Positions 1-64,000 of a stretch of 64,000 bases of DNA are shown here, piece by piece. The stretch's first letter is position 1. Each line of letters begins with the position of its first letter. Position numbers and translations under genes: made by a program. This DNA comes from an uncultured Bacteroidota bacterium. Its GTDB lineage: Bacteria > Bacteroidota > Bacteroidia > Bacteroidales > GWA2-32-17. The DNA is taken from assembly GCA_903837285.1 (NCBI GenBank), contig CAILUD010000203.1, positions 1 through 64,000 of the forward strand, given 5' to 3'. The notes beneath the pieces are model-generated. The model was not told the DNA's origin. It saw only the letters and a program-made list of their open reading frames with translations, and did no database searches.

Positions 1-76
1 TCATATATTAAATAATATTTAATCATATTATAGTTTTAGCAATTTGGTTTTATAACACCTAAATTAAAAAAAATAG

Positions 77-84
77 TAGTTTTG
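77..84 (+). promoter_or_regulatory. Bacteroidota -7 box upstream of cysH
   Basis: TAGTTTTG matches the Bacteroidota -7 consensus TAnnTTTG and ends 19 bases before the cysH start codon. No -33 TTG is seen at the usual spacing, so this rests on the -7 match and its position. Confidence 0.4.
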
Positions 85-103
85 TACTCAAAACCTATTT
101 CAA

Positions 104-763
104 ATGATATTTGAAGAAATTGAAAGACAAATAAAACTATATAAGCATCAAGGCAAAAGGCTTTTTGCTACTTCATCATTTCAAACACAAAGTGTAGTTT
201 TATTGCATATTATAAGTCAGATAGATAAATCAATCCCTGTTTATTTTATGAGTACGGGATATCTATTTCCAGAAACAACACAATATAAAGATTTACTTCA
301 AACCAAATTCGATTTAAATATTTTTGATTTAAAACCAATTGTTCCAAAAATATTGCAAAAAGACAATCAGGGAAATTTACTTTTTACAAGCGACCCTGAT
401 TACTGTTGTTTTTTAAATAAGGTTCAGCCTTTAGATTCAGTTCTTGCAGAGCATGATGTATGGATTAATGGTGTAAGAGCCGACCAAAGCAAAGTACGTT
501 CTGAACTTTTTGTTGAAGATTTTGCACCACATAATGTTGTACGTTTTCATCCAATGCTCGACTGGACAAAACAAATGGTTTATTCATATATAAAAGAATT
601 CGAATTGCCTAAACATCCCTTAGACGAAAAAGGTTTTGTTAGTATTGGCTGTGAACCATGCACAAGAAAAATGATTATTACAGATGATGAAAGAATGGGG
701 CGTTGGTTTGGTTTGAATAAAACAGAATGTGGGTTAAATACCGATTTAGTTGTAAAAAAATAA
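104..763 (+). CDS. cysH: adenylyl-sulfate (APS) reductase, [4Fe-4S] type
   Basis: Assimilatory sulfate reduction enzyme that reduces APS to sulfite with thioredoxin; cytoplasmic. The 219 residues form a single PAPS-reductase domain with no fused thioredoxin domain. The nucleotide loop is TSSFQTQS (23-30), followed by STGYLFPET (50-58). A CC pair (101-102) and C183/C186 in GCEPC are the four ligands that separate [4Fe-4S] APS reductases from PAPS reductases. The C-terminal KTECGL carries the catalytic C209. The usual Asp before TGYLFPET is Ser here. No cysDN or other sulfur genes are adjacent. The epimerase gene follows after 11 bases, so they may be cotranscribed. The family is certain; the APS preference is inferred from the cysteines. 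Confidence 0.93.
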   Translation: MIFEEIERQIKLYKHQGKRLFATSSFQTQSVVLLHIISQIDKSIPVYFMSTGYLFPETTQYKDLLQTKFDLNIFDLKPIVPKILQKDNQGNLLFTSDPDYCCFLNKVQPLDSVLAEHDVWINGVRADQSKVRSELFVEDFAPHNVVRFHPMLDWTKQMVYSYIKEFELPKHPLDEKGFVSIGCEPCTRKMIITDDERMGRWFGLNKTECGLNTDLVVKK

Positions 764-774
764 ATCCTAAAAAA

Positions 775-1701
775 ATGAAAGTATTAATAACAGGTGGAGC
801 AGGATATATTGGAACAGAATTAACACGTTTATTAGATCAAAACCCATCTGTAAGCGAAATAATTATTTTCGATAATTTAAGCAGAAACAATTATAATATT
901 TTTCTTCACTCTGGAATTAAAAGAGGTAAAGTTCGCTTTATTAAAGGCGAAATGTTAGATTCAAGAGTTTTAAAACAAATTGTACAATCTGTTGATGTAA
1001 TTTATCATTTAGCAGCAAGAGTTTCCACTCCTTTATCTAACGAAAGCTCTCACCTTTTTGAACAGGTAAATCATTGGGGAACTGCCGAATTGGTTTATGC
1101 TACAGAAGAAAGTAATGTAAAACGTTTTATTTATTTGAGCAGTGCTTCAATTTATGGAGCACAAAACGATGAAATTGATATTAACACAATACCTGACCCA
1201 AAAAGTTTTTATGGTATTTCAAAATACCGTGGCGAAAAACATGTAGAGCGTTTGATGCCAAAAATGGACACATATATTGTAAGAAGCTCTAATGTATATG
1301 GATATGGCATAAGTATGAGATTTGATGCAGTAATAAATCATTTTATGTTTGATGCTACTTTTACAAACCGAATTAGCATTCATGGCAATGGTATGCAAAG
1401 AAGATCTTTTATTCATATCGAAAAAGCAGCAAATATTTTGGCTAACTTAGTTGACAATAACATTGAATCAGGCACATATAATTTAGTGGATAAAGTTATG
1501 ACCATTATGGAAGTTGCTGGTAACATTAAAGATTTGTATCCAAAACTAGAAATGATTTTTATTAATCAGCATATTCAAATGCGTGAGTTACTTGTAAAAC
1601 AAGACGATCGTTTAATGAAACTTTTAACCGCACCAGACTTATCTTTTGAAGATGAATTAAAAATATTTATGGAAAAATTCCATAATTCAAGTGCAATGTA
1701 A
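775..1701 (+). CDS. NAD-dependent epimerase/dehydratase (extended SDR)
   Basis: Extended short-chain dehydrogenase/reductase that probably acts on a nucleotide sugar or similar substrate. The N-terminal dinucleotide motif is TGGAGYIG (6-13) and the catalytic pair is Y146/K150 in FYGISK, with LSSASIYG (121-128) upstream. I chose the ATG at 775 because the Rossmann strand begins directly after it; an in-frame ATG at 727 would add 16 non-conserved residues inside cysH. At 308 residues it is the normal length for the UDP-glucose 4-epimerase-like group. The exact substrate cannot be told from sequence, and no polysaccharide cluster surrounds it. Confidence 0.85.
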   Translation: MKVLITGGAGYIGTELTRLLDQNPSVSEIIIFDNLSRNNYNIFLHSGIKRGKVRFIKGEMLDSRVLKQIVQSVDVIYHLAARVSTPLSNESSHLFEQVNHWGTAELVYATEESNVKRFIYLSSASIYGAQNDEIDINTIPDPKSFYGISKYRGEKHVERLMPKMDTYIVRSSNVYGYGISMRFDAVINHFMFDATFTNRISIHGNGMQRRSFIHIEKAANILANLVDNNIESGTYNLVDKVMTIMEVAGNIKDLYPKLEMIFINQHIQMRELLVKQDDRLMKLLTAPDLSFEDELKIFMEKFHNSSAM

Positions 1702-1809
1702 TTACATATTGTTATAATATTGTTCTCTTCTTAATTAGTTTTTATTACTGTAAACAATATTTTGTGAATAATTACTTTTCACATATAGTTTAATACAGTT
1801 TTATCGTTA

Positions 1810-1817
1810 TACATTTG
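1810..1817 (+). promoter_or_regulatory. Bacteroidota -7 box upstream of lytic transglycosylase
   Basis: TACATTTG fits TAnnTTTG and lies 20 bases before the ATG at 1838, in a gap of about 135 bases after the epimerase. A matching -33 element is not clear. Confidence 0.4.
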
Positions 1818-1837
1818 TTATTGTAATTAAATTTTAA

Positions 1838-2809
1838 ATGAAATATCTAATTCTAACATTTGTTATTTTTTTATTTTTAGCTGAAATCGCTGTATCACAA
1901 AAATTAATAATTTCGAGTAACGATTCGACTTTAAAAACTAAGAAATTAAATGTTTTTAGTATTTTATACCGTGGCGACTCTACATACAGAAAAGCTTATG
2001 TTGATTCTACTATGTATGCCGATTTCTGGGACACTATTCCTCAACCAAATTTTTGGGCTAAACTAATGCATTTATCAGCTGATTCAGGGTTTATGAGCGT
2101 TGCTAATACCCGAAAAATAATTGACAAAAACTCAGTAGCTTTCTATTCTGCTTTAAACGACATTCAAAAAAATAATTACAGAGATAGCTTAAGAAAAGAA
2201 TACGGATTAACAGACTCTACAAGATTATTTTTCACAACCGGAAAAAAATATTTTTATTCATTTAAAACTGTTATTCCAAATATTGATCAAAGCATTCCTG
2301 TTTTTATCGAAAACAATGTTGATCCATGGTATGCTCAATCAATATTACTTATCGAAAGTCCAAATAAACTACAAAAATCAAATGCAGGTGCATATGGGCC
2401 ATTCCAGTTAATGAAATTTGTTGCCAGAAAATACGGCTTAACAATAAACAAAACAACCGATGAACGTGGAGATATAAAACGATCGGCATACGCAGCATCA
2501 ATGTTTATAAATAAAATATGTATTCCAACTGTAAAAAACATTCTGGATAGCTTAAGAATTACTTATAAAGAAAATGATCTTTGGTTTAGATTACTAGTAA
2601 TGCATGTATACCATGCTGGCGGTGGCAATGTGCAAAATGTACTATATATGATTAAACCTAAAGAAGGTGGATTACCACTAATTTATACAGTTTGGCAAAC
2701 TCAGGCGGGCTCATTCAGAAACGCTTCACAAAATTATTCTCAAGTACTTTTAGCTGCCTTACGTGAATTTCATAATTTAATTAGTAGCGAAGCTGAAAAT
2801 ATTCAGTAA
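1838..2809 (+). CDS. lytic transglycosylase (SLT domain)
   Basis: Secreted murein lytic transglycosylase that cleaves peptidoglycan glycan strands with anhydromuramyl formation. A signal peptide covers about residues 1-20. The SLT fold starts near residue 160: IESP (172-175) holds the catalytic Glu (E173), followed by SNAGAYGPFQLM (181-192), the GxxGPFQLM signature of families 1/23. A later HVYHAGGGNV segment corresponds to the YN(A/G)G region of the fold. The 323 residues carry about 140 N-terminal residues of unassigned sequence and no LysM repeat. It appears to be a single-gene unit with its own promoter. Confidence 0.85.
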   Translation: MKYLILTFVIFLFLAEIAVSQKLIISSNDSTLKTKKLNVFSILYRGDSTYRKAYVDSTMYADFWDTIPQPNFWAKLMHLSADSGFMSVANTRKIIDKNSVAFYSALNDIQKNNYRDSLRKEYGLTDSTRLFFTTGKKYFYSFKTVIPNIDQSIPVFIENNVDPWYAQSILLIESPNKLQKSNAGAYGPFQLMKFVARKYGLTINKTTDERGDIKRSAYAASMFINKICIPTVKNILDSLRITYKENDLWFRLLVMHVYHAGGGNVQNVLYMIKPKEGGLPLIYTVWQTQAGSFRNASQNYSQVLLAALREFHNLISSEAENIQ

Positions 2810-2909
2810 ACAATCTTTTTTTAAATTTTATTTATTGGTTGTATAAACATCACCATTTCATTTTAAATTTGTGAATTATACTTTTATCATTTCTAATTCA
2901 AAAATGAAT

Positions 2910-2917
2910 TAACTTTG
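2910..2917 (+). promoter_or_regulatory. Bacteroidota -7 box upstream of FKBP lipoprotein
   Basis: TAACTTTG is an exact TAnnTTTG match ending 18 bases before the start codon, implying a very short leader. No -33 TTG is visible at the usual spacing. Confidence 0.42.
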
Positions 2918-2935
2918 TGATAGATAATCTTACTA

Positions 2936-3802
2936 ATGATCTTAAGAAATAGCATATTATTTATTTTCATTATTTTTCTATTTTCTTGTAAAAGCAAATC
3001 TGATGTTGATGGTTATACAAAAACCAAAACAGGAATTTACTTTAAACTTCTTCAAATTGGAGAAAAAAACAAAAAATCAAAAATTGGCGACTACATAACG
3101 TGCCATATTTTATATTATACTGGCAACGATTCATTATTCTTTGATGCAATTAGAAATATAAAATACACCCCATCTCCTTTTCCAGGATCAATTCAAGAAT
3201 GCTTTTCAATGCTTTCAGAATCTGATAGTGCCTCATTTTTTATAAACGCTGATAATTTTTTTAATAAAACCATTAACGCCCCTCTTCCCAAATTTCTTCC
3301 TCCATCAAGTTATATGAAAGTAAATATTAAATTACTTACTATTCGCTCTGCTGTTCAATATCAAAAAGAGAAACAAGAATTTTTAAGTTGGGTTTCAGAT
3401 TTAGGCCAATACGAACAATTAGCATTACTTAATTTTATTGAACAAGAACAAATAGATGTTAACCCATCTCAAACAGGAATTTATCGAATTGACATTTCAA
3501 AAGGTACTGGAAAACAAGTAGAAAAAAATGACACCGTTACTGTAAACTACGAAGGAAGATTTTTAAACGGAAAAATTTTCGATAGCACAAAAAAGAGAAA
3601 TGAACCATTTCAATTTGTTTTTGGAACAGAAATGCAAGTAATAAAAGGATTAGAAGAAGCAATTGGAAGAATGAAGCAAGGCGATCATGCACTTTTTATT
3701 ATGCCTTCAAAAATGGCATTCGGGGAAAACGGTTCTTCCTCAGGAGCTATTCCTGCATTTACTTCAGTAGTTTTTAACGTTGAAATATTAGAAGTAAAAT
3801 AA
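2936..3802 (+). CDS. FKBP-type peptidyl-prolyl isomerase lipoprotein, two FKBP-like domains
   Basis: Envelope peptidyl-prolyl cis-trans isomerase. Residues 1-18 form a lipoprotein signal with lipobox LFSC (C18), so the protein is probably anchored in a membrane facing the periplasm. The C-terminal domain (about 195-288) is a canonical FKBP with VTVNYEGRFLNGKIFDST, then VIKGLEEAIGRMKQGD and AFGENG. Residues 30-137 look like a second FKBP fold in which the active-site residues have decayed (it keeps GDYITCHILYYTG). Gliding lipoproteins of the GldI type are related, but I see nothing that fixes that identity. Confident of the C-terminal domain; the degenerate N-terminal copy is inferred. Confidence 0.85.
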   Translation: MILRNSILFIFIIFLFSCKSKSDVDGYTKTKTGIYFKLLQIGEKNKKSKIGDYITCHILYYTGNDSLFFDAIRNIKYTPSPFPGSIQECFSMLSESDSASFFINADNFFNKTINAPLPKFLPPSSYMKVNIKLLTIRSAVQYQKEKQEFLSWVSDLGQYEQLALLNFIEQEQIDVNPSQTGIYRIDISKGTGKQVEKNDTVTVNYEGRFLNGKIFDSTKKRNEPFQFVFGTEMQVIKGLEEAIGRMKQGDHALFIMPSKMAFGENGSSSGAIPAFTSVVFNVEILEVK

Positions 3803-3852
3803 TTTCAACTAAAACTTTTTCAGACTAACTTTATAAAAAATATTTAGCAATT

Positions 3853-4401
3853 ATGGCATTAAAGAAAGAAAGTGAAATAAACTCGAAAACAGTTATAAAA
3901 GTTGCAGAATTAATGGCTGTTGCTGCAAGAACTGCTCCAAAAGCAAGAGGTACAGATAATCTCGAAATAGCTATTGCTACCGGCGATTCAATTAAAGAAT
4001 TATCCGAAAAGATGAACGAGATGGGAAAAAAGAATAAAATGGATTTTTTTATACGCGATGCCGGTAATCTAAAAGAAGCTGAAGCTATATTACTAATAGG
4101 GACCCACATTAAAACTCAGGGAGTAAAAAATTGTGGCATGTGTGGCTTTAAAGATTGTTCGGGAAAGAAAAAACATGAAGATGCACCTTGTGTTTTTAAC
4201 ACAAACGATTTAGGTATTGCAATTGGATCGGCAGTTACTGTTGCTTCAAATCATCATATTGACAACAGAGTTATGTTTAGTATTGGCCAGGCAGCTATGA
4301 AACTGGAATTACTAGGCAAAGGCGTAAAGGTGGCTTTTGGAATTCCTCTTTCAGCAACTGCAAAAAATCCATTTTTCGACAGAACTCCCGTAAAGATTTA
4401 G
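3853..4401 (+). CDS. DUF2148 (ferredoxin-like) domain protein
   Basis: Conserved cytoplasmic protein of unknown function, 182 residues. The distinctive part is a cysteine cluster, NCGMCGFKDC, with a further Cys in EDAPCVFN. This arrangement is typical of DUF2148 proteins and could bind an Fe-S cluster or metal. The N-terminal half has a nitroreductase-like ring of Ala/Arg residues (AARTAPKARG), recalling FMN-binding folds, but it is not long enough to call a nitroreductase. It sits 51 bases after the FKBP gene and 35 bases before the dehydrogenase, on the same strand. Confidence 0.75.
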   Translation: MALKKESEINSKTVIKVAELMAVAARTAPKARGTDNLEIAIATGDSIKELSEKMNEMGKKNKMDFFIRDAGNLKEAEAILLIGTHIKTQGVKNCGMCGFKDCSGKKKHEDAPCVFNTNDLGIAIGSAVTVASNHHIDNRVMFSIGQAAMKLELLGKGVKVAFGIPLSATAKNPFFDRTPVKI

Positions 4402-4436
4402 GATTTATAAAATTAGGATTAAGGATTAAAAAAACC

Positions 4437-5399
4437 ATGAACAAAATACTTTTTTTAGATACAACTCATCCTATTCTGCTAAAAAAGCTGGAAAACTATG
4501 GCTATATATGCGACCAACAGTACAGTATAGATTATTCTGAAATTTCAAAAATTATTAACAATTACGTGGGTATTGTTATAAGAAGCAGAATTCAACTCGA
4601 CAAAGAAATATTATCAAAAGCAACAAAATTAAAATTTATTGGAAGAGTTGGTGCTGGTCTCGAAAGCATAGACACAGAATTTGCGAAATTAAAAAACATT
4701 GAATGCTTTAACTCACCTGAAGGAAGTCGCGATGCAGTAGGTGAACAAGCAATGGGTTTATTATTGTCCTTATTAACAAATATAAATAAATCTAATTCAG
4801 AAATTAAAGAAGGCAAATGGCTACGAGAAGAAAACAGAGGAATAGAACTTAAAAATAAAACTGTTGGAATTATTGGTTATGGTAATATGGGTAGTGCCTT
4901 TGCTAAAAAACTTTCAGGTTTTGAGACTAATGTTATTTCATATGATAAATATAAAACAAATTACACAGATGGATTTACTACAGAAGTAAGTTTAGATGAA
5001 ATTTTTAAATTATCAGATATTCTTAGCCTTCATGTTCCTTTGACAGAAGAAACGAAATATATGGTAAATCATAAGTTTCTCAAGAAATTCAAAAAAAATA
5101 TTTATTTAATAAATACTTCACGTGGTGCAGTAGTTGAAACAGAAAGTCTTTTAAATGCAATTGATCAAGGGAAAGTAAAAGGTGCAGGATTAGATGTAAT
5201 TGAATACGAAGAAACATCATTTGATAAAATGGATTTAAACAATATGCCCGCTACTTTTTATTATTTACTAAACAATCCAAAAGTAATTATAACACCGCAT
5301 TCAGCAGGATGGACTCACGAATCGAAAATTAAATTAGCAGATATTCTAGCCGATAAAATAATTGCTTTCTCCATTAAAAACAGTATTTTTAATCTGTAA
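4437..5399 (+). CDS. D-isomer-specific 2-hydroxyacid dehydrogenase (SerA-like)
   Basis: NAD-dependent 2-hydroxyacid dehydrogenase, most like D-3-phosphoglycerate dehydrogenase without the C-terminal ACT domain. The nucleotide motif is GIIGYGNMG (144-152). The catalytic triad is R229 (NTSRGAVV), the Glu in GLDVIEYEE, and H288 in TPHSAGWTHES. At 320 residues it is the short form of the family. Because other substrates (glycerate, hydroxypyruvate, lactate analogues) share this scaffold, I do not assign serA. No serC is adjacent, which weakens the serine-pathway reading. Confidence 0.85.
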   Translation: MNKILFLDTTHPILLKKLENYGYICDQQYSIDYSEISKIINNYVGIVIRSRIQLDKEILSKATKLKFIGRVGAGLESIDTEFAKLKNIECFNSPEGSRDAVGEQAMGLLLSLLTNINKSNSEIKEGKWLREENRGIELKNKTVGIIGYGNMGSAFAKKLSGFETNVISYDKYKTNYTDGFTTEVSLDEIFKLSDILSLHVPLTEETKYMVNHKFLKKFKKNIYLINTSRGAVVETESLLNAIDQGKVKGAGLDVIEYEETSFDKMDLNNMPATFYYLLNNPKVIITPHSAGWTHESKIKLADILADKIIAFSIKNSIFNL

Positions 5400-5419
5400 T
5401 TGTTTAACAAATAGATTTT

Positions 5420-6142
5420 ATGAGTAATTTCACTACAAACAATAAAATTGCAGAAATTGTTGAACACGACAGCAATCTACTTTCGGTACTTAATCGTTTT
5501 GGAATTAAACTTGGTTTTGGTGATATTAGCGTACATCAAGCATGTATAAACAATAATATTGATGAAGATTTTTTTCTTGCAATATTAAATGTTTACCATA
5601 ATGATAATTATTTTCCAGAACATAAATTTGCAAATTTTAAGATAATTGATATAATCTCATATTTAATTGAAACTCACAAATCATACACAACTCATACTTT
5701 GCCTGAAATTGACAGATTATTTAATCAATTACTTTCCAATAACACCGTTCACAAAGATCTTTTTCAGATCTTAGAAAAGATATATTCTAGCTTTAAAGAT
5801 GAATTTAATAATCATATTAAATACGAAGAACAAAAGATTTTCCCATTAATAATTAAATTAGCTAACAACGAAAAAGAATTAAATCATAACAAAATAAAAT
5901 TATCTGATTTTAACTTTATTAATATTCATTCTCAATTTGACGATAAGATAATTGACATAAAAAATATTTTAATTAAGTATTTACCGCCTATTGAAGACAC
6001 TTTTATATGTAATGCATTTGCAATAGCAATTTTTAAATTTGAAAAAGATTTAAAAGATCATTCAAGAATAGAAGACAGGATTTTATATCCAAGAGTAAAT
6101 CATCTCTATAATCAATCAACATCAAGCCATGTTGAAGAATAA
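5420..6142 (+). CDS. hemerythrin-domain protein, RIC/ScdA-like
   Basis: Probable cytoplasmic di-iron protein related to RIC (YtfE/ScdA), which repairs Fe-S centres after nitrosative or oxidative damage. The hemerythrin fold supplies H86 (ETHKSY), H132 and E136 in NHIKYEEQKIFP, H170 (NIHSQF), and H214 and E218 in DHSRIEDRILYP. The N-terminal segment resembles the ScdA_N (DUF542) domain, but the CC pair expected after the phenylalanine/glycine turn is replaced by GIKLGFGD. The family's cysteine chemistry is therefore missing. The stop lies 14 bases inside the next gene, a LuxR regulator, so the two are translationally coupled. Confidence 0.8.
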   Translation: MSNFTTNNKIAEIVEHDSNLLSVLNRFGIKLGFGDISVHQACINNNIDEDFFLAILNVYHNDNYFPEHKFANFKIIDIISYLIETHKSYTTHTLPEIDRLFNQLLSNNTVHKDLFQILEKIYSSFKDEFNNHIKYEEQKIFPLIIKLANNEKELNHNKIKLSDFNFINIHSQFDDKIIDIKNILIKYLPPIEDTFICNAFAIAIFKFEKDLKDHSRIEDRILYPRVNHLYNQSTSSHVEE

Positions 6143-6716
6143 TATTAACATACTATTATTTTTTAAATCTGATATAATTCTAAAAGGATTGTACGGTATA
6201 ATTAATAGTTTGGGGATTGAACCAATTTTAATAAAAAACACAGAGGACTTTTTTGACTATCCCAATTTGTTGGGAGATGTTTTAATCATACTACCACAAA
6301 ATTTATACGATGAAAATTTAAGTCTTATCGAGAAACATTTTACCTCGCCAAAAAAAGTTAAGTATTTATTTCTAAATTTTAAAGAGAACAAGAATAACGA
6401 TTTACATATCGATGACAATACTTTAACAATAGAGCATAAAATTAAAACTATTATAAATTCTTTTACTAACAACAGCCAGAATCAAAGTATACACGAGCTA
6501 ACAACACGTGAGATTGAAGTTCTAAAATTAATTGCAAACGGTTTTACTATTAAAGAAATTGCAAATAAACTAATAATTAGTAGTCATACTGCCCTCTCTC
6601 ACCGTAAAAACATTTCTGAAAAAACCGGAATTAAAACAATATCTGGTCTTACTATGTATGCTGTAATTAAACAAATTATTGCAATAAAAGATATAAATAC
6701 CGAGAATCTTAAATAA
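6129..6716 (+). CDS. LuxR-type regulator with degenerate receiver domain
   Basis: DNA-binding regulator of the NarL/FixJ class. The C-terminal LuxR helix-turn-helix (121-180) contains LTTREIEVLKLIANG and IKEIANKL. The N-terminal 110 residues fit the receiver fold by hydrophobic pattern, but the acidic pair after the first strand is FFKS. The phosphoacceptor position after the third strand (VLIILPQN) has no Asp. Regulation by phosphorylation is therefore unlikely. The gene overlaps the hemerythrin gene by 14 bases. Its target is unknown; the promoter and gene pair starting at 6738 are the nearest candidates. Confidence 0.82.
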   Translation: MLKNNINILLFFKSDIILKGLYGIINSLGIEPILIKNTEDFFDYPNLLGDVLIILPQNLYDENLSLIEKHFTSPKKVKYLFLNFKENKNNDLHIDDNTLTIEHKIKTIINSFTNNSQNQSIHELTTREIEVLKLIANGFTIKEIANKLIISSHTALSHRKNISEKTGIKTISGLTMYAVIKQIIAIKDINTENLK

Positions 6717-6737
6717 AAAAATCCCAACATTAAGGGA

Positions 6738-6768
6738 TTGTACAGCGAGTTTTACGAGAGTAATTTTG
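6738..6768 (+). promoter_or_regulatory. promoter with -33 TTG and -7 TAATTTTG
   Basis: TTG at 6738-6740 and TAATTTTG at 6761-6768 are separated by 20 bases, close to the Bacteroidota -33/-7 layout, and lie 30 bases before the start at 6798. A short inverted repeat (AATCCC, 8-base loop, GGGATT; 6720-6739) touches the -33 element. It could be the end of the upstream transcript or an operator. Confidence 0.5.
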
Positions 6769-6797
6769 TATCGTATTAATAATTAAATTTTAAAACG

Positions 6798-7595
6798 ATG
6801 AAAAACATACTCTTTTTAATCCTATTTTTTAGCATATTAACAATAAATGCGCAAGACCGTTTATTTACATATACATATCAAACTAATGTTTTAAATAAAG
6901 GGCAAAAAGAATTAGAAGTATGGACTACAATGAAAAATGTACGAGAAAACTTTTACCGAGCATTTAATCATAAATTAGAATTTGAGATAGGGCTTGGTTC
7001 TAGGTTACAGACCGCATTTTATTTGAATTACGGATATTTGTTAAGCATAAAAACTGAAAACAATATAGAATCTTTAAATTCAGAAAATAGTTATAGTTTT
7101 GCAAACGAATGGAAATTAAAATTAACAGATCCGGTAGTAAATCCGATAGGTTCTGCATTATATTTTGAATATACTCTTGGCACAGAAGAAACAGCTTTTG
7201 AAGGAAAAGTTTTATTAGATAAACAAATCGGAAAAACAACCCAGGCCTTTAACATTGTTGGCGAATATGCAATTGTAAATGATTTTACAGTACACGATAG
7301 TCTAATAAATATTAAAAAAGAACAAGAAATTAATTTAGAATTAATTTATGGATTTTCTTATAATCTCAATAAAAATCTTTCATTTGGTTTCGAATTATTT
7401 AACAAAAATAGAATAGAGGAAAATAAAATAAAATATGCCATTTTCTCAGCAGGGCCATGTTTATCATATAATATTGAAGGATTTTGGATAAATGTAACAT
7501 ATCTACCACAAATTACAAATCTAAAAACAGGCTCGAAAGAATTATTAAAAAATGAATTAATGCAAACCCGCTTAATTTTCTCTTATGTATTTTAA
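6798..7595 (+). CDS. outer-membrane beta-barrel candidate
   Basis: I do not recognise a named family. Residues 1-18 form a signal peptide ending INAQ, the usual Bacteroidota cleavage context. The remainder alternates aromatic and polar residues in short strands (for example LEFEIGLGSRLQTAFYLNYG) and ends in an aromatic residue (LIFSYVF), as outer-membrane barrels do. The 265 residues suit a barrel of 10-12 strands. The stop overlaps the following heme lipoprotein gene by 11 bases, so the two products are likely made together. A porin- or conduit-like partner for that lipoprotein is possible but inferred. Confidence 0.6.
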   Translation: MKNILFLILFFSILTINAQDRLFTYTYQTNVLNKGQKELEVWTTMKNVRENFYRAFNHKLEFEIGLGSRLQTAFYLNYGYLLSIKTENNIESLNSENSYSFANEWKLKLTDPVVNPIGSALYFEYTLGTEETAFEGKVLLDKQIGKTTQAFNIVGEYAIVNDFTVHDSLINIKKEQEINLELIYGFSYNLNKNLSFGFELFNKNRIEENKIKYAIFSAGPCLSYNIEGFWINVTYLPQITNLKTGSKELLKNELMQTRLIFSYVF

Positions 7596-7887
7596 ATTAT
7601 TTATATCTGCAACTATCATCTGCCTTGCATTTTCGAGCTGTTCATCAAGTCTTTACACACCTAACGAGACAGACGCACAATTGGAAAACACATCGCTTGA
7701 CACATTATTAGCTGGCAAAAAATTGTATGCCAATAAATGCAGTAGTTGCCATAATTTATATCTCCCAACAAAATACACATATAGTGAATGGCAAGATATA
7801 ATGATAAAAATGCAAAAACTAGCAAAGATTGATGATAACCATAAATTAATTATAACAAAATACCTTAAAGTAAAGAGTAAAAAATAA
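7585..7887 (+). CDS. small c-type heme lipoprotein
   Basis: 100-residue protein with a lipoprotein signal (FSSC at about residue 19) and one heme-binding CSSCH motif. A Met-rich segment after it (IMIKMQKL) may supply the distal ligand. It resembles small diheme-cytochrome-like families that carry a single CxxCH. It is predicted to be a lipid-anchored periplasmic electron carrier. Its start lies inside the preceding barrel gene (11-base overlap), implying coupled translation. No reductase subunit is adjacent, so its electron partner is unknown. Confidence 0.72.
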   Translation: MYFKLFISATIICLAFSSCSSSLYTPNETDAQLENTSLDTLLAGKKLYANKCSSCHNLYLPTKYTYSEWQDIMIKMQKLAKIDDNHKLIITKYLKVKSKK

Positions 7888-7957
7888 TTTCCGGGAATTT
7901 AACATTTGTTAAAATGTTTTCTATTAGAAAAATAGAAACAATTCAATATTTATTTAT

Positions 7958-7965
7958 TATTTTTG
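7958..7965 (+). promoter_or_regulatory. possible -7 box upstream of acyl-CoA dehydrogenase
   Basis: TATTTTTG matches TAnnTTTG, 38 bases before the ATG at 8004. The surrounding sequence is very AT-rich and no -33 TTG is clear, so a chance match is possible. Confidence 0.33.
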
Positions 7966-8003
7966 CATTAAAGTACTTCAATTTAGAATAAATATTTTAA
8001 TTT

Positions 8004-9527
8004 ATGTCCAGTTTTAATGCATCTTCTGAAAACCTTTCATCTGTTCCCTTTCCTATTTTTCTTGAAAACCTTAAAGCAAAAATGCAAAAGGTTTATGGCG
8101 AATTAGCCAATACAGATTATTTAACTACAAAACGTGGAGTTCCAAATGCAGTGTTAGATGAAATAATGACACTACACCCTTTATCAGTTATTATCCCTAA
8201 AGAATTTGGAGGAAGAGGCAGTAGAATAGACGAGAATCTTTTAATGACTTCTGCAGCAGCTTATGAATCTTTAGCTTTTTCGCTTACTTTAGGAATAAAT
8301 TCTGCATTATTTTTACAGCCTGTAATAAAATATGCTAAACCAGAGGTAAAAAAGACCATTTTTGAAGGTTTTATTAATGACACAAAAATGGGTGGTTTAA
8401 TGATTACTGAGCCAAATTTTGGCAGTGATGCATTAAATATGCAAACTTTTTTCACAAAAAATGAAAGTCATTTTAAATTAAAAGGAACAAAACACTGGGC
8501 AGGTTTAACTGGATTTGCGAACTACTGGCTACTTACAGCACGCGAGCAAACTGAAAACGGTCAATTAAAAAGAGATTTAGATTTCTTTATTTGCGATACT
8601 TCAGATTCTGATCAGCAAATTGTAGTTGAAGAATATTTTGATAATTTAGGATTACATCATATTCCATATGGAAGAAATATTATTGACGTTAAAATTCCAA
8701 AAATCCAGCGTCTTGAACCAAAAACAAATGGAATTAACATTCTGCTCGATACACTTCATAGAAGTCGCTTACAATTTCCTGCAATGGGATTAGGATTTAT
8801 TCAGCGAATGATGGATGAAGCTATAACACATTGCAAACAAAGATCAATTGGAGGAAAAAGTCTAGTTCAATACGACCAGGTTCAATATAGACTTGCAAGA
8901 TTACAATCATATTTTACAATTTGTTCTGCAATGTGTGCATATAGCAGCGAAAATGCCGGACTAGAAAACGATCTTTCTACTTGTGGAATAGAAGCCAATT
9001 CATTTAAAACAATTGCTACTGATATGATGCAGGATGCAGCCCAATCTCTTGTACAATTGGTGGGTGCAAAAGCCTACCGTTACAGTCATATTGGCGGTCG
9101 CGGGATTATAGACAGCAGGCCATTTCAAATATTTGAAGGCTCAAATGACATACTTTACGCACAAATTTCAGAGGGCATTTTAAAGCTAATGAAACAATCT
9201 CATGAAAATAATCTTTATAAATTTTTAAAGGGTTTCAGATTCACAAAACATGCGTCTTCACTTCTTAAAGAAATTATCAATTTTGAACTAAGCAATCAAC
9301 TTCCTCAACGAAAACTCATTGAATTTGGAAAAATAATTAGTCGAATTGTAGCCATTGAAATGGTTTTAGAACTTAGTGAAAGTAAATTCAGAAATGATCT
9401 TATTTCTAATGCCACCTCTATGTTACAAACAGAAATTTACGGACTTATAGGAAATTTTAAACAAATGGAATATACTAATGTAATTGAAGATTACAAAGAA
9501 AATAGCTCATGGCATAACATCTTTTAA
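8004..9527 (+). CDS. acyl-CoA dehydrogenase family flavoprotein
   Basis: FAD enzyme that introduces a double bond next to an acyl thioester. Visible family signatures are MITEPNFGSD (FAD/substrate loop) and the C-terminal FEGSNDILYAQISEG, which resembles the IYEGTNEI motif. At 507 residues it is longer than the usual 380-residue family; the extra C-terminal helical part starts near residue 395. No thiolase, hydratase or ETF genes flank it, so its acyl substrate and pathway are open. Confidence 0.83.
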   Translation: MSSFNASSENLSSVPFPIFLENLKAKMQKVYGELANTDYLTTKRGVPNAVLDEIMTLHPLSVIIPKEFGGRGSRIDENLLMTSAAAYESLAFSLTLGINSALFLQPVIKYAKPEVKKTIFEGFINDTKMGGLMITEPNFGSDALNMQTFFTKNESHFKLKGTKHWAGLTGFANYWLLTAREQTENGQLKRDLDFFICDTSDSDQQIVVEEYFDNLGLHHIPYGRNIIDVKIPKIQRLEPKTNGINILLDTLHRSRLQFPAMGLGFIQRMMDEAITHCKQRSIGGKSLVQYDQVQYRLARLQSYFTICSAMCAYSSENAGLENDLSTCGIEANSFKTIATDMMQDAAQSLVQLVGAKAYRYSHIGGRGIIDSRPFQIFEGSNDILYAQISEGILKLMKQSHENNLYKFLKGFRFTKHASSLLKEIINFELSNQLPQRKLIEFGKIISRIVAIEMVLELSESKFRNDLISNATSMLQTEIYGLIGNFKQMEYTNVIEDYKENSSWHNIF

Positions 9528-9568
9528 AAAAAAATATTTTTACTTCGTTAAAATTAAAAGAGTTCCGT

Positions 9569-9576
9569 TACTTTCG
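9569..9576 (+). promoter_or_regulatory. possible -7 box upstream of MFS gene
   Basis: TACTTTCG is one base off TAnnTTTG and lies 23 bases before the ATG at 9600. A TTCG 20 bases upstream could act as the -33 element. Confidence 0.33.
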
Positions 9577-9599
9577 CAAAAGTATTTCTTTATAATTTA

Positions 9600-10994
9600 A
9601 TGAATACACAAAATAACAACGAAGTAAACAAAGTGGTTTTGATGGCTGTTACAATGACATCAAATTTTTTAAATCCACTTATGGGAGCAGCAGTTAATGT
9701 TGCCTTACCAAATATAAGCAATGATTTCTCATTAAATGCTGTTGAAATGAGTTGGGTTACTATGGCATATTTATTAGCCTCAGCTGTATTTCTTGTTCCT
9801 CTTGGAAAAATAGGTGATATGTGGGGACGAAAAAAAATGTTTTTATATGGAAATATTTTCTTCACTATTGCAACTTTTATGTGTGCCATTTCTTTTTCAG
9901 GTTATTTTCTAATATTTTCAAGGTTGTTACAAGGAATCGGAAGTGCAATGATGTTTAGCACAAGTATGGCCATTGTTATATCAGCATTTCCACCTCAGGA
10001 AAGAGGAAAAGTTATTGGACTAAATGTTTCTGCTGTTTATGTTGGCCTTTCCGCAGCACCAATATTAGGTGGAATTTTAACTCAAACTTTAGGCTGGAGT
10101 AGTTTGTTTTATATTAATGCTGTGGCATCTTTAATAATAAGTTTAGTAATTCTATTTTATATAAAAGCTGAATGGATTGAAGCAAAAAACGAAAAATTTG
10201 ACTGGCTTGGAACATTAATATACATGCCATCAATGACTGCTTTAATGTATGGATTTTCAAAATTACCATCAACACCTGCAATTTTCTTTACTATTATTGG
10301 AATAATAGGCATAATAATTTTTGTATTAGTTGAAATAAAAAATCCATTCCCGGTTCTAAACATGAAGTTATTCTTTGAAAATAAAATTTTTGCTAGCTCC
10401 AACTTATCAGCTTTTATAAACTATGCAGCAACATTTGCTGTGAGTTTTGTTTTAAGTTTATATTTACAATATGCAAAACATTTAACACCGAAAGAAGCAG
10501 GATTAGTTCTGATCACTCAACCTATTTTAATGGCAATAATGGCTATTTTATCTGGACGTTTATCCGACAAAATTAATCCTCGCTGGCTGGCATCATTTGG
10601 AATGGGAATAAGTGTAATTGGCTTGATTATGCTTTCATTTATTGAAATTAACACATCACAGGTTTTTATTATATCTGCTTTAGCAGTCCTGGGATTAGGA
10701 TTTGGCCTTTTTTCATCACCAAACACAAACATGGTAATGAGTTCTGTTGAAAGGAAATTCTATGGCGTTGCATCTGCAACTATAAGCACAATGCGCACTA
10801 CAGGCATGATGTTTAGTATGGCAATTGCATCACTTTCAGTTCACATTTTTGTGGGTGAACAAAAAATTAATGACTCTAACATTGAAAGTTTTATTCATAG
10901 TTCGAAAATTATTTTTATAGTATTTACAATACTATGTATAGTCGGAGTTTTTTCCTCATTAGTTGGGAAAAAGCTGATAAAATCAACTGTTTAA
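9600..10994 (+). CDS. MFS drug exporter, DHA2-like (about 14 TM)
   Basis: Inner-membrane proton-driven exporter of the EmrB/QacA group. The loop between helices 2 and 3 carries the MFS motif GKIGDMWGRKK, and the first helix region has VNVALPNIS, typical of DHA2 members. Hydrophobic segments across 464 residues are consistent with 14 helices. There is no adjacent EmrA-type adaptor or outer-membrane factor. The stop overlaps the convergent dioxygenase-like gene by 12 bases. Substrate unknown. Confidence 0.82.
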   Translation: MNTQNNNEVNKVVLMAVTMTSNFLNPLMGAAVNVALPNISNDFSLNAVEMSWVTMAYLLASAVFLVPLGKIGDMWGRKKMFLYGNIFFTIATFMCAISFSGYFLIFSRLLQGIGSAMMFSTSMAIVISAFPPQERGKVIGLNVSAVYVGLSAAPILGGILTQTLGWSSLFYINAVASLIISLVILFYIKAEWIEAKNEKFDWLGTLIYMPSMTALMYGFSKLPSTPAIFFTIIGIIGIIIFVLVEIKNPFPVLNMKLFFENKIFASSNLSAFINYAATFAVSFVLSLYLQYAKHLTPKEAGLVLITQPILMAIMAILSGRLSDKINPRWLASFGMGISVIGLIMLSFIEINTSQVFIISALAVLGLGFGLFSSPNTNMVMSSVERKFYGVASATISTMRTTGMMFSMAIASLSVHIFVGEQKINDSNIESFIHSSKIIFIVFTILCIVGVFSSLVGKKLIKSTV

Positions 10995-11825
10995 ACTAAC
11001 CACTTTCAAAGAAGTCATACTTAATGAACCAGCAACGAGTTTATCGTTGAACATTGTTATTTTTTCGTTTTCTTCTTTTAGTCCAAGTATATAAATTAAA
11101 GGTAAAAAATGATCTGGAGTTGGAATTGCAAGTTGTATCGCTTTAGATTGTTTCTTATATTCAACAAGAGATTTAAAATTACTATCAAGTATTAAGTTAT
11201 TTATTGTTTCTCTTGCTTCAATTGCCCAATCGTAACCATAATTATCTTTTTCTATATTCTCAAAATCTACAAGGCTTAAATTATGTATAATGTTACCACT
11301 GCCAATTATTAAAATTCCTTTGCTTCTTAAAACATTCAACTTTTTGGCTAGTTCGAAATGATATTGAGCATCCATTGTGTAATCGATACTTAACTGAACA
11401 ACCGGAATATCTGCATTGGGATATAAATGCGTTAAAACACTCCAGGTACCATGATCGAGCCCCCAATTAAAATCTAATTCAACATTATTTGGTAAAAGAA
11501 TATTTTTAGTTTCTTCAGCTAACTCAAGACTACCTTTTGCAGGATAATTAACTTTATACAATTTATCTGGAAAGCCATAAAAATCATGAATTGTAGAAGG
11601 CATATCCATGGCAGTAACTTTTGTTGCATTAATATACCAATGTGCAGAAATACAAAGTATAGCTTTGGGTCTGGGTAATGTACCTGCAATTTCACGAAAA
11701 CCATCAACAAATTGGTTCTTTTCAATTGCATTCATTGGATTACCATGTCCAAGAAATAACAATGGCATTTTCTCAGAATAAGAAAATTCAGTAATTATAT
11801 TTATTAGTTCATTAAAACTATTCAT
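10983..11825 (-). CDS. DODA-type extradiol dioxygenase (YgiD-like)
   Basis: Member of the class III extradiol ring-cleavage family that includes E. coli YgiD (4,5-DOPA dioxygenase). Conserved elements are LGHGNPMNAI (H27), ISAHW (H62) and GLDHGTWSVLTHLYP (D124-H125), the expected metal/active-site regions. At 280 residues it is the standard length. A start at M20 would also keep the whole domain; the longer form is kept because it spaces normally (31 bases) from ctaB, with which it may share a transcript. The biological substrate in bacteria is uncertain. Confidence 0.82.
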   Translation of the reverse strand: MNSFNELINIITEFSYSEKMPLLFLGHGNPMNAIEKNQFVDGFREIAGTLPRPKAILCISAHWYINATKVTAMDMPSTIHDFYGFPDKLYKVNYPAKGSLELAEETKNILLPNNVELDFNWGLDHGTWSVLTHLYPNADIPVVQLSIDYTMDAQYHFELAKKLNVLRSKGILIIGSGNIIHNLSLVDFENIEKDNYGYDWAIEARETINNLILDSNFKSLVEYKKQSKAIQLAIPTPDHFLPLIYILGLKEENEKITMFNDKLVAGSLSMTSLKVVSLNS

Positions 11826-11856
11826 AAAATCAATTTAGAAAACTTAAAACTAAACG

Positions 11857-12711
11857 TTAAATATTCTCAAATAATATTATTGCAAAAATAGCTAACAAAT
11901 AAGCCTGAACAGAAATATTGGCAAATTTAAACTGAATAGTATTTTTCTGAAAAAAAAGAAACTTAACAAAACTTACTATAATCAAAGCATTAATTACAAC
12001 AAGAATAATAACACTATAAATACTAGAAATTATTCCAAAATATGGAAAAGTAAATGCAAGTAATGAAGTGGCAAGTACCCATATAAACATAATAATATTT
12101 AATCTTTCGGGTTCAACATATTCGGAAATACTTTTAATATTTGCATTTTTATAATCCTGCTTGTATTTTAAAAGTAAAATCCAGAAATGTGGAATTTGCC
12201 ATAAAAACATAAATACAGAAAAATAAACAATAGAAGGAAACAAAATTAAACCTGATGCAGCCCATCCAATTATTGGAGGCACAGCTCCTACTAACCCACC
12301 TACTAAAAGTCCAAGTTGACTTTTATATTTTAATGGTGTATATATTAAATTATAAATAACAACGTTTAATAAACCCAATAAGAAACATAATAAATTTAAT
12401 TTTAACAATAGAACAGAACCTACTAATATTAATATAAAACTAAAAACAAATGCTTCAGTTATTGAAATAATTTTTAATGGAATAGGTCTATTCTTTGTTC
12501 TATTCATTAGTAAATCAGTTTTATGTTCCTGAATCTGATTTATTGCCGATGCAGCTGATGAAAGTAGAAACACACCAAAAATCAACAATATAGAAGAAGT
12601 AAAATCAATATTCTTAGAAAGTGAATATCCTACAAAAGCAGAGAAAGCAACAGCTATTGATAAAAATACTTTAGATAATTTTAAATAAGCAATTATAATA
12701 TTACTTTTCAT
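11857..12711 (-). CDS. ctaB: protoheme IX farnesyltransferase (heme O synthase)
   Basis: UbiA-family inner-membrane enzyme that farnesylates heme B to heme O, required to make the heme A/O of the oxidase encoded upstream. The prenyl-diphosphate/Mg motif spans N58 to D66 and continues into NRTKNRPIP (70-78), the family hallmark. The 284 residues hold about nine hydrophobic helices. The start overlaps the end of coxB by 11 bases, tying its synthesis to the caa3 operon. No ctaA (heme A synthase) is present in the window. Confidence 0.92.
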   Translation of the reverse strand: MKSNIIIAYLKLSKVFLSIAVAFSAFVGYSLSKNIDFTSSILLIFGVFLLSSAASAINQIQEHKTDLLMNRTKNRPIPLKIISITEAFVFSFILILVGSVLLLKLNLLCFLLGLLNVVIYNLIYTPLKYKSQLGLLVGGLVGAVPPIIGWAASGLILFPSIVYFSVFMFLWQIPHFWILLLKYKQDYKNANIKSISEYVEPERLNIIMFIWVLATSLLAFTFPYFGIISSIYSVIILVVINALIIVSFVKFLFFQKNTIQFKFANISVQAYLLAIFAIILFENI

Positions 12712-13627
12712 CAGGAGTTTTAAAATACTCTATTATTTGTTGAATTTCTTCATCTTTTAAAACAGTCTGATAAGATTTCATTAGTCCTTTGTTATAATCT
12801 TTCACTACATCAATATCAGGATTTACAATTGACGCCTTAATATATTCCTCATCAACTTTAATATTTCTTTCAACATCATTTGTAAGAACTATTTCGCTCC
12901 TACCGTATAAGCCCTTAAAAGATGGCCCTACAAGCTTAGTTCCATCTAAAGAATGGCAACCGGTACAAGCATTATTTTTTAAAACCAAGAAACCTGGTAG
13001 TTCTTCTTTATTTGACTTTTTATCAATAATAGTAAGCCACAAATTAAATTTATCCTCATCAATAACATCAACTTCAGACGACATATAAGAATGTCGTACA
13101 CCGCAATACTCTGCACATAAAATATCAAATCGTCCTTTCTGAGTTGGAATAAACCACATAAAACCCTCTTCACCTTTTACCATATCCTCTTTAATTCTGT
13201 ATGCAGGAATATATAAGCTATGAACAACATCTAAAGAAATCAATTTTAAATTTACAGCTTTATTAAAAGGCACTACAAGTTTTTTAGATTCTTTTCCATT
13301 TGCATAAATAAAATTCCACTCCCACATTTTACCAACTGCAGTAACTTGTATTGCATCATCCGGAGCATTGCGCATTGGCATAAAAGCAATATAGCCGTAA
13401 TAAAACATAAATCCAACAATTAACAATGGAATAGCAGTCCATGTTACTTCAAGTATCATTCTTTCTTTTACCTGAACAGCTTTTGGATGCTTCTTTTTGT
13501 TATATTTAAATACAAACACCAACATAAGTGTGGTTAAACCAACTAGGAATATTACGCCGATTCCCATTATAATAAAGAACGCTTTATCAACGCCTTCGAC
13601 AAAATTTGATGCAACCTGTAATAACAT
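12701..13627 (-). CDS. coxB: cytochrome c oxidase subunit II with fused cytochrome c (caa3 type)
   Basis: CuA subunit that accepts electrons and passes them to subunit I. Two N-terminal TM helices lie at about 15-40 and 60-82. The cupredoxin domain supplies the CuA ligands H136, C171, E173, C175, H179 and M182 in CAEYCGVRHSYM. The C-terminal domain carries heme motif CTGCH (221-225), with M283 (GLMKSY) a likely distal ligand. This fusion defines caa3 enzymes. The gene lies downstream of subunits I, III and IV, rather than first as in many cox operons. Confidence 0.94.
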   Translation of the reverse strand: MLLQVASNFVEGVDKAFFIIMGIGVIFLVGLTTLMLVFVFKYNKKKHPKAVQVKERMILEVTWTAIPLLIVGFMFYYGYIAFMPMRNAPDDAIQVTAVGKMWEWNFIYANGKESKKLVVPFNKAVNLKLISLDVVHSLYIPAYRIKEDMVKGEEGFMWFIPTQKGRFDILCAEYCGVRHSYMSSEVDVIDEDKFNLWLTIIDKKSNKEELPGFLVLKNNACTGCHSLDGTKLVGPSFKGLYGRSEIVLTNDVERNIKVDEEYIKASIVNPDIDVVKDYNKGLMKSYQTVLKDEEIQQIIEYFKTPDEK

Positions 13628-13638
13628 TATATATAGTT

Positions 13639-13923
13639 TTATCTAAATAAATAATCCGAAAAAAGAATTAAGAAAATAACCAGAATAAGTAAAAATACCA
13701 TTCCAATCATCAATTTAAATACAAGTTTATCATGTTTAACATGCATAAAATAGCTTATTACAATAATAACTTTTACGCACGCTATTGACATTGCGACTAC
13801 AATTGTTAATGCTTCAAAATCGAACCATGTTACATATACGGTTAACGCAGTAAGAAATAACAAAACTGCTAAAACAGTTGCATAAGTTCTATAAGAAGTT
13901 ATATGTTGATGTTCTTGTTCCAT
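13639..13923 (-). CDS. cytochrome c oxidase subunit IV (prokaryotic type)
   Basis: 94-residue inner-membrane protein with three hydrophobic helices (about 12-32, 36-56 and 66-88), matching the small subunit IV that accompanies caa3 and bo3 oxidases. MHVKHDKL in the loop is typical of the family. It lies 11 bases from both neighbours, coxC upstream and coxB downstream, so assembly as part of the same complex is strongly implied. It has no redox ligands. Confidence 0.82.
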   Translation of the reverse strand: MEQEHQHITSYRTYATVLAVLLFLTALTVYVTWFDFEALTIVVAMSIACVKVIIVISYFMHVKHDKLVFKLMIGMVFLLILVIFLILFSDYLFR

Positions 13924-13933
13924 AATAACTTTA

Positions 13934-14548
13934 TTAAGTGATTAAATACAATAAAGGAAAAAGGAATATCCAAATTAAATCGACCAAATGCCAGTATAGT
14001 CCACCATTTTCCAATAAAACATTGTCATCTTTTGTAACTCTGCCAGATTTAATTTTAAAATAAATAACAAGCAGAATAATCATTCCAACAATTATATGTA
14101 GGGCATGTAATGCAGTCATAAAATAGTACAACCCAAAAAATAACAACTCACCCCTTTTAAGAGTTAGCATAAGTTCAGAGCCAGGATAAATATGATGTTC
14201 AATTTTTAAACCCCATTCAAAATATTTATTAACAAGGAACAAAAATGCCAGAAAAATTGTGGTTGCCAAAAGTTTTAAAGTAAGACTTTTGTTTCCGGTT
14301 CTTAATGCTGTAACCGACATTGCAACCGTCATACTACTCACTAAAAGAATAACGGTGTTAATTGTTCCAATAAAAGTGTTAAGCTGATTTGCGGCTATAT
14401 GAAAATCATCTGGATATATTGATCTGTATACTGCATACACAATAAACAAACCACCAAATAGCAAAAGTTCAGTAAAAATAAAAAGCCACATCCCCATTTT
14501 CGACGCGGTATCGTCTCTGTGTTCTGTATGTGATATTGAATTCTCCAT
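13934..14548 (-). CDS. coxC: cytochrome c oxidase subunit III
   Basis: Five-helix inner-membrane subunit III (204 residues) that stabilises the catalytic core. It begins with the family pattern KMGMWLFIFTELLLFGGLF, then HALHIIVG, and ends with WHLVDLIWIFLFPLLYL, which are subunit III signatures. This is the short form, lacking the two extra N-terminal helices of mitochondrial-type subunit III. It lies 16 bases downstream of coxA. Confidence 0.9.
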   Translation of the reverse strand: MENSISHTEHRDDTASKMGMWLFIFTELLLFGGLFIVYAVYRSIYPDDFHIAANQLNTFIGTINTVILLVSSMTVAMSVTALRTGNKSLTLKLLATTIFLAFLFLVNKYFEWGLKIEHHIYPGSELMLTLKRGELLFFGLYYFMTALHALHIIVGMIILLVIYFKIKSGRVTKDDNVLLENGGLYWHLVDLIWIFLFPLLYLIT

Positions 14549-14564
14549 TATTATTTATTGCAAT

Positions 14565-16166
14565 TTATTTGTATTCGTATGGACCTTCAGTTATAACCGG
14601 AATTTCTTCAAAATTTTCTACTGTTGGAGGAGAAGCAATAGTCCATTCCAGAGTTTTTCCATTCCATGGGTTAGGACCAGCAATTGCACCTTTTCTTGCT
14701 GATTTAATAAGATTAAAAAGCATAATAATTACCCCTACAGCTAACACTATTGCACCAAAAAACGAAAAAACCTGTGCCCATTCATATTGCGGTAAATAAT
14801 CAAAATATCTTCTTGGCATTCCTTGCATTCCTATAATAAATTGGGGGAAATAAAGCAAAGTAAATCCTCCAAAAATAAAAGCACAAGAAATATTTGCCAA
14901 TTTGTTATTATACATTCTTCCATATATTTTAGGAAACCAATAATGAATAGCAGCTAGGAACGCAAAACCCATTCCTCCAAAAATTATATAATGAAAATGT
15001 GCTACAACAAAAGCAGTATCGTGAACATGAATATCTGTAGCTAAAGACCCTAAAACCAATCCTGTTAAACCACCAATCATAAAGTTAAAAACAAAAGCCA
15101 TTGTAAAATAAAATGGTGGTTGTAAATTAATAGAACCCTTATACATTGTAGAAATCCAGTTAAACACTTTGATGGCACTAGGTACAGCAACTATAAATGT
15201 AAGTAAACTAAAAAACCACCTTGCAGTAGTGCTCATTCCAGCTGTATACATATGATGTCCCCACACAAGATAACCAACAGCTGCAATTGCAACCGAAGAA
15301 AAAACAATTGCCTTATATCCAAAAATTCTTTTCTGGCTGAATGTTGGAATTATTTCTGTTATTACTCCCATTGCTGGTAAAATCATGACATAAACAGCAG
15401 GATGCGAATAAATCCAAAACAGATGCTGAAATAAAATCGGATCGCCTCCAAGATTAGGGTCAAAAAAACCTATTTTAAACCATCTTTCAGCTATAATCAT
15501 TAATAAAGTTATTCCAACAATTGGAGTAGCTAAGAGCTGAATCCATGCAGTTGCATATAACGACCATGGGAATAAAGGCATTTTAAACCATGTCATTCCC
15601 GGAGCACGCATTCTGTGAATTGTTACAATAAAATTTAACCCGGTTAATATAGATGAGAATCCAAGAACAAAAGCTGCAAGAACAGCCGCAACAACATTTG
15701 TATTGGTGTCAGTACTATAAGGAGCGTAAAATGTCCATCCAGTATCTGGTGCACCTTTTCCTAAAAATTGCGATGCAATAGCTAAAATTGCACCCAACAC
15801 ATAAATATAAAATGAAAATAAATTTAGTTTTGGAAAAGCAACATCTCTTGCTCCAATCATAATTGGCATTAATATATTCCCAAAAACAGCTGCAAGACCG
15901 GGAATAACAACTAAGAAAATCATTATTACACCGTGTACAGTAAATACAGCATTATATGTTTGAGCAGTTATGTAATCTTGTCCTGGTCTAAAAAGCTCAA
16001 GTCTCATTAAACCTCCTAACAACCCACCAACAACAAAGAAAATCATTATTGCATACATGTACATCAACCCAATTCTTTTATGATCGGTTGACATTAACCA
16101 GCCAAGTATACCCTTGTATTTGGTTCCGTGTTTAAGGAAACTGTTGTCAATTGCGGAAATATCCAT
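14565..16166 (-). CDS. coxA: cytochrome c oxidase subunit I, A2-type
   Basis: Catalytic heme-copper subunit that reduces O2 and pumps protons. Expected ligands are present: H78 and H392 (heme a), H390 (heme a3), and H255 with H304/H305 (CuB); Y259 is placed for the His-Tyr crosslink. The CuB loop reads IYSHPAVYVM. The D-channel glutamate of A1 oxidases is absent, and the YS pair before HP is the signature of A2 enzymes such as Thermus and Rhodothermus caa3. The 533 residues hold about 12 helices. Downstream of a Sco gene and upstream of subunits III, IV and II. Confidence 0.95.
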   Translation of the reverse strand: MDISAIDNSFLKHGTKYKGILGWLMSTDHKRIGLMYMYAIMIFFVVGGLLGGLMRLELFRPGQDYITAQTYNAVFTVHGVIMIFLVVIPGLAAVFGNILMPIMIGARDVAFPKLNLFSFYIYVLGAILAIASQFLGKGAPDTGWTFYAPYSTDTNTNVVAAVLAAFVLGFSSILTGLNFIVTIHRMRAPGMTWFKMPLFPWSLYATAWIQLLATPIVGITLLMIIAERWFKIGFFDPNLGGDPILFQHLFWIYSHPAVYVMILPAMGVITEIIPTFSQKRIFGYKAIVFSSVAIAAVGYLVWGHHMYTAGMSTTARWFFSLLTFIVAVPSAIKVFNWISTMYKGSINLQPPFYFTMAFVFNFMIGGLTGLVLGSLATDIHVHDTAFVVAHFHYIIFGGMGFAFLAAIHYWFPKIYGRMYNNKLANISCAFIFGGFTLLYFPQFIIGMQGMPRRYFDYLPQYEWAQVFSFFGAIVLAVGVIIMLFNLIKSARKGAIAGPNPWNGKTLEWTIASPPTVENFEEIPVITEGPYEYK

Positions 16167-16167
16167 A

Positions 16168-16947
16168 TTATTTTACTTGCTTATTTTTACGTTTTTTTGA
16201 TCTAATAATTAAAATTAGAAAAAGTAATACTGCAAAAAATATTATAATAGTTGCAGCAACTTTTGTTACCTGTAGTGAATATTTTTTATCTTCCTGATCA
16301 TATGAAAAACAAAATTCAAGAACTTTGTTAATTGTTGGTCTAGCTAGTCCTTTTTGAGCTTCTATAACAGCCATTTTAAAATCAAATGGCAAATAACTTA
16401 ACCCATAAAAATATCGCGTGATTTTTCCTTTAGGACTAAGAATAATAATTCCCGAAGGATGAGAAAAATCTAAGCCTGCAATTTTAATTTTATATCCTGC
16501 ACTTGTTAAAATAGTATTTATTGATGCACTATCACCTGTTAAATAATGCCAATTCTTTCTTTTATCAACTGGTATAGCAGTTGTAAAATTTTGTTTTTTC
16601 AATATTGCTGCAGAAGGCTTATCTCTATAATTAAAACTAATGGTAATTATATTATAATCTGTCCCAATCCATAAATCAGAATTTGCAACTAAATCAGATA
16701 CACCTTCTTGTAAATATGTGCAAATTCCAGGACAATCATAATAAACAAAGGATAAGATTGTAGGTTTGTCAATTAATTGGCCAAGTGTTACCGGAACACT
16801 ATCTTCGTTTAAAAATTTTAAATCTAAAGGAATGGTCTCGCCAAGATGTTCAGTTATACCTATTGTATCATTACCGGGACCAAGTAATTGGGCGCGAAGA
16901 CTTACAAATGCAAACAATATTGAAAACAATAAAAATATTTTTTTCAT
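16168..16947 (-). CDS. SCO1/SenC-type copper chaperone
   Basis: Thioredoxin-fold protein that delivers copper to the CuA site of subunit II. After a signal peptide (1-19), the copper motif CPGIC is in YYDCPGICTYL. The third ligand is probably the histidine in DFSHPSGIIIL. A C-terminal helix (about 230-250) would anchor it in the inner membrane facing out; most Sco proteins have the anchor at the N-terminus, so this layout is less common. It ends one base before the coxA start codon, in the oxidase operon. Confidence 0.88.
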   Translation of the reverse strand: MKKIFLLFSILFAFVSLRAQLLGPGNDTIGITEHLGETIPLDLKFLNEDSVPVTLGQLIDKPTILSFVYYDCPGICTYLQEGVSDLVANSDLWIGTDYNIITISFNYRDKPSAAILKKQNFTTAIPVDKRKNWHYLTGDSASINTILTSAGYKIKIAGLDFSHPSGIIILSPKGKITRYFYGLSYLPFDFKMAVIEAQKGLARPTINKVLEFCFSYDQEDKKYSLQVTKVAATIIIFFAVLLFLILIIRSKKRKNKQVK

Positions 16948-16959
16948 AATTAGTTATTT

Positions 16960-17859
16960 TTAATTTGAAGTTTCTGATCCACTTTTTCTAATTCTTAACA
17001 AAATCCAAATAATATAAAAAATAACTCCCCATGCAGCCAATACTGCTCCGCAATAAGATAAAACAAGCCAAATTGGGGCCATTGAACGCACATTCCACAT
17101 TGTACGGTTATCAAGTAAATTATATTGACTTCGTTTAACCTCAGTTTTAATTATTGTATCAATAATAGTTTGTTCTGTACCATCAGCATTTGCCATATTA
17201 ATTTTAACATTAACATTTCCATCTTTATCACCGGGCAAATCATTTGGATAATTAAAAGTAATTATTCCTAAAGAATTTGAAGATCTTATTTCGTCTAATG
17301 GCAACCAACCAAAATTTCTTTTTGCATAAAGTGACAATTTTGCTCCATTAATAGGCATTTTGTTAATTTGCTGAATAACCTTTACTTCTATTTTATTATT
17401 TTTAACTGTATAATTAAGTTTTGCAGTAACTTTTCCCTTAACCCCTGAGCTTGAATCTGAGGCACCTACTTTTTGTACATATTCCTTATTAAATGTTCTA
17501 ACATAACTAATAATATTCCAAATTTCTTCGGATTTAAGCATCTTTTTAAATGACGGCATTAAACCACGCCCTTCAGTAATTTTATAAAAAAGCTCACCAT
17601 CTAAATTCTGCTGATAAACTTTTGAAGCTGGATCTGCTGGAGGAGGAACTAACTTTGCCTGATCTGGTTGACCAGGATGTCCATGGCAAGAGACACATGT
17701 TTTATTATAAATCTCTAAACCAAGCTTTCTTGTATCATCACTAAATTTTATTGGAGCTAGCAATCCTTTCTTATCATCAGGAACAACCCATGGTGTTTGA
17801 GCCTTAACAAATGTCCCAAATAAGCTTATAACAACAATTAATATAAAACTACTCTTCAT
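16960..17859 (-). CDS. membrane-anchored monoheme cytochrome c with Ig-like middle domain
   Basis: Predicted exported electron carrier between the Fe-S/NrfD module and the caa3 oxidase. I chose the ATG at 17859: it gives a clean signal peptide (MKSSFILIVV to VKAQ), and the 11-base overlap with the upstream NrfD-like gene is normal here. The ATG at 17889 adds ten non-signal residues. One heme motif (CVSCHGHPGQ) sits in a class I cytochrome c fold, with PSFKKML giving a Met ligand. A beta-rich region of about 110 residues follows, then a C-terminal TM helix (WLVLSYCGAVLAAWGVIF). The combined architecture is not one I can name. Confidence 0.78.
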   Translation of the reverse strand: MKSSFILIVVISLFGTFVKAQTPWVVPDDKKGLLAPIKFSDDTRKLGLEIYNKTCVSCHGHPGQPDQAKLVPPPADPASKVYQQNLDGELFYKITEGRGLMPSFKKMLKSEEIWNIISYVRTFNKEYVQKVGASDSSSGVKGKVTAKLNYTVKNNKIEVKVIQQINKMPINGAKLSLYAKRNFGWLPLDEIRSSNSLGIITFNYPNDLPGDKDGNVNVKINMANADGTEQTIIDTIIKTEVKRSQYNLLDNRTMWNVRSMAPIWLVLSYCGAVLAAWGVIFYIIWILLRIRKSGSETSN

Positions 17860-19168
17860 GTGATTCAGTTTTATTATTTCGTTCATCAATAGTTTCTTGA
17901 ATTGGAATTAATGGAAATACCTTTGCTAATACCGATACAATAATTAACACAAGAATAAAAGAAGCAAGTGTTATACAAATTTCGGTAAAAGTAGGTTGGT
18001 AAAAAGTATAACTTTGGGGAACATTTTGTATTGGCAAAAAAGGATGTTCCTGAGTTGGCACAACTATTAAATATCGTTTTAACCAAGCTCCAATAAATAC
18101 AAATATTCCAATTATTAATAAAGGTGTAGGTTTTCTGAACTTTTTTAACAACAGTAAAAATATTGGAATTACTAAACCTGCTAATTGAACAAACCAGAAC
18201 ATTATTGCATGACCTCCATTAAATAACGAATGTAATGTTATGGATTCATGCTTTGGCATTTTATAACCCGGAACCAAAAATTCGTTTATGTTAAAATAAA
18301 GATAAACAAGCGAGACTAGAACCAGCAGTTTACCAATTTTATCAAAATGAATCTCTTTTATATAGTCTTGCAAATGATATATTTTTCTAAAAACATACAT
18401 CGCAATAATTACTGATGCAACTCCCGTAACAAATGCTCCGGTTACAAAGTAAGGACCAAAGATTGTAGAATTCCAGCCAGCTCTTGGAGTTACTGCAAAA
18501 AGCCAAGATGTTACAGTATGTATAGCTAAAGCAACAGGGATAACAAGTATCAATAAAATTCTAATTGCTTTGTGTAACAAATCTTTTTGTTCTTTTGATC
18601 CTACCCAATTTAATGATAATAATTTGTATAAAAGTCTTTGCCATTTAGGAAGATCTGTTCTATTATTATAAGCAATTGCTAAATCGGGAACCATTGGAAC
18701 AATAAAGAGTAATAAACTTATCATTACGTATGTTGTAACAACAGTTACATCCCACAAAATTGGTGACTGAAAACGACCATGGATAAAAACATTCAATAAC
18801 CTTTCTGGTCTACCCATATCAGAAACTATAACTAATCCAGCAACAGCAGCAAAAGCAAAAGCTATTATTTCTGCCATGCGTGTTATTGGAGTAATCCACT
18901 TTTGACCGGTTAACCCAAGCACAGAACTAATTAACATACCTATTAAACTTGACGCAACAAAGAATACGAAATTAGAAATATACATTCCCCAGGAAATATA
19001 ATCTCTTAAACCTGTTACACCTAAGCCTGTGGTTAATTGCTGATAATACGCAGTTAAACAAAATACTAAACTGACAGATAGGAATGCCATCCATAAATAG
19101 AATCCGTTGTTTAACTTAACAGATTTTAATAAATCATGTATTATTCCGGATTTTGTTTTTTCGTCCAT
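17849..19168 (-). CDS. NrfD/PsrC-like polytopic membrane subunit
   Basis: Integral membrane protein (439 residues, about ten hydrophobic helices) of the NrfD/PsrC superfamily, whose members hold a quinone site and transfer electrons to or from a partner Fe-S protein. Family features are DYISWGMYISNFVFFVASS in the first helices and ISDMGRP-like VSDMGRPERLLNVF. It lies 16 bases downstream of the Fe-S gene and overlaps the cytochrome c gene by 11 bases after start choice. ActC of alternative complex III is one family member. Direction of electron flow is inferred as quinol to cytochrome c. Confidence 0.85.
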   Translation of the reverse strand: MDEKTKSGIIHDLLKSVKLNNGFYLWMAFLSVSLVFCLTAYYQQLTTGLGVTGLRDYISWGMYISNFVFFVASSLIGMLISSVLGLTGQKWITPITRMAEIIAFAFAAVAGLVIVSDMGRPERLLNVFIHGRFQSPILWDVTVVTTYVMISLLLFIVPMVPDLAIAYNNRTDLPKWQRLLYKLLSLNWVGSKEQKDLLHKAIRILLILVIPVALAIHTVTSWLFAVTPRAGWNSTIFGPYFVTGAFVTGVASVIIAMYVFRKIYHLQDYIKEIHFDKIGKLLVLVSLVYLYFNINEFLVPGYKMPKHESITLHSLFNGGHAIMFWFVQLAGLVIPIFLLLLKKFRKPTPLLIIGIFVFIGAWLKRYLIVVPTQEHPFLPIQNVPQSYTFYQPTFTEICITLASFILVLIIVSVLAKVFPLIPIQETIDERNNKTESHEE

Positions 19169-19184
19169 TTTATAATATTATAAA

Positions 19185-20123
19185 TTACACATGATTATCT
19201 TCATTTTTGTTTTCCTGTTCAGGAAAAGGAAAAAGCCTGTCTTTAGGTGGCAGGTAGTAGACTCTAGGCTCTTGACCTAATTCTTCCATTAATCTATAAG
19301 CAGCATTATCTTTAAGTAAGGTACTTAATCTTACAGTTTCTTTTGTGGTGCCATTAGTTACTGCATCATCATTTTTATCTCCAAAATAATAAACACCATT
19401 TGGACAATTTGAAACACAATATGGAAGCTCGTCATTTCTCAATCTATCTGCACTAAACAAACATTTTGAAACAGTTCCTCTTTTTTGTGGTACGTTTAAT
19501 TCAATATCATATGGATCATTTGCAAATTTCTCTGCATCTTTTGGATCGAACCAATTAAAAATTCTTGCAGAATAAGGGCAAGCTGCAATGCAAAAACGAC
19601 AACCAATGCAACGTTCATTATCTATCAAAACCGGACCATCAGTTCTTTTAAAAGTAGCATCTACAGGACAAACTGAAACACAAGGAGGATTATCACAGTG
19701 CTGACAAGGTTTAGGCATAAAATACGGCGATGTCAATTCCGAATCCTGCATTTGCAAAGTGTTAATGTGATACTGCTCTGGTCTTAAATGATGAGCACTT
19801 TGACAAGCGGAAATACATTTTCTTGCATTTCTACATTTAGCAAGGTCAATAACCATTACCCAGCTTTTACCAGGTAATCCTTCCCTGCCCCTGGCAATAA
19901 AATCTTCGGTGGTACCTTTAAATTCTTTTAGTTCCCCATTTTCAAATTCAACAACTTTATTATCAACGGTTAAAAGCCTAACCTTTTTCCCTGCTTTTAT
20001 TTTCTCAAATTGCTGTCCGAAATATAAAGCCATTGCTCCACTTGCTCCGGCAGCACCAATAATACCAAGGGTTTTGAGAAATTCCCGTCTTTTATTTTCT
20101 TTTGGATCTTTATTGTCTTCCAT
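19185..20123 (-). CDS. Tat-exported multi-cluster Fe-S protein (NrfC/DmsB-like)
   Basis: First gene of the respiratory operon. A twin-arginine signal (KRREFLKTLG, 11-20) plus a hydrophobic stretch implies export in folded form. Four cysteine motifs are visible: C97/C103/C107, C140/C143/C148/C152, C172/C175/C178/C182 and C221/C236/C240. The first motif reads CRNARKC, with Ala at the second ligand. The fourth reads CLFSADR, with Ser where Cys is usual. Two clusters are therefore complete and two lack a cysteine, suggesting [3Fe-4S] or altered ligation. It probably docks on the NrfD-like subunit; no molybdopterin subunit is encoded nearby. Confidence 0.87.
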   Translation of the reverse strand: MEDNKDPKENKRREFLKTLGIIGAAGASGAMALYFGQQFEKIKAGKKVRLLTVDNKVVEFENGELKEFKGTTEDFIARGREGLPGKSWVMVIDLAKCRNARKCISACQSAHHLRPEQYHINTLQMQDSELTSPYFMPKPCQHCDNPPCVSVCPVDATFKRTDGPVLIDNERCIGCRFCIAACPYSARIFNWFDPKDAEKFANDPYDIELNVPQKRGTVSKCLFSADRLRNDELPYCVSNCPNGVYYFGDKNDDAVTNGTTKETVRLSTLLKDNAAYRLMEELGQEPRVYYLPPKDRLFPFPEQENKNEDNHV

Positions 20124-20641
20124 TTATAAAAAATTGATTTGTAAAAATAGTAAAAAATAATAATAAGAATAAAAATATTTAGCATTATAGTACCTAATTA
20201 TATATTGAAGCAAATGAACTTACATACAACTTATTACCTTCAAGTTAACTTAATAGATTTCAAAATTCAATTTAAAATTTCCCAAATAAAAGTAATATTT
20301 ACAGATTTTTTAAAAGCAATTTTCAAACTAAAAATTAAAATATTCGCTATAATTTACATTATGTATTTATGATGAAAAAGAATAAGAAAAAATGTAATAA
20401 CATTTACGCCATTTATTTTTACAATAATTTCAATTTAAAAAATTTTTAGTTAAAAAAAGATAGTTTAACTATAGGATGTAGACACACCAAAAATTCCGAT
20501 AATAATTATCATAGAAATTATAACAATATTGACATGATTAAACAAATTGCAATATCTTAAGAAGAAAAATTTTTATAAAATTAATAATACCACTAGTTGA
20601 CAATTGCGGTATTAAAAATTACAGACTAAAACTAAATAACA
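20124..20641 (-). other. AT-rich intergenic region between the Fe-S gene and dnaJ
   Basis: About 518 bases without a credible gene. It must hold the promoter of the respiratory operon (minus strand), but I find no clean TAnnTTTG box on that strand. A short hairpin lies at the dnaJ-proximal end (annotated separately). Otherwise I see only homopolymer-rich sequence. Confidence 0.5.
20585..20614 (-). terminator. weak hairpin downstream of dnaJ
   Basis: TAATACC (20585-20591) pairs with GGTATTA (20608-20614) around a 16-base loop, 28 bases past the dnaJ stop. Downstream sequence on the minus strand is T-rich. The stem is short and AT-rich, so termination is only possible. Confidence 0.3.
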
Positions 20642-21790
20642 CTAGTCAAAATAATTTCTAAATCTGTCAAAAAAGTTTTTATCTTTTTTAGCAACTTCTG
20701 GATTAAAACTATCAGACTCATTTAATTTTTCAAGTATTTTTCGTTCATCTTTTGAAACAGAAGAAGGGATGTAGATTAAAATTCTTACAATTAAATCGCC
20801 ACGTCTGTATCCATTAACATCGGGCAAACCTTTACCACGTAATTTTAATAACTTGCCTGAAGGAGTTCCGGGTTCAACTTTAACTTTTACCCTACCATCG
20901 AGTGTAGGAATTTCAACAGGAGCACCAGTTATGGCATCGGGGATTGAAATTAACAAATCGTAAATAAGATTATTTTCATCTCTGATAAATTCAGGATGTT
21001 TTTCTTCTTCAACAAGTACTATTAAATCACCGTTTACACCACCTCTACGCGCTGCATTACCTCGTCCACTAACCGAAAGCTGCATACCATCAGCTACACC
21101 TGCCGGAATATTTAATGTGATTATTTCTTCTTCGTTTGCAACTCCTTCGCCAGAACATTTTGGACATTTGTTAACAATAATTTTTCCTTCTCCAGAACAC
21201 GCAGAACAAGGAGCAGAAGATTGCATATTTCCTAAAATAGTACGCTGTACTCTGGTCACATAACCACTTCCTTTACATGACGAACAAGTATGAAATGAAG
21301 AGTTATCTTTAGCACCCGAGCCACTACAAATTTTACAAGAAACTAATTTTCTGACTTTTATTTTTTTCTCAACGCCATCAGATATTTCATTGAGATTAAG
21401 CTTAACTTTTACTCTCAAGTTTGTTCCTTTGCGAACATTTCGTCCACCACCACGAGAACCTCCTCCAAAACCACCAAATCCAAAATCAGAAAACACATCT
21501 CCAAAACGACTAAAGATATCTTCCATATCAAAACCACCGCCATAACCGCCACCACCTTGCTGTCCGTTTACTCCTGCATGACCAAACTGATCATATCTAC
21601 TTCGTTTATTATCATCACCTAAAACATCATAAGCTTCGGCTGCCTCTTTAAATTTATCTTCTGCAGATTTGTCACCCGGATTTCTATCAGGATGAAATTG
21701 TAAGGCTTTTTGACGGTATGCTTTTTTTAATTCTTCTTTTGAAGCCGATTTTGAGACTTCCAGAATTTCATAATAATCTCTTTTTGCCAT
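20642..21790 (-). CDS. dnaJ: chaperone DnaJ
   Basis: Hsp40 co-chaperone that stimulates the DnaK ATPase. J-domain at 1-70 with HPD in FHPDRNPGD, then a Gly/Phe-rich stretch (about 75-125) with many GGFGGG repeats. A four-repeat CxxCxGxG zinc region begins CKICSGSG, followed by the C-terminal substrate-binding domains. At 382 residues it is full-length. It lies 11 bases downstream of grpE. dnaK is not next to it, as is common in Bacteroidota. Confidence 0.96.
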
Positions 21791-21801
21791 TGATCTTGAT
21801 T

Positions 21802-22425
21802 TTATTCGCCTACAACAACTTTTGCAAAGCGTATCACTTTATCATTTAAAGTATATCCTTTTTGAATTACATCAATTACCTTACCTTTCATTTCTTCTGA
21901 TGGAGCAGGAAAACGAGTAACGGCTTCATGTAAATCAGTATTAAACTCAACATTAGTTGCAATAATTTCTTTTACGCCTTGATGATTTACAAACTCATTA
22001 AATTTTGTATAAATAAGGTTAATCCCAGTCTTTACAGCTTCAATATCATTTGATTCGCTAATTGATTTATGAGCACGATCAAAATCATCTATAACAGATA
22101 ATACTCCAGACAATACCATTTCACTACCATATTTAAGTAAATCTGATTTTTCTTTTAGAGTACGTTTTTTAAAATTATCAAACTCTGCAGCATTTCGCAA
22201 CAGCTTATCATTCAATTCCGCAAGAGATATTTTTAATTTTGCAATCTCTTCGTTATTATCAGTCTTTTCTTTTCGGAAAATATTTTTCTTTTTTGTTTTT
22301 TTATTTTCTTCAACAGCAGGAATTGCTTCAGCATCTTTTTCAACACTTATTTCATCTTGTTGTACTTCTTGATCAGCATCTTGCTTAATATCTTCTCGCA
22401 CTTTTTCTTCGTTTGTATCTCCCAT
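21802..22425 (-). CDS. grpE: nucleotide exchange factor GrpE
   Basis: Dimeric exchange factor for DnaK. The N-terminal 55 residues are highly charged and likely disordered (runs of Glu/Lys/Asp). A long coiled coil follows, with [18 protein letters not shown], then the C-terminal beta domain with [17 protein letters not shown], the family signature. 207 residues. Directly precedes dnaJ, forming a heat-shock operon; no CIRCE-like element was found in the 273 bases upstream. Confidence 0.94.
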
Positions 22426-22698
22426 TATTAATATGTTTATTTGGGCTGCAATTTTACAAAATTTCTGCCATATATATAGTACGACAAAATGACATGAAAT
22501 GAATTAAATGAATTGTGAATATAAAATATGTCCTATTTGAAGACTCTACTTTTAACTATATGAACTTTCGACTTCAGAAACTTTCATTCCTCCCCACACC
22601 TTAATCCTAAAGGAGCCACCACACATTAACTATTAACTTAATAGCTTATTAACTTTTTTTGCTTTATAAACTGTTAACTTTACAAACTTTCAACTTTC
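22426..22698. other. intergenic region between obgE and grpE
   Basis: 273 bases with no gene. It includes a short GC-richer patch around 22590-22625 (CTCCCCACACC ... AAAGGAGCCACC) that looks unlike its AT-rich surroundings and may be a decayed repeat. It is followed by TTAACTATTAACTT-like short direct repeats. Confidence 0.4.
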
Positions 22699-23703
22699 TT
22701 AAATAAGTATTTTCCAAATTTCATCTTTTAATTCGTTAATACCATCACCAACTGCAGATGAAAAAAACAAATAAGGAACGCCTATTTTTTTAATTTCCTT
22801 TTTAATTTCCTTATTAATTTCTTTTGTTAATTCTTTATCAAGTAAATCTGATTTTGAAATACCAAGTATTTTTTTCTTTGTTAAAAGTTCCGGATTATAC
22901 TTTTCAAGTTCATTTAAAAGAATTTTATATTCTTTCATAATATCCTTACTATCAGCTGGAACTAAGAAAAGCAAAATTGAGTTACGTTCGATATGTCGTA
23001 AAAATCTTAAACCAAGTCCTTTCCCTTCAGAGGCACCTTCAATTATTCCCGGAATATCTGCCATAACAAATGACTGATAATCTCTATAATTTACAATTCC
23101 AATATTTGGAACTAAAGTAGTAAAAGGATAATCGGCAATTTCAGGTTTAGCGGCAGAAACAACCGACAATAAAGTACTTTTTCCGGCATTTGGAAAACCA
23201 ACTAAACCAACATCGGCAAGAATTTTTAATTCCAGAATATTCCAGCCTTCTATTGCTGGCTCGCCAGGTTGAGCATAACGTGGAGTCTGATGAGTAGAAG
23301 ATTTAAAATGAGAATTCCCTAAACCACCTCTCCCACCTTTACGAAGAATAATTCTTTCACCGTGTTTTGTTATTTCAGCAATAACCTCATTTGTTTCTGC
23401 ATCTTTTGCAACTGTACCAAGTGGAACCTGAACAATCACATCTTCGCCTTCTGCACCAGTTGCATTCTTAGCACTTCCACAAGAACCGTTTTCAGCATAA
23501 ATATGTCTTTTATATCGCAAATGTAACAATGTCCACATTTGGCTATTGCCCTCAAGTATAATATGACCACCTCTTCCGCCATCACCACCATCTGGCCCAC
23601 CTTTCATTGTCCTTTTATCGCGATAAAAATGACGCGATCCAGCACCACCTTTCCCCGAACGCGTACATATTTTTACGTAATCTATAAAATTATTTTCTGG
23701 CAC
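22699..23703 (-). CDS. obgE: GTPase Obg/CgtA
   Basis: Essential ribosome-associated GTPase that acts in 50S maturation and stress control. The N-terminal Obg fold (1-158) is glycine-rich ([14 protein letters not shown]). The G domain has P-loop [12 protein letters not shown], switch region [10 protein letters not shown], and [16 protein letters not shown]. At 334 residues it lacks the C-terminal OCT extension seen in Gram-positives. It lies 93 bases from adk; an inverted repeat occupies the gap. Confidence 0.95.
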
Positions 23704-23739
23704 TTTATTTATATTATGTTATTTGTTATATTGAATTAT

Positions 23740-23795
23740 AAAACTATTTTGTCCAAATAGATACTTCACTATGTTCAGTATGACAAAATAGTTTT
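23740..23795. repeat. inverted-repeat element between obgE and adk, relative of the 41053 repeat
   Basis: A perfect 14-base inverted repeat, AAAACTATTTTGTC at 23740-23753 and its complement at 23782-23795, encloses TAGATACTTCACTATGTTCAG. That core resembles the right half of the elements at 61254-61339 and 41053-41158 (TAGATG.TTCGAC...CTCA..(A/T)(G/A)ACA). It lies just past the adk stop, so it may also terminate transcription from either side. Confidence 0.6.
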
Positions 23796-23796
23796 G

Positions 23797-24375
23797 TTAC
23801 TTCACAAATTTCCTCATTACATGTGAAATGTCAGAATATACTTCAGCTTCTGTTTGCATTCCATTAATAGGAAATGATTTTCCTTGTTTTTTATAATATT
23901 TAGAAACAGGTTTTGTTAAAGAACGGTAAACATTTATTCTATTTGTTATAATTTCAATATTAACATCGTCCGCTCTTCCAGACTTCTCGCCACGTAATAT
24001 AAGTCTTTTCTTTAGCACCTCTTCGTCAACATCGAGCATTACAAGTAAATCTACTTTTGTAGAATGAACTAATAACATTTCGTCTAATGCTTCGGCTTGT
24101 GCTTGTGTTCTAGGAAAACCATCAAAAATAAAACCTTTTGCATTTTTATTTTTTTCAATAATCTTACTAATCATACTTATTACAACTTCATCCGGCACTA
24201 ATTCACCCTTATCCATTCTTTTTTGAGCTTCTACACCAAGTTCTGTCTGAGCAGCAATTTCTACTCTTAAAATATCACCTGTTGAAAGATGAATCAACTC
24301 AAATTGCTTAATTAAATGCTCTGATTGAGTACCTTTTCCAGAACCCGGAGGTCCAAATAAAACAATATTCAACAT
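23797..24375 (-). CDS. adk: adenylate kinase
   Basis: Converts ATP and AMP to two ADP in the cytoplasm. P-loop GPPGSGKGTQ (8-17), AMP-site region HLSTGDILR, and the family signature FDGFPRTQAQAE are all present. At 192 residues it is the short form with a small lid and no zinc-binding cysteines. It follows hpt by 8 bases, forming a purine-nucleotide operon. Confidence 0.96.
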   Translation of the reverse strand: MLNIVLFGPPGSGKGTQSEHLIKQFELIHLSTGDILRVEIAAQTELGVEAQKRMDKGELVPDEVVISMISKIIEKNKNAKGFIFDGFPRTQAQAEALDEMLLVHSTKVDLLVMLDVDEEVLKKRLILRGEKSGRADDVNIEIITNRINVYRSLTKPVSKYYKKQGKSFPINGMQTEAEVYSDISHVMRKFVK

Positions 24376-24383
24376 AAATTTAT

Positions 24384-24920
24384 TTATTTAACTAGTGTGT
24401 AAATTTCGGGTAAATTTCTTCCAAAACCATCATAATCCAAGCCATATCCCACTATGAAATCGTTTGGAATTTCAATTGCAACATAATCAATTTTAAATGA
24501 CTTTTTAAATGCATTTGGCTTAAAAAGAAAAGTAGCAATAAGAATTGTCTCAGGTTCATAACCTTTTAGTTGAGAAATAATGTTTTCTAATGTTTCGCCA
24601 GAATCTACTATATCTTCCAAGACTACAACTACCTTGCCTTTAATATTTTCATTTATTCCTATTAAACTTTTAACTGTTCCAGTTGATATTGTTCCTTGAT
24701 ATGACGCTACTTTTACAAATGTAATTCTACAATCAAGAGTAATTTGCTTAAATAAATCAGAAGCAAACATAAACGAACCATTAAGAATTCCGATGAAAAT
24801 AACTTCCTTTCCTTTAAGTTCATTATTTAATCTAACAGCCATTTTATTAACTGCAGCCTGAATTTCATTTTCTTTGATAGAGACTTCGAACTCTTTATCA
24901 AGTATTTTGATTTTATTCAT
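24384..24920 (-). CDS. hpt: hypoxanthine phosphoribosyltransferase
   Basis: Purine salvage enzyme that joins hypoxanthine or guanine to PRPP. The PRPP-binding signature is VVVLEDIVDSGETL, with the flexible-loop segment VKVASYQGT and the C-terminal DFIVGYGLDYDGFGRNLPEIY typical of the family. 178 residues, full-length. Precedes adk; purE lies divergently 132 bases away. Confidence 0.95.
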   Translation of the reverse strand: MNKIKILDKEFEVSIKENEIQAAVNKMAVRLNNELKGKEVIFIGILNGSFMFASDLFKQITLDCRITFVKVASYQGTISTGTVKSLIGINENIKGKVVVVLEDIVDSGETLENIISQLKGYEPETILIATFLFKPNAFKKSFKIDYVAIEIPNDFIVGYGLDYDGFGRNLPEIYTLVK

Positions 24921-25052
24921 ACATTATATTTAAAGTTGGAAAGTTAATAAAATTGACAAAATTTTAAATAAAAAAAATCATTTTAGAATTCATTATTTTA
25001 AATATCGGCAATTAACACTATTTTTACAGATAAATCTAAATTTCATTATAAG

Positions 25053-25565
25053 ATGAAACCATTAGTTAGTATTATTATGGGCAGCACTTCTGACTGGCCA
25101 GTTATGGAACAAGCAGCCAAGCTATTAAATGAATTTCAAATTCCATTTGAAGTTAATGCATTATCGGCACATCGTACGCCACAATTAGTTGAAGAATTTG
25201 CATCAAATGCTTATGATAAAGGTATTAGAGTAATTATTGCCGGAGCTGGTGGCGCAGCACATTTACCCGGCGTAATTGCAGCATTTACACCATTACCAGT
25301 AATTGGAGTTCCTTGCAGGAGTTCAATATCAATAGATGGTTGGGATAGCATTTTATCAATACTTCAGATGCCTCCTGGAATTCCGGTGGCTACTGTTGGT
25401 CTTGATGCTGCACTAAATGCTGCAATACTTGCAGTTCAGATTCTTTCAACGGGCAACGTTGAATTATTTGAAAAATCAAAAAAATACAAAGCAGGATTAG
25501 CATCAAAAGTTGTTAAAGCTAATATTGAACTTGAACAGTATAAATTTGAATATAAGGTAAATTAA
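25053..25565 (+). CDS. purE: N5-carboxyaminoimidazole ribonucleotide mutase
   Basis: De novo purine pathway enzyme. Class I PurE signatures are GSTSDWPVM (9-17), SAHRTP and AGAGGAAHLPGV, followed by GVPCRSSISIDGWDSILSI. At 170 residues it is full-length. It ends one base before the next gene, an outer-membrane protein, suggesting a shared transcript. purK is not visible here. Confidence 0.96.
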   Translation: MKPLVSIIMGSTSDWPVMEQAAKLLNEFQIPFEVNALSAHRTPQLVEEFASNAYDKGIRVIIAGAGGAAHLPGVIAAFTPLPVIGVPCRSSISIDGWDSILSILQMPPGIPVATVGLDAALNAAILAVQILSTGNVELFEKSKKYKAGLASKVVKANIELEQYKFEYKVN

Positions 25566-25566
25566 T

Positions 25567-26418
25567 ATGTGGAAATTTAAATTCACTATTACCATTATTC
25601 TTCTGGCTTTTACCTACCAAAGCATTTTTGCAGGGAACGAAGATTACCCGCTTGGCGCAAGACAAGCTGGAATGGGAACTGCCGGAGTAGCTTTTCACGA
25701 TTTATGGTCCGTTACTCACAATCAGGCAGGATTAGCTTTACTAACAAAACCCTCATTTGGTTTATTTTACGAGAATAAATTTGCTTTAAAAGAACTTGGT
25801 TTAAAAGCTGGTGCATTTGCATATCCTACTTCATCCGGAGTTTTTGCTATTGATTTAATGCAATTCGGATATTCAAAATATAACGAAAGCAGAATTGGTT
25901 TAGCTTATGCAAAATCCTTAGGAAAGAAATTTTCTATAGGTGTAAAATTCGATTATTTAAACACTTTTTATGCTGAAGGATATGGCAATAAAGGAACTTT
26001 CATTGCAGAAATTGGATTTTTAGCACAACCTATTAAGCATTTTTTTATTGGTGGTCATATTTATAATCTAAGCCGTTCAAAAATTGCAGCATATGATGAT
26101 GAACGAGTGCCAAGCATTATAACTTTTGGTATAGCATACGAGTTTTCTGAAAAAGTTCTTTGCACAGTTGAAGCCGAAAAGGATCTTCAATACAAACCTA
26201 TTTATAAAGTAGGAATGGAATATAAATTTTTAGAAAACTTATTTATAAGAGCAGGCGTAACAAGTAACCCTAATCAAATGAGCCTTGGAATTGGCTATAT
26301 TTACAAAAAAATAAAAGCCGATATCTCATTTTCATCGCATCAGGTATTAGGTATTTCTCCTCATATAGGCATTAGTTATGAGTTTGGTAAAAATTCAACT
26401 AACCGTCTGACTAATTAA
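25567..26418 (+). CDS. outer-membrane beta-barrel protein, PorV/PorQ-like group
   Basis: Secreted barrel of a Bacteroidota family related to PorV/PorQ-type proteins. The signal peptide is 1-22 (ends IFAG). The mature start, GARQAGMGTAGVAFHDLWS, and NQAGLALL are the characteristic N-terminal motif of this FadL-like superfamily. Strand pattern and the terminal ISYEFG support a barrel. It lies one base after purE and 6 bases before the HhH protein. A role in T9SS is suggested only by family resemblance. Confidence 0.7.
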   Translation: MWKFKFTITIILLAFTYQSIFAGNEDYPLGARQAGMGTAGVAFHDLWSVTHNQAGLALLTKPSFGLFYENKFALKELGLKAGAFAYPTSSGVFAIDLMQFGYSKYNESRIGLAYAKSLGKKFSIGVKFDYLNTFYAEGYGNKGTFIAEIGFLAQPIKHFFIGGHIYNLSRSKIAAYDDERVPSIITFGIAYEFSEKVLCTVEAEKDLQYKPIYKVGMEYKFLENLFIRAGVTSNPNQMSLGIGYIYKKIKADISFSSHQVLGISPHIGISYEFGKNSTNRLTN

Positions 26419-26424
26419 ACCAGG

Positions 26425-28509
26425 ATGAAGAATTTTTTCTTAATATTTCTTTCTTTAATTATTTCCATTTCTGCATTTTCTCAACAAAAGCAGGCAGGCT
26501 CAAATGAGGAAATTATTGAAAAGTTTATTGAAGAAATAGCATCAAACACTGACAGAGAATTAGACTACACTACATTATACGAAGACTTAACATTCTACCT
26601 AAACGAACCGCTAAATATTAATACAGCGACAAAAACTGAATACGAAAAACTACAACTATTAAGTGATTTTCAAATAAATGCAATTCTTCAATATCAAAAA
26701 GATTATGGGCAACTTCTTAGCATTTATGAATTACTTAACGTAACTGGATTTAACGAAGAGTATTTAAAAATGCTACTTCCATTTATTACAGTAAAAAAGG
26801 AAGTACCATTATTAGGTTTCGATCCAAGAAAAGCCTTAATGTATGGTGGACATAAAATTTTTATTAGAACTCAGGGAGTACTAGAACAACAGGCAGGATA
26901 TTCTCCCATAACTGATTCAGCACTAGCTGCAAGTCCAAATTCGAGATATCTTGGAAGTCCGAATAGATTATTTTTTAGATATTCTTTTGCATATAAAACT
27001 AAAATTTCATGGGGAATAACAGCAGATAAAGATCCAGGCGAAGAATTTTTTAAAGGTAGCCAGGCGAAAGGATTTGATTTTTACTCTGCACATTTGTTAA
27101 TAAAAGATATTGGCCCATTAAAGACTATTGTTATAGGAGATTATTTAGCTCAATTTGGACAAGGTTTAGTTATCTGTTCAGGTGTAAATTACGGAAAATC
27201 TTCGATGGTAACAACTACCAGAAAAAAAGCACAAGGGTTAAAAAAATATTCAAGTGCTGATGAAAATTTATTTTTCAGAGGAGCTGGAGCCACTTTCAGG
27301 CTAAGCAAATTAGATTTTACTGCTTTTGCTTCAAAAAAGAAAATTGATGCTAACATAACTGCGATTGACTCACTAACTGGCGATGCAGAAGATATAAGCT
27401 CGCTGCAAACAAGCGGAGAACACGCTACACCATCAGAACTAGCCGACAGAAAATCGGTTTCGGAAGCTGTAATAGGTGGAAATATTACTTTGAATATGGA
27501 AAAATTCAGAGTTGGTTTAACCGGAATACAATATACATATGGAGCAACACTTTTAAAAACACCAACTGTTTATAACCAATATGATTTTAGTGGAAAATCA
27601 AATTCAAATATTGGTGCCGATTATCAATTTATGATTAAAGATGTAACTGTTTTTGGAGAAGGAGCAATGAGCCAAAATGGCGGAAAAGCATTTATGAGTG
27701 GAATGTTATTTAATTTATCGTCACAGATAAATATGGCATTAACATATAGAAATTATGGAAGGGATTATCAAGCAAACTACAGTAGCGGATTTGGCGAAAA
27801 TTCTGTAAATGCTAACGAAGAGGGATTATATATTGGTACAACAATATACCCATATGCAAAATGGAGAATTTCTGGTTACTATGATTTATTTTCTTTTCCA
27901 TGGTTAAAATATGGAGTTTATGCACCTTCTAAAGGAAGTGATTATTTAATTGAAGCAGCATATACGCCCAGCAGATCTGTTAGTATGTATTTGCGTTACA
28001 GACAAAAAATAAAACCAGAAAACATTCCCACAACAATACCTGCAGTTATTGAAGGAATAGAAGATGTAACAACTACCAAGATAAGATTCCATATTTCATA
28101 TAAAGTATCACAAACAATTGAATTAAGAAACAGAATTGAATGGCTTACTTATAACAAATTTCCAAATACCGAAAGAGGATTTTTAATTTATCAGGATTTT
28201 ATCTATAAACCGATAAAACTTCCATTAACTTTCTCTGCACGTTATTGCATTTTTGATACTGACGGTTACGATTCCCGTTTATATGAATATGAAAACGATG
28301 TACTTTATGCTTTCTCGGTTCCTGCATTATACGATAAAGGAACACGTTTATATTTTAACGTAAAATATTCTGTAAATAAGAAAATAGATTTGTGGTTTAG
28401 ATTCGGACAAACTTATTACTCAAATATGAATACTATAAGCTCAGGATTAACACAAATTAATGGAAAAACAAAATCTGAAATTAAATTACAAATAAGAATT
28501 TTAATTTAA
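26425..28509 (+). CDS. helix-hairpin-helix domain outer-membrane protein
   Basis: Exported protein of 694 residues with a signal peptide (1-19, SAFSQ). Residues 55-125 form a ComEA-type helix-hairpin-helix pair (PLNINTATKTEYEKLQLLSD, then the YELLNVTGFNEEYL turn), usually a DNA-binding fold. The remainder (about 130-694) is rich in amphipathic strands and ends KLQIRILI, so it is probably a large beta-barrel. Similar two-part proteins are widespread in Bacteroidota, but I know of no established function. An inference would be DNA handling at the outer membrane. Confidence 0.75.
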   Translation: MKNFFLIFLSLIISISAFSQQKQAGSNEEIIEKFIEEIASNTDRELDYTTLYEDLTFYLNEPLNINTATKTEYEKLQLLSDFQINAILQYQKDYGQLLSIYELLNVTGFNEEYLKMLLPFITVKKEVPLLGFDPRKALMYGGHKIFIRTQGVLEQQAGYSPITDSALAASPNSRYLGSPNRLFFRYSFAYKTKISWGITADKDPGEEFFKGSQAKGFDFYSAHLLIKDIGPLKTIVIGDYLAQFGQGLVICSGVNYGKSSMVTTTRKKAQGLKKYSSADENLFFRGAGATFRLSKLDFTAFASKKKIDANITAIDSLTGDAEDISSLQTSGEHATPSELADRKSVSEAVIGGNITLNMEKFRVGLTGIQYTYGATLLKTPTVYNQYDFSGKSNSNIGADYQFMIKDVTVFGEGAMSQNGGKAFMSGMLFNLSSQINMALTYRNYGRDYQANYSSGFGENSVNANEEGLYIGTTIYPYAKWRISGYYDLFSFPWLKYGVYAPSKGSDYLIEAAYTPSRSVSMYLRYRQKIKPENIPTTIPAVIEGIEDVTTTKIRFHISYKVSQTIELRNRIEWLTYNKFPNTERGFLIYQDFIYKPIKLPLTFSARYCIFDTDGYDSRLYEYENDVLYAFSVPALYDKGTRLYFNVKYSVNKKIDLWFRFGQTYYSNMNTISSGLTQINGKTKSEIKLQIRILI

Positions 28510-28541
28510 TTCACTTTTTAAAAAGCATTTTTCGGGAAACA

Positions 28542-29423
28542 CTATTTGAAGATCTGCTTACCCTTTACTACATATACAAATAAAATTGCAGTAAAGAAAG
28601 TAAACATTGAATAAACCAAAGCAGGCATTTCCATTTCAGGACTTTTAAGAATTGTACCAGCAACAAGTAAGGCTAATGCAGTGTTATGCAATCCCACTTC
28701 TATAGCAATTGTATATTGATTACGATATTCAAGTTTAACTAGTTTTGCAATATAATAACCAACAGTCATAGCCAAAACATTTAGCAAAAACACATACGGT
28801 AAAATATTAATCGATTCTGAAAAAGTTATACCAGAACCACCTTGATTTTTTCCTGCAAATATTTTTATAGCAAAAACCAAAAATAAAATAAGAGGTAAAA
28901 TTACTTTTAACGGTTTCTCTAAAATTATTGCAATACGAGTATGTAGCCTTCTAATAGTAATACCAATAATTGCTGGAAGTATAGTAACTAAAAATATTTG
29001 AATTATTGTTTCTCCAATTGGTAAAATTATTTTAGTGTCAATTTCAAGAAAAAAATATAATGCAATACTTACAATAACTGGTAATGTAACAATTGTAATG
29101 ATGCTATTTAATGAAGTCATAGAAATTGCTAATGCCACATTACCACGAACTAAATGCGTTATTAGATTTGAAGAAGCACCACTTGCACAAGTTGAAACAA
29201 GAACAATTCCAACTTTTTGTTCGGCACTCATATTAGAAAAATAGGCAATAACAAATGCAATAACTGGTATTAAAAATATTTGAATTGAAAGTCCTGTAAT
29301 TATAGATTTAGGAAATAATAATATTTGCTTAAAATCGTTTAGCGTTAGCGACAAACCTACACCTAGCATAATTATAGCAAGTACAACATTAACTAAGATA
29401 TCGGCTAAATTATAGTCTATCAT
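28542..29423 (-). CDS. bile acid:sodium symporter family transporter
   Basis: Inner-membrane transporter of the BASS/SBF family (293 residues, about nine or ten helices). The conserved stretch VSTCASGASSNLITHLVRGNVALAI carries the unwound-helix Asn/Ser region that binds sodium in this family; EVGLHNTALALLVA is the second crossover motif. Family members move bile acids, pantoate, pyruvate or sulfated steroids; the substrate here is unknown. It is convergent with the HhH gene. Confidence 0.85.
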   Translation of the reverse strand: MIDYNLADILVNVVLAIIMLGVGLSLTLNDFKQILLFPKSIITGLSIQIFLIPVIAFVIAYFSNMSAEQKVGIVLVSTCASGASSNLITHLVRGNVALAISMTSLNSIITIVTLPVIVSIALYFFLEIDTKIILPIGETIIQIFLVTILPAIIGITIRRLHTRIAIILEKPLKVILPLILFLVFAIKIFAGKNQGGSGITFSESINILPYVFLLNVLAMTVGYYIAKLVKLEYRNQYTIAIEVGLHNTALALLVAGTILKSPEMEMPALVYSMFTFFTAILFVYVVKGKQIFK

Positions 29424-29509
29424 AAATACTTTTTATTTTACACTAATAATTATTAAAACAAAATTTATATTTTAAAAAGAGTCACAGATAATTCTAAAAA
29501 ACAAATACT

Positions 29510-31447
29510 TTATTCCTTTATTCTGGTTAAACTAAAATCTATTCCCTTATTAATTACTAAAGGAATTTTTTCAGTTACAACACAACTTGTATCTAGTCCA
29601 TATGCTTTTTCTTCTGGCATTCCAATTTTTTTAAGAATATCATAACTATCCATAACAAATTGGTTGAAAGGCTTAAAATCAAAATCGTAACCCTGCACTC
29701 TATCTGTTAAAATAAAACGAAAATCGCCAGAAACAGCATATTTGTGTAAAGATGGATAACGCGTAGTAATATCAACCTCTTTATTAATTACTAATTCCTC
29801 AATAACTTTTCTGAAATATAAATTAATTTTTGTTGGCACTTTAAAACCAATTTTAAAATCAACTCTTATAAGAGTCTCGGGAATTAAATGAGAAACTTTA
29901 TACGTCATTGTATGTGGCTCATCAACAACTTCAACATGAACAAGCCAATAAACATCTGCTCTTTTTGGTTGTTTGTTAAAGATTGAGAAAATTACTTTTG
30001 ATTCTATTTCATGTACAGAAGTTGCATGGGTAAAATAAACAAGATTTGTAGAATACTTAGAAATAGTTTCATCTTTTTTCATATCAGTAAGCATTGCAAA
30101 ATACTTATCAATATCTACATAATCTGTAAGTCTCTTTTTAATAGTTCTTCCTTTATACCAAATAAACATTATGTAAAATAATATCACTGCAATAAGTAAT
30201 GTAACCCAGCCACCATTTATGAACTTAAACATGTTTGCAATAAAAAATGAAACTTCAATTATAGAATAAATTGAAATAAATCCTAACACTATCCACAATG
30301 ATTTTCGTTTTATTAAAAAATAAAAACTCATTAAAAGTGTTGTCATTATTTCTGTTATTGTTATAGCAAGCCCATATGCCGCTTCCATATTATGCGATTC
30401 TTTGAAATATAAAATTACAATAACACATCCTACATATAGCAGTTTATTAATACTAGGTATATAAATCTGTCCCTTATTAAATGTAGGATGACTAATTTTA
30501 ACTCTTGGCCAGAAATTTAGTAAAATTGCTTGATTAATAATTGAAAATGAACCGCTGATAAGTGCCTGACTGGCAATAATAGCGGCTGCAGTAGAAATAA
30601 CAATACCTGTAAGCAAAAACCAACTTGGCATTATTTCAAAAAACGAATTTGTTTCATTAGTTATATTTGGATGTAAAAGTAACCATGCACCTTGTCCTAG
30701 ATAATTTAAAATCAATGCTGTTTTTACAAAAATCCAAGACACCCTTATATTCTTTATTCCACAATGCCCTAAATCAGAATATAATGCTTCTGCTCCTGTT
30801 GTACAAAGAAAAACAGCTCCCAATAATAGAAATCCTGCCTTATTATTTATTAATAACTGATACCCATAATAAGGATTAAATGCTTTTAACACTATTAAAT
30901 TTTGAGAAACCCAGAAGAAACCCAAAATGCTAAGCATTAAAAACCAAATTATCATAATTGGACCAAAAAACTTTCCTAAAGAATTAGTGCCAAACTGTTG
31001 AATAAAAAACAGGCCAGTAATAATTATAAGCACAATAGGTATAATTGGAATATTATTATTAATAAGTTTTAACCCTTCAATTGCTGAAACCACAGTTATT
31101 GCAGGAGTAATAATTCCATCAGCAAGTAGCATACAGGCACCAATAATTGCAAGAATGAAAACCCATCTGGAATGGCGTCTAACAAGTGCATATAATGCTA
31201 AAATTCCTCCCTCACCCTTATTATCTGCTTTTAAAACAATAAAAACATATTTAATTGTAGTTTGCAGAGTAAGAGTCCATATAATACAAGATAATGCTCC
31301 TAAAATAATGTCTTCGCTTACACCACCCGACCAATTAACAATAGCCCTTAAAACATAAAGTGGAGAAGTTGCAATATCACCAAATACAATTCCAAGTGTA
31401 ATAATTACACCCCAGACACTAAGTTTAGAGATATTGGTGGTTTTCAT
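29510..31447 (-). CDS. kup: potassium transporter Kup
   Basis: K+ uptake permease of the KUP/HAK/KT family, inner membrane. Family signatures appear at the N-terminus (GIVFGDIATSPLYVLRAI) and in GALSCIIWTLTLQTTIKYV, followed by ADNKGEGGILALYALVRR and YSDLGHCG. The 645 residues hold about 12 helices plus a C-terminal cytoplasmic domain (about 440-645). The neighbouring universal stress gene may respond to the same osmotic or energy cues, but they are separated by a strong terminator. Confidence 0.95.
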   Translation of the reverse strand: MKTTNISKLSVWGVIITLGIVFGDIATSPLYVLRAIVNWSGGVSEDIILGALSCIIWTLTLQTTIKYVFIVLKADNKGEGGILALYALVRRHSRWVFILAIIGACMLLADGIITPAITVVSAIEGLKLINNNIPIIPIVLIIITGLFFIQQFGTNSLGKFFGPIMIIWFLMLSILGFFWVSQNLIVLKAFNPYYGYQLLINNKAGFLLLGAVFLCTTGAEALYSDLGHCGIKNIRVSWIFVKTALILNYLGQGAWLLLHPNITNETNSFFEIMPSWFLLTGIVISTAAAIIASQALISGSFSIINQAILLNFWPRVKISHPTFNKGQIYIPSINKLLYVGCVIVILYFKESHNMEAAYGLAITITEIMTTLLMSFYFLIKRKSLWIVLGFISIYSIIEVSFFIANMFKFINGGWVTLLIAVILFYIMFIWYKGRTIKKRLTDYVDIDKYFAMLTDMKKDETISKYSTNLVYFTHATSVHEIESKVIFSIFNKQPKRADVYWLVHVEVVDEPHTMTYKVSHLIPETLIRVDFKIGFKVPTKINLYFRKVIEELVINKEVDITTRYPSLHKYAVSGDFRFILTDRVQGYDFDFKPFNQFVMDSYDILKKIGMPEEKAYGLDTSCVVTEKIPLVINKGIDFSLTRIKE

Positions 31448-31552
31448 TCTAAAATTTTGCCAAATGTATATATTTAAAGAATTGCTTTTTTGAAAACGTA
31501 ATAAAATATTATCACAATGATTTATTTTGACTACCTAAAATCAACCATAACA

Positions 31553-31580
31553 AAGAAGCCAGCTTTTTGGCTGGCTTCTT
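31553..31580 (-). terminator. rho-independent terminator of the universal stress gene
   Basis: AAGAAGCCAGC (31553-31563) pairs perfectly with GCTGGCTTCTT (31570-31580) around a six-base loop, 18 bases past the stop at 31598. The symmetrical A/T flanks could let it act in both directions. Confidence 0.85.
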
Positions 31581-31597
31581 TTGCTAAATATTTTTTT

Positions 31598-32377
31598 TTA
31601 AAATCTTCCTGGTAGAATTTGAGTATTTGTTGCAGGATTTATACAAAGCACCGGAACTTTCATATTAAAATGTTTCGATTTTAGAATAAATTCTTTAAAG
31701 TGATATGACATAATAAATATTGCATCAGCATTAATTTCTGCAGCAAAATCATATATTTCCTCGTTAAATTTCTTCTCGCGTTTAGCAGTACGAACACCAA
31801 AAACAATATTCTTTTCTTCAAGTATCTGACGAATAAAGAACATATTTTTTCTCATTTTCTCATTCTTATAATTATTGCTTATAAAAGGTTTAATTATATT
31901 AATGTTACTACTAAAATATTTTGAGAGAAGAGTTACCCAATTCATTTGAACTCTGTTTTTTTCATTATAGTCAACAGGAACAACTATATCTTTAATCGTG
32001 TCATTAATTGGTGACGACTGAATAAGATAAAAAGGGATATTTGACCCAACAATTACTTTAATAGCTCTTTTAGCGCTATGCAAACCCATTACTATTAGAA
32101 GAGCATTAATTTCAATAGCTGTGTTTTTAATTGCTTTAAAAATATCTCCTCTTCTAACTAAACAAACTGTTTCTATACCATATTTTTCTTGCATTTGCTT
32201 ACTAAATACAGTAAGCTTTTCCATAGCTGCAGGTTTTTCGTGGTCTTTTCTAATTATATGTAATAGGGCTATAGTCCTATTTATATACTTTGCCATTTGT
32301 ATGGCATGTTGAAGAGCAAATTCAGAATTCTCGGTAAAATCTACCGGAACAAGGATTGATTTTTCGGTTAGTTCCAT
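31598..32377 (-). CDS. universal stress protein, tandem UspA domains
   Basis: Cytoplasmic stress protein with two Usp folds. The first (1-140) starts KSILVPVDFTENSEFALQHA and ends VGSNIPFYLIQSSP, a G-S nucleotide-contact segment preceded by GLHSAKRAIKVI. The second begins KDIVVPVDYNEKNRVQMNW, and its ATP motif is weaker (MSYHFKEFIL). The first domain may therefore bind nucleotide and the second not. 259 residues. Single-gene unit ending at the strong hairpin. Confidence 0.85.
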   Translation of the reverse strand: MELTEKSILVPVDFTENSEFALQHAIQMAKYINRTIALLHIIRKDHEKPAAMEKLTVFSKQMQEKYGIETVCLVRRGDIFKAIKNTAIEINALLIVMGLHSAKRAIKVIVGSNIPFYLIQSSPINDTIKDIVVPVDYNEKNRVQMNWVTLLSKYFSSNINIIKPFISNNYKNEKMRKNMFFIRQILEEKNIVFGVRTAKREKKFNEEIYDFAAEINADAIFIMSYHFKEFILKSKHFNMKVPVLCINPATNTQILPGRF

Positions 32378-32518
32378 ATTGTTTGGGTTAATTGGGAAAC
32401 TAAAATAATAATCTCAATATTATGAAATTTTCTTATTAGACGTATTTTTTTAATAAATGTTGTTTAGCTTTTTAATAAAAATTAACAAGTTGTTGTGAAT
32501 AAACCATTTTAATTTTTA

Positions 32519-32562
32519 TTCAGTTAATCAAATCCAACTTTTGTTGGATTTGATTAACTGAA
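32519..32562 (-). terminator. perfect 20-bp hairpin downstream of secDF
   Basis: Positions 32519-32538 pair without mismatch with 32543-32562 around a TTTT loop. It begins 5 bases beyond the secDF stop and is followed on the minus strand by an A/T-rich stretch. It is long and AT-rich for a terminator, but its position fits. Confidence 0.7.
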
Positions 32563-32566
32563 ATTA

Positions 32567-35500
32567 TTATTTAATGTCTTTTGTTTTTTTACGCATTTTA
32601 AAGAAATCGTATGCTACTGGTGTTGCATTAAAAATAGAAGAATAAGTACCTACCATTATACCAACAAGTAATGCAAAAATAAATCCTCTTAATACCTCAC
32701 CACCAAAAATAAAGATTGCTAATAAAACAACAATTGTTGTTAATGAAGTATTCAAAGTTCTACCCAAAGTACTGTTAATAGCGGAATTGATACTTTGACT
32801 CATCTCCCATCTAGGATGTAATGTTCGATACTCTCTAATTCTATCGAAAATAATTACTGTATCGTTAATCGAATAACCAATAACAGTTAATATAGCTGCA
32901 ATAAATGCCTGATCTATATCAAGATTGAAAGGCAATATTCCTTGGAAAATTGAATAGCACGATAAAACAACTAAAGCATCATGGAAGAGACTAATAACAC
33001 CACCAATTCCCCACTGCCAACTCCTAAAACGAATAGCTACATATACAAAAATAGCTAAAAGTGCAATTATAATAGCAATAAGTGAAGCTAACTTAATATC
33101 ATCAGCTATTGTAGCGCCTACCTTTTGAGAACTCATTACTCCGATTGACTTATCGGTTAAACTGAATTGCTCATATGTTAAGTTATTTTTATAATAAGGT
33201 TTTAAACCAGCATACAGTTTTGTTGTAATAATACTATCAACCTGTTTGCCATTATCATTTACCAAATACTTTGTTGTAATTCTTAATTGATTTTTTTCGT
33301 CAGCACCAAAGGTTTTTATTTCAGGATTCTCACCAAATTGTTTTCCTAATGAAGCACGAACATCATTAACTTTAACTGGCTGATCAAAGCGAACTAAATA
33401 TGTACGACCACCGGTAAAATCAACACTCCAGCTAAATCCTTTTGTTGCCATTGAAACTATACCTATTCCAATAAAAACTAAAGAAACAACATACATCTTT
33501 TTTCTTAAACCGATAAAATCAATTTTTGTATTAGTTAAGAAGTTACGTGTGTATTTATTATCAAAAGTTATGTTCCAGTTTTTACTTAAACCCCATTCAA
33601 ATATAATTCTCGAAATAAAAATTGCTGTAAATAAAGAAGTAAGAATACCTATTATTAATGTAGTTGCAAAACCCTGAACCGGACCAGATCCAAAAATATA
33701 AAGAACAATACCAGTAATAATTGTGGTTACGTTACCATCAATAATAGCAGAATATGCGTTTTTATAACCATCGGCTACTGCAAGTTTAATACCCTTGCCG
33801 GCTCGCATTTCTTCTTTTATTCTTTCATAAATAATTACGTTTGCATCAACTGCCATACCCATTGTTAATACAATACCGGCAATACCTGGAAGTGTTAGTA
33901 CAGCTCCTAATGACACTAAAACACCTATCAAAAAGAAAATGTTTGCTAATAAAGCTATGTTTGCAACTAAACCAGCTTTGTTATAATACAACTGCATATA
34001 TAACAGAACCAGAATAAAAGCAATAATAAAAGATAGTAAACCTGAATTAATTGACTCCTGACCTAAAGTTGGTCCAACTGAATCATCAGCTATAATTTGA
34101 GCTGGAGCAGGAAGTTTACCGGATTTTAGCACGTTAGCTAAGTCATCTGCTTCTTCAATTGAGAAATCTCCAGAAATAGATGAATTACCACCTTTAATTT
34201 CCTGATTAACAACAGGAAATGAGTATACATAATTATCAAGAACAATAGCTATTTGTTTACCAACATTATCACGTGTTAACCTTGCCCATGTTTTTGCACC
34301 CTCAGGATTCATAGACATTGAAACTTCTGCGTTATTATTTGTGTTACCAAATTCTTTTCTTGCAGATGTTACAGCACCACCATCAAGAGGTGCGCGACCA
34401 TCACGACTTGTTGAACGGATAGCAATTAACTGGAATACTGTTGATTTTTTAATTGGCTTGTATGTCCATAAAAAACGAAGAGATGAAGGGAATAAAGATT
34501 TTACTTGCTTTAAGGCTAAATATCTATTTACCTGAGCAGTATCTTTATAATCAGTAAGACCAACAACAGAACCTTGAGCTAATTTACGTTCATTATCAAC
34601 GCTAGGATATAATATTGCGAACAAAGGATTTTGTTCTTTAAATTGTTGAGCGTTTAATGCTGTATCATTTTTTGTTGAATCAGTTTTCATTTGATCAACA
34701 AGTGATAATGAAGTATCTGCTTTTGCAATATTTGCCGTATCAACTTTTTTAGTTGTATCAGCAACCATGTCAGCTAATAATGAAGGTTTAGCTACAGTAT
34801 CAGTTTTATCGTTTGATTTTTTACCAGCAGATTCAATATCAGCAATAACTTTATTTGCTTTTTCTAGTAATGGATAAACTTCTCCATTTTCAAAAGTTTC
34901 CCAAAACTCAAGATTTGCTGTTCCTTGTAAAAGTTTACGAACACGCTCAGGATCTTTTACTCCAGGAAGTTCAATTAAAATTCTACCTGTAGTTTCTAGT
35001 TTTTGAATATTTGGCTGTGTTACTCCAAATTTATCGATACGATTACGCAGAATATTAAAAGAGTTATCAATTGCACCATTAGATTCTTTTCTAATAATTT
35101 TTAATACTTCTTCATTAGTAGTATTAAAACTAATATTTAGTTCTTTTGAAATAAAAAGAGCTGCTAGTTTAGCATTTGGATCAATTTGCTTAAATGCTTT
35201 TCCAAATAAAGTTAAATAGTCTTCCTGACTATCTGCCTGCATTTTCTTTGTTAAAGCAAGTGCTTTATTAAAAGTCGAATCAGTGCTATAATTTGCTAAT
35301 GAACGAATTACGTCAACAATTGAAATCTCAAGAGTTACGTTCATACCACCTTTTAAATCGAGTCCAAGATTTAATTCCTGTTCCTGACAATCACGATAGG
35401 TATACTTTTTTAACCATAAGAAATTATAAACCGGTTCATTCGAAATTGAATCGATATACCTTGTCTCTTTTAATAAATCGCCTTGGGCAAAATTACGCGC

Positions 35501-35602
35501 ATCACTCTCTACCTGTCTTGTACAAAATGTAAATGACAATTGGTACAAACATGCTAAAGCAAGTGCAATCCCAAAAAACTTAATCGCTCCCTTATTCTGC
35601 AT
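32567..35602 (-). CDS. secDF: protein translocase SecDF fusion
   Basis: Membrane subunit that drives late steps of Sec export with the proton gradient. SecD and SecF are fused in one 1011-residue chain, common in Bacteroidota. The SecD part has the DLKGGMNVTLE region, the P1 head with RIDKFGVTQPNIQ, and the TM motif DANVIIYERIKEE. The SecF part begins near residue 680 (SVDFTGGRTYLVRF) and repeats the motif as NDTVIIFDRIREY. An unusual Thr/Asp/Lys-rich insert (about 260-325) lies in the periplasmic head and looks low-complexity. Confidence 0.95.
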   Translation of the reverse strand: MQNKGAIKFFGIALALACLYQLSFTFCTRQVESDARNFAQGDLLKETRYIDSISNEPVYNFLWLKKYTYRDCQEQELNLGLDLKGGMNVTLEISIVDVIRSLANYSTDSTFNKALALTKKMQADSQEDYLTLFGKAFKQIDPNAKLAALFISKELNISFNTTNEEVLKIIRKESNGAIDNSFNILRNRIDKFGVTQPNIQKLETTGRILIELPGVKDPERVRKLLQGTANLEFWETFENGEVYPLLEKANKVIADIESAGKKSNDKTDTVAKPSLLADMVADTTKKVDTANIAKADTSLSLVDQMKTDSTKNDTALNAQQFKEQNPLFAILYPSVDNERKLAQGSVVGLTDYKDTAQVNRYLALKQVKSLFPSSLRFLWTYKPIKKSTVFQLIAIRSTSRDGRAPLDGGAVTSARKEFGNTNNNAEVSMSMNPEGAKTWARLTRDNVGKQIAIVLDNYVYSFPVVNQEIKGGNSSISGDFSIEEADDLANVLKSGKLPAPAQIIADDSVGPTLGQESINSGLLSFIIAFILVLLYMQLYYNKAGLVANIALLANIFFLIGVLVSLGAVLTLPGIAGIVLTMGMAVDANVIIYERIKEEMRAGKGIKLAVADGYKNAYSAIIDGNVTTIITGIVLYIFGSGPVQGFATTLIIGILTSLFTAIFISRIIFEWGLSKNWNITFDNKYTRNFLTNTKIDFIGLRKKMYVVSLVFIGIGIVSMATKGFSWSVDFTGGRTYLVRFDQPVKVNDVRASLGKQFGENPEIKTFGADEKNQLRITTKYLVNDNGKQVDSIITTKLYAGLKPYYKNNLTYEQFSLTDKSIGVMSSQKVGATIADDIKLASLIAIIIALLAIFVYVAIRFRSWQWGIGGVISLFHDALVVLSCYSIFQGILPFNLDIDQAFIAAILTVIGYSINDTVIIFDRIREYRTLHPRWEMSQSINSAINSTLGRTLNTSLTTIVVLLAIFIFGGEVLRGFIFALLVGIMVGTYSSIFNATPVAYDFFKMRKKTKDIK

Positions 35603-35755
35603 CTGAATTAATTTTTAATATTTCTAACATTAAATTGATTTCTGAAAATAACCCGCAAAACTACAAGAATTTTACAAATTAACCAAATAGAAATGCTATA
35701 AATACTTAACCAAAAATAACGGCCAAGAATCAATATACATTCCTGTATTACAGCA

Positions 35756-36460
35756 CTATAATAAAAATTCGAGATTATCTCCTGATGAAAACTCTTTTGG
35801 TTCACTACCTTTAATAAACAATCTCATAGATCTTTTTCCCAAATGTTGTATAGAATTATTTTCAATTTTAAACATACATCCTTCACGTAATCCAGTAACA
35901 TAAATATTTGGATTAATTTCTAAGAATTCTTCAATTCTTTGTTCACGTGTTTCGCCCGCATGCCCTTCTGGATTTGCATCTAAGTAATGAGGGTTTATTT
36001 GAAATTTAACTAAGTTAAATGCATTAAAAGACTTTGGCTCTGCTATTGGCATATCATTAGTTGTTTTTATTGTAGGACCTGCAACATTAGAGCCAGCACT
36101 CCAACCAATAAAAGGAGTACCACTTATTACTTTATTTCTTACTACATCAATTAAATTATTTTCATATATTTTTGAAGTTAACTGAAAAGTATTTCCACCA
36201 CCAACAACAATGGCATCTGCATTCTCAATTGCCTCAATTGGATTAGAAAACTGATGAATACTTTTTACTTCATGGCCAATTTCGTTAAATCTTTTCTGAA
36301 CCTTTTCTTCATATTCATCATACGAAAATGTAACAGCAGCATATGGCAAAAAAACACAATTAAGGCTTTTATTTCCTAAAAACTCCTTAATATATGGCAT
36401 AGGGTAAGCAAGATATTCTTCACCTGCATTTGTTGAATTACTGATTAACAGAAGTTTCAT
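35756..36460 (-). CDS. pepE: dipeptidase E (alpha-aspartyl dipeptidase)
   Basis: Cytoplasmic serine peptidase (family S51) that cleaves Asp-X dipeptides. The nucleophile S121 lies in GWSAGSN; VVGGGNTFQLT and the QINPHYLDANPEGHAGETREQRI region are typical of the family. At 234 residues it is full-length. It is separated from secDF by about 150 bases and appears to be transcribed alone. Confidence 0.92.
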   Translation of the reverse strand: MKLLLISNSTNAGEEYLAYPMPYIKEFLGNKSLNCVFLPYAAVTFSYDEYEEKVQKRFNEIGHEVKSIHQFSNPIEAIENADAIVVGGGNTFQLTSKIYENNLIDVVRNKVISGTPFIGWSAGSNVAGPTIKTTNDMPIAEPKSFNAFNLVKFQINPHYLDANPEGHAGETREQRIEEFLEINPNIYVTGLREGCMFKIENNSIQHLGKRSMRLFIKGSEPKEFSSGDNLEFLL

Positions 36461-36586
36461 AATTAAATTTTATTTATTGATTTTGAATTAGTTTCGGCAT
36501 AAAAATAAAAATTTTTTAATACAATATTAAACTTAAATGTCATAGTTGAGTCAAAGCGTCGTAAATCAAAAAAAAAATAAATTATT

Positions 36587-37111
36587 ATGAAAAAGATTCA
36601 AAAATTAATCCCAATGTTGTTAGTTGCTTTTATTATGGTTGCGAGCCAAACTGTATTTGCTCAAGATAAAGAAGCTGCTCACAAATGTGAAAAAGGAGAA
36701 TGCGTAAAAGGAATAACTGACTTAACAGATGTTCAAAAACAAAAAATTGATGAATTATGCTTAGCTCATAAAAAAGAGATGACAGCAAATAAAAATCAAA
36801 TTAACGAGAAACGCGCTCATTTAAAAACCTTACAAGCAGCTGACAAAGCTGATATGACTGCAATAAATAAAACTATTGACGAAATATCGGCATTAAATGC
36901 AGAACAGATGAAAAAAGGTGCAGCAGCAACACAAAGTATTAGATCACTATTAACAGACAATCAAAAAATTGTTTTTGACGCTAACGGCGGTAAAAAAGGT
37001 GCAGGCTGCTCACATGGCGGTGGTGATGCAAAATGCGGTGGTGCTCAAAAAAGTGGATGCAGTAGCAAATGCTCTAGCGCTGGAAAAACTGGTGGTTGTG
37101 GAAAACAATAA
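36587..37111 (+). CDS. Spy/CpxP-like secreted protein with Cys/Gly-rich tail
   Basis: Exported 174-residue protein (signal peptide 1-25, TVFAQ). The core (about 43-135) is helical with LTDVQKQKIDEL and a second LTDNQKIVFD, which are LTxxQ-type motifs of Spy/CpxP periplasmic chaperones. The last 40 residues are rich in Gly, Ser, Lys and Cys (GCSHGGGDAKCGG, SGCSSKCSSAGKTGGCGK); two Cys near the N-terminus (HKCEKGEC) add to a possible metal site. Followed by a strong terminator. A metal-stress role is inferred from the tail only. Confidence 0.65.
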   Translation: MKKIQKLIPMLLVAFIMVASQTVFAQDKEAAHKCEKGECVKGITDLTDVQKQKIDELCLAHKKEMTANKNQINEKRAHLKTLQAADKADMTAINKTIDEISALNAEQMKKGAAATQSIRSLLTDNQKIVFDANGGKKGAGCSHGGGDAKCGGAQKSGCSSKCSSAGKTGGCGKQ

Positions 37112-37129
37112 CATCCAAATATATTAAAT

Positions 37130-37159
37130 AAAAAACGCCTGCAAATGCAGGCGTTTTTT
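37130..37159 (+). terminator. rho-independent terminator of the Spy-like gene
   Basis: ACGCCTGC (37135-37142) pairs with GCAGGCGT (37147-37154) around AAAT; flanking A and T runs extend the stem and supply the T tract. It begins 19 bases after the stop and separates this gene from the phosphatases. Confidence 0.9.
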
Positions 37160-37199
37160 ATTTAGCGCAATCTTTTTAATTTTACATCTTTAAGAACCA

Positions 37200-39173
37200 A
37201 TGAAAAGAATTGCCCTTATAGCTTTAATAATTTTTAGTAGCAACTGCATTTTTGGGCAGCAAGTTTCTATTAAGGATAGAATTAAAGCTGAACACATTTT
37301 TAATTTTGGAGTTTATATACATTGGAAAGATAAATCATTTCAGAAAGAGGCAGATAAATTTACAATTGGCGTATATGGTTCAGACACTTTAATGTACAAT
37401 TTATTAAAAAAGATATGTAAATTCCGAATACTTAGGTGGAAAAAAATTGAAATTATTCATTTTAATAGTCTTAAAGAATTAAAGTTCGTACCTATATTAT
37501 ATGTAAGTTACCAAAATAATTCAGAAGTATCACTTATCGACTCTGTAATTAGCGCATGGCCTACATTACTTATAACAGATAGCTGCAACAGCTACAGAGG
37601 TGTAATGATAAATTTTTTCCCGCCAAATTCTATAAAAAGGGTTGAAATTAACAAAGAGAATATCTCTGCACGTGGAATGAAGGTTAATCCATTATTGTAC
37701 GTTGTTGCAAAAAAATACGAAGAGGACTGGGAAAAACTTTATCAAAAAAGTGAAACCGATTTAGCATTAGAAAAAGAAACAGTAGAACAACAATCTTTGA
37801 TATTAAAAACTCAGGAAAACAACATAAAACAAAAGGAAGAACATATTTTAAAACTTGGTTCAAATATTTTACAAAAAGAGGCAGACCTTAAACAAAAACA
37901 AGAAAATCTAAATAAACTTCAAAATGATATTTTAGAGAAAAATAAATTAGTTACAATAACTTCAGCAACGTTAAAACGACAGGAGATTGAACTTCTAAAG
38001 CATCAAATTGAAATTACAAGTACTCAAAAATTATTAAAAGAACAAATTGCAGAATTTGAGATTCAAAAATCAAAAATAGATATCCAAAAAGAAGAAATTG
38101 CTTCTCAACAAGGTTTAATCGATTCTCAAAAATCAAGTCTTAATAAAAGCATTGCCGATTTAAAAAAACAACAACTTGTTTTATATTTTGTATTAGTTGC
38201 CCTATTATTATTTGGATTAATGATTGTAGCGATATTCAGGAGTTACAAAATAAAGAAAAAAGCTAACAAAGTTTTGAATGCAAAAAATATAGAAATTTCC
38301 AAACAAAACACAGAGATAATTCAACAAAAAGAAGAAATAGAAACTCAAAGAGATGAAATTGAAGCTCAACGTGATTTTCTGGCTCGTCAGCGCGACCAGA
38401 TATTAACACAAAACAAAGATATTACAGACAGTATTACTTACGCAAGCAAAATACAACATGCATTGCTCCCTCCAGAATTATTAACAACACAACTTTTTAA
38501 AGATCTTTTTGTTTTTTATTTACCAAGAGATATTGTTAGTGGCGACTTTTACTGGACAAGAAAGAAAGGTGACATTATTTATATTGCTGTAGCAGACTGC
38601 ACTGGGCATGGAGTTCCGGGAGCATTTATGAGTATGCTTGGAGTAGCATTTTTAAATGAAATTCTTGACAGATATAATAAATTATCTGCAGGATCGCTAT
38701 TAGATAATTTGCGGGAAAAGGTAGTTTATTCACTTCATCAAACTGAAAACGAAGGTGGCTCAAAAGATGGGATGGACATTTCGATAGTTGCATATAATGA
38801 AAAAACAAAAATTGCAGAAATTGCAGGTGCTAATAATGCTGTATATCTTGTTAGGAAAAATGAATTAACAGAATTTAAACCAGATAAAATGCCTATTGGC
38901 ATTTATTATGGCGACGAAAAACCATTTACCAGCAATACTATTAAAGTTGAAAAAGGAGATTTTTTCTATATGTTTTCAGATGGATATCCCGATCAGTTTG
39001 GTGGAGAAAAAGGGAAAAAATTCAAATACAAGGCTCTTAAAAACTTATGCTTAAACTTAAGCAAATTATCATCTATTGAACAAGAAAAAGAAATTGAAAA
39101 CACTTTTGTTAGCTGGAAAAAACACTATAATCAGGTTGACGATATTTTATTTTTGGGAATTAGATTTGAATAA
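37200..39173 (+). CDS. SpoIIE-type PP2C phosphatase with YfiR-like sensor
   Basis: Membrane-bound serine phosphatase, probably acting on an anti-anti-sigma or related phosphoprotein. A signal peptide (1-19) precedes a periplasmic YfiR-like (DUF4154) domain (about 25-170). A long coiled coil (175-325) leads to one TM helix (326-346), then a second coiled coil carrying ITDSITYASKIQHALLPP, then the catalytic domain (430-657). Metal-binding residues lie in SGDFYW, VADCTGHGVPGAFMSM, DGMDIS and FSDGYPDQFGG. It is 5 bases from a second phosphatase gene. No partner anti-sigma gene is present here. Confidence 0.88.
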   Translation: MKRIALIALIIFSSNCIFGQQVSIKDRIKAEHIFNFGVYIHWKDKSFQKEADKFTIGVYGSDTLMYNLLKKICKFRILRWKKIEIIHFNSLKELKFVPILYVSYQNNSEVSLIDSVISAWPTLLITDSCNSYRGVMINFFPPNSIKRVEINKENISARGMKVNPLLYVVAKKYEEDWEKLYQKSETDLALEKETVEQQSLILKTQENNIKQKEEHILKLGSNILQKEADLKQKQENLNKLQNDILEKNKLVTITSATLKRQEIELLKHQIEITSTQKLLKEQIAEFEIQKSKIDIQKEEIASQQGLIDSQKSSLNKSIADLKKQQLVLYFVLVALLLFGLMIVAIFRSYKIKKKANKVLNAKNIEISKQNTEIIQQKEEIETQRDEIEAQRDFLARQRDQILTQNKDITDSITYASKIQHALLPPELLTTQLFKDLFVFYLPRDIVSGDFYWTRKKGDIIYIAVADCTGHGVPGAFMSMLGVAFLNEILDRYNKLSAGSLLDNLREKVVYSLHQTENEGGSKDGMDISIVAYNEKTKIAEIAGANNAVYLVRKNELTEFKPDKMPIGIYYGDEKPFTSNTIKVEKGDFFYMFSDGYPDQFGGEKGKKFKYKALKNLCLNLSKLSSIEQEKEIENTFVSWKKHYNQVDDILFLGIRFE

Positions 39174-39178
39174 AAAAT

Positions 39179-41473
39179 ATGTATAAATTACTAATTACTT
39201 TTTTGTGTTCAATTATTTTTGTGTTTAATACAACAGCACATACTCTAATTAAATCAGAATTAATTAAAAAAATTGAAAAAGAAAAGAGTATACTAAAACG
39301 TATCGACTTAATGGTTGATTTGGCAGAACTTAATATTGAAGGCGATTCTGCAACTTTTTTCAGTCAAGTAAAAACCATTAAATCTTTATCAAATGAAAAT
39401 AATTACGTTAAAGGTATTGCCGAGTGCGAATACCTTATTGGCGATTACTATTACACAAAAGGGAAATTAGAAGTATCCCATTCTTATTTTAATAAAGCAA
39501 AAGATTTATTTATTAAAATAAAAAATAAAAAAAGACTTGCTGACACATATACATTCATTGGAATAATTTATAGCGAACTTTCAATGTTTGACAAGTCACT
39601 TAATTTCTATATTAGTTCAGAGAAATTATACGAAGAGTTACACGATACCTCTGGATTAATTCAATCAGATATAAATATCGGAGCTACTTATTCCGACATT
39701 CAATTATATGAAAAAGCTAAAAATTATTACGAAAAGGCTCTGAATCTTTCATTAGCAACAAATAATAAAGAAAACACTGCATATTGTTATGCTAATCTTG
39801 GTGTATGTCAAAAAATAACAGGAAACTATGCTAAAGCTCTTGAATACTATATTAAATTAGAAACTATTGCAGAAGAGCTATCGAATAAATATTTAATAGG
39901 AACAGCATATCTGAATATGGCCAATCTTTTTATAAACATGAACGAACCATATAAAGGATACCAGATAGCAAAAAAATATTTAAAGCTTTATGCAAATTCT
40001 ACTGAACCTGCTACACTTTATTATGGATATAATGTTCTTGGAAATTCTGAAATCGATCTAGGTGAATTTAATCAAGGAATAAAACATTTATTAATTTCAT
40101 TAGATAAGGCTAAAGAAATTAATTCGGGAAATTTAATTCTTCAAACTTCCAATAATCTGGCAGATGCTTACGAAATAATAAATGATTTTAAACAAGCATA
40201 TTTTTATAAAAAAATCACCTACCAATTATCCGACTCACTATTTAAAGCTAATAACATTAAACAGATGACTGATATTGAGACAAAATATCAGACTGAAAAA
40301 AAAGAACATCAAATAGAAGTACTTAACAAAGATAAAAAGTTACAGGATCTTGAATTAGAAAAAAAACAAAAAGAACTAAGAAACAGAAACTATATAATTT
40401 TTGGTATAGCAATAGTCTTGCTAATTATTATTTTCTTTTCATCGGCACTATACAAAACCCTACAACTTAAACGAAAAGCAAATTTTCTTTTAAAACAAAG
40501 AAATGTAGAAATTCAACAAAAAAACGAAGAAATTATGGCGCAACGAGACGAAATTCAGGCTCAGCGTGACGAAGTAACAAATCAAAGAGATAAAATAGCA
40601 ATACAACAGAAAAAAATTACCGACAGTATACTTTATGCTAGCAGAATTCAAAATGCAGTACTCCCTCCTACCGAAATTTTAAAAGAATACTTACCTGAAC
40701 ATTTTATTTTATATAGACCAAGAGATATTGTTAGCGGAGATTTTTACTGGATACACCAACAACAAGCTAAAATATTTATTGCAGCAGCAGATTGCACAGG
40801 ACACGGCATTCCAGGGGCGTTTATGAGTATGATGGGTGTTGCATTTTTAAATGAGATTATAACAAAACTTAATAATCCAACTGCCAGCGAAATATTAGAT
40901 CAACTTAGAGTAAACGTAAAACGTTCATTACATCAAACTGGAAAAACCGGGGAACAGAAAGACGGTATGGATATTTCGCTTTGCATTATAGATAAAGACA
41001 AAAAGCAACTTGAGTTTGCCGGAGCAAATAACCCACTTTACATTATTCCTTCTGTCATTCTGAAGGAATGTGAAGAACAACTTTCTTGCGCAGCAAAATC
41101 TAGAATAGATGCTTCGACGGAGCCTGCACTGAGTAACGCGAATGTGCTCAGCATAACAACGAGGTTAATCGAACTGAAAGGAGACAAAATGCCAATTGGA
41201 GTTCATTTAACCGACGAAAAACCTTTTACTAACAATGTTTACGAATACAATTTAGGCGACACCATATTTCTATTTAGTGACGGTTATAACGACCAATTTG
41301 GAGGACCACACGAAAAGAAGTTTATGCAATCAAGATTTAAGCAATTATTACTTGATATTAATTCTAAACCATTATCTGAACAAAAAAACGAATTAGAATA
41401 TAGCATAGAACGATGGATGGGTAAGCACGAACAAATTGACGACATTCTAGTTATTGGTGTACGAATAGTTTAA
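39179..41473 (+). CDS. TPR-containing SpoIIE-type PP2C phosphatase with in-frame repeat insertion
   Basis: Second membrane phosphatase. A signal-like N-terminus is followed by a TPR solenoid (about 40-350), a TM helix (405-425), a linker with TDSILYASRIQNAVLPP, and a SpoIIE/PP2C domain (about 500-764) with SGDFYW, AADCTGHGIPGAFMSM, DGMDIS and FSDGYNDQFGG. All catalytic motifs are intact. Between NNPLYI and ELKGDKMPIG the loop is 35 residues longer than in the gene upstream; residues 625-660 are encoded by a repeat element. It probably acts with its neighbour; whether the insertion is tolerated is unknown. Confidence 0.87.
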   Translation: MYKLLITFLCSIIFVFNTTAHTLIKSELIKKIEKEKSILKRIDLMVDLAELNIEGDSATFFSQVKTIKSLSNENNYVKGIAECEYLIGDYYYTKGKLEVSHSYFNKAKDLFIKIKNKKRLADTYTFIGIIYSELSMFDKSLNFYISSEKLYEELHDTSGLIQSDINIGATYSDIQLYEKAKNYYEKALNLSLATNNKENTAYCYANLGVCQKITGNYAKALEYYIKLETIAEELSNKYLIGTAYLNMANLFINMNEPYKGYQIAKKYLKLYANSTEPATLYYGYNVLGNSEIDLGEFNQGIKHLLISLDKAKEINSGNLILQTSNNLADAYEIINDFKQAYFYKKITYQLSDSLFKANNIKQMTDIETKYQTEKKEHQIEVLNKDKKLQDLELEKKQKELRNRNYIIFGIAIVLLIIIFFSSALYKTLQLKRKANFLLKQRNVEIQQKNEEIMAQRDEIQAQRDEVTNQRDKIAIQQKKITDSILYASRIQNAVLPPTEILKEYLPEHFILYRPRDIVSGDFYWIHQQQAKIFIAAADCTGHGIPGAFMSMMGVAFLNEIITKLNNPTASEILDQLRVNVKRSLHQTGKTGEQKDGMDISLCIIDKDKKQLEFAGANNPLYIIPSVILKECEEQLSCAAKSRIDASTEPALSNANVLSITTRLIELKGDKMPIGVHLTDEKPFTNNVYEYNLGDTIFLFSDGYNDQFGGPHEKKFMQSRFKQLLLDINSKPLSEQKNELEYSIERWMGKHEQIDDILVIGVRIV
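41053..41158. repeat. 106-bp inverted-end repeat inside the SpoIIE gene
   Basis: The ends, TGTCATTCTGA (41053-41063) and TCAGCATAACA (41148-41158), are near-perfect inverted repeats. The interior reads GTGAAGAAC ... CAAAATCTAGAATAGATGCTTCGAC, closely matched by 61254-61339. Base composition is more GC-rich than the host gene. The element reads through in frame without a stop. Confidence 0.75.
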
Positions 41474-41486
41474 TTATTTTTGCAAT

Positions 41487-42608
41487 ATGAAATATTTACT
41501 AATTTTTGTTCCATTTATAATTTCATCTTTTTGCTTTGGGCAATTTGATAATACTATATTTAACACATACAAACCTATTAATCCCGAGGATAGCTCAAAA
41601 TTAATGATAGGTTTTGATAACCAAAACTTTCTTTATAACAATGAATATTTCAATAATTTAAATTATGGTTTTACATATATTGGCTTTTCATTTAAACCAT
41701 ACTTAAGTTATCAGGCAGCACCAAATTTAAAATTACAGGCTGGTTGGTATTTCTTGAAATTTTCGGGAAGAGACGAATTTAGTCGATCAGTACCATGGTT
41801 CCGTTGTCAATATAAATTCTCTAAAAATATTGATTTGATATTAGGAAATATTCACGGAACAGTAGAACATAAATTAATTGAACCACTTTATTCTTTTGCA
41901 AGACATTTTACAAATAATCCCGAACAAGGAATTCAATTTATAGGAAATTTTAAACATTTTGAAGGCGACCTTTGGCTTAACTGGGAAAAATTTATTTTAC
42001 AAGGAGATCCATTCCAAGAAGAATTTACCTTAGCTTCAACTACCAAAATAAAATTTTACAAACCAGAAAATAAATTACAATTTTCAATTCCAATTCAGGG
42101 AATGGCTACCCATAAAGGTGGACAAGGAAATAACAATCCCGATAAACTTCAAACGTATTTTAATACTGCATCTGGTCTCGAATTAAATTATTTTCCTAAC
42201 ACAAATCAAAAGAAACACTTTGGAACAAGTAATTATTTTGTTTCTTATTATGATGCATCAAGCACACATATTCAGTATTACTCTCAAGGCTGGGGAGCTT
42301 TTTCAAATTTAAATGCAAGTTTTGGGAAATTTGATTTTATGCTGACATACTGGTACAGTAAACATTTTATTGCCCCACGAGGTGAGGTTTTATTACAATC
42401 TGTTTCGCGAAAATATGGGTACTGGTGGGAGCCAGAAAAACAACTTTGTACAGCAAAAATTCAATTTAAACAACCCGTTTACAGAGGCATTAATATAGCT
42501 GTAAGAGGCGAAACTTATTATGATTTGTTACGATATAATTTAGATTTCTCGTATAGCTTGTTCCTAGTTATAAACGGGGAATTTTTTCTAAAGAAAGTAG
42601 ATTTATAA
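41487..42608 (+). CDS. conserved outer-membrane protein of unknown function
   Basis: I do not recognise a named family. It has a signal peptide (1-18, CFGQ). The mature part is rich in Tyr, Phe, Trp and Asn with amphipathic strands (FTYIGFSFKPYLSYQ, LDLIL-like segments) and an aromatic-rich C-terminus, suggesting a beta-barrel. 373 residues. It starts 13 bases after the phosphatase and could share its transcript; a strong palindrome follows the stop. Confidence 0.6.
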   Translation: MKYLLIFVPFIISSFCFGQFDNTIFNTYKPINPEDSSKLMIGFDNQNFLYNNEYFNNLNYGFTYIGFSFKPYLSYQAAPNLKLQAGWYFLKFSGRDEFSRSVPWFRCQYKFSKNIDLILGNIHGTVEHKLIEPLYSFARHFTNNPEQGIQFIGNFKHFEGDLWLNWEKFILQGDPFQEEFTLASTTKIKFYKPENKLQFSIPIQGMATHKGGQGNNNPDKLQTYFNTASGLELNYFPNTNQKKHFGTSNYFVSYYDASSTHIQYYSQGWGAFSNLNASFGKFDFMLTYWYSKHFIAPRGEVLLQSVSRKYGYWWEPEKQLCTAKIQFKQPVYRGINIAVRGETYYDLLRYNLDFSYSLFLVINGEFFLKKVDL

Positions 42609-42616
42609 GAACAGAG

Positions 42617-42680
42617 TCCCTTTCAGCATGCTCTGTGAGAAATGCGCCACACTCGCTGGAAGCGAGCGTGAGCAAAGGGA
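42617..42680. terminator. bidirectional terminator or repeat-derived palindrome
   Basis: Lies in the 80-base gap between convergent genes. TCCCTTT (42617-42623) pairs with AAAGGGA (42674-42680). Inside, CACACTCGCT (42648-42657) pairs with AGCGAGCGTG (42661-42670) with one mismatch around GGA. The GC-rich content contrasts with its surroundings. It probably ends transcription from both sides; an origin as an imported repeat is also possible. Confidence 0.55.
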
Positions 42681-42689
42681 AAACGAAAA

Positions 42690-45143
42690 TTATTTCCTTA
42701 TCTGTGCACCCAGTTCTTTTTCGAATGCATCAGAAAGTTTGTTCATTATCTGATCAATTTGAAAATCATTTAAGGTTTTTGTAGCATCTTGAAGATAAAA
42801 ACTAACGGCATATGATTTTTTTCCTTCGGGAATTTTATCTCCTTCGTATACATCAAACAAATTAACAGATTGCAAAAATTTCTTTTCATTTTTAGATGCA
42901 ATCTCTACAATTTTAGAATAAGAAATTTGCTTATCAAGTATCATAGCTAAATCTCTGCGAACTTCAGGGAATTTAGACAATTCTTGGAACTTTGTTTTCT
43001 GGTTATTTAAATTTGGCAATACATTATTCCATAAAAATTCTGCAAAGTATACAGGCTGTTTTATATCAAATTCTTTTAAAACATTTTTGCTTAACAAACC
43101 TAAAGTAACCAACTCTTTGCCTTTATAAAAATACATTTGTCCTTCGGAATAAATATTTGTATCAGGTTGAGAAATCACTACCTGACTTAATGGGCAACCT
43201 AATCTGGTTAAAATATTTTCGACATAGCTTTTTAAGAAATAATAGCTAACAGGCTTAGTTTCGGAAGAATAATTTTCTGAATTTTTATTTCCAGAAATAA
43301 ATAATGCCAATCTTAAATCTTCAAAATACGCATTCTCTTTTTTGTCAGAAATTAATTCAGGATAGTATGCATAACAATTTCCAAACTCAAACATTTTAAG
43401 ATTTTGCTGTTTGCGATTAACGTTATAAGAAATTGACTCTAATCCACCAAACAATAACGTCTGACGCATAACTCCTAGATCGGTACTTAAAGGATTTAAT
43501 ATTTTAACAGAATTTTTATCATTCCAGAAAGACTTATTTTCATAATAAGATGCTTTTGTAAGAGAATTAGTCATCATCTCAAAATAACCGTTTGAGGCTA
43601 AATAATCTGAAATAATATTATTTATTTTTTCTTTATCAGGTTTTTGAGAATAACTAATATTTGACCTAACCCTATCAGACACTTCCACGTTGTTATAACC
43701 ATATATCCTAAGAATTTCCTCTATAACATCCACTTCGCGCAATACATCAACTTTATAAGCAGGAATTTCTAAAAGTAAGCTCTTTTCTTTAACTGCAATA
43801 ACTTTTATTTCAAGCGATCGGATTATTTCTTTTACTGTTTCTTTTGGAATTTGTTTTCCGATAAGCTCATCAACATTTGCAAAATTTAGTTCTACCGTAA
43901 CATCCTTTACAGGTTTAGGATAAACATCTACTACTTCAGAAGAAATGACACCACCAGTTATTTCTTTAATCATCATTGCAGCACGCTTTAATGCATAAAC
44001 AGTAATATTTGGATCGGCACCACGCTCAAATCTAAAAGAAGAATCGGTAGCCAATGCATGACGACGAGCTGTTTTTCTTACAAATACAGGATTAAAATTT
44101 GCACTCTCAATAAAAATTTTTGTGGTTTTTTCTGAAACTCCACTGTGCATTCCACCAAAAACACCGGCAATACACATTTCTTCTTCAGCATTACAAATCA
44201 TTAAATCGTTTGAAGATAAAGTTCGCTCAACACCATCAAGAGTCACAAATTTAGCATTCTCTGCAGCTGTTCGAACAACCACTTTATTTCCTTTAATAAA
44301 ATCGGCATCAAATGCATGAAGTGGCTGACCTGTTTCAAAAAGAATAAAATTAGTTATATCAACAATATTATTTATTGGTCGCAAACCTATTGAACGCAAT
44401 CTATCCTGAAGCCATATCGGCGATTCTTTTACAATAATATTGCTAATTGTAATGCCGGAATATCTAACACAAGCATCTTTATTTTCAACTTCAACAATAA
44501 TTGGAAAATCATTATTGTCAGCTTTAAAATTCTCTACAGATGGCTTTTCTAAAACTACTGGTTTACGATGCTGAAGATATGCAGCTAAATCTCGTGCTAC
44601 ACCATAATGCGAAGCTGCATCAATTCTATTTGGAGTTAATCCTATTTCGAAAATATAATCATCATTAATTTTAAAATATTCTCGCATAGATGTTCCAAGA
44701 ACAGCGTCTTCATTCAAAATCATAATGCCAGCATGTGAATCGCCTAAACCAATTTCATCTTCGGCACAAATCATACCCTCAGATTCTACCCCACGAATTT
44801 TTGCTCTTTTAATTTCAAAACTACTTTCTTCTTTAAACAGAGTAGTACCAATTACAGCTACAACAACCTTTTGGTTAACAGCAATATTGGGTGCACCACA
44901 AACTATATTTAATAAATTATCGCCCCCAATATCAACTTTTGTAACGCTTAATTTATCTGCATCAGGATGTTTTTGGCATTCTATAACATGACCAACAACT
45001 AATCCTTTTAACCCACCTTTAACTACCTCAAATTTATCTATAGCTTCTACTTCAAGTCCAATGCTTGTAAGGATTTCGGCAATTTTTACCGGAGCTAAAT
45101 CAGTATTAATATATTCTCTTAGCCAGTTGTACGATATCTTCAT
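42690..45143 (-). CDS. pheT: phenylalanine-tRNA ligase beta subunit
   Basis: Forms the alpha2-beta2 PheRS that charges tRNA-Phe. The N-terminal tRNA-binding (EMAP-like) domain (about 40-155) has VGHVIECQKHPDADKLSV. The B3/B4 editing domain follows, with RPINNIVDITNFILFETGQP and HAFDADFI. B5 and the catalytic-like core are in the middle, and the C-terminal FDX-ACB domain has LSKFPEVRRDLAMI. The 817 residues are full-length. pheS is not in the window, so the two subunits are encoded apart, as in other Bacteroidota. Confidence 0.96.
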   Translation of the reverse strand: MKISYNWLREYINTDLAPVKIAEILTSIGLEVEAIDKFEVVKGGLKGLVVGHVIECQKHPDADKLSVTKVDIGGDNLLNIVCGAPNIAVNQKVVVAVIGTTLFKEESSFEIKRAKIRGVESEGMICAEDEIGLGDSHAGIMILNEDAVLGTSMREYFKINDDYIFEIGLTPNRIDAASHYGVARDLAAYLQHRKPVVLEKPSVENFKADNNDFPIIVEVENKDACVRYSGITISNIIVKESPIWLQDRLRSIGLRPINNIVDITNFILFETGQPLHAFDADFIKGNKVVVRTAAENAKFVTLDGVERTLSSNDLMICNAEEEMCIAGVFGGMHSGVSEKTTKIFIESANFNPVFVRKTARRHALATDSSFRFERGADPNITVYALKRAAMMIKEITGGVISSEVVDVYPKPVKDVTVELNFANVDELIGKQIPKETVKEIIRSLEIKVIAVKEKSLLLEIPAYKVDVLREVDVIEEILRIYGYNNVEVSDRVRSNISYSQKPDKEKINNIISDYLASNGYFEMMTNSLTKASYYENKSFWNDKNSVKILNPLSTDLGVMRQTLLFGGLESISYNVNRKQQNLKMFEFGNCYAYYPELISDKKENAYFEDLRLALFISGNKNSENYSSETKPVSYYFLKSYVENILTRLGCPLSQVVISQPDTNIYSEGQMYFYKGKELVTLGLLSKNVLKEFDIKQPVYFAEFLWNNVLPNLNNQKTKFQELSKFPEVRRDLAMILDKQISYSKIVEIASKNEKKFLQSVNLFDVYEGDKIPEGKKSYAVSFYLQDATKTLNDFQIDQIMNKLSDAFEKELGAQIRK

Positions 45144-45273
45144 TATTCAAATAATTTATGACTTTACAAATATAGAAAAAGAAAATTCTAACTAGAAAAG
45201 TTAAACTAAATGATAATCATAATTTATTTTAAATAAAATTTTGTATTTTTATTCACCCAAAATACTAATAATC

Positions 45274-46605
45274 ATGAGAACTGTTTTAAAATTCAGCTTT
45301 ATTATTTTCTCGATTTTATTCTCATTAAATATTAAAGCACAAAATAATGTTGGAATAGGCACAAATAACCCTGATATTAATTCGATTCTTGAGCTTTCAT
45401 CAACAACTAAAGGTTTATTAATTCCTCGCTTAACAACATTGCAACGTACAGCGATGAATCCTTCACTTAGTACCACTCAAACAGGATTACTTGTTTTTGA
45501 CACTAATGATAATGTGTTTTATTTCTGGAATGGTACTGCATGGACACAAATAGGAGCTGGTTCAGCCGGTTGTACCACACTTGAAAATGCGTATAATTGC
45601 GGAGGAAACGGAGCAGGAAGAATAATAAATGCGAATTACGGACCTTTTGAAATAAATGCATCAACAGCAGCAACAAATGCAATTAAAATAACTCATTCAA
45701 ATAGTGGTGTTGCGATTAATGCTTCGAGTACACTTGCTTCAAACGCTTATTCAACAATTCAATCGACTACAATTTCAACAAACAGTCTAGTTTCGGCAAT
45801 CCTAGGAAATTCATCTGGTGCAGGATTTGGAGTTTCGGGGCAAATTGCATCAACCGGAACTTCACAAGCAGCTGTATATGGAAATAACTTAAGAACTAAT
45901 GGCGGACATGGAGTTTGGGGATTTGGTTTTAATGGTGTTGTTGGTGAAACTAATTATGATGCTGCCTTCGGAGTTTACGGTTATAATCATGGAACCACAG
46001 ATCCTGGCGTAGGAACTGCAGGTATTGGCATTACTGGAATTGCTGGTCAAAGCACAAATTTAGCATTAAGTTATGGCGTTTTTTCTTTTGATGACGGTGG
46101 AATTACTGGTGCTCTCGACGTTGGAGGCAATTTTTCTGCTGGTGGTACAAAAGCTTTCAGAATTCAACATCCTTTAAAACCTAATATGTTTTTAAAACAT
46201 TTCTGTATTGAATCACCAGAAGTTCTTAATGTATATCGTGGAAATGTAATAATAGATAATAATGGTGAAGCATTAATAATTCTACCAGATTATTTTAAAT
46301 CAATTAATATTAATTTTTCTTACAACCTAACATCGATAGGTGTTGCTGCGCCAGATCTTCATGTTAAAAATGAAGTAACTGAAAATACATTTACAATAGC
46401 AGGTGGAAAACCAGGTTCTAAAGTTTCATGGACTCTATATGCTGAAAGAAATGATAAATATATTCAGGAACACCCTGAATCAAAAGAAATAGAAGTTATA
46501 AAAAACGAAAGAGATCTTAAATTATTAAAAGGCGAAAAATTGACGCTTTTAAAAAATAATTATAACAACATACAGCAACCGATCATTAAAGTCAATGAAA
46601 ATTAA
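45274..46605 (+). CDS. secreted repeat-rich adhesin-like protein
   Basis: Exported protein of 443 residues. I chose the ATG at 45274 because MRTVLKFSFIIFS begins a clean signal peptide ending NIKAQ; the upstream ATG adds 11 residues before it. The mature start, NNVGIGTNNPDINSILELSS and KGLLIPRLT, is the motif that opens many Bacteroidota surface and tail-fibre-like proteins. The middle is Gly/Ala/Thr/Ser-rich with repeated GVxGxG-type turns (about 170-290). The C-terminal 60 residues are charged and lack an obvious T9SS sorting domain. Followed closely by a T9SS cargo gene and a PorP/SprF gene. Confidence 0.7.
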   Translation: MRTVLKFSFIIFSILFSLNIKAQNNVGIGTNNPDINSILELSSTTKGLLIPRLTTLQRTAMNPSLSTTQTGLLVFDTNDNVFYFWNGTAWTQIGAGSAGCTTLENAYNCGGNGAGRIINANYGPFEINASTAATNAIKITHSNSGVAINASSTLASNAYSTIQSTTISTNSLVSAILGNSSGAGFGVSGQIASTGTSQAAVYGNNLRTNGGHGVWGFGFNGVVGETNYDAAFGVYGYNHGTTDPGVGTAGIGITGIAGQSTNLALSYGVFSFDDGGITGALDVGGNFSAGGTKAFRIQHPLKPNMFLKHFCIESPEVLNVYRGNVIIDNNGEALIILPDYFKSININFSYNLTSIGVAAPDLHVKNEVTENTFTIAGGKPGSKVSWTLYAERNDKYIQEHPESKEIEVIKNERDLKLLKGEKLTLLKNNYNNIQQPIIKVNEN

Positions 46606-46622
46606 AGTATAGAATAAATACA

Positions 46623-48527
46623 ATGATCAAAAGCCTTACATATATACTTTTTATTAACGTTTTTTTGTTGATTTTTCAGCTTAATTGCTTATCGCAATTA
46701 GTTACTAATAATTCAGGTTTAATTTATATTTCGAATGGTACTATTGTTAAAATTTCAGGAGATATTGAGAATAAAACAGGATCAATAATAGACAATAATG
46801 GAGAACTTACTATTTCTGGTAATTTAATTAACAATTCGCAATTAAACTCAAACGGGAACATTAATCTTTCTGGAAACTGGCAAAATAATTCAGTATTTAG
46901 TCATGTTAATGGTAATGTTATTTTAGAAGGAAACACACAAAATATAGGAGGCACAAATCCTAGCGATTTCTATAATCTTACATTATTGGGAAGCGGTGTT
47001 AAAAGCATTAATCAAAATATAAATATTTCAAATTCGCTTGCATTAAACGACAGAGAAATTGATATTGCAAATTTTAATTTAGAAATAGAAAACCCTAACT
47101 CATCAGCTATTTCGAGAACTACAGGATTTGTTAGCAATAACTTGCAAGGAAGATTAATTCGAAATACTAATTCTAATACAATTTATCTTTTTCCATTGGG
47201 ATCATCAATTACTACTCAAAGATACAGACCTGTTGAAATTGTTCCTATTAACAATGCGGCAAATAAATATTCAGCCGGAATGGTTAATCACGATGCTGGT
47301 ATCGACGGGCTTAACTTAAATCAGACCGACACCAATCTTTGTAATTTAAATAACAGGTATTATCATTTGGTAAATAGAGACAGCGGTTCAACATATGCAA
47401 GGATTATTTTTTACTACGATTCGATTAACGATGGAATACAAACAACTGCTGCAAACTGGAATAGTACACCACCTGCAAAGTGGAAAAAAGCTGACAGCAC
47501 ATATTACTCATTCAACAATCCTTTAAGCAAGATAACAATTAATCACTGGCTATTTTCGGGATCTAATATTTTTGTTTTAGGTAATTCAGTTAATAAAGTG
47601 GAACTTGGACAAAACATTGCAGGATGTTTAGGAGATACAATATTGTTAGATGCAACAAACCAGTTTACAAGTTATTTATGGTCTAACGGAGCAAATACGC
47701 AAACTATTAACGCCATATCAAGTGGAGTTTATTATGTTACTGTATCTTCAAACAATTGCTTTTCTAACGATTCTGTAACAATTACACTAAGTCCACTACC
47801 CCTTGCAAATGCAGGACCTGATGTTAGTATTTGCAATGGAGACTCAGTTCAATTAAATGCTTCGGGTGGAACGAGCTACAACTGGATTACAACAACTGGA
47901 TTAAACAATTCTAATATTAGTAATCCTATTGCAAATACAACAATTAGCACTTCATATATTGTTAATGTAACAAATGGTCAATGCAGTAAAAAGGATACAG
48001 TATTTGTTACCGTATTACCAATACCTACAGTAAATGCAGGCACCGACTCTATAATTTATGAAGGAAGTCAATACCAATTTTTACCTACTGTCTCAAATTA
48101 CGCAACAGCTATTTGGGCACCAAATACTGGTTTAACCAATGCAAATATTTTAAATCCGATTGCTACGATAAACAATACCATTACCTATATTTTAACCGTA
48201 TATGATAATAACGGCTGTTATAATTCTGACGATATAACATTAATCACTATTCCGAAACCATATTATGATATAATAATTTTTAACACATTTACTCCTAATA
48301 TTGACAATGTAAACGACAGATGGTTTATAGAAAACATTTCGCAATACCCCGATAATCATTTAAGTATTTACAATAGAAATGGGCATATTGTTTATGACAA
48401 ACAAGGATACAACAATGAATGGGACGGAAAATATTTTGGAAACGATTTACCAGAAGCAACATATTATTATGTGTTAAAGATTACCGGACAAGATATATTT
48501 AAAGGCGATGTAACAATAATCAGATAA
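46623..48527 (+). CDS. T9SS type B sorting-domain surface protein
   Basis: Large secreted protein (634 residues). The signal peptide ends near residue 24 (NCLSQ). Residues 30-330 are Asn-rich with regular beta repeats. Two or three PKD/Ig-like segments follow (CLGDTILLDATNQFTSYLWS, CNGDSVQLNASGGTSYNWI). The C-terminal 85 residues (about 550-634), with FTPNIDNVNDRW, LSIYNRNGHIVY and NNEWDGKYFG, are the CHU_C/type B signal recognised by the type IX secretion system. The neighbouring PorP/SprF-like gene is the usual partner for type B cargo. Confidence 0.85.
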   Translation: MIKSLTYILFINVFLLIFQLNCLSQLVTNNSGLIYISNGTIVKISGDIENKTGSIIDNNGELTISGNLINNSQLNSNGNINLSGNWQNNSVFSHVNGNVILEGNTQNIGGTNPSDFYNLTLLGSGVKSINQNINISNSLALNDREIDIANFNLEIENPNSSAISRTTGFVSNNLQGRLIRNTNSNTIYLFPLGSSITTQRYRPVEIVPINNAANKYSAGMVNHDAGIDGLNLNQTDTNLCNLNNRYYHLVNRDSGSTYARIIFYYDSINDGIQTTAANWNSTPPAKWKKADSTYYSFNNPLSKITINHWLFSGSNIFVLGNSVNKVELGQNIAGCLGDTILLDATNQFTSYLWSNGANTQTINAISSGVYYVTVSSNNCFSNDSVTITLSPLPLANAGPDVSICNGDSVQLNASGGTSYNWITTTGLNNSNISNPIANTTISTSYIVNVTNGQCSKKDTVFVTVLPIPTVNAGTDSIIYEGSQYQFLPTVSNYATAIWAPNTGLTNANILNPIATINNTITYILTVYDNNGCYNSDDITLITIPKPYYDIIIFNTFTPNIDNVNDRWFIENISQYPDNHLSIYNRNGHIVYDKQGYNNEWDGKYFGNDLPEATYYYVLKITGQDIFKGDVTIIR

Positions 48528-48532
48528 TATAA

Positions 48533-49444
48533 ATGAAGAAAATATTATACATATTGTTTTTTATAAATATTTTTAACTGCAACGCACAACAATTACCACA
48601 GCTTTCGCTACATACATTTGATTATGCTGTTTTTAATCCCGCAGCCAATGGAACAAAACCTAATAGTGAAGTAATGCTTCATCACAGAAGCCAGTGGGCA
48701 GGCTTCAGCAATGCTCCAAGCACACAATTTCTTACGTATAACGGAAAAGCAAATGAGACAATGGGTATTGGTGGTAATATAATGAATGACATTACTGGAC
48801 CAACTCGTCGTTTAGCTGCTTCCGTTGCATATAACTACAAAATTAAATTCGAAACATTTAAATTATCAGTAGGATTAGCAGCAGGAATAATGCAATATGG
48901 CATTGATGGGAATAAAATTACATTACATGAAAACACAGATCTGGCAGTAGCAGAACATAGTTCACTAAAATCAATAAGACCAAACATTGACTTTGGGACT
49001 TTTCTTTACACTGACAAATTTTCGGCAGGAATTAGTATAATGCAATTGCTTGCTAACAAAATAAAATTTAAAGATGATTTAATTAATCCTGAAGTTAAAC
49101 TTGCAAACCATTTTTATATAACAAGCAGTTATAAAATTGATTTAAATGAGAGAATAAAACTTCAACCATCTTTTATGGTGGGCGGTGCATTTGGCACTCC
49201 GTTAATTGTTGACTTAGGAATTAAAGCAGAATTTCAAGAGAAAATTACTGCCGGAATAAGTTTCAGAACAAAAGATGCAATAGTTTTAATGGCAGGAGTA
49301 AAAATTAAAAAGCTTTTTACTATTGCTTATGCATACGACATGGTAATTTCAAAGCTTAGGAAATACAATAGTGGTTCGCATGACATTATTTTAGCATTTG
49401 ATATAATAACTAAAAAAGTTGAAAAACCTGCTTTGTACAAATAG
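48533..49444 (+). CDS. PorP/SprF family outer-membrane protein
   Basis: Beta-barrel partner of type B T9SS cargo. The signal peptide ends NCNAQ. The family motif follows directly: LPQLSLHTFDYAVFNPAANG, then LHHRSQWAGFSNAPSTQ. It has 303 residues with strand-rich sequence throughout. It starts 5 bases after the type B protein, so they are probably cotranscribed and functionally paired (anchoring or secretion of the upstream product). It ends one base before the convergent FAA hydrolase gene. Confidence 0.87.
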   Translation: MKKILYILFFINIFNCNAQQLPQLSLHTFDYAVFNPAANGTKPNSEVMLHHRSQWAGFSNAPSTQFLTYNGKANETMGIGGNIMNDITGPTRRLAASVAYNYKIKFETFKLSVGLAAGIMQYGIDGNKITLHENTDLAVAEHSSLKSIRPNIDFGTFLYTDKFSAGISIMQLLANKIKFKDDLINPEVKLANHFYITSSYKIDLNERIKLQPSFMVGGAFGTPLIVDLGIKAEFQEKITAGISFRTKDAIVLMAGVKIKKLFTIAYAYDMVISKLRKYNSGSHDIILAFDIITKKVEKPALYK

Positions 49445-50056
49445 TTACTTTATCTCAAAATCCATCATTTTTTTATCGTCAATAAAAGCCTGAAGTCTAT
49501 CACCGACATTAACAGGGCCAACGCCAGAAGGAGTTCCGGTATAAATTAAATCGCCTGTTTTTAGTGTAACAAATTGCGATATATATTCAATTACAGCATC
49601 GATATGAAAAATCATATCAGAAGTATTTCCTTTTTGCACTACCTCATCATTTTTGGTTAAAGAAAAATTAAGATCATTAACATTCTTAACATCATCCAGA
49701 GAAATAAAACGAGATATTGCAGCAGAATTATCAAATGCTTTACTTATTTCCCAAGGCAAGCCTTTGGTTCTGCATTTTTCCTGAAGGTCTCGAGCAGTAA
49801 AATCGATACCTACAGCAATACTATCATAATATCTATGAGCAAATTTTTTGGAAATTGATTTACCTACTTTATTTATTTTAAAAACTATTTCGACTTCGTA
49901 ATGTAAGTTTTTAGAAAAAGAAGGGATAAAAAAAGGCTTATTGTTACGTAACAAAGCACAATCGGGTTTAAAAAATATTACAGGTTCGGATGGAACATCA
50001 TTCTTAAGTTCTTTGGCATGTTCGGCGTAATTACGACCTACGCATATAATTTTCAT
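49445..50056 (-). CDS. fumarylacetoacetate hydrolase family protein
   Basis: FAH-fold enzyme (203 residues, a minimal single-domain form). Conserved elements: KIICVGRNYAEHAKEL at the start, PVIFFKPDCALL, HYEVEIVFKI with the metal-binding Glu pair, GIDFTARDLQ, and TGTPSGVGPVNVGD near the end. Such proteins are acylpyruvate hydrolases or oxaloacetate decarboxylases; the substrate here is undetermined. Last gene of a minus-strand run from the PD40 paralogues. Confidence 0.87.
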   Translation of the reverse strand: MKIICVGRNYAEHAKELKNDVPSEPVIFFKPDCALLRNNKPFFIPSFSKNLHYEVEIVFKINKVGKSISKKFAHRYYDSIAVGIDFTARDLQEKCRTKGLPWEISKAFDNSAAISRFISLDDVKNVNDLNFSLTKNDEVVQKGNTSDMIFHIDAVIEYISQFVTLKTGDLIYTGTPSGVGPVNVGDRLQAFIDDKKMMDFEIK

Positions 50057-50067
50057 AAAATAGGAAT

Positions 50068-50835
50068 TTATTTATTTTTCATTCTTAATTTAATCTCGGT
50101 TAAAACCTTTTTTGTATAAAGTGGAAACTGACTATTTAACATCCAGCCATAATAACCAGGATCTTTAACAAAAACGTCTTCAACAGCCATTCCCTTGTAC
50201 TTTCCAAAATTAAAAACCTCAACATCTTTGTCGTTATAAATAATTTGTCCCGCTAAATCCACCGTTCTGTTTTGTGATGAAAACTCGCTAAGTTCGGGAA
50301 TTGTTTTAGGCATATCAGGATACACATCAAATTGAGCTTTTAAAATCTCATATGTCGCAAGAGTATCTGCTTTTGAACTATGAGCGTCAATTAATTCTTT
50401 TTTGCAATAGAACTTATATGCAGCGGCTAAATTACGCTGTTCCATTTTATGAAAAATAACCTGCACATCAACAAATTTTCTATTCTTCATATCAAAATCA
50501 ACTTCTGCACGAAGAAACTCTTCTGCAAGCAACGGGATATCAAATTTATTTGAATTAAATCCTGCTATATCAGCACCTTCAAAAACTGAAGCTACACTTT
50601 TAGCAATTTCTTTAAATGTTGGTTTATCTTTTACATCTTCATCGGATATACCATGAATATCGGTAGAAAATTGCGGGATGGGAATAGTGGGATTTACAAG
50701 AAATGTTTTTTCGGTTTCTTTACCATTTGTTTCAATTCTAATAAGCGTTAGCTCAACTATTCTGTCAGTTGTTATATTAATGCCAGTGGTTTCTAAATCG
50801 AAAATAACCATTGGGCGTTTTAAATTCAATTCCAT
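50068..50835 (-). CDS. 3'-5' exonuclease (DnaQ/DEDD family) with C-terminal DUF3820-like domain
   Basis: Nuclease of the DEDD superfamily. ExoI motif FDLETTGINITTDRIVEL (13-30) supplies the first Asp/Glu pair; ExoII is GFNSNKFDIPLL; ExoIII is near DAHSSKADTLATYE (H-x4-D form, DEDDh). The last 50 residues (NFGKYKGMAVEDVF ... YGWMLNSQF) match a small domain often appended to exonucleases of this kind. 255 residues. It may act in DNA repair or RNA turnover; no polymerase is fused. Confidence 0.85.
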   Translation of the reverse strand: MELNLKRPMVIFDLETTGINITTDRIVELTLIRIETNGKETEKTFLVNPTIPIPQFSTDIHGISDEDVKDKPTFKEIAKSVASVFEGADIAGFNSNKFDIPLLAEEFLRAEVDFDMKNRKFVDVQVIFHKMEQRNLAAAYKFYCKKELIDAHSSKADTLATYEILKAQFDVYPDMPKTIPELSEFSSQNRTVDLAGQIIYNDKDVEVFNFGKYKGMAVEDVFVKDPGYYGWMLNSQFPLYTKKVLTEIKLRMKNK

Positions 50836-50841
50836 TAAATT

Positions 50842-52404
50842 TTATTTTTTCTTAAGGTAAATATTTCTTGGTACCAATACCTGTATAGGTTGTTCGTCGC
50901 GAATAATAATTTCTTTTTTATATGGCAGATATGCTTTACCTTCTATTTCAAGATCCCAGTTTCCAGGAGGAAGTGCTATAGTATATTTCCCAGTTTTACT
51001 TGGCTGATAAGTTGCAAAAACCTCATTATTTTTATCTTTGTTATATACCTTTATTGTTAAAACTGAATCGACTTTATTAATTGGAACAAAAGACAATGAA
51101 TCTCCAACTAAAATTTTCCCGGTATAAATAATATTTGTTTTTGGAATATCATTAAAAATAACTCTGTAAACATCAAGTCCACCTAATCCAGTTGTCTCTA
51201 ATTTACTGATATAGCCATACCTGGCATTTGATGTTAAAGCAATATTAAAGTTATCATATGTATCATTAATCGGATATCCTAAATTTTTTGGCTCAGCCCA
51301 TTTCTCTTCAACTAAACGACTTCTAAAAACATCATAGCCGCCCATTGAGTTATGCCCAGTTGAGGAAAAATATAATGTTGTTCCTTCTGCAGTTATGTAT
51401 GGGTAATTTTCGTCATTTGCAGTATTAACAGGTTCGCCAAGATTAAAAGGAATACCCCATGTTCCATCAGGTAATTGAATAGAATAATAAATATCAAAAC
51501 CACCTATGCCGCCTGGCCTATCACTTGAGAAAAACAGGGTATCACCAGATTGTGAAATTGACGCACCAGCTTCACCGAATTTTGAATTAATATTTTTTCC
51601 TATGTCAGCTAACTCTAAATAACTTCCTGATTTATTTTTCTGAGAAAAATATATTTCATTTGGTGCACTAAGCCTATCAACATGCGCTAAAATTAGTGAT
51701 CCATCTTTATTTATACCAACAGCCTCGGCATTTTCATCAGTATTAATTTTAGAACTAATTGATTTTGCTTTTTGCCATGAGCCATCAACTTTATTACTGG
51801 TATAAACTCCACGTATGAACTGCTGATATTCGTTATTATATTTTCGTGCTGACGAAAAGACCATAAATGTTTCGTCCTCAGTGATAAACGGAATATAATC
51901 ATCTTGAGGAGAATTAACACTTTCGCCTAAATTAACAAAAGTTACTTTAAGTGGTTTTGATACTAATGCTTTTGCATTGCTACACATTTCCATAAACCTA
52001 TCTAACTGGGTTAATTGTTCTGAATTTCTAGTCTTTAAACCTAAGTATTTTTTTGCAAACTCATTTGCTTTATCGAAATCATGACGATAGAAGTATGCCT
52101 GAGCTATATCGAATTGAATAGATTCGAAACTTGAACCTTTTGCACTATCTGCAAACAAAAGATAAGGAAGAGCATTAACTTTTGCATAATTTGTTTTAAG
52201 GTAACAAAAACCAACTCTATAATTAACTTTTGGATCGTCTTTATACTTTTTTATTACTTTAAGATACTGCTTAAGCGCCACTTCATAATTTTCATCTTCG
52301 AAATTAGAATCAGCATCTCCTAATACTTCTGCTTGTGAATATGACGAAAAGCTAATAACAAGTATAAAAAACAATGTTGAGAAGGAGTAAATAATCCGTT
52401 TCAT
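50842..52404 (-). CDS. TPR/PD40 beta-propeller envelope protein (paralogue 1)
   Basis: Exported 520-residue protein. Signal peptide 1-24 (SYSQA). A TPR-like helical region (30-150) precedes a PD40/WD40-like propeller, with blades such as DTLFFSSDRPGGIGGFDIYY and TTLYFSSTGHNSMGGYDVF. The C-terminal 90 residues resemble a carboxypeptidase-regulatory beta domain (GNWDLEIEGKAYLPYKKEI). This matches the N-terminal parts of PorE-like OmpA proteins, but no OmpA domain follows. Paralogous to the gene immediately upstream. Confidence 0.75.
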   Translation of the reverse strand: MKRIIYSFSTLFFILVISFSSYSQAEVLGDADSNFEDENYEVALKQYLKVIKKYKDDPKVNYRVGFCYLKTNYAKVNALPYLLFADSAKGSSFESIQFDIAQAYFYRHDFDKANEFAKKYLGLKTRNSEQLTQLDRFMEMCSNAKALVSKPLKVTFVNLGESVNSPQDDYIPFITEDETFMVFSSARKYNNEYQQFIRGVYTSNKVDGSWQKAKSISSKINTDENAEAVGINKDGSLILAHVDRLSAPNEIYFSQKNKSGSYLELADIGKNINSKFGEAGASISQSGDTLFFSSDRPGGIGGFDIYYSIQLPDGTWGIPFNLGEPVNTANDENYPYITAEGTTLYFSSTGHNSMGGYDVFRSRLVEEKWAEPKNLGYPINDTYDNFNIALTSNARYGYISKLETTGLGGLDVYRVIFNDIPKTNIIYTGKILVGDSLSFVPINKVDSVLTIKVYNKDKNNEVFATYQPSKTGKYTIALPPGNWDLEIEGKAYLPYKKEIIIRDEQPIQVLVPRNIYLKKK

Positions 52405-52428
52405 ATTTATAAATTATTTAGCAATTTA

Positions 52429-54000
52429 CTATTTTTTTAAAGAAAGTGAAAATATTTTTTCGGTTTCTGGTTGATACAAATCACGGTCCAAAATTAAAAT
52501 ATTTCCTGTATATTCATTGTATCCATGAGCTTGTATTACCAATTTATACTCGCCTAAAGGCAAAGCAGCAATAAAACGACCAAGGCGATTATTGTAAATA
52601 TATTTTCCAAAGAGATTTTGTTTTAAATCATAAACTGAAATATCCAATTCGTCATTTCCTAATTTCCAATCCTCATTTCCTTTTTCGGCTGTAATAACAA
52701 TTTTACCTTTAACAACAGTCACTAATTCATCATTATCTTTAAACGTAACCCTATAAATATCGAGCCCACCCATTCCTTCTTTTCTTATTGAAGAAACATA
52801 TCCATATCGCCTGTTTGACGAAAATGAAATAGTTAAATCATCACCTGGTGTATTAATAGGATATCCAAGATTTGTAGGCTTAGTCCATTCGCCTGTTATT
52901 TCGTTTAAAAAAGTTACAAATAAATCATACCCACCCATACTATTGTGCCCTTTGCTTGCAAAATATAATGTTTTACCATCAGGTGAAATATTTGGGCATG
53001 TTTCATCGTAAATTGTATTAATAACCTCTCCTAAATTTTTTAATGGTCCCCATGTACCATTTGGTAATTTTTTAACAACATAAATATCACTTTTACCTTT
53101 TCCTTCATTATTTTCCTGAGAAATGTACACAGTGTTATTATCTGATGAAATACAGGCACCATTTGATGATTTTATAGCTAAAGGATGAAACCAATCATTT
53201 GCAGTTTCAAATTTAAATAATTTACTTTTTAACAATGCCATATCAACTTCGCTATACGATTTTTGATAACTGCCACACACAAACAATTTTTTTCCATCAT
53301 TACTTAAGCCAACAGTTCTTTCGTTATCGTTTGTGTTAATGTATTGTAAAGGTTTTGAGAAACTCCAGGCATTTTTTTCGGGATAACTTATATAAATATT
53401 CTGATCGAACATTTTTGTTACTTCATCAAATTTTTTATCAGAAGTATAAACCAGAAACTCTTCGTTTTTAGGAACAAATGGGTTATAATCATTAGATGAA
53501 GAATTAATATTTACACCTAAATTATCAAAAGAAACATTTACCGGTTTATTCATTAGCACGATTGCAGACTCACACATCTCAACATATCGCTTTGATTCTG
53601 CAATTTGTTCTGGTTTTAAATCAGGTGTTGCAATAAATGTATTAAACATATCTATTGCATCAGAAAAAAGATATTGAGACATATACGTCATAGCAATCCA
53701 ATAGCTTACATCGGCAGGTGCTTTAGAATTTCCCATTAATGGTTCGAGTGCTTTTAATGACTTAGCATTATCCAATGCAGCTATAAAATTAGCGACCCCA
53801 AACCTATAACAATATTCAACATTGCTTGGCATAAGGTTACTTAACCTTTCGTATGAATTTGCAGCTAATTTATAATTATTATTCTGCCAATCTTTTTCGG
53901 CTTGTTTACTTAAATCGGTACCAACTAAAACATTTGGCTGAGTATTTCCAACAAAAGGTAAAATAACAAGACCAAATAGTAACAAGATTGTTGATTTCAT
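52429..54000 (-). CDS. TPR/PD40 beta-propeller envelope protein (paralogue 2)
   Basis: Tandem homologue of the downstream gene, 523 residues, same order of parts. Signal peptide (to about residue 20, VGNTQ), TPR-like helices, PD40 blades (DGKTLYFASKGHNSMGGYDLF, RYGYVSSIRKEGMGGLDIY), and a C-terminal regulatory-like beta domain (PLGEYKLVIQAHGYNEY). It too lacks an OmpA peptidoglycan-binding domain. The dnaN terminator lies just upstream, so its promoter must be within the roughly 60-base gap. Confidence 0.75.
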   Translation of the reverse strand: MKSTILLLFGLVILPFVGNTQPNVLVGTDLSKQAEKDWQNNNYKLAANSYERLSNLMPSNVEYCYRFGVANFIAALDNAKSLKALEPLMGNSKAPADVSYWIAMTYMSQYLFSDAIDMFNTFIATPDLKPEQIAESKRYVEMCESAIVLMNKPVNVSFDNLGVNINSSSNDYNPFVPKNEEFLVYTSDKKFDEVTKMFDQNIYISYPEKNAWSFSKPLQYINTNDNERTVGLSNDGKKLFVCGSYQKSYSEVDMALLKSKLFKFETANDWFHPLAIKSSNGACISSDNNTVYISQENNEGKGKSDIYVVKKLPNGTWGPLKNLGEVINTIYDETCPNISPDGKTLYFASKGHNSMGGYDLFVTFLNEITGEWTKPTNLGYPINTPGDDLTISFSSNRRYGYVSSIRKEGMGGLDIYRVTFKDNDELVTVVKGKIVITAEKGNEDWKLGNDELDISVYDLKQNLFGKYIYNNRLGRFIAALPLGEYKLVIQAHGYNEYTGNILILDRDLYQPETEKIFSLSLKK

Positions 54001-54018
54001 AGTCTTAATATTAAAAAA

Positions 54019-54042
54019 AAAGGAAACCTAACGGTTTCCTTT
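54019..54042 (-). terminator. rho-independent terminator of dnaN
   Basis: AAAGGAAACC (54019-54028) pairs perfectly with GGTTTCCTTT (54033-54042) around TAAC. On the minus strand it follows the dnaN stop by 19 bases and continues into a T tract. Confidence 0.88.
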
Positions 54043-54061
54043 AATATATTTAAAATTCAGA

Positions 54062-55198
54062 TTAAATACTTTCATTTAACATCATTGGCATAAGCAACAT
54101 TAAAACCTCTTCATCTTTATTATCAACTTCTGATGGAAGTATAATTCCTGCACGTGTAGGGTCAGACAGCTCAAATCTAACTTCATTTGCAGAAATATTT
54201 AACAATATTTCCATTAGAAATACCGATTTAAAACCAATTTCCATTGTATCACCTTCAAAATTACAAGAGATTCTCTCTACAGCAGAAATTGCGAAATCAA
54301 TATCCTGAGCTGAAATAGTAAGCTGATTACCTGTAATCTGGAGTCTTACTAAATTTGTAGCCTGATTTGAGAATACACTAACACGTTTTAAACTGTTAAT
54401 TAACTCAACTCTATCTACTGTAAGTTTGTTCGGATTATCAACTGGGATAACAGAATTATATGCAGGATAATTACCATCAACAAGACGACATATTAACTTA
54501 TTTGTACCAATAGTAAAGAATGCATTTTTATCGTCAAATTCTAAAACTATATCGTTGGTTCCTTTAATTAATAGATTTTTAAGTAATGAGGCAGGTTTTT
54601 TAGGAAGAATAAAAGATGAAGCAACATCTGTTTTTACATCAAATCTTTTATATCTAACTAATTTGTGAGCATCAGATGCAACAAACCGCATTTCCTCGGC
54701 AGAGATTTCAATAAAAACACCATTCATTACAGGTCGTAGCTCATCATCAGCTGTAGCAAATAAAGTTTTATTTATTCCATTTAAAACTAAATCGGCTTTT
54801 AAAGTAATTTCTGAACCTTTGGCTTTTTTAAATGTAGGTAACTTTGGAAAATCGTTGCCATCCTGACCAATCAAAGAAAACTTTCCGTTTTGTGATAAAA
54901 CATCAACATTAAAAGTTTCTGTATTAATATTAAACGTAAGTGGCTGTTCTGCAAATTCTTTTAATATGTCAAGTAAACGTTTTGCTTCGATTGCAATAAC
55001 TCCTTCTCCTTCAACATTGGATAATTCCAAACCAGTTATAAGCGTTGATTCAAGATCAGAAGCAGTAACTTTTAGGTTTTTACCATCAACATTAAACAAA
55101 AAATTATCAAGAATAGGCAAAGAATTTTTTGAACTAATAACTTGCTTAATTGACTGCAAATGAGCAAATAACTCCGAACTAGATATTACAAAATTCAT
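54062..55198 (-). CDS. dnaN: DNA polymerase III sliding clamp beta subunit
   Basis: Ring-shaped processivity factor of the replicase. The 378 residues form three clamp domains of about 125 residues; signatures include VTASDLESTLITGLE in the first domain, DDELRPVMNGVFIE in the second, and the terminal LMPMMLN motif that closes the partner-binding pocket. dnaA and the origin are not in the window; dnaN sits after the gldFG operon here. Confidence 0.96.
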   Translation of the reverse strand: MNFVISSSELFAHLQSIKQVISSKNSLPILDNFLFNVDGKNLKVTASDLESTLITGLELSNVEGEGVIAIEAKRLLDILKEFAEQPLTFNINTETFNVDVLSQNGKFSLIGQDGNDFPKLPTFKKAKGSEITLKADLVLNGINKTLFATADDELRPVMNGVFIEISAEEMRFVASDAHKLVRYKRFDVKTDVASSFILPKKPASLLKNLLIKGTNDIVLEFDDKNAFFTIGTNKLICRLVDGNYPAYNSVIPVDNPNKLTVDRVELINSLKRVSVFSNQATNLVRLQITGNQLTISAQDIDFAISAVERISCNFEGDTMEIGFKSVFLMEILLNISANEVRFELSDPTRAGIILPSEVDNKDEEVLMLLMPMMLNESI

Positions 55199-55224
55199 TT
55201 CTTTTTATTTTATTTTAATTGTAC

Positions 55225-55232
55225 CAAAATTA
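55225..55232 (-). promoter_or_regulatory. possible -7 box upstream of dnaN
   Basis: CAAAATTA on the plus strand is TAATTTTG on the minus strand, a TAnnTTTG match, 27 bases before the dnaN start. A TTTG lies 16 bases further upstream, a little short for the -33 spacing. Confidence 0.4.
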
Positions 55233-55299
55233 ATAATTGTAAAGATAACAAAGGCTATAATTGCCATTAAATATTAACATTGAATTTATTTTATCAACA

Positions 55300-56316
55300 T
55301 TAAGAAGGCGTTTTTTGGAAAAAATAAGAAATTTCTTTCGTTAATGGATCAAACACAAAATACTGACAAACAACAACTTGTTTGTTGTCGTTTAAAACTC
55401 CATACATAGCATTTGGATCGTTTGGGATTGATTCTCCATCCTCACCTACCGATCTGGAAAAATTTGGTCGGGTGTATAATTTTAAAGTATTAATCTCACC
55501 TTTTCTATCTGTAATTGAGATAATAGCCAATGGTTTTACTTTTAATAAAGAATCTAAACGACTCTCAGAGAAAAAATCAGTTACATAAGATTCACATCTA
55601 ACTTTTTTAAAGCTTCCAACAAATTCTTTAACAACTAATGGGTTAAATCCCGAAATCTCTTTTTTATTAATATCCTGAATTCTAAAAACATTATCACCAT
55701 CATTATAAACGGTAAATGCTTTGTCGGGTGCGATTTGTAAATTAACTGATATCGATGCTATATTTTGAAAAGAGTATAAAAAAATTGAATTATCACGCCA
55801 CAAAGTTTCATCAACAAAATATCTTGTAGAAAGATATCCAACAAAACCGGGCTTATGTGTAATAAAAGGCATAGTCGACTTATCTAAAATCATATAAGTG
55901 CCTGATTGGTCAGCCGTAGGTTCTCCAACATAATAAACTTTATCTAAAATTTCTCCTTTATATATTTCAACTTTTACCGATTTTGTTGCTAAACGTTTAA
56001 TAACATTATCAAATGCTTTTTTAGACACATGATGCTTAATTTCAACACTTGCAATGGTTTCAAGCAAAAGTCCTATTGCATCTGGGCGGGCATTATATTT
56101 ATTATTTAGTTTCCAATAACCGTTTTCACGGGTAAGCAGTACTTGATTATTTTTTTTATCGACCATAAATATTTTTGTCACTGCGGCAGTATCTTTGACT
56201 GCAAAATCGCTTAATTCCTTTTTAACAGTTCCATTTTCTCTTGTAAAATATACTATTGCAGCAACTATTACAAAAATCAATAATATAATTAGTACCAGCT
56301 TGTTCTTCATAATCAT
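55300..56316 (-). CDS. DUF4340 domain protein
   Basis: 338-residue protein with an N-terminal membrane helix (6-24). The rest is predicted to be outside the membrane, with a repeated beta-rich DUF4340-like pattern (ENGYWKLNNKYNARPDAIGLLLETI; FRIQDINKKEISGFNPLVV). It overlaps gldG by 4 bases and is translationally coupled to it. DUF4340 proteins commonly follow GldG-like ABC components; function unknown, probably accessory to that transporter. Confidence 0.78.
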   Translation of the reverse strand: MIMKNKLVLIILLIFVIVAAIVYFTRENGTVKKELSDFAVKDTAAVTKIFMVDKKNNQVLLTRENGYWKLNNKYNARPDAIGLLLETIASVEIKHHVSKKAFDNVIKRLATKSVKVEIYKGEILDKVYYVGEPTADQSGTYMILDKSTMPFITHKPGFVGYLSTRYFVDETLWRDNSIFLYSFQNIASISVNLQIAPDKAFTVYNDGDNVFRIQDINKKEISGFNPLVVKEFVGSFKKVRCESYVTDFFSESRLDSLLKVKPLAIISITDRKGEINTLKLYTRPNFSRSVGEDGESIPNDPNAMYGVLNDNKQVVVCQYFVFDPLTKEISYFFQKTPS

Positions 56317-58073
56317 GCCGCAGTTTTTGTGTATTTACGTTTTCTTAATATAGTAATAACAGCACCTAAAATGATAATTAAAATAATTGGGAATATTGTG
56401 TTAACAACTTGCCAAAATGTGCGGTCATCTTCAATTTTAGTTTTATCTAACAATCTTAATTTAATTTCGCGAGTTCGAAGATTCATAAATCCTGATTCAT
56501 CAAGCATGTAATTAATAACATTGAGCAAAAACTCTTTATTACCAAAAGTATCACCAGTATAACGATCGAATCCTAAAGGATAAGGATTAGAAGTAAAACC
56601 AACTTTTTTAACCTGATTTCTGATTAAATCACCATCACCTATAACTGCCATTTTTGTTGGAATTCCTTGATTTTTAAAAACCATTTCGCGACTATCGGTA
56701 ATTTCGGGTGCAAGTCTGTTTTTAAATACACTAGAAAACTTTCCTTCCAATAATACAGCAACAGGCAAGAATGATTTAGCAAAATCAGTTTTATTTAGCT
56801 TAACCCGAACTAATTCCCATCCGATACGAACAGGAGCATTCATAACTCTTGAATATTGTGACGAAGTTAGCAAAACAGTTTTTTTAACATCTGGATCTTC
56901 ACCAACAAAATCTACAGTATTAACAAATAATCCTTTAACAAGATTAATATTTCTTCCTATAGGATGCGATGATTGAGGTTGAAGCAAAGGAAAGTAAATC
57001 CAAGGTTTTGGGTCGAACTTAGGTTTAGCTCCTGCTACTGCAGTGTTAAGTGGAATTACAGCAGATTGCACATCCTGAATTAAATTTGGATTAACACGAA
57101 CTCCATAATGAAAAAGCTGATCGTTTATATTTAGATCTCTTATTGTAGCTAAATATGGAAGACTATCAATTTCGGCATTAACCTGATCGAGCAACCAAAT
57201 AACTTTACCACCTAACATTATAAATTGATCGATTAAATATTTATCCTGTTCTTTAAAAACCGAATCAGGTTTAGCTATAATAATCATATCATATTTGTTA
57301 TGAACACGAACTCCGGCAGAGTCCTCGATACGTTCTGACAATGCGTTTACTTTGCTATCAATCTTTACTCTATCTACATTATAATATTCGGATAAAGAAG
57401 TAGAAATATCTTCTACTTCGGGAGCTTCGAGTTCTCCATGTCCATAAATAAATGCTATTGTCTGTCCGAACTCATTTTTTAGTTTTCTAACAGCACTCAT
57501 TAACGAAAACTCAATTTCTTCTATTGATCCGTTAATATTTTGTTCTTCGCTTTGATTAAGGCTTTCGGTTAAAAAGTTTACAGGTGCTTCAATATTTTTA
57601 TATGAAACTAATGCACCGGGAAAAATAACCTTTTGCGATTCGGTACCTTCTTTATCTTTTTCCTGCAAATTTATAGGCATCAATCTTTTGTTATAAAGTT
57701 CGCGATAAACTTCATTTCTATCTTTCAAATCTGAGTTATCAGAAGGATTAATAAATTCATATTGAATATTGTCGCCACCATACACCCTAAATTCATCAAG
57801 CATTTCTTTAACACCGTTCTGAAGTCTTTTATAACCTACAGGTAAATCGCCTGTTAAATATACCTTAACATAAATTACTTCTTCGAGTTCTTTAAGCATT
57901 TTAACAGATGATGGAGCAAGAGTATAACGTTTTTCGGTAGTTAAATCGAGACGGGTAAAGAAAAACGACGAAATATAATTAGCCAGAATAATAATGGCTA
58001 TAATCATTGCTAAATCAATAAAAGTTTTCCTTTTAAAAGATTTTCTATTTGTAGTTTTTACTGTTACTTCCAT
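56313..58073 (-). CDS. gldG: gliding-motility-associated ABC transporter substrate-binding/membrane protein GldG
   Basis: Part of the GldA-GldF-GldG ABC system linked to gliding in Bacteroidota. There is a TM helix at each end (about 18-38 and 558-578), and the intervening 500-residue periplasmic part carries the ABC_transp_aux domain (DEFRVYGGDNIQYEFINPSD; FIYGHGELEAPE; MIIIAKPDSVFKEQDKYLIDQF). It starts within the 3' end of gldF (10-base overlap). gldA is not adjacent. Presence does not prove motility, since non-gliding species keep these genes. Confidence 0.87.
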   Translation of the reverse strand: MEVTVKTTNRKSFKRKTFIDLAMIIAIIILANYISSFFFTRLDLTTEKRYTLAPSSVKMLKELEEVIYVKVYLTGDLPVGYKRLQNGVKEMLDEFRVYGGDNIQYEFINPSDNSDLKDRNEVYRELYNKRLMPINLQEKDKEGTESQKVIFPGALVSYKNIEAPVNFLTESLNQSEEQNINGSIEEIEFSLMSAVRKLKNEFGQTIAFIYGHGELEAPEVEDISTSLSEYYNVDRVKIDSKVNALSERIEDSAGVRVHNKYDMIIIAKPDSVFKEQDKYLIDQFIMLGGKVIWLLDQVNAEIDSLPYLATIRDLNINDQLFHYGVRVNPNLIQDVQSAVIPLNTAVAGAKPKFDPKPWIYFPLLQPQSSHPIGRNINLVKGLFVNTVDFVGEDPDVKKTVLLTSSQYSRVMNAPVRIGWELVRVKLNKTDFAKSFLPVAVLLEGKFSSVFKNRLAPEITDSREMVFKNQGIPTKMAVIGDGDLIRNQVKKVGFTSNPYPLGFDRYTGDTFGNKEFLLNVINYMLDESGFMNLRTREIKLRLLDKTKIEDDRTFWQVVNTIFPIILIIILGAVITILRKRKYTKTAA

Positions 58074-58798
58074 TTTCTTCTTGTTAAAACGGTTTTTGAA
58101 AAAAACAAGAATACTGCAACAATACTAATGAAATAAACGATATCGCGAGAGTCAATCACACCACGACTAATTGAACGGTAATGATCATTTATACCAAGAC
58201 TAACAATAATAGAATCAAAACTTTTTAAAACAGGAAGCGATGATAGTGCATCAAAACCAAAATAAAAAACAAAGCATAAAGCCATCGAAAGAATAAATGC
58301 CACTATTTGATTATCAGTAATAGATGAGGCGAGCAATCCTATTGACACATAAATTGCTGCAAGAAAAAACAATCCAATATACGATCCCATTATTCCACCT
58401 GAATCTAAATTTCCAACTGGGCTTCCCATTATATAAACACTTATATAATAAATAACTGTAGGCAATAAAGAAAGAAAAACAAGAAAAAGTCCGGAAAGAA
58501 ATTTTGCAAAAACAATAGTAAAATCTGATAATGGTCTGGTTAATAACAATTCCATAGTTCCGGTTTTCTTTTCTTCGCTAAATAATCGCATTGTAACAGC
58601 AGGTACAAGAAATAAAAATACCCATGGTGAAATAACAAATAATGTATCAAGATTTGCATATCCCCCATCAAGAATATTAAATCCACCAGGGAATATCCAC
58701 ATAAACATGCTATTTATCAGCAAAAAAACAACAATTACAATATACCCGGTAATTGATGAAAAAAAGTTTCCAATTTCTTTCCTGAAGAGTACGATCAC
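58064..58798 (-). CDS. gldF: ABC transporter permease GldF
   Basis: Inner-membrane permease of 244 residues with six hydrophobic helices. The start KEIGNFFSSITGYIVIVVF and the segment FSEEKKTGTMELLLTRPLSD are the ABC-2 permease signatures of GldF. First gene of the gldF-gldG-DUF4340 operon. The promoter should lie in the 337-base gap upstream. Confidence 0.9.
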   Translation of the reverse strand: MIVLFRKEIGNFFSSITGYIVIVVFLLINSMFMWIFPGGFNILDGGYANLDTLFVISPWVFLFLVPAVTMRLFSEEKKTGTMELLLTRPLSDFTIVFAKFLSGLFLVFLSLLPTVIYYISVYIMGSPVGNLDSGGIMGSYIGLFFLAAIYVSIGLLASSITDNQIVAFILSMALCFVFYFGFDALSSLPVLKSFDSIIVSLGINDHYRSISRGVIDSRDIVYFISIVAVFLFFSKTVLTRRKWK

Positions 58799-59135
58799 AA
58801 CAATTATTATTTTTTAATACGCGTAAAAATAATGCAATTTTTTGCCAATTCGAAACATGAAAATTCAAATTTACTTTTCACAAAAAAACCAAACATTAAA
58901 AGCAACACGATATCAGCACATTACAATCATTTTCCAAAATTTAAATGCTGTTAAAGAAAGTTAAGTTATTTGTTGTAAAGCAAATATCAAAGTAAATCAA
59001 AATTAAATTAATTACGTATTAATACTCTAAAAGAATCACTAATATTTACTGTATATGAAATTAACTTTTAATATTATTTTTGATACAAATAAATATTACA
59101 TATTTCTAATTAATTAAATTTCTCATTGCTATAAA
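58799..59135. other. divergent intergenic region between gldF and a hypothetical gene
   Basis: 337 AT-rich bases holding two outward promoters. On the minus strand TAAATTTG (complement of 58866-58873) fits a -7 box 68 bases from gldF. On the plus strand TATTTTTG (59075-59082) fits one 53 bases before the next gene. No other structure was seen. Confidence 0.4.
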
Positions 59136-60002
59136 ATGTTATTTAAAAAACAACATATAATAAATACTAAATATTCTATTTGTGATTTTTCAAATACAAA
59201 TTCATGCAAGCTTAAAATAATACTAAGCATTATAATAATTTCTATATACACCTTAAACTGTAATGCACAATTATTATTAAGAACAACATCTACAGCAGAT
59301 TTTTCGGCGGTATCAATAAATTCAAGTTTTAAAAACATGAATTATGCCGACAAGTGGAATTTAGAAGAAGCGTTTTATTATCGTAACAGATTTAATAAAC
59401 AAAGTCAGGAAAAATCTGTTTATAGTATTTTCTCAATTTATAAAAAGGGTACTTCAGTTGGCTTTTGTCCTTACGGTATTGATGTTGACTTAATGAGTGA
59501 ACGTTTTAATAAAAACAAAGCAAATACTTTTAGATACTGGAATAAAATAAGAATGGGATTTAAATTTATTATAGAAAAAAATCTTAACGATTCCGTTGAA
59601 ACACTAATTGGATATATAATTCCCGAGTTGTATTTTTCTTATTTACATATACCACAATCTGCAAGAGGCGATCAAACTACTAAAGCCCGAAAAGGTTCTG
59701 TAATGTTTTTCTTAATGATTACACCTTTAAAAAGATCGCTAACTTATGTGAAATTTAATGTTGGTTCGGTTTGGATAAAACCATATTTCAGGCAAGAGGA
59801 AATAACTTTTAATAATATGGAAAATTTTTCGGGTGTAACAGTAGAGGTAGAAATAAACAAAAATGGTTATAATCGAAATAAAGTTGAATCTTCTAAAGAT
59901 GTTTACAGAGGAATTACTCTGTTTGGCGGTCCGGAGTACAGTTTAACAAATAGCAGAATTTTTATGAATCTTGGAATTTCAATAAATACTGAAAATCATT
60001 AA
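59136..60002 (+). CDS. hypothetical exported protein
   Basis: I do not recognise it. 288 residues. The start context places an unusually long, polar 26-residue leader ahead of the hydrophobic signal core (KIILSIIIISIYTLNCNAQ); a later start is not available in frame before that core, so the leader may be real. The mature part is strand-rich with many aromatics (FYYRNRFNKQ, IIPELYFSYLHIP) and a terminal GPEYSLTNSRIFMNLGIS, compatible with a small outer-membrane barrel. It is convergent with clpX. Confidence 0.55.
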   Translation: MLFKKQHIINTKYSICDFSNTNSCKLKIILSIIIISIYTLNCNAQLLLRTTSTADFSAVSINSSFKNMNYADKWNLEEAFYYRNRFNKQSQEKSVYSIFSIYKKGTSVGFCPYGIDVDLMSERFNKNKANTFRYWNKIRMGFKFIIEKNLNDSVETLIGYIIPELYFSYLHIPQSARGDQTTKARKGSVMFFLMITPLKRSLTYVKFNVGSVWIKPYFRQEEITFNNMENFSGVTVEVEINKNGYNRNKVESSKDVYRGITLFGGPEYSLTNSRIFMNLGISINTENH

Positions 60003-60008
60003 GAACAT

Positions 60009-61226
60009 TTAAATTGCAGCCTGTAATTTTTTAAGTGTAGATTTATCGAGTTTGCTTTTGCAATAATCTTCTGTAATATTCAAAGATTTTATTTTTGAAG
60101 TCGGAGCATCAAACATTGCATCAAGCATAATTGTTTCGCAAATAGAACGGAGTCCGCGAGCACCAAGTTTAAATTCTATTGCTTTATCAACAATATACTC
60201 TAAAGCATTATCGTCAAAAGTTAATTTAATACCATCAATCTCAAAAAGCTTCATGTATTGCTTTGTTAAAGCATTTTTTGGATCGGTAAGAATTTGTCTT
60301 AATGCAGCACGATCAAGTGGGTGCAAATAAGTTAACAAAGGCAAACGACCAATAATTTCAGGAATTAATCCAAATGATCTTAAATCCTGAGGTGCAATAT
60401 ATTTTATTAAATTATCACGGTCAATTTGGTCTTTATCACGACTGGCATGGTAACCAACAACTAAAGTATTTAATCGTTTGCTAATTTTTTTCTGAATACC
60501 ATCAAATGCACCACCGCAAATAAAAAGAATATTTTTAGTATCAACTTCAATAAAGCGTTGCTCTGGATGTTTTCGTCCGCCTTGTGGTGGAACATTAACA
60601 ACAGAACCTTCTAAAAGTTTTAATAATCCTTGCTGAACACCTTCACCAGAAACATCGCGTGTAATAGAAGGATTATCCCCTTTTCGTGCAATTTTATCTA
60701 TTTCATCGATGAAAACAATTCCCATTTGAGCACGCTTAACATCATAATCTGCAGCCTGTAAAAGTCGGGATAACAGACTTTCTACATCTTCACCCACATA
60801 ACCAGCTTCGGTTAAAACAGTAGCATCAACAATGGTAAAAGGCACATCTAACATTTTAGCAATAGTTCGTGCTAAAAGAGTTTTACCTGTACCGGTTTCT
60901 CCAACTAAAATTATATTTGATTTTTCAATTTCAACTTCATTATCGGTATCTTCCTGAAAAATTCTTTTGTAATGATTATATACCGCAACAGCTAGAGAAC
61001 GTTTTGCATCTTCCTGTCCAATTACATATTGATTAAGAAATTCGAAAATCTGAACAGGTTTCAGTAACTTTTGTTTTGGTGCAGCTTTTTTTGTAGACCT
61101 GTGACTCTCTTCGGTAATTATCTGTTTAGCCTGATCGACACAGCTATCGCAAATGTGCCCAGACATTCCTTCAATTAACATTCCTGCTTCTTTACGACTA
61201 CGGCCGCAGAACGAACATTTATCCAT
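60009..61226 (-). CDS. clpX: ATP-dependent Clp protease ATP-binding subunit ClpX
   Basis: AAA+ unfoldase feeding ClpP. The N-terminal zinc-binding domain has CSFCGRS and CDSC (C4 type). The AAA+ core carries Walker A GETGTGKT, pore loop GYVGEDVE, Walker [13 protein letters not shown] and the [10 protein letters not shown] sensor-2 region. 405 residues, full-length. clpP lies 137 bases upstream on the same strand; a repeat element sits between them. Confidence 0.96.
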
Positions 61227-61253
61227 TAGTAAATAAAACTTTATTTAATGTTT

Positions 61254-61339
61254 TATCATTTTAAACAAAGTGAAGAACATCTTCTTACGAAGTAAAATCT
61301 ATGAATAAATTAGATGTTTCGACTATGCTCAACTTGACA
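61254..61339. repeat. 86-bp repeat between clpX and clpP, relative of the 41053 element
   Basis: Aligned by eye with 41053-41158: left end TATCATT for TGTCATT, then GTGAAGAAC, TTCTTACGAAGTAAAATCTATGAAT, TTAGATGTTTCGACTATGCTCA and right end TTGACA. The middle differs in length, and the copy looks decayed. It lies in the clpP-clpX spacer. Confidence 0.6.
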
Positions 61340-61363
61340 ATTAATTATAAGTTTAAAAGAAAA

Positions 61364-62047
61364 TTATTTTTTCTTTTTATCACGAACCAAAACCTCATCA
61401 ATTAAACCATATGCTTTAGCTTCTGCTGCTGTCATCCAGTAATCACGATCGCTATCTTTTTCAATTTTTGCGAAGGAATTTCCAGAATGAATTGCAAGAA
61501 TATCATATAATTCCTTTTTCAATTTTAGAATTTCGCGAGCTGTAATTTCTATATCACTTGCCTGTCCTTCTGCACCACCCATTGGTTGATGAATCATAAC
61601 ACGACTATGTGTTAAAGCAGAGCGCTTACCTTTTGCTCCGGCAGTTAACAAAATGGCTCCCATTGAAGCTGCCATTCCAGTACATATTGTTGCAACATCA
61701 GATCCAATATATTGCATTGTATCATAAATTCCTAAACCAGCATAAACTGAGCCACCAGGTGTATTAAAATAAATCTGAATATCTTTATTTGGATCACTGC
61801 TTTCTAAGAAAAGTAATTGTGCTTGAATAATATTTGCAACATCATCGTCAATTGGAGCACCTAAAAAGATTATACGATCCATCATTAATCTTGAAAAAAC
61901 ATCCATTGTAGCAATGTTCAACTGACGTTCTTCAATAATTGTTGGAGAAATATAGCTATTTGTTACAGATTTATAACCATCAAAAATAGAACTACTAATT
62001 CCTTTGTGCTTAATTGCATATTTTCTGAATTCGCTATTATCTTTCAT
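61364..62047 (-). CDS. clpP: ATP-dependent Clp protease proteolytic subunit ClpP
   Basis: Serine protease that forms the 14-mer chamber of ClpXP. The nucleophile Ser is in [11 protein letters not shown] and the catalytic His in [12 protein letters not shown], with the family [11 protein letters not shown]-like segment [20 protein letters not shown]. 227 residues, including an N-terminal stretch of about 35 residues that may be a propeptide. It lies 21 bases after tig, giving the common order tig-clpP-clpX. Confidence 0.96.
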
Positions 62048-62068
62048 AGTTTAAATTTTAATTAGTTT

Positions 62069-63415
62069 TTACAATTTGCGAAACTCTTCTGGAGTAATTT
62101 CTTTTATTTCCAAATTTATCGATTCTTTCACAAATTCTAACACTTTATCTTCAACTTTTTTCTCTTCGATACGTTTTTTCTCTTTTTCGTTTGATAAAAT
62201 TCTTTTTGCCATTTCATCAAGATACTCTTCAGGAACATTGTTCATTCCATATTGACGGAACTGCGCCATTGCAACCTGTTTAGCTAATTCGGTAACTTCC
62301 TCTTCGCTAATTTTTAAATCGTTTTCTTTAATAAACTTTTCTTTAACAAGCTGCCATTTAATATCTTCCTGGAATGCAGGATATTCTTTTTCAAGAACTT
62401 CATCAGTTAATTCTTTTTCGCTGGTTTTCTTTAACCATTTTTTTAAGAAATCGTTTGGAAGTTCGAAAGTAGCCTGTGCCATCAATTGAGAACGAATGTC
62501 GGCTTTAAGTTTATATTCACTTTCGGCTTTATAGCTTTCTGAGATTTCAGTAGTTATTTTTTCTAAAAACTGTTCTTCAGATGTAACTACATCTTTACCA
62601 TATATTTTATCCCAAAGTTCCTGATTAATTTCTGCATCAACGAATGATGTAACTTCTTTTACTGTAAAGCCGAAATTATTAGTAGTTAAAACTAAATCCT
62701 GTTTTTTCTGATTTAATAATCCAGCAATTTCATCATCATTTGGAAATGCTTTTTTAATATCAAAACTAACGTACTGATTAACTGTTAAGCCTATAAACTG
62801 TTTTTTTATTTCTTCATCTTTAATTACAGAAACAAGCATTTTCGATTCTTCGTTTACAATGCCATCCTCTGTTTCTTTACCATCATCATTTAATTGAGCC
62901 ATACGACCTTTAAGCATTGATTTTTCTTCGCTTTGATCAGTAGGCATATATGATCCGTAATTTCTGGTATAATAAGTTTTAAAATTATCAATAGATTCCT
63001 TATCAACAGATAAACTATATAGAGGAAGTTTTACTTTTTTATCAATTGTGATATCTATTTCTGGTGAAAGTCCAATTTCAAATGTAAATTCGAAAGTAGG
63101 CTCACTATCTAGATCAATTTTATCTAAATTATTTTCAGTAGCTAAAGGTTCACCAAGAATACTTACTTTATTTTCGACAACATAATTCCATAAAGAATCG
63201 GACAAAATTTTATTCACCTCATCGATTAAAACATTTTTACCATACATTTTTTTTACTAATCCTGCAGGTACCATGCCAGGTCGAAACCCTTTAATGCTAG
63301 CTTTTTTACGAAGATCTTTCATTGCTTTTTCAACTTTTTCTTCGTAATCAGCTTTCTCAATTTTAACATTTAAAATTGCATTTAATGCGTCGAGGTCGGT
63401 CTTTGTAATATTCAT
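62069..63415 (-). CDS. tig: trigger factor
   Basis: Ribosome-bound chaperone of the nascent chain, 448 residues. I chose the ATG at 63415 (MNITKTDLDALNA). The longer reading frame from 63520 would run into the tRNA-Leu gene and add 35 residues without similarity. The N-terminal ribosome-binding signature is present as KGFRPGMVPAGLVKKMYG. A FKBP-like middle domain is expected at about 150-240 but is weakly conserved, and helical arms fill the C-terminus. First gene of tig-clpP-clpX. Confidence 0.9.
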   Translation of the reverse strand: MNITKTDLDALNAILNVKIEKADYEEKVEKAMKDLRKKASIKGFRPGMVPAGLVKKMYGKNVLIDEVNKILSDSLWNYVVENKVSILGEPLATENNLDKIDLDSEPTFEFTFEIGLSPEIDITIDKKVKLPLYSLSVDKESIDNFKTYYTRNYGSYMPTDQSEEKSMLKGRMAQLNDDGKETEDGIVNEESKMLVSVIKDEEIKKQFIGLTVNQYVSFDIKKAFPNDDEIAGLLNQKKQDLVLTTNNFGFTVKEVTSFVDAEINQELWDKIYGKDVVTSEEQFLEKITTEISESYKAESEYKLKADIRSQLMAQATFELPNDFLKKWLKKTSEKELTDEVLEKEYPAFQEDIKWQLVKEKFIKENDLKISEEEVTELAKQVAMAQFRQYGMNNVPEEYLDEMAKRILSNEKEKKRIEEKKVEDKVLEFVKESINLEIKEITPEEFRKL

Positions 63416-63438
63416 TTTAAATCTAAATTTTAATTTTA

Positions 63439-63471
63439 AAACCGCCACAAATATAATATTTGCAGCGGTTT
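63439..63471 (-). terminator. palindromic terminator of tRNA-Leu, overlapping a -7 box for tig
   Basis: AAACCGC and GCGGTTT frame CAAATAT/ATATTTG; two mismatches in 16 base pairs. On the minus strand it is 20 bases past the tRNA and followed by TTTTAAAATT. The same strand reads TATATTTG (complement of 63448-63455), a TAnnTTTG match 33 bases before tig. Terminator and promoter may overlap. Confidence 0.55.
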
Positions 63472-63491
63472 CATTTTTTACTTTTAATATG

Positions 63492-63573
63492 TACGGGTGA
63501 AGGGACTCGAACCCCCACACCTTGCGGCACCAGATCCTAAGTCTGGAGCGTCTACCAATTCCGCCACACCCGC
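63492..63573 (-). tRNA. tRNA-Leu (anticodon TAG)
   Basis: 82 bases, class II. The acceptor arm GCGGGTG pairs with CACCCGT (a G1-U72 wobble closes it). The D-loop contains AATTGGTAGA. Anticodon stem CCAGA/TCTGG holds the loop CTTAGGA with TAG. A variable arm (TGCCGCAAGGTGT) and the GTTCGAGTC T-loop follow. CCA is not encoded. It decodes CUA/CUN leucine codons. Confidence 0.95.
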
Positions 63574-63715
63574 AAAAAACGGTTGCAAAGTTAAAAATTT
63601 TTATTTATAAATGATAATATTTCACTAATTTTTCAAAAAAAAGTACTCTAATTTTGTAAATTGAAAGAAGTTGTGTTAATTTGTTTAAAATAATTTATTG
63701 AAACAACAAACAGCT

Positions 63716-64000
63716 ATGAGATTAATCCTTAGTTTTTTACTTATTGCTTTTGCGTCTATAAACCTAATAGCGCAAACCGATGTTGAAGTTATTAATCAGA
63801 CAAATAAGAATGCACTTGACAGTAATCAGGTTAAATGGCAAGCTGCTTTAATTAAAGACTCCCTGCTACAAATCAATAAGAATAAAACAGTTAACGTAAG
63901 ATGGGCTTCAAAAGTTGTTGATTTTTCTACACAATTTTCTAAAAAAGAAAAAGCTGCTTATCAGGTTTTAGGAAGACCAAACGTACTTCCAATTGGTGGA
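63716..64000 (+). CDS. start of a secreted protein, cut by the window edge
   Basis: Open frame of 95 codons running off the right end. Signal peptide MRLILSFLLIAFASINLIAQ (1-20). The mature start is polar, then VRWASKVVDFSTQFSKKEK and VLGRPNVLPIGG. That ALGxPNVxPxGG-like stretch is seen at the start of a domain in several large Bacteroidota envelope proteins, including OmpA-type ones. The family cannot be settled without the missing part. Confidence 0.6.
   Translation, partial: MRLILSFLLIAFASINLIAQTDVEVINQTNKNALDSNQVKWQAALIKDSLLQINKNKTVNVRWASKVVDFSTQFSKKEKAAYQVLGRPNVLPIGG

Follow-up and report, generated by a model that had tools for sequence, protein, structure and literature searches.

Palindromic repeats that reside within bacterial protein genes have been described in other systems. 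The Rickettsia palindromic elements (RPEs) constitute palindromic families that occur both between genes and in frame within protein genes, whose products are predicted to accommodate the encoded segments in both fold and function (PMC10969869). Short hairpin repeats of the GTAG/CGTC type of REPs are also found within ORFs in several species, and the recB genes of Xanthomonas carry different REPs at about one site, the sites otherwise being different; in the part of that report considered here, no cassette swapping is described (PMC3733652). The repeat analyzed in this study is likened to RPEs in behavior only, being an in-frame palindromic repeat present in genes and between them, and its family is tagged with TGTCA instead of GTAG/CGTC. 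RPEs, which belong to a different phylum, use many unrelated genes as sites, whereas the loops of Bacteroidota described below occupy a single turn of one paralogous domain family, with many unrelated repeat families and apparent exchange between paralogues. A literature search, which largely excluded subscription journals, found no account of this pattern in Bacteroidota. In-frame palindromic repeats themselves are already known; the recurrent hotspot and the swapping look new.

Results

The stretch of DNA analyzed (the window; 64,000 nucleotides) belongs to genome G000, an uncultured Bacteroidota bacterium, and the gene of interest is located on its contig C203. The ORF at 39,179–41,473 (+) encodes a TPR-SpoIIE (PP2C) phosphatase of 764 amino acids, with TPR repeats at the N-terminus, a membrane/coiled-coil segment, and a SpoIIE-type PP2C phosphatase domain at the C-terminus. 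Its Pfam matches (TPR_12, 1e-24; SpoIIE, PF07228, 1e-17), metal-binding Asp residues, and fold were all consistent with a SpoIIE/PP2C phosphatase. Every invariant catalytic residue (D521, D538, D701, D754/D755, and TGHG) was retained and the core is under purifying selection, with a dN/dS of 0.11–0.15 between G000 and G004, in agreement with the intact catalytic motifs noted in the first-pass annotation. An AF2 model of the catalytic region (residues 470–764; 40,586–41,470, +) showed a mean pLDDT of 90.8 and a pTM of 0.86. The best solved structural match was SiaA (6k4e; TM 0.93 by target length, Foldseek E 1.7e-23), and the fold and catalytic residues were common to the SiaA/RsbU/SpoIIE PP2C phosphatases (6k4e, 5ucg, and 3f7a). 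However, SiaA has only a short turn, in which chain residues 198 and 204 border the position of approximately 40 residues of the window protein. The pLDDT across these residues was approximately 47–54, and the loop is thus predicted to be a disordered surface appendage on a confident core. The upstream SpoIIE gene (DUF4154-SpoIIE; 37,200–39,173, +) has a plain short turn at 38,826–38,900; the distance between the NN(P/A)xY and DKMPIG motifs was 12 residues in this paralogue and 47 in the window protein, as had been reported. Approximately 100 matches to the window protein were present per genome in G000, G001, G003, and G004, several of them as tandem arrays.

The captured repeat is 106 bp long (41,053–41,158, +) and encodes residues 625–660 in the β-turn between GANNPLYII and LIELKGDKMPIG; its coordinates, ends, codons, and frame were as first annotated. 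It comprises a 24-nt REP-like unit, GTCATTCTGAAGGAATGTGAAGAA (41,054–41,077, +), identified by a pattern scan as a loop-specific variant, and a right-hand portion (41,107–41,158, +) with an end, ...GCTCAGCATAACA, that is imperfectly inverted. The termini, TGTCATTCTGA and TCAGCATAACA, are inverted matches at 9 of 11 positions. As to a MITE-like origin, the ends are thus imperfectly inverted, and a target-site duplication was not clear when the window junctions were inspected by eye. Three of the six frames of the element are open, including the one used. BLASTn against its own genome placed the element at nine sites. The best non-self match showed 95% identity across all 106 bp (E 6e-43), and the others covered bases 1–50 or 1–54 (E 4e-14 to 6e-8), together with weaker partial ones. 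From the nine sites and the full-length match, the element was concluded to be a genuine repeat beyond chance.

The corresponding 23-nt unit, GTCATTCTGARYGNARYGAAGAA, was found at approximately 61 places in G000, 51 in G003, and 37 in G004, with few in G001 and G002 and zero in a reversed control. Coding or intergenic placement was taken from sampled regions with simple ORF calls: 37 of the 38 sampled sites of the 23-nt form were intergenic, the exception being a two-mismatch match. One intergenic unit in the window, GTCATACTGAACATAGTGAAGTA (23,762–23,784, −), lies between the ORFs at 22,699–23,703 and 23,797–24,375 and has a compensated TAC/GTA stem. Among 72 distinct 23-mers, the stem pairs 6–22, 11–17, and 12–16 covaried above all 2000 shuffles, where the pattern used to draw the set fixed some stem positions (6 and 22) and left 11, 12, 16, and 17 free. 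This covariation supports the view that the 23-nt unit is a structured hairpin. The family shares several features with REPs/REPINs, namely an imperfect palindrome with a conserved stem, mostly extragenic placement, and several inverted (+/−) pairs spaced by approximately 40 bp. A T preceded the unit at all 38 sampled sites, which makes the terminal tag TGTCA and not the GTAG/CGTC of REPs/REPINs. With regard to a linked RAYT transposase, the genome has seven Y1_Tnp genes, and no REP unit was seen in their retrieved flanks (up to approximately 1.5 kb). The 24-nt form, which has a larger hairpin loop, occurred 13 times in G000, G003, and G004, every time in a SpoIIE loop.

Orthologues of the window gene were found in three states: REP-like (G000 and G004), empty (G003), and a GGCAGT repeat (G001). 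The G004 (CAIQJL01) orthologue shows 89% protein identity and carries the element, ending ...GCTCAGCATGACA, without a 24-nt stretch that is present in G000 (41,119–41,142, +) and in the loop of a paralogue on contig C167. The G003 orthologue (74% protein identity) has a plain 4-residue turn, GANNPLYVVKNNELIELKGDKMPIG, and in that of G001 (MENF01, Bacteroidetes bacterium GWA2_32_17) this position is taken by an unrelated repeat of the GGCAGT type. These states support a recent gain of the element, in line with the later insertion proposed at first; the gain after the orthologue split stands, but an intergenic copy need not have inserted directly into the window gene. As every genome is a metagenome bin, repeats might have misjoined contigs. 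There is next to no chance that such assembly artefacts produced the loops, since frame and domain are continuous on both sides in many genes from independent bins, the G000 and G004 orthologues agree, and the inserts are only about 30–150 bp.

We compared 208 SpoIIE domains, taken from four genomes and from 77 loci in named MAGs of the Bacteroidota/Chlorobiota; loops were extracted by HMM and assigned to families by purpose-written motif rules. The turn was 4–7 residues long in 90 of the 208 domains and up to about 50 in the remainder, and this β-turn housed no fewer than ten mutually unrelated families of repeats or palindromes, including REP, GGCAGT, AAAGT, AAGGTT, ATTGGC, GATTTGACAAC, CCTAACAGG, GAGACG, and GATGCC. 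Of the 208 loops, 54 were classified as "other long", in which additional palindromes are mixed with ordinary conserved loops; L172, L216, L234, and L197 are examples of the latter, with non-repeat sequence. The many unrelated families at the same turn in other paralogues and genomes had been overlooked in the first-pass annotation.

Several of the families also occur outside the loops. The 31-bp perfect palindrome GATTTGACAACTTTTnAAAAGTTGTCAAATC has eight copies in G001, four intergenic and four in SpoIIE loops, and a search of three sister genomes returned none. G001 is rich in GGCAGT repeats, G004 has fewer, and G000 and G003 have none, which fits the observation that G001 loops carry GGCAGT most. 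The GTAGAGACG palindrome of G005 (Bacteroidia NC_groundwater_1710) was located in a SpoIIE loop at all 12 of its places. No intergenic copies of the 24-nt REP and GTAGAGACG variants were detected in their own genomes, and capture from intergenic DNA is therefore only indirectly indicated for these two. In G001, a second SpoIIE β-turn holds the palindrome AACAAGGGGGCATGCCCCCTTGTT, sometimes doubled (L188, L189, L192, L193, L198, and L203). The filling of this second turn argues for structural tolerance and makes a site-specific target sequence less likely. A P-loop NTPase-like protein of G004 (P0001; L277:1–1818 on C231) contains two in-frame GGCAGT-type repeat stretches, indicating that capture extends beyond SpoIIE proteins. 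In a loop of GWF2_33_38 (L053:5647–5866), a REP-like unit lies within an AAAGT-type repeat, as if nested.

The closest relative of the window element is the loop of a SpoIIE gene on C167 (31,850–34,180), with which it shares both the turn and the reading frame. The two are approximately 95% identical over the element and approximately 62% in the flanks, the switch being located at the element ends. In the G003 and G004 orthologues of the C167 gene, the loop consists of AAAGT repeats in place of REP. A tree of 113 cores was built with the loop left out, by a quick search that used no mixture model. On this tree, a minimum of 39 loop-state changes was needed; GCAGT alone required seven changes in seven genes. 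Loop families sorted by genome and not by orthologue group. Among close paralogues (flanks 76–86%), loops were either 89–99% identical or clearly different (0.30–0.76). Three G001 loops with GATTTGACAACTTTTnAAAAGTTGTCAAATC have in common an identity run of approximately 80 bp that includes non-element flank, with gene flanks of 61–71%, and the intergenic copies of GATTTGACAACTTTTnAAAAGTTGTCAAATC in G001 do not have the flank bases common to the loop copies. The tree, the loop identities of paralogues, and the common flanks of the G001 loops together favor copying between paralogues after capture. Gene conversion is probably the route, judging from the identity patterns; recombination itself was not observed.

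An alternative is that each loop was struck independently by an intergenic palindrome, without exchange between paralogues. In its favor are the unrelated families scattered over the tree at one site, the intergenic copies of several families in the same genome, and the identity between C203 and C167 that stops at the element ends. Such repeated direct transposition is nevertheless unlikely. Although three frames of the window element are open, 15 of the 16 REP loops, scored by exact motif, hold the repeat in a single orientation and frame; the remaining one (CTCATTC, L209) is also read in that frame. In addition, the variant longer by 1 nt is common to the loop copies and absent from the intergenic sites, and the flank shared by the G001 loop copies is missing from the intergenic ones. 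For the window gene, copying from one paralogue to another is likelier than direct insertion, since the 24-nt variant is confined to SpoIIE loops and the nearest relative resides in a SpoIIE paralogue.

Folding of the loops was evaluated against dinucleotide shuffles, because a comparison of hairpin energy with windows of the same gene was confounded by G+C and was discarded. Many loop families folded above the shuffles, with median z values of −2.6 to −6.7 in several, and the density of perfect 11-bp stems in G001 loops was approximately 70-fold that of coding DNA elsewhere. These values could suggest that hairpins are selected in mRNA or DNA at the loop, for example through translation pausing or mRNA stability. 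We regard such selection as highly improbable: plain-turn orthologues are common, perfect 11-bp stems were absent from the sampled G000, G003, and G004 loops, and copies of GTAGAGACG show one-sided mismatches. Furthermore, the window copy showed no excess folding (z 0.13 and −0.8), nor did several other REP loops, although the copy of the sister species still folds (z −2.6). The palindromy of the window copy is decayed, and the hairpin is consequently a property of the source repeats that is not maintained here.

The loops might alternatively serve the protein, for instance by insulating about 100 paralogues from cross-talk. The large paralogue family in each genome and the conservation of some long loops between species would agree with such a role, but repeat loops are shared by paralogues of one genome and vary from orthologue to orthologue, and the window loop is predicted to be disordered. 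Its dN between G000 and G004 (0.079, with a dS of 0.051; 37 codons, too few for firmness) was not below that of the core (0.05–0.06). A role in protein function is accordingly quite improbable, and the encoded loop is most likely neutral. The domestication of a mobile repeat proposed earlier is thus supported with respect to an in-frame, intergenic-type repeat in a surface turn, but not with respect to a function of the loop.

Discussion

Here, we propose that intergenic palindromes are captured in frame at a tolerant turn and then spread among paralogues, or replace one another, in a cassette-like manner, probably by short-tract gene conversion; we consider this reading probable. The β-hairpin tip of these SpoIIE phosphatases would tolerate nearly any in-frame insert, and short palindromic repeats from intergenic DNA, brought in by a presumed original transposition step, may have been captured at this tip many times over. 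Once filled, the loop would behave as a small cassette that is copied into, or replaces, the loops of other paralogues of that genome. The short-tract gene conversion that we regard as the probable route could be anchored by the conserved coding motifs flanking the loop. The 106-bp element of the window may accordingly represent a cassette that the lineage leading to G000 and G004 acquired and that was exchanged later with the C167 paralogue. Cutting of palindromes by SbcCD was considered as the driver of exchange and rejected, as SbcD was above the cut-off only in G001 and not in G000 or G004. The bins of G000 and G004, in which the SbcD match is missing, are listed as 100% complete, and G001 has one match.

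Compared with the precedents, the present case adds one structurally defined turn of a large paralogue family that recurrently takes up many unrelated repeat families, with replacement between orthologues. A bolder reading, which we hold only tentatively and think rather doubtful, is that an active cassette site exists at the SpoIIE turn, where captured palindromes drive their own copying and replacement between non-orthologous paralogues via gene conversion. If this were true, a non-coding repeat would spread through a protein family at one structurally tolerant point.

Caution is needed in annotation, in that repeat-derived loops could pass for functional species-specific insertions. At the same time, the loops provide, for one enzyme domain, a natural series of states in which the same loop is empty, filled, or refilled by many unrelated repeats. 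Such a series makes the conversion of repeats to protein, the tolerance of a β-turn, and the exchange of very short tracts between paralogues testable.
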